Origin: Spirochaetaceae bacterium
GTDB taxonomy: Bacteria > Spirochaetota > Spirochaetia > B11-G9
Assembly: GCA_030633365.1 (NCBI GenBank)
Contig: DAOVSY010000183.1
Location: 1 to 6,147, forward strand
Direction: 5' to 3'
Length of the DNA: 6,147 bases
Of this stretch, positions 1 through 6,147 are shown one piece after another (the stretch's first letter is position 1; the number at the start of each line of letters is the position of its first letter). The notes beneath the pieces were generated by a model. It did no database searches. It had not been told where the DNA came from and saw nothing but the letters and a program-made list of their open reading frames with translations. Position numbers and translations under genes: made by a program.

Positions 1-1568
1 CAAGTGTTGGTCATGACGGTAATGGTATTTACGGCGCTGTATTTGTAACAGCTTTAATTTCAATGGCTTTTTCCAGTACTGATATTCCACAGATGATGGA
101 GAAGGCTTTGGAGCTTATTCCCTTAGACAGTGAATATACAAGGGTTGTTAAGGCTGTACGTGATTTCTATTTATCAAATTCAAATACGGAAACAGATGAC
201 TGGAGAGCCTGTAGGGATTTTCTTACCAGTGACTTTGGTTATGATAAGTATCCTGGGGTTTGCCACATAATTCCCAACTCTGGCGTAATTGCACTTGCTC
301 TTTATTATGGGAAAGGTGATTTTGCAAGGACTATAGAGATTGCTACTATGAGTGGCTGGGATACAGATTGTAATGCCGGGAATGTAGGCACTATCCTGGG
401 TGTTATGGCTGGTCAGGAGGGGATTCCTAAAAAATATAGCGAACCTATTAACGACTTTCATGCTGCCAGCAGTATATCCGGAGCATTAAATATTCTGGAT
501 CTACCTACGGTTTCAAAAGAACTTGCTATTCTTGGGCTAAATCAATTAGAAGATACCATTCCTGAAGAATGGAAGAAAGGTACTTTTTCTGATGATATCT
601 ATTTTGACTTTACAATTCCCGGAACTACTCATAGAATAAGAACTTCCAGTGATTATCTTACTCCCATGAAAATAAACAAACTCGGGGAAAAAAGAGAAGA
701 TGAATCCAGAATTTTTTATAAACCTTATTACAGAAGAGAAGATTTTGATGATGAACGTTATTCACCAACTTTTACACCTACTGTATTTCCGGGGCAGGTA
801 ATGCACATAGATCTAATGGTGGAAAAATTCAGCGGCCAGCGTATTAGTATTGCTCCTTATGTTCGGGACTCCTCCACAAAAAAGACACTGTCAGGTAAAG
901 AACTGTTTCCTGAATCAGAAAAAGAATTTACTGTAAATTGGACAATACCGGATGTTCCTTTTGCTGTAGATGAAGCAGGTTTACTTGTAAGAGGAATTGA
1001 CAGTGAAAAGTTTTTAGGGGAACTTAATATCTATAACTATTCAATATCCGGAAAAAAGAAGTTTAAAATTAATTTTGCTGATGAAGTGGAAGAATTCAAA
1101 GGACTAAGTAGATGTTCTTTAACAGGCGGAGCCTGGAGTATAGAAAAAGATCAGCTTAGTGTAATTACAAATGAAACTTTCCAACTCTATACTGGCCCAT
1201 ATTATTCCAGTGATTATATTGTAGAAGCAGTCCTTACTCCGGAATATGGAGAAAGTCATCTTATTGCTTTTAGATCAATAGGCACAGAAAGAGCTTACTT
1301 TTTTGGTTTTAATGGAAGTAATAAAGCTGCTCTTATAAAGCGTGATCATGAAAATACTGTACTCGAAGAGATTAATTTTTCCTGGAAAATGGGTAAAGAG
1401 TATCATCTTAAAGTAGATGCTGTTGGTGGATTATTTCGATGTTCTATTGATGGTAAGGAAATTATTAAATTTAAAGACAATAATTTTATTCCATCCGGAA
1501 TGGCAGGTCTTGGTAAGCTGGAACCTGGAAGAACACATTTTAAGAGTATTAGTTTTGAAGAAAGGTAA
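1..1568 (+). CDS. ADP-ribosylglycohydrolase family protein with beta-sandwich C-terminal extension (5' end missing)
   Basis: The reading frame is open from the window edge (first full codon at base 3), so the ATG at 63 is internal and the true start lies upstream. The first codons encode a GHDGNGIYGA-type segment. Bases 354-389 encode GWDTDCNAGNVG, the C-terminal metal-binding signature of the ADP-ribosylglycohydrolase (ARH/DraG) fold; its two Asp are expected to bind Mg2+, and the usual following Thr is Cys here. The other metal-ligand motif, near the N-terminus, is outside the window. After about base 580 the catalytic fold ends and roughly 330 residues of beta-rich sequence follow. The last 170 or so resemble a LamG / concanavalin-like (DUF1080-like) sandwich, with a segment reading YHLKVDAVGGLFRCSIDGKE. 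Family members hydrolyse N- or O-glycosidic bonds of ADP-ribose; the substrate here is unknown. The adjoining catabolic genes suggest a small-molecule glycoside rather than protein de-ADP-ribosylation (inference). The 3' end overlaps the nitrilase gene. Confidence 0.85.
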   Translation, partial: SVGHDGNGIYGAVFVTALISMAFSSTDIPQMMEKALELIPLDSEYTRVVKAVRDFYLSNSNTETDDWRACRDFLTSDFGYDKYPGVCHIIPNSGVIALALYYGKGDFARTIEIATMSGWDTDCNAGNVGTILGVMAGQEGIPKKYSEPINDFHAASSISGALNILDLPTVSKELAILGLNQLEDTIPEEWKKGTFSDDIYFDFTIPGTTHRIRTSSDYLTPMKINKLGEKREDESRIFYKPYYRREDFDDERYSPTFTPTVFPGQVMHIDLMVEKFSGQRISIAPYVRDSSTKKTLSGKELFPESEKEFTVNWTIPDVPFAVDEAGLLVRGIDSEKFLGELNIYNYSISGKKKFKINFADEVEEFKGLSRCSLTGGAWSIEKDQLSVITNETFQLYTGPYYSSDYIVEAVLTPEYGESHLIAFRSIGTERAYFFGFNGSNKAALIKRDHENTVLEEINFSWKMGKEYHLKVDAVGGLFRCSIDGKEIIKFKDNNFIPSGMAGLGKLEPGRTHFKSISFEER

Positions 1569-2412
1569 GAAAAACTTTAAACTTGCAATGGTTCAGATGC
1601 TGGTAGAGGGTGGTCTAAAAGAGAAAAATTTATCTCATGCAGAAGAACTTATTAAAGAAGCATCAGAAGGAGGAGCTCAGGTAGCTCTTCTTCCTGAATG
1701 CCTGGACCTTGGGTGGACTCATCCTTCAAGTAAGTTTGATGCGGAACATATTCCTACTGGTAGTCCCTTTAAAAGATTATCCCGGGCTGCTGAAAAAAAT
1801 AATATATATATTTGTGCAGGTCTCACAGAAAAAGTGCCGGAAAAAAATCCAGAAAAAAAAGACAGCAAAATATACAACTCAGCAGTTTTAATTGACAACA
1901 AAGGAGAGCTTAAATTAATTCACAGAAAATTAAATGAGCTTGATATTGGTCACAAATATTACAATTTAGGTGACAAATTAAATGTTGTAGAAACAGAGTT
2001 TGGTGTAATAGGGCTTATGATTTGTGCAGATGCTTTTGCAGAAGATCAGGTTATCAGCCGTTCTTTGTGCTACATGGGTGCAGATATTATTCTGTCCCCA
2101 TCATCATGGGCGGTATCAGATGAAAGAAAATATACCAAAGAAGACCCCTATGGGGAAATTTGGCGTAAGAACTATAACCCTGTTTCAAAGAATTATAGGG
2201 TATGGATTGCAGGGGTCAGTAATGTAGGGGAACTAAAAGAGGGTCCCTGGGCCGGTCGGAAATGTATAGGCAGTTCCCTTCTTTTTAATCCTGATGGTGA
2301 GGAAGTATTTCAAGGTCCATATGGTGTAGATGCAGAAACCATTTTGTATGCGGATATAACACCTGAAGATCGCCCCTTTCGCGGACATGACTGGTCAAAA
2401 ATGGAGAGTTAA
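1555..2412 (+). CDS. Nitrilase-superfamily carbon-nitrogen hydrolase (probable amidase)
   Basis: A cytoplasmic C-N hydrolase that would cleave an amide (less likely a nitrile or carbamoyl group) to a carboxylate plus ammonia or amine. All three catalytic residues are visible, numbered from the TTG at 1555: Glu48 in LLPECLDLG, Lys125 in HRKLNE and Cys157 in GLMICADAF. The 285-residue length is typical. The start is uncertain. The first beta strand is FKLAMVQM, and the ATG at 1588 would cut it off, so TTG at 1555 is preferred; it gives MKKGKKNFKLAMVQM and has a weak AAGAG about 8 bases upstream. That start overlaps the preceding gene by 14 bases. In-frame ATG codons further upstream (from 1417) would only add sequence that belongs to the preceding gene. 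A Lys/Glu-rich insertion (VPEKNPEKKDSK) with A7 and A8 runs lies at about 1835-1870. The next gene begins directly after the stop, implying co-translation. The substrate is unknown; the ligase and lyase downstream suggest the product acid is then activated with CoA. Confidence 0.88.
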   Translation: MKKGKKNFKLAMVQMLVEGGLKEKNLSHAEELIKEASEGGAQVALLPECLDLGWTHPSSKFDAEHIPTGSPFKRLSRAAEKNNIYICAGLTEKVPEKNPEKKDSKIYNSAVLIDNKGELKLIHRKLNELDIGHKYYNLGDKLNVVETEFGVIGLMICADAFAEDQVISRSLCYMGADIILSPSSWAVSDERKYTKEDPYGEIWRKNYNPVSKNYRVWIAGVSNVGELKEGPWAGRKCIGSSLLFNPDGEEVFQGPYGVDAETILYADITPEDRPFRGHDWSKMES

Positions 2413-3960
2413 ATGTCAAAGTTATTTGAATATCAGGGGAAAACCCTCCTAAAGGAAGGCGGATTCAAAATCCCCGAGAGTATTATTATAAAATCAGTGG
2501 ATGATGCAGAAAATGTATTTAAAGAAATTGGAACCGGTGTACTTAAGGCCCAGGTTTTTACAACAGGAAGAGCTGCCTTAGGGCTTGTTAAATTTCCTGA
2601 AACCCTCGAAGAGTTACGTTCTCTTATTAGTGAAATGCTTAGTCAAAGTATTAAAGGCTATAAAATCGAAACTCTTCTTTATGAGGAAAAACTTGATATC
2701 AAACAGGAATATTTTGCAGGAATTACCCTGGCTTCCGGAAAATCTTCTCCCACACTGGTATTCAGTTCCAGAGGTGGTTCCGGAATAGAAGAGATTGCGA
2801 CAAAATATCCTCGCTCAGTTTTTTTTCTGGATATAAATCCGGATAAAATTCCTTTACCCTTTGAGCTTATTCCTCTTTTAAAAGATACAGGAATATCCGG
2901 TAAAACATTAAACCTTCTTTCTGACTCTCTTATATCACTGGTTAAGACAGCAATTAAAACAGAAGCAAAAAGCCTGGAGATAAATCCTCTTGTACTAACG
3001 GAGAAAGGTCAAATTATTGCAGCAGACTGTCATATGACAGTGGATGATTACGCTGTATTCAGACATCCTGAATTTGGTATTGAAATTGCCCGTGAACTTG
3101 GTCATCCTCCTACAGAACTTGAAAAAATTGCATATGCAGTGGAGAAAGATGACTACAGGGGTACTTTCTATTTTATACAGCTGGAAGATAATTTTAAGAA
3201 GGGAGATGGAGTTTTAGGTTTCCATGGTGCCGGAGGCGGCGGGTCTATGATGAGCATGGATGCCCTCCAGAAATTCGGATACAAGGTAGCCAATTTTTGT
3301 GACACTTCCGGAAACCCTCCTGCTTCAAAAATATACAGGGCTGCAAAAATTATTTTATCCCAGAAAAATATTGACGGTTACTTTGGCTCCGGTTCCGGTG
3401 TTGCAAGTCAGGAACAGTTTTACAGTGCCAGAGGTATTGTCAAAGCATTAAGAGAGCTTAACCCTGAAATCCCTGTTGTATTCCGCCTTGGTGGCAATGG
3501 TGAGGAAAGAGCGATTAAGATTTTAGAGGATTATACAAAGGATTTAAGATCTGTTGTACTTTGTTATGGAAAAGATACCTCCGTAAGTGAATGTGCTGTG
3601 GAGATGAACCGCTTAATTGAGAATAAAAATTCTACTAATCAAAACTCAGCACTTAAGAGTATTGGTAATAACAGGAATTTAATATCAGATTATAGTTTTA
3701 AAACTGTTACCAATGGAACTGTTGGGTTTAATTATGCCTTATGTATCAGCTGTACTTCAAAAGTATGTATTTCAGAATGTCAGGGCGGCATTCTGGAAGA
3801 AAAAAATGGAGTTCCGGTTCTAAACATAAGTAAAGAGGAAGCAGCAAAAGGTAAGTGTACAGAATGCCTTGCCTGCGAAGTAGAATGTTTTGCCCATGGT
3901 AATGGGGGTGGAAGAATAGATCTTCCAATACCCGGTCTGGATAAGGAGGGCAGTGTATGA
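2413..3960 (+). CDS. SucC / ATP-citrate lyase A-like acyl-CoA ligase beta subunit fused to a 2[4Fe-4S] ferredoxin-type domain
   Basis: The ATP-binding subunit of an acid:CoA ligase. Residues 1-230 are the ATP-grasp domain: an N-terminal LFEYQGKTLLKEGG, a KAQVFTTGR segment (45-53), and the metal ligands Asn191 in EINPL and Asp205 in AADCH. Residues 264-400 are the CoA-ligase (flavodoxin-like) domain. There HGAGGGGS (271-278) and GSGSGVAS (325-332) replace the succinyl-CoA synthetase motifs NGAGLAM and FGGI-x-RC, and the segment is closer to ATP-citrate lyase. A polar Asn/Ser-rich linker (403-432) follows. Residues 437-495 carry eight cysteines in two groups: C444-x2-C447-x4-C452-x3-C456 and C482-x2-C485-x2-C488-x3-C492. 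This spacing suits two [4Fe-4S] clusters. SucC is normally about 390 residues, so the extra 115 or so are this domain. The gene starts one base after the nitrilase stop with GGAG upstream at 2403-2406, and ends in an ATGA overlap with its partner subunit. The substrate is unproven: citrate or another 3-hydroxy acid is likelier than succinate, given the lyase downstream. Confidence 0.88.
   Translation: MSKLFEYQGKTLLKEGGFKIPESIIIKSVDDAENVFKEIGTGVLKAQVFTTGRAALGLVKFPETLEELRSLISEMLSQSIKGYKIETLLYEEKLDIKQEYFAGITLASGKSSPTLVFSSRGGSGIEEIATKYPRSVFFLDINPDKIPLPFELIPLLKDTGISGKTLNLLSDSLISLVKTAIKTEAKSLEINPLVLTEKGQIIAADCHMTVDDYAVFRHPEFGIEIARELGHPPTELEKIAYAVEKDDYRGTFYFIQLEDNFKKGDGVLGFHGAGGGGSMMSMDALQKFGYKVANFCDTSGNPPASKIYRAAKIILSQKNIDGYFGSGSGVASQEQFYSARGIVKALRELNPEIPVVFRLGGNGEERAIKILEDYTKDLRSVVLCYGKDTSVSECAVEMNRLIENKNSTNQNSALKSIGNNRNLISDYSFKTVTNGTVGFNYALCISCTSKVCISECQGGILEEKNGVPVLNISKEEAAKGKCTECLACEVECFAHGNGGGRIDLPIPGLDKEGSV
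3943..3949 (+). promoter_or_regulatory. Strong Shine-Dalgarno for the SucD-like gene
   Basis: AAGGAGG lies 7 bases before the ATG at 3957, inside the last codons of the beta-subunit gene. It fixes the start of the alpha subunit and, with the ATGA overlap, supports translational coupling and equal production of the two ligase subunits. Confidence 0.75.
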
Positions 3961-4862
3961 GCATCCTTATTGGAAAAAACAAAAAGGTTCTTGTTCAGGG
4001 AATAACCGGTAGAGAGGGCAGAGCCCGGACAAAGCTAATGTTAGATATCGGTACTCAGGTAATTGCCGGTGTAACACCAGGGCAAGCCGGCCTCGAAGTA
4101 CTGGGAGTTCCTGTTTATGACACCGTATCCGAAGCGGTAAAAAGCCATGGAAGTATAGATATAACTGTAGTTTTTGTACCAGCTCCTCTGGTGAAAAATG
4201 CAGTAATTGAAGCATTTGCCTCGGGAATAAAACTTGCTGTTATTGTTCCGGACAGGGTTCCTGTTTACGATGTAATGGCAATATCCAGAGCTGCAAAAAT
4301 GTACGGTGCCCGTTTTACAGGCCCAAATACTCTTGGGATTCTATCTCCTGGTGTAGGTATTCTTGGGATGATTGGCGGAAATGCTGAGAGCGTGAAAAAA
4401 TGGTTCAAATCCGGACCTGTAGGGATAAGCTCCAGAAGTGGAGGCCTTACTACCTCAACAGCCTACTATCTTAACAAGGCAGGAATTGGTCAGAGTACAA
4501 TTGTTCATGTAGGAGGGGACTCTCTTATTGGATTGCCCCATCCGGTCGTTGTAAAACTCTTTCAGGAAGATGAAGATACTAAACTAATAGTTATACTTGG
4601 TGAAATCGGCGGCTCCCAGGAAGAAGATGTTGCAGAACTTCTCGTCAGTGGAAGGGTAACAAAACCAGTTGTAGCCTATGTCGGAGGGCGGGGTGCAAAA
4701 GAAGGTACCCAGTTTTCCCATGCAGGTGCTATAATAGAGGGTAACCGGGGTACGTATCAGGGAAAGGTCGACAGTCTTAGAGATGCAGGAGCTGTTGTTG
4801 TAGACGACATTAGTGATATATCCGGAGAAGTTAAGAAAATTTTAGATAAGTGGGAGGAATGA
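3957..4862 (+). CDS. SucD-like acyl-CoA ligase alpha subunit (CoA-binding, phospho-histidine)
   Basis: The partner of the preceding beta subunit. It binds CoA and carries the histidine that is phosphorylated by ATP and passes the phosphate to the acid. The N-terminal Rossmann CoA-binding domain contains VLVQGITGREG (11-21) and GVTPGQAG. Next come GPNTLGILSPG, SSRSGGLTTS and IVHVGGDSLIG, then LGEIGGSQEE and the active-site His255 in QFSHAGAIIEG. The length of 301 residues matches SucD (about 290). It departs from true SucD in several places. The usual TEGIP is PDRVP (Asp99 where Glu is normal). GPNCPG is GPNTLG. SGTLTYE is SGGLTTS. LGEIGG with a GRVTKP segment and QF-x-HAGA resemble ATP-citrate lyase. 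This points to a substrate other than succinate. The start is fixed by AAGGAGG 7 bases upstream and overlaps the beta subunit stop by 4 bases. Confidence 0.9.
   Translation: MSILIGKNKKVLVQGITGREGRARTKLMLDIGTQVIAGVTPGQAGLEVLGVPVYDTVSEAVKSHGSIDITVVFVPAPLVKNAVIEAFASGIKLAVIVPDRVPVYDVMAISRAAKMYGARFTGPNTLGILSPGVGILGMIGGNAESVKKWFKSGPVGISSRSGGLTTSTAYYLNKAGIGQSTIVHVGGDSLIGLPHPVVVKLFQEDEDTKLIVILGEIGGSQEEDVAELLVSGRVTKPVVAYVGGRGAKEGTQFSHAGAIIEGNRGTYQGKVDSLRDAGAVVVDDISDISGEVKKILDKWEE
4852..4857 (+). promoter_or_regulatory. Shine-Dalgarno-like GGGAGG at the end of the SucD-like gene
   Basis: GGGAGG sits in the last codons of the alpha-subunit gene. It is 11 bases before the GTG at 4869 and 14 before the ATG at 4872, the possible starts of the small ORF that follows. 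It could also simply encode the Trp-Glu-Glu C-terminus, so it is only suggestive. Confidence 0.4.
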
Positions 4863-4868
4863 TAAAAA

Positions 4869-5030
4869 GTGATGAGTTATTATCTTGAAATAAATACAGG
4901 TTCTTTTTATCATTTAGCGGCAGAGACTTTCCGTGAATTTAATATAGAAATGAGCTATCAGAATAAATCAAAGGAAAGTGCTCGAAAGCGATTATGGGAG
5001 ATTCCTTATGTCAGAGAGCAGGTTAAATAA
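4869..5030 (+). CDS. Candidate small protein gene (52-53 residues), function unknown
   Basis: A short open frame begins with GTG-ATG at 4869/4872, 6 bases after the alpha-subunit stop, and ends at the TAA at 5028-5030, so it overlaps the lyase gene by 23 bases. It fills almost the whole of the only real gap between the main genes and has GGGAGG upstream at an acceptable distance. The predicted protein begins MSYYLEINTGSFYHLAAETF and ends in a basic stretch containing SARKRLWEIPYVREQVK. It has no signal peptide, membrane segment or cysteine, and I do not recognise a family. The codons resemble those of the neighbours. It may be a genuine small accessory protein or a leader that couples translation into the lyase gene, whose ribosome binding site lies within it. 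A chance frame of this length is also quite possible. Confidence 0.4.
   Translation: MMSYYLEINTGSFYHLAAETFREFNIEMSYQNKSKESARKRLWEIPYVREQVK
4996..5000 (+). promoter_or_regulatory. Shine-Dalgarno that decides the lyase start
   Basis: GGGAG lies 7 bases before the ATG at 5008. The longer in-frame GTG start at 4978 has only an AAGGAAA directly abutting it, too close to work, so 5008 is the preferred start of the citryl-CoA-lyase-like gene. Confidence 0.7.
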
Positions 5031-5835
5031 CATGGTGGGAAATAATAGTCCAAAACCCTGGGAGACAAAAATAACAGAAATAAAAAAAGATGAGATTAGA
5101 GTACATGGATATCGCCTGGATGAGCTTATGGTTAAGCGAAGTTTCAGCGATATGGTTTTTTTAATGTTAAAGGGTCAGCTCCCTTCGGAAAATGAGGGAA
5201 AGATACTCGATATAATGCTGGTTTCCTGTATCGATCATGGTGTAACCCCTCCCTCTGCCCTTGCAGCTTTAACATCAGCGTCGACAGGTGCTCCTTATAA
5301 TGGAGCCCTTGCAGCGGGGATTCTTTCCATTAACGAACATCACGGCGGGGCAATAGAAAATTCCATGAGAATGCTTATGGAACTTCAGGTAATTCTGGAT
5401 AGTTCAAAGGATACCGGTAGAGATTTTTCTGAAGCCGTTAACCTCCTTGTTTCCCAATACAAAGATCAAAATCGCAGGCTCCCTGGGTTTGGTCATAGAA
5501 TTCATAAAAATGATCCCCGGACAGCTAAGTTACTGGATCTTGCAGATGAGTTTGATCTTGGAAACACCTGGGTTCGACTTCTGACAGGCCTTAAGGATGG
5601 TGTTCAAAAGTCCACAGGGAAGGATCTTCCCATAAATGTAGATGGTGCAATTGCGGCTCTTCTTCTGGAACTGGGAATTGCTCCGGAGCTTGCCAACTCC
5701 TTTTTTATTATGGCAAGGGTGCCCGGGCTTGTGGCTCATATTCACGAAGAAAAAACTATTCAGAAACCCATGCGCAGGATCGACCCTGTAAATCATATTT
5801 ATACAGGTACTGAAGCAAGAGATATTCCTGAATAG
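5008..5835 (+). CDS. Citryl-CoA lyase-like protein (short citrate-synthase fold)
   Basis: A citrate-synthase-superfamily enzyme expected to catalyse retro-Claisen cleavage of a 3-hydroxyacyl-CoA such as citryl-CoA, giving acetyl-CoA plus oxaloacetate. Catalytic positions are visible, numbered from ATG 5008: His77 in CIDHGVTPPSAL, His112 in HHGGA, His163 in PGFGHRIHKNDPR, Asp212 in INVDGAIAALLLELG, and the ARVPGLVAHIHEE segment with Arg237 and His244. The C-terminus KPMRRIDPVNHIYTG matches the family's RP-x-x-Y-x-G region. At 275 residues it lacks the N-terminal part of true citrate synthases (about 370-430), and its size fits stand-alone citryl-CoA lyases and the C-terminal module of ATP-citrate lyase. 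It follows the ligase subunits, so it probably cleaves the thioester they make. Citrate is the default guess; a related 3-hydroxy acid (for example citramalate- or methylcitrate-like) is possible. It is unrelated to the CitE-type lyase, which has a TIM-barrel fold. Confidence 0.87.
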   Translation: MSESRLNNMVGNNSPKPWETKITEIKKDEIRVHGYRLDELMVKRSFSDMVFLMLKGQLPSENEGKILDIMLVSCIDHGVTPPSALAALTSASTGAPYNGALAAGILSINEHHGGAIENSMRMLMELQVILDSSKDTGRDFSEAVNLLVSQYKDQNRRLPGFGHRIHKNDPRTAKLLDLADEFDLGNTWVRLLTGLKDGVQKSTGKDLPINVDGAIAALLLELGIAPELANSFFIMARVPGLVAHIHEEKTIQKPMRRIDPVNHIYTGTEARDIPE

Positions 5836-5899
5836 GGTAATAATAATTTAAAAATTTAACAGAGAGAAATAGTATTTTTACTTAACACTAAATTAAATA

Positions 5900-5903
5900 G
5901 AGG
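5900..5903 (+). promoter_or_regulatory. Shine-Dalgarno for the URO-D-like gene
   Basis: GAGG (within AGAGGAAAA) lies 6 bases before the ATG at 5910 and supports that start. The spacer from 5836 to 5899 is very AT-rich. It has TTAACA at 5856-5861, close to a -35 consensus, but I see no convincing -10 at the right distance and no terminator hairpin, so read-through from the upstream operon is possible. Confidence 0.6.
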
Positions 5904-5909
5904 AAAAAT

Positions 5910-6147
5910 ATGTTACCTAAGGATATTACAAAACTAGCATTTCAATTTAAAGAAACAAATAATATACCTTTTACAATATTTATTGATAAAACATATAATA
6001 AGCAGCTTGATGATTATATGGGTGGTTCTGAGTGGAGAAACTCAATACCAAAATATACAACAATTGTTTCCGGAGTCGATTTACCTCTAAAGAAGGGGGG
6101 GCTGGAACTTCTTCCAGATGGCAGTTTGAAAGATCCTTTTGGGACTA
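5910..6147 (+). CDS. Uroporphyrinogen-decarboxylase-like (URO-D/MtaA superfamily) protein, N-terminal fragment
   Basis: The frame is open from ATG 5910 to the window edge, about 79 codons, and the 3' end is missing. The visible N-terminus shows the pattern of URO-D-like proteins that are not haem enzymes: an initial helix, then NIPFTIFIDKTYNKQLDDYM, GGSEWRNSIPKY, a VSGVD segment, and LPDGSLKDPFG, which matches the usual LEDGRYRDPFGT-like strand pair. This superfamily contains true uroporphyrinogen decarboxylase (HemE) and corrinoid or coenzyme M methyltransferases such as MtaA and CmuA, plus many uncharacterised members in catabolic clusters of anaerobes. The context argues against haem synthesis. 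Whether it is a methyltransferase cannot be judged because the zinc-binding residues would lie beyond the window. A run of seven G lies at 6095-6101 inside the gene. Confidence 0.65.
   Translation, partial: MLPKDITKLAFQFKETNNIPFTIFIDKTYNKQLDDYMGGSEWRNSIPKYTTIVSGVDLPLKKGGLELLPDGSLKDPFGT

Follow-up and report, generated by a model that had tools for sequence, protein, structure and literature searches.

A ferredoxin-type cysteine tail on a SucC/CcsA-like acid:CoA ligase subunit from Spirochaetota and other bacterial phyla

In central metabolism, acid:CoA ligases of the succinyl-CoA synthetase (SCS), citryl-CoA synthetase (CCS), and ATP-citrate lyase (ACL) superfamily account for steps that yield ATP or cleave citrate, proceeding by way of an acyl phosphate, a phosphohistidine, and a CoA thioester. 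The protein described here has its nearest solved relative, by sequence and fold, in the SucC beta subunit (structures 3ufx and 1jkj), from which it differs by an added tail of about 100 residues and by a score under the cut-off of the SucC model TIGR01016. It shares the GGGGS and GNPPA motifs with CcsA (6hxq), which is paired with citryl-CoA lyase (6hxp), and a lyase-like gene accompanies it in all five related Spirochaetota loci; however, its family carries ASQE where CcsA has the ANNT loop and forms a separate clade. The likeness to ATP-citrate lyase A consists of the GNPP motif and a match slightly above the Citrate_bind cut-off, whereas the lyase of the fused family is encoded by a separate gene. 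The tail recalls dicluster [4Fe-4S] ferredoxin domains (Fer4_9; the PadI and HgcB models) in its two four-cysteine motifs and in weak matches to these models, but it falls below the Fer4_9 cut-off and has no proline directly after the motifs. The reading preferred here, with a probability of about 0.48, is that of a distinct branch of the superfamily, ancestrally fused to this domain, that would cleave a citrate-like acid together with a lyase and whose tail would serve mainly in docking or assembly.

The window, i.e., the whole stretch of DNA analysed, comprises 6,147 nt of the forward strand of contig DAOVSY010000183.1 (assembly GCA_030633365.1) from a Spirochaetaceae bacterium. It contains the following features:

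3..1568, + strand: ADP-ribosylglycohydrolase-like protein, 5' end beyond the window (Pfam PF03747, 7e-24)
1564..2412, + strand: carbon-nitrogen hydrolase of the amidase/nitrilase family, start uncertain (Pfam PF00795, 1e-32)
2413..3960, + strand: SucC/CcsA-like acid:CoA ligase subunit with ferredoxin-type tail, open reading frame of 515 residues
2419..2994, + strand: ATP-grasp_2 domain, residues 3-194 (Pfam PF08442, 1.7e-35)
3226..3594, + strand: ligase or citrate-binding-like domain, residues 272-394 (Pfam PF16114, Citrate_bind, 29.2 bits, cut-off 26.8)
inside 3226..3594, + strand: GAGGGGS (residue 272) and SGNPPA (residue 299), from the motif alignment
3388..3417, + strand: substrate loop specific to the family, SGSGVASQEQ, residues 326-335 (in 119 of 120 full-length proteins)
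3625..3687, + strand: polar linker, about residues 405-425, of low confidence (pLDDT 76 over 401-410, 56 over 411-420)
3691..3927, + strand: dicluster ferredoxin-type domain, residues 427-505
3742..3780, + strand: cysteine motif I, C444, C447, C452, and C456, CxxCx4CxxxC (pattern in 121 of 121 proteins)
3856..3888, + strand: cysteine motif II, C482, C485, C488, and C492, CxxCxxCxxxC (pattern in 121 of 121 proteins)
3957..4862, + strand: SucD/CcsB-like subunit with HAGA (His255) and GEIGG, its first 4 nt shared with the fused gene
5008..5835, + strand: citryl-CoA lyase-like protein with DHG, GHR, and NVDG motifs (NCBIfam NF004869, 247.7 bits, cut-off 212)
5910-6146: beginning of another gene, 79 residues, open at the window end (best Pfam match MACPF_D3, E 0.012, unconvincing)

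The matches to ATP-grasp_2 and Citrate_bind together with the eight-cysteine tail bear out an earlier note on this DNA, which had described the frame as a SucC/ACL-A-like CoA ligase beta subunit joined to a two-cluster ferredoxin domain. The eight cysteines lie at the residues it had named, their codons falling within 3742-3888.

The ligase half departs from SucC in its overall scores (212.4 bits against a cut-off of 375.55 for TIGR01016; 217.8 against 370 for NF001913), and on these scores, together with its non-SCS carboxylate-site motifs, annotation as plain SucC was rejected. Among solved structures, the closest by sequence is nevertheless SCS (3ufx, 182 bits) rather than CCS (6hxq, 130 bits), and the ATP-grasp half has a mean identity of 37% to four SucC rows versus 27% to 20 CcsA rows; mean identity of the ligase core to two AclA-like rows is about 23%. 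The ATP-grasp residues Lys45, Arg53, Glu99, Glu189, Asn191, and Asp205 are invariant in a 114-row alignment (A2: 114 of the 121 proteins, without P0002, P0015, P0018, P0020, P0032, P0061, and P0088). The active-site half is mixed, the GGGGS and GNPPA motifs of citryl-CoA synthetase standing beside a loop of its own. Both motifs occur in all 121 fused proteins and, among the 120 CcsA matches listed, in 120 (GGGGS) and 119 (GNPPA); they are absent from the four aligned SucC rows, where NGAGLAM, GGGA, and FGGI stand against GGGGS, GNPPA, and SGSGVASQEQ of the fused family. The Citrate_bind model matches none of 14 control genomes, a list that includes E. coli and B. subtilis.

The SGSGVASQEQ loop differs from the aligned SCS, CCS, and ACL rows alike. 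As it lacks the ANNT-type residues of CCS and ACL, which we take to be the citrate loop from their role in human ACLY, citrate itself may be the wrong substrate. In the superfamily tree (28 of the 121 fused proteins, forming alignment A1, 20 of the 120 CcsA matches, two AclA-like rows, and four SucC rows), the fused proteins form one clade with support of 100/99, separate from the sampled SucC, CcsA, and AclA rows, with a warning from the tool about long branches. The SucC rows are 3ufx and three of 11 Spirochaetota loci, the other eight having failed the start-motif filter.

The homologue search scored 7997 candidates, of which 6592 passed E<=1e-10, a total that probably includes ordinary SucC, and the best 120 were taken. 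The eight-cysteine pattern is complete in all 121 proteins considered (P0001 and these best 120 of 6592), and hence not a matter of chance; the count covers the closest relatives, exceptions turning up farther out in a length-restricted search. The spacer between the motifs measures 25 residues in 104 proteins and 26 in 17. In alignment A2 all eight cysteines are invariant, as are Leu504 and Pro505 of the tail. The earlier note had found the four-residue gap of the first motif and the missing prolines after C456 and C492 unusual. The gap is present but not odd, and proline follows the fourth or eighth cysteine directly in none of the 121 proteins; being shared across this set, both are family traits. 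DmsB/PsrB-type ferredoxin subunits have the same gap in their first motif. Neither four-cysteine motif occurs in any of the 120 CcsA matches listed.

Annotation has overlooked the tail, since the precomputed Pfam domains of the 120 best-listed homologues include no ferredoxin domain. Pfam and NCBIfam leave it unannotated also here: the Fer4_9 match at residues 444-492 reaches 18.4 bits, under the cut-off of 27, and a match of this type at E<=0.01 is found in 13 of 28 members examined. The full-length AlphaFold2 model, built on the 114-row alignment, has a mean pLDDT of 89.3, with 92-97 over residues 431-500; the linker is loose near 411-420 and probably flexible. On this predicted model Foldseek and VIA recover the ATP-grasp plus ligase fold. 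The tail fold is itself a prediction, as the structure rows of VIA span well only residues 1-405 and match the tail to no fold; modelled alone, the tail has a pLDDT of 39, and the sequence search for a solved relative of it gave no significant match (best E 0.078). Judging from the cysteine pattern, two [4Fe-4S] clusters per tail are probable in most members, and the strict conservation of these cysteines among close relatives is an argument for a role of the clusters in most lineages.

Five related loci (L001, L002, L003, L016, and L017), each from another Spirochaetota genome, share the arrangement of the window. The fusion is in frame in all five, as it is in the 121 proteins, which refutes the idea that a sequencing or assembly error joined a separate ferredoxin gene to sucC; nothing was found in favour of such an error, which the earlier note had named as a way to overturn its claim, and its probability is practically nil. 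The SucD-like gene adjoins the fused gene in 5/5 loci and is followed by the citryl-CoA lyase-like gene, an order that suggests ATP-dependent splitting of a citrate-like acid in two steps. The best solved match of the lyase-like protein is citryl-CoA lyase 6hxp (191.5 bits; next match 64.2). An ADP-ribosylglycohydrolase-like gene lies upstream of the fused gene in 5/5 loci, cut by the contig end in L003 and, like the lyase gene, in L002, where its last 36 residues are present. The carbon-nitrogen hydrolase between glycohydrolase and ligase is shared by the window and a single one of the five related loci (L017 5682-6506), and is thus optional to the operon. The gene starting at 5910 has no counterpart in the five loci. 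This gene context describes Spirochaetota, the first branch in the tree built without the tail.

Farther upstream, Pfam matches in L001 indicate a LacI regulator, a second ADP-ribosylglycohydrolase, two ABC permeases, and a solute-binding protein, and the gene order of L017 is the same as judged by eye from frame sizes and opening residues. The permeases and solute-binding protein come without an ATPase among the genes scanned (L001 1626-9182; L017 6506-14180). The transport and glycohydrolase neighbours suggest import and breakdown of a glycoside that might feed the CoA ligase and lyase. An ordinary-type citrate synthase is encoded on other contigs of the five related genomes (in one as a partial frame, in one in two pieces). 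One of the genomes with a fused ligase encodes, at L047 (G201:C219:18930-19508), another and more distant member of the citrate synthase family that has the size of a citryl-CoA lyase (284-residue frame, 73.8 bits). Apparent two-gene ATP-citrate lyases occur in two genomes drawn as relatives, G207 (L018 702-4005, 415 and 688 residues) and G243 (L019 8340-11655, 416 and 708 residues), a call made from the match of the first gene to Citrate_bind.

The exceptions to the cysteine pattern come from a search with a 266-residue piece of the ligase half as query among candidates shorter than the fused form (1559 at E<=1e-30, 120 listed). The 120 listed proteins comprise 79 with all eight cysteines, 29 with short tails, five of middle length, and seven long ones without the full pattern. 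By eye, 20 of the 29 short-tail proteins appear naturally ended, at 404-439 residues; all 20 have GGGGS, 16 the SGSGVASQEQ loop, and 12 GNPPA. Among 84 readable long tails, five (P0288, P0320, P0359, P0356, and P0354) have lost at least four cysteines, the other 79 being intact. These cysteine-poor tails align along the whole domain, and four of the five proteins keep SGSGVASQEQ, P0356 being without the exact loop. None comes from a named isolate, P0359 is labelled Planctomycetes, the contigs of four measure 1.5-4.3 kb, and the start of P0288, whose contig has 495 kb, is odd; all five are thus in need of confirmation. Left uncounted are P0287 and P0305, which look frameshifted, and the middle class (P0251, P0270, P0275, P0328, and P0345), which seems to be truncated or frameshifted.

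In a tree from which the tail was left out (32 intact rows, i.e., the 28 of A1 and four of the 79, with five cysteine-poor, 18 tail-less, and eight outgroup rows), the tail-less proteins form one clade nested among the fused ones (17 rows, 100/97; 18 rows, 87/82), and the cysteine-poor proteins fall at three places. The Spirochaetota group of the window branches first, and the inner order is moderately supported. Three of the 18 tail-less rows are named, all of them Bacillota, and one row, P0331, may be a cut-off piece. The simplest reading of this topology is an ancestral fusion, with the tail lost or split off once. The existence of tail-less relatives and cysteine-poor tails makes the clusters look dispensable in some lineages and, where the ligase loop is unchanged, not needed for catalysis. 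Part of this set may have another substrate and be less telling for the enzyme of the window, as the exact loop is missing from P0356 and from four of the 20 proteins without a tail, and GNPPA is found in 12 of the 20.

Under the preferred reading, the fused protein would be the ATP-grasp subunit of an unnamed branch of the superfamily. With the SucD-like subunit it would convert its acid to an acyl phosphate, then a phosphohistidine, and finally a CoA thioester, as its conserved residues and the mechanism of the superfamily suggest; the lyase-like protein of Spirochaetota would then release acetyl-CoA and a 2-oxoacid from the CoA ester. Ligase and lyase might thus constitute a two-step equivalent of ATP-citrate lyase, with citrate or a similar 2-hydroxy acid as the substrate. 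The tail is envisaged mainly as a docking or assembly module keeping the ligase in a larger complex; its clusters could vanish while the domain stays, and one clade would do without the domain or possibly encode it as a separate gene. No docking partner was seen. Counted against the citrate part is the overall sequence, nearer SCS than CCS. The same proximity underlies the view that the protein is an ordinary SCS beta subunit with an ornamental iron-sulfur domain: its nearest solved relative is an SCS beta subunit by sequence and fold, and the ATP-grasp half is closer to SucC than to CcsA. Against it stand the score of 212 of 375 bits, the carboxylate-site motifs, which are not those of the SCS rows, and the citryl-CoA lyase-like gene that follows in 5/5 loci, and this view is considered unlikely.

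The earlier note had offered redox gating, docking to an oxidoreductase, or a structural role for the tail, and these have fared differently. Gating, in which clusters sensing the state of ferredoxin or oxygen would switch the ligase on and off, would explain why a non-redox enzyme carries conserved putative clusters behind a low-confidence, probably flexible linker; it is weakened by relatives, most with the same substrate loop (16 of the 20 tail-less ones), that lack the tail or, as in the five cysteine-poor proteins, at least half of its cysteines, and it now appears improbable. By the same sequence comparisons, a docking or structural role fits better. A more specific proposal makes the tail an electron-transfer or docking ferredoxin (KorD/PorD-like) for a 2-oxoacid:ferredoxin oxidoreductase within a channelling complex. 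The two complete cluster motifs in 121/121 close relatives and the presence of POR_N genes in 5/5 related genomes agree with it. A further lead is that aquatic Cloacimonadota, according to an excerpt of PMC13082233, co-encode 2-oxoglutarate:ferredoxin oxidoreductase (KOR) and succinyl-CoA synthetase, and one homologue (P0102) comes from Cloacimonetes, possibly with a different ligase. However, the POR_N genes all lie on contigs other than that of the ligase, no oxidoreductase gene stands beside it in the window, in L001 (by Pfam), or among the frames of L003, L016, and L017 (by eye), and tail-less and cysteine-poor relatives exist. A link of the tail to such an oxidoreductase is plausible, while the full proposal seems doubtful. 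Comparably doubtful is a broader picture of a widespread iron-sulfur ligase family that would act on an acid unlike those of the known succinate and citrate enzymes, be tethered by its tail to a ferredoxin-dependent 2-oxoacid oxidoreductase, and so couple ATP turnover to low-potential electron flow, the tether sometimes being cluster-free.

Members of the family are named in the sources from about ten phyla. The best 120 of 6592 homologues include Spirochaetes, Calditrichaeota, Zixibacteria, Gemmatimonadetes, Marinimicrobia/Fidelibacterota, Cloacimonetes (P0102), Coatesbacteria, Anaerolineales, and Acidobacteria, and where source names are given they are mostly 'succinyl-CoA synthetase' or 'acetate--CoA ligase family protein'. 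Within Spirochaetota the fused form is rare (1/198 and 5/394 genomes at E<=1e-60); 394 genomes of the class and 297 relatives yielded no carriers beyond the same five genomes. At this threshold, 11 of 392 genomes matched, namely G205 and ten with frames of 387-429 residues that match the model only to position 360. A single-protein scan of genome contigs gave three loci, all from Spirochaetota. Viral contigs gave no match to the fused ligase, and all plasmid matches stayed below 60% identity (best listed 31.9%). The portions of the open-access literature that were covered, among them passages of PMC3578206, PMC9802188, PMC11237513, PMC5317091, and PMC13082233, showed no account of a fusion between SucC and a ferredoxin.

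A ligase branch spread across many phyla thus carries a module unseen in precomputed Pfam domains. What is new here are the tail-less relatives and the cysteine-poor tails, which constitute evidence against redox gating; the latter form a natural mutant series on which docking and redox roles are directly testable. Should the acid be other than succinate, the pathways predicted for many uncultured bacteria would be wrong at the ligase step.
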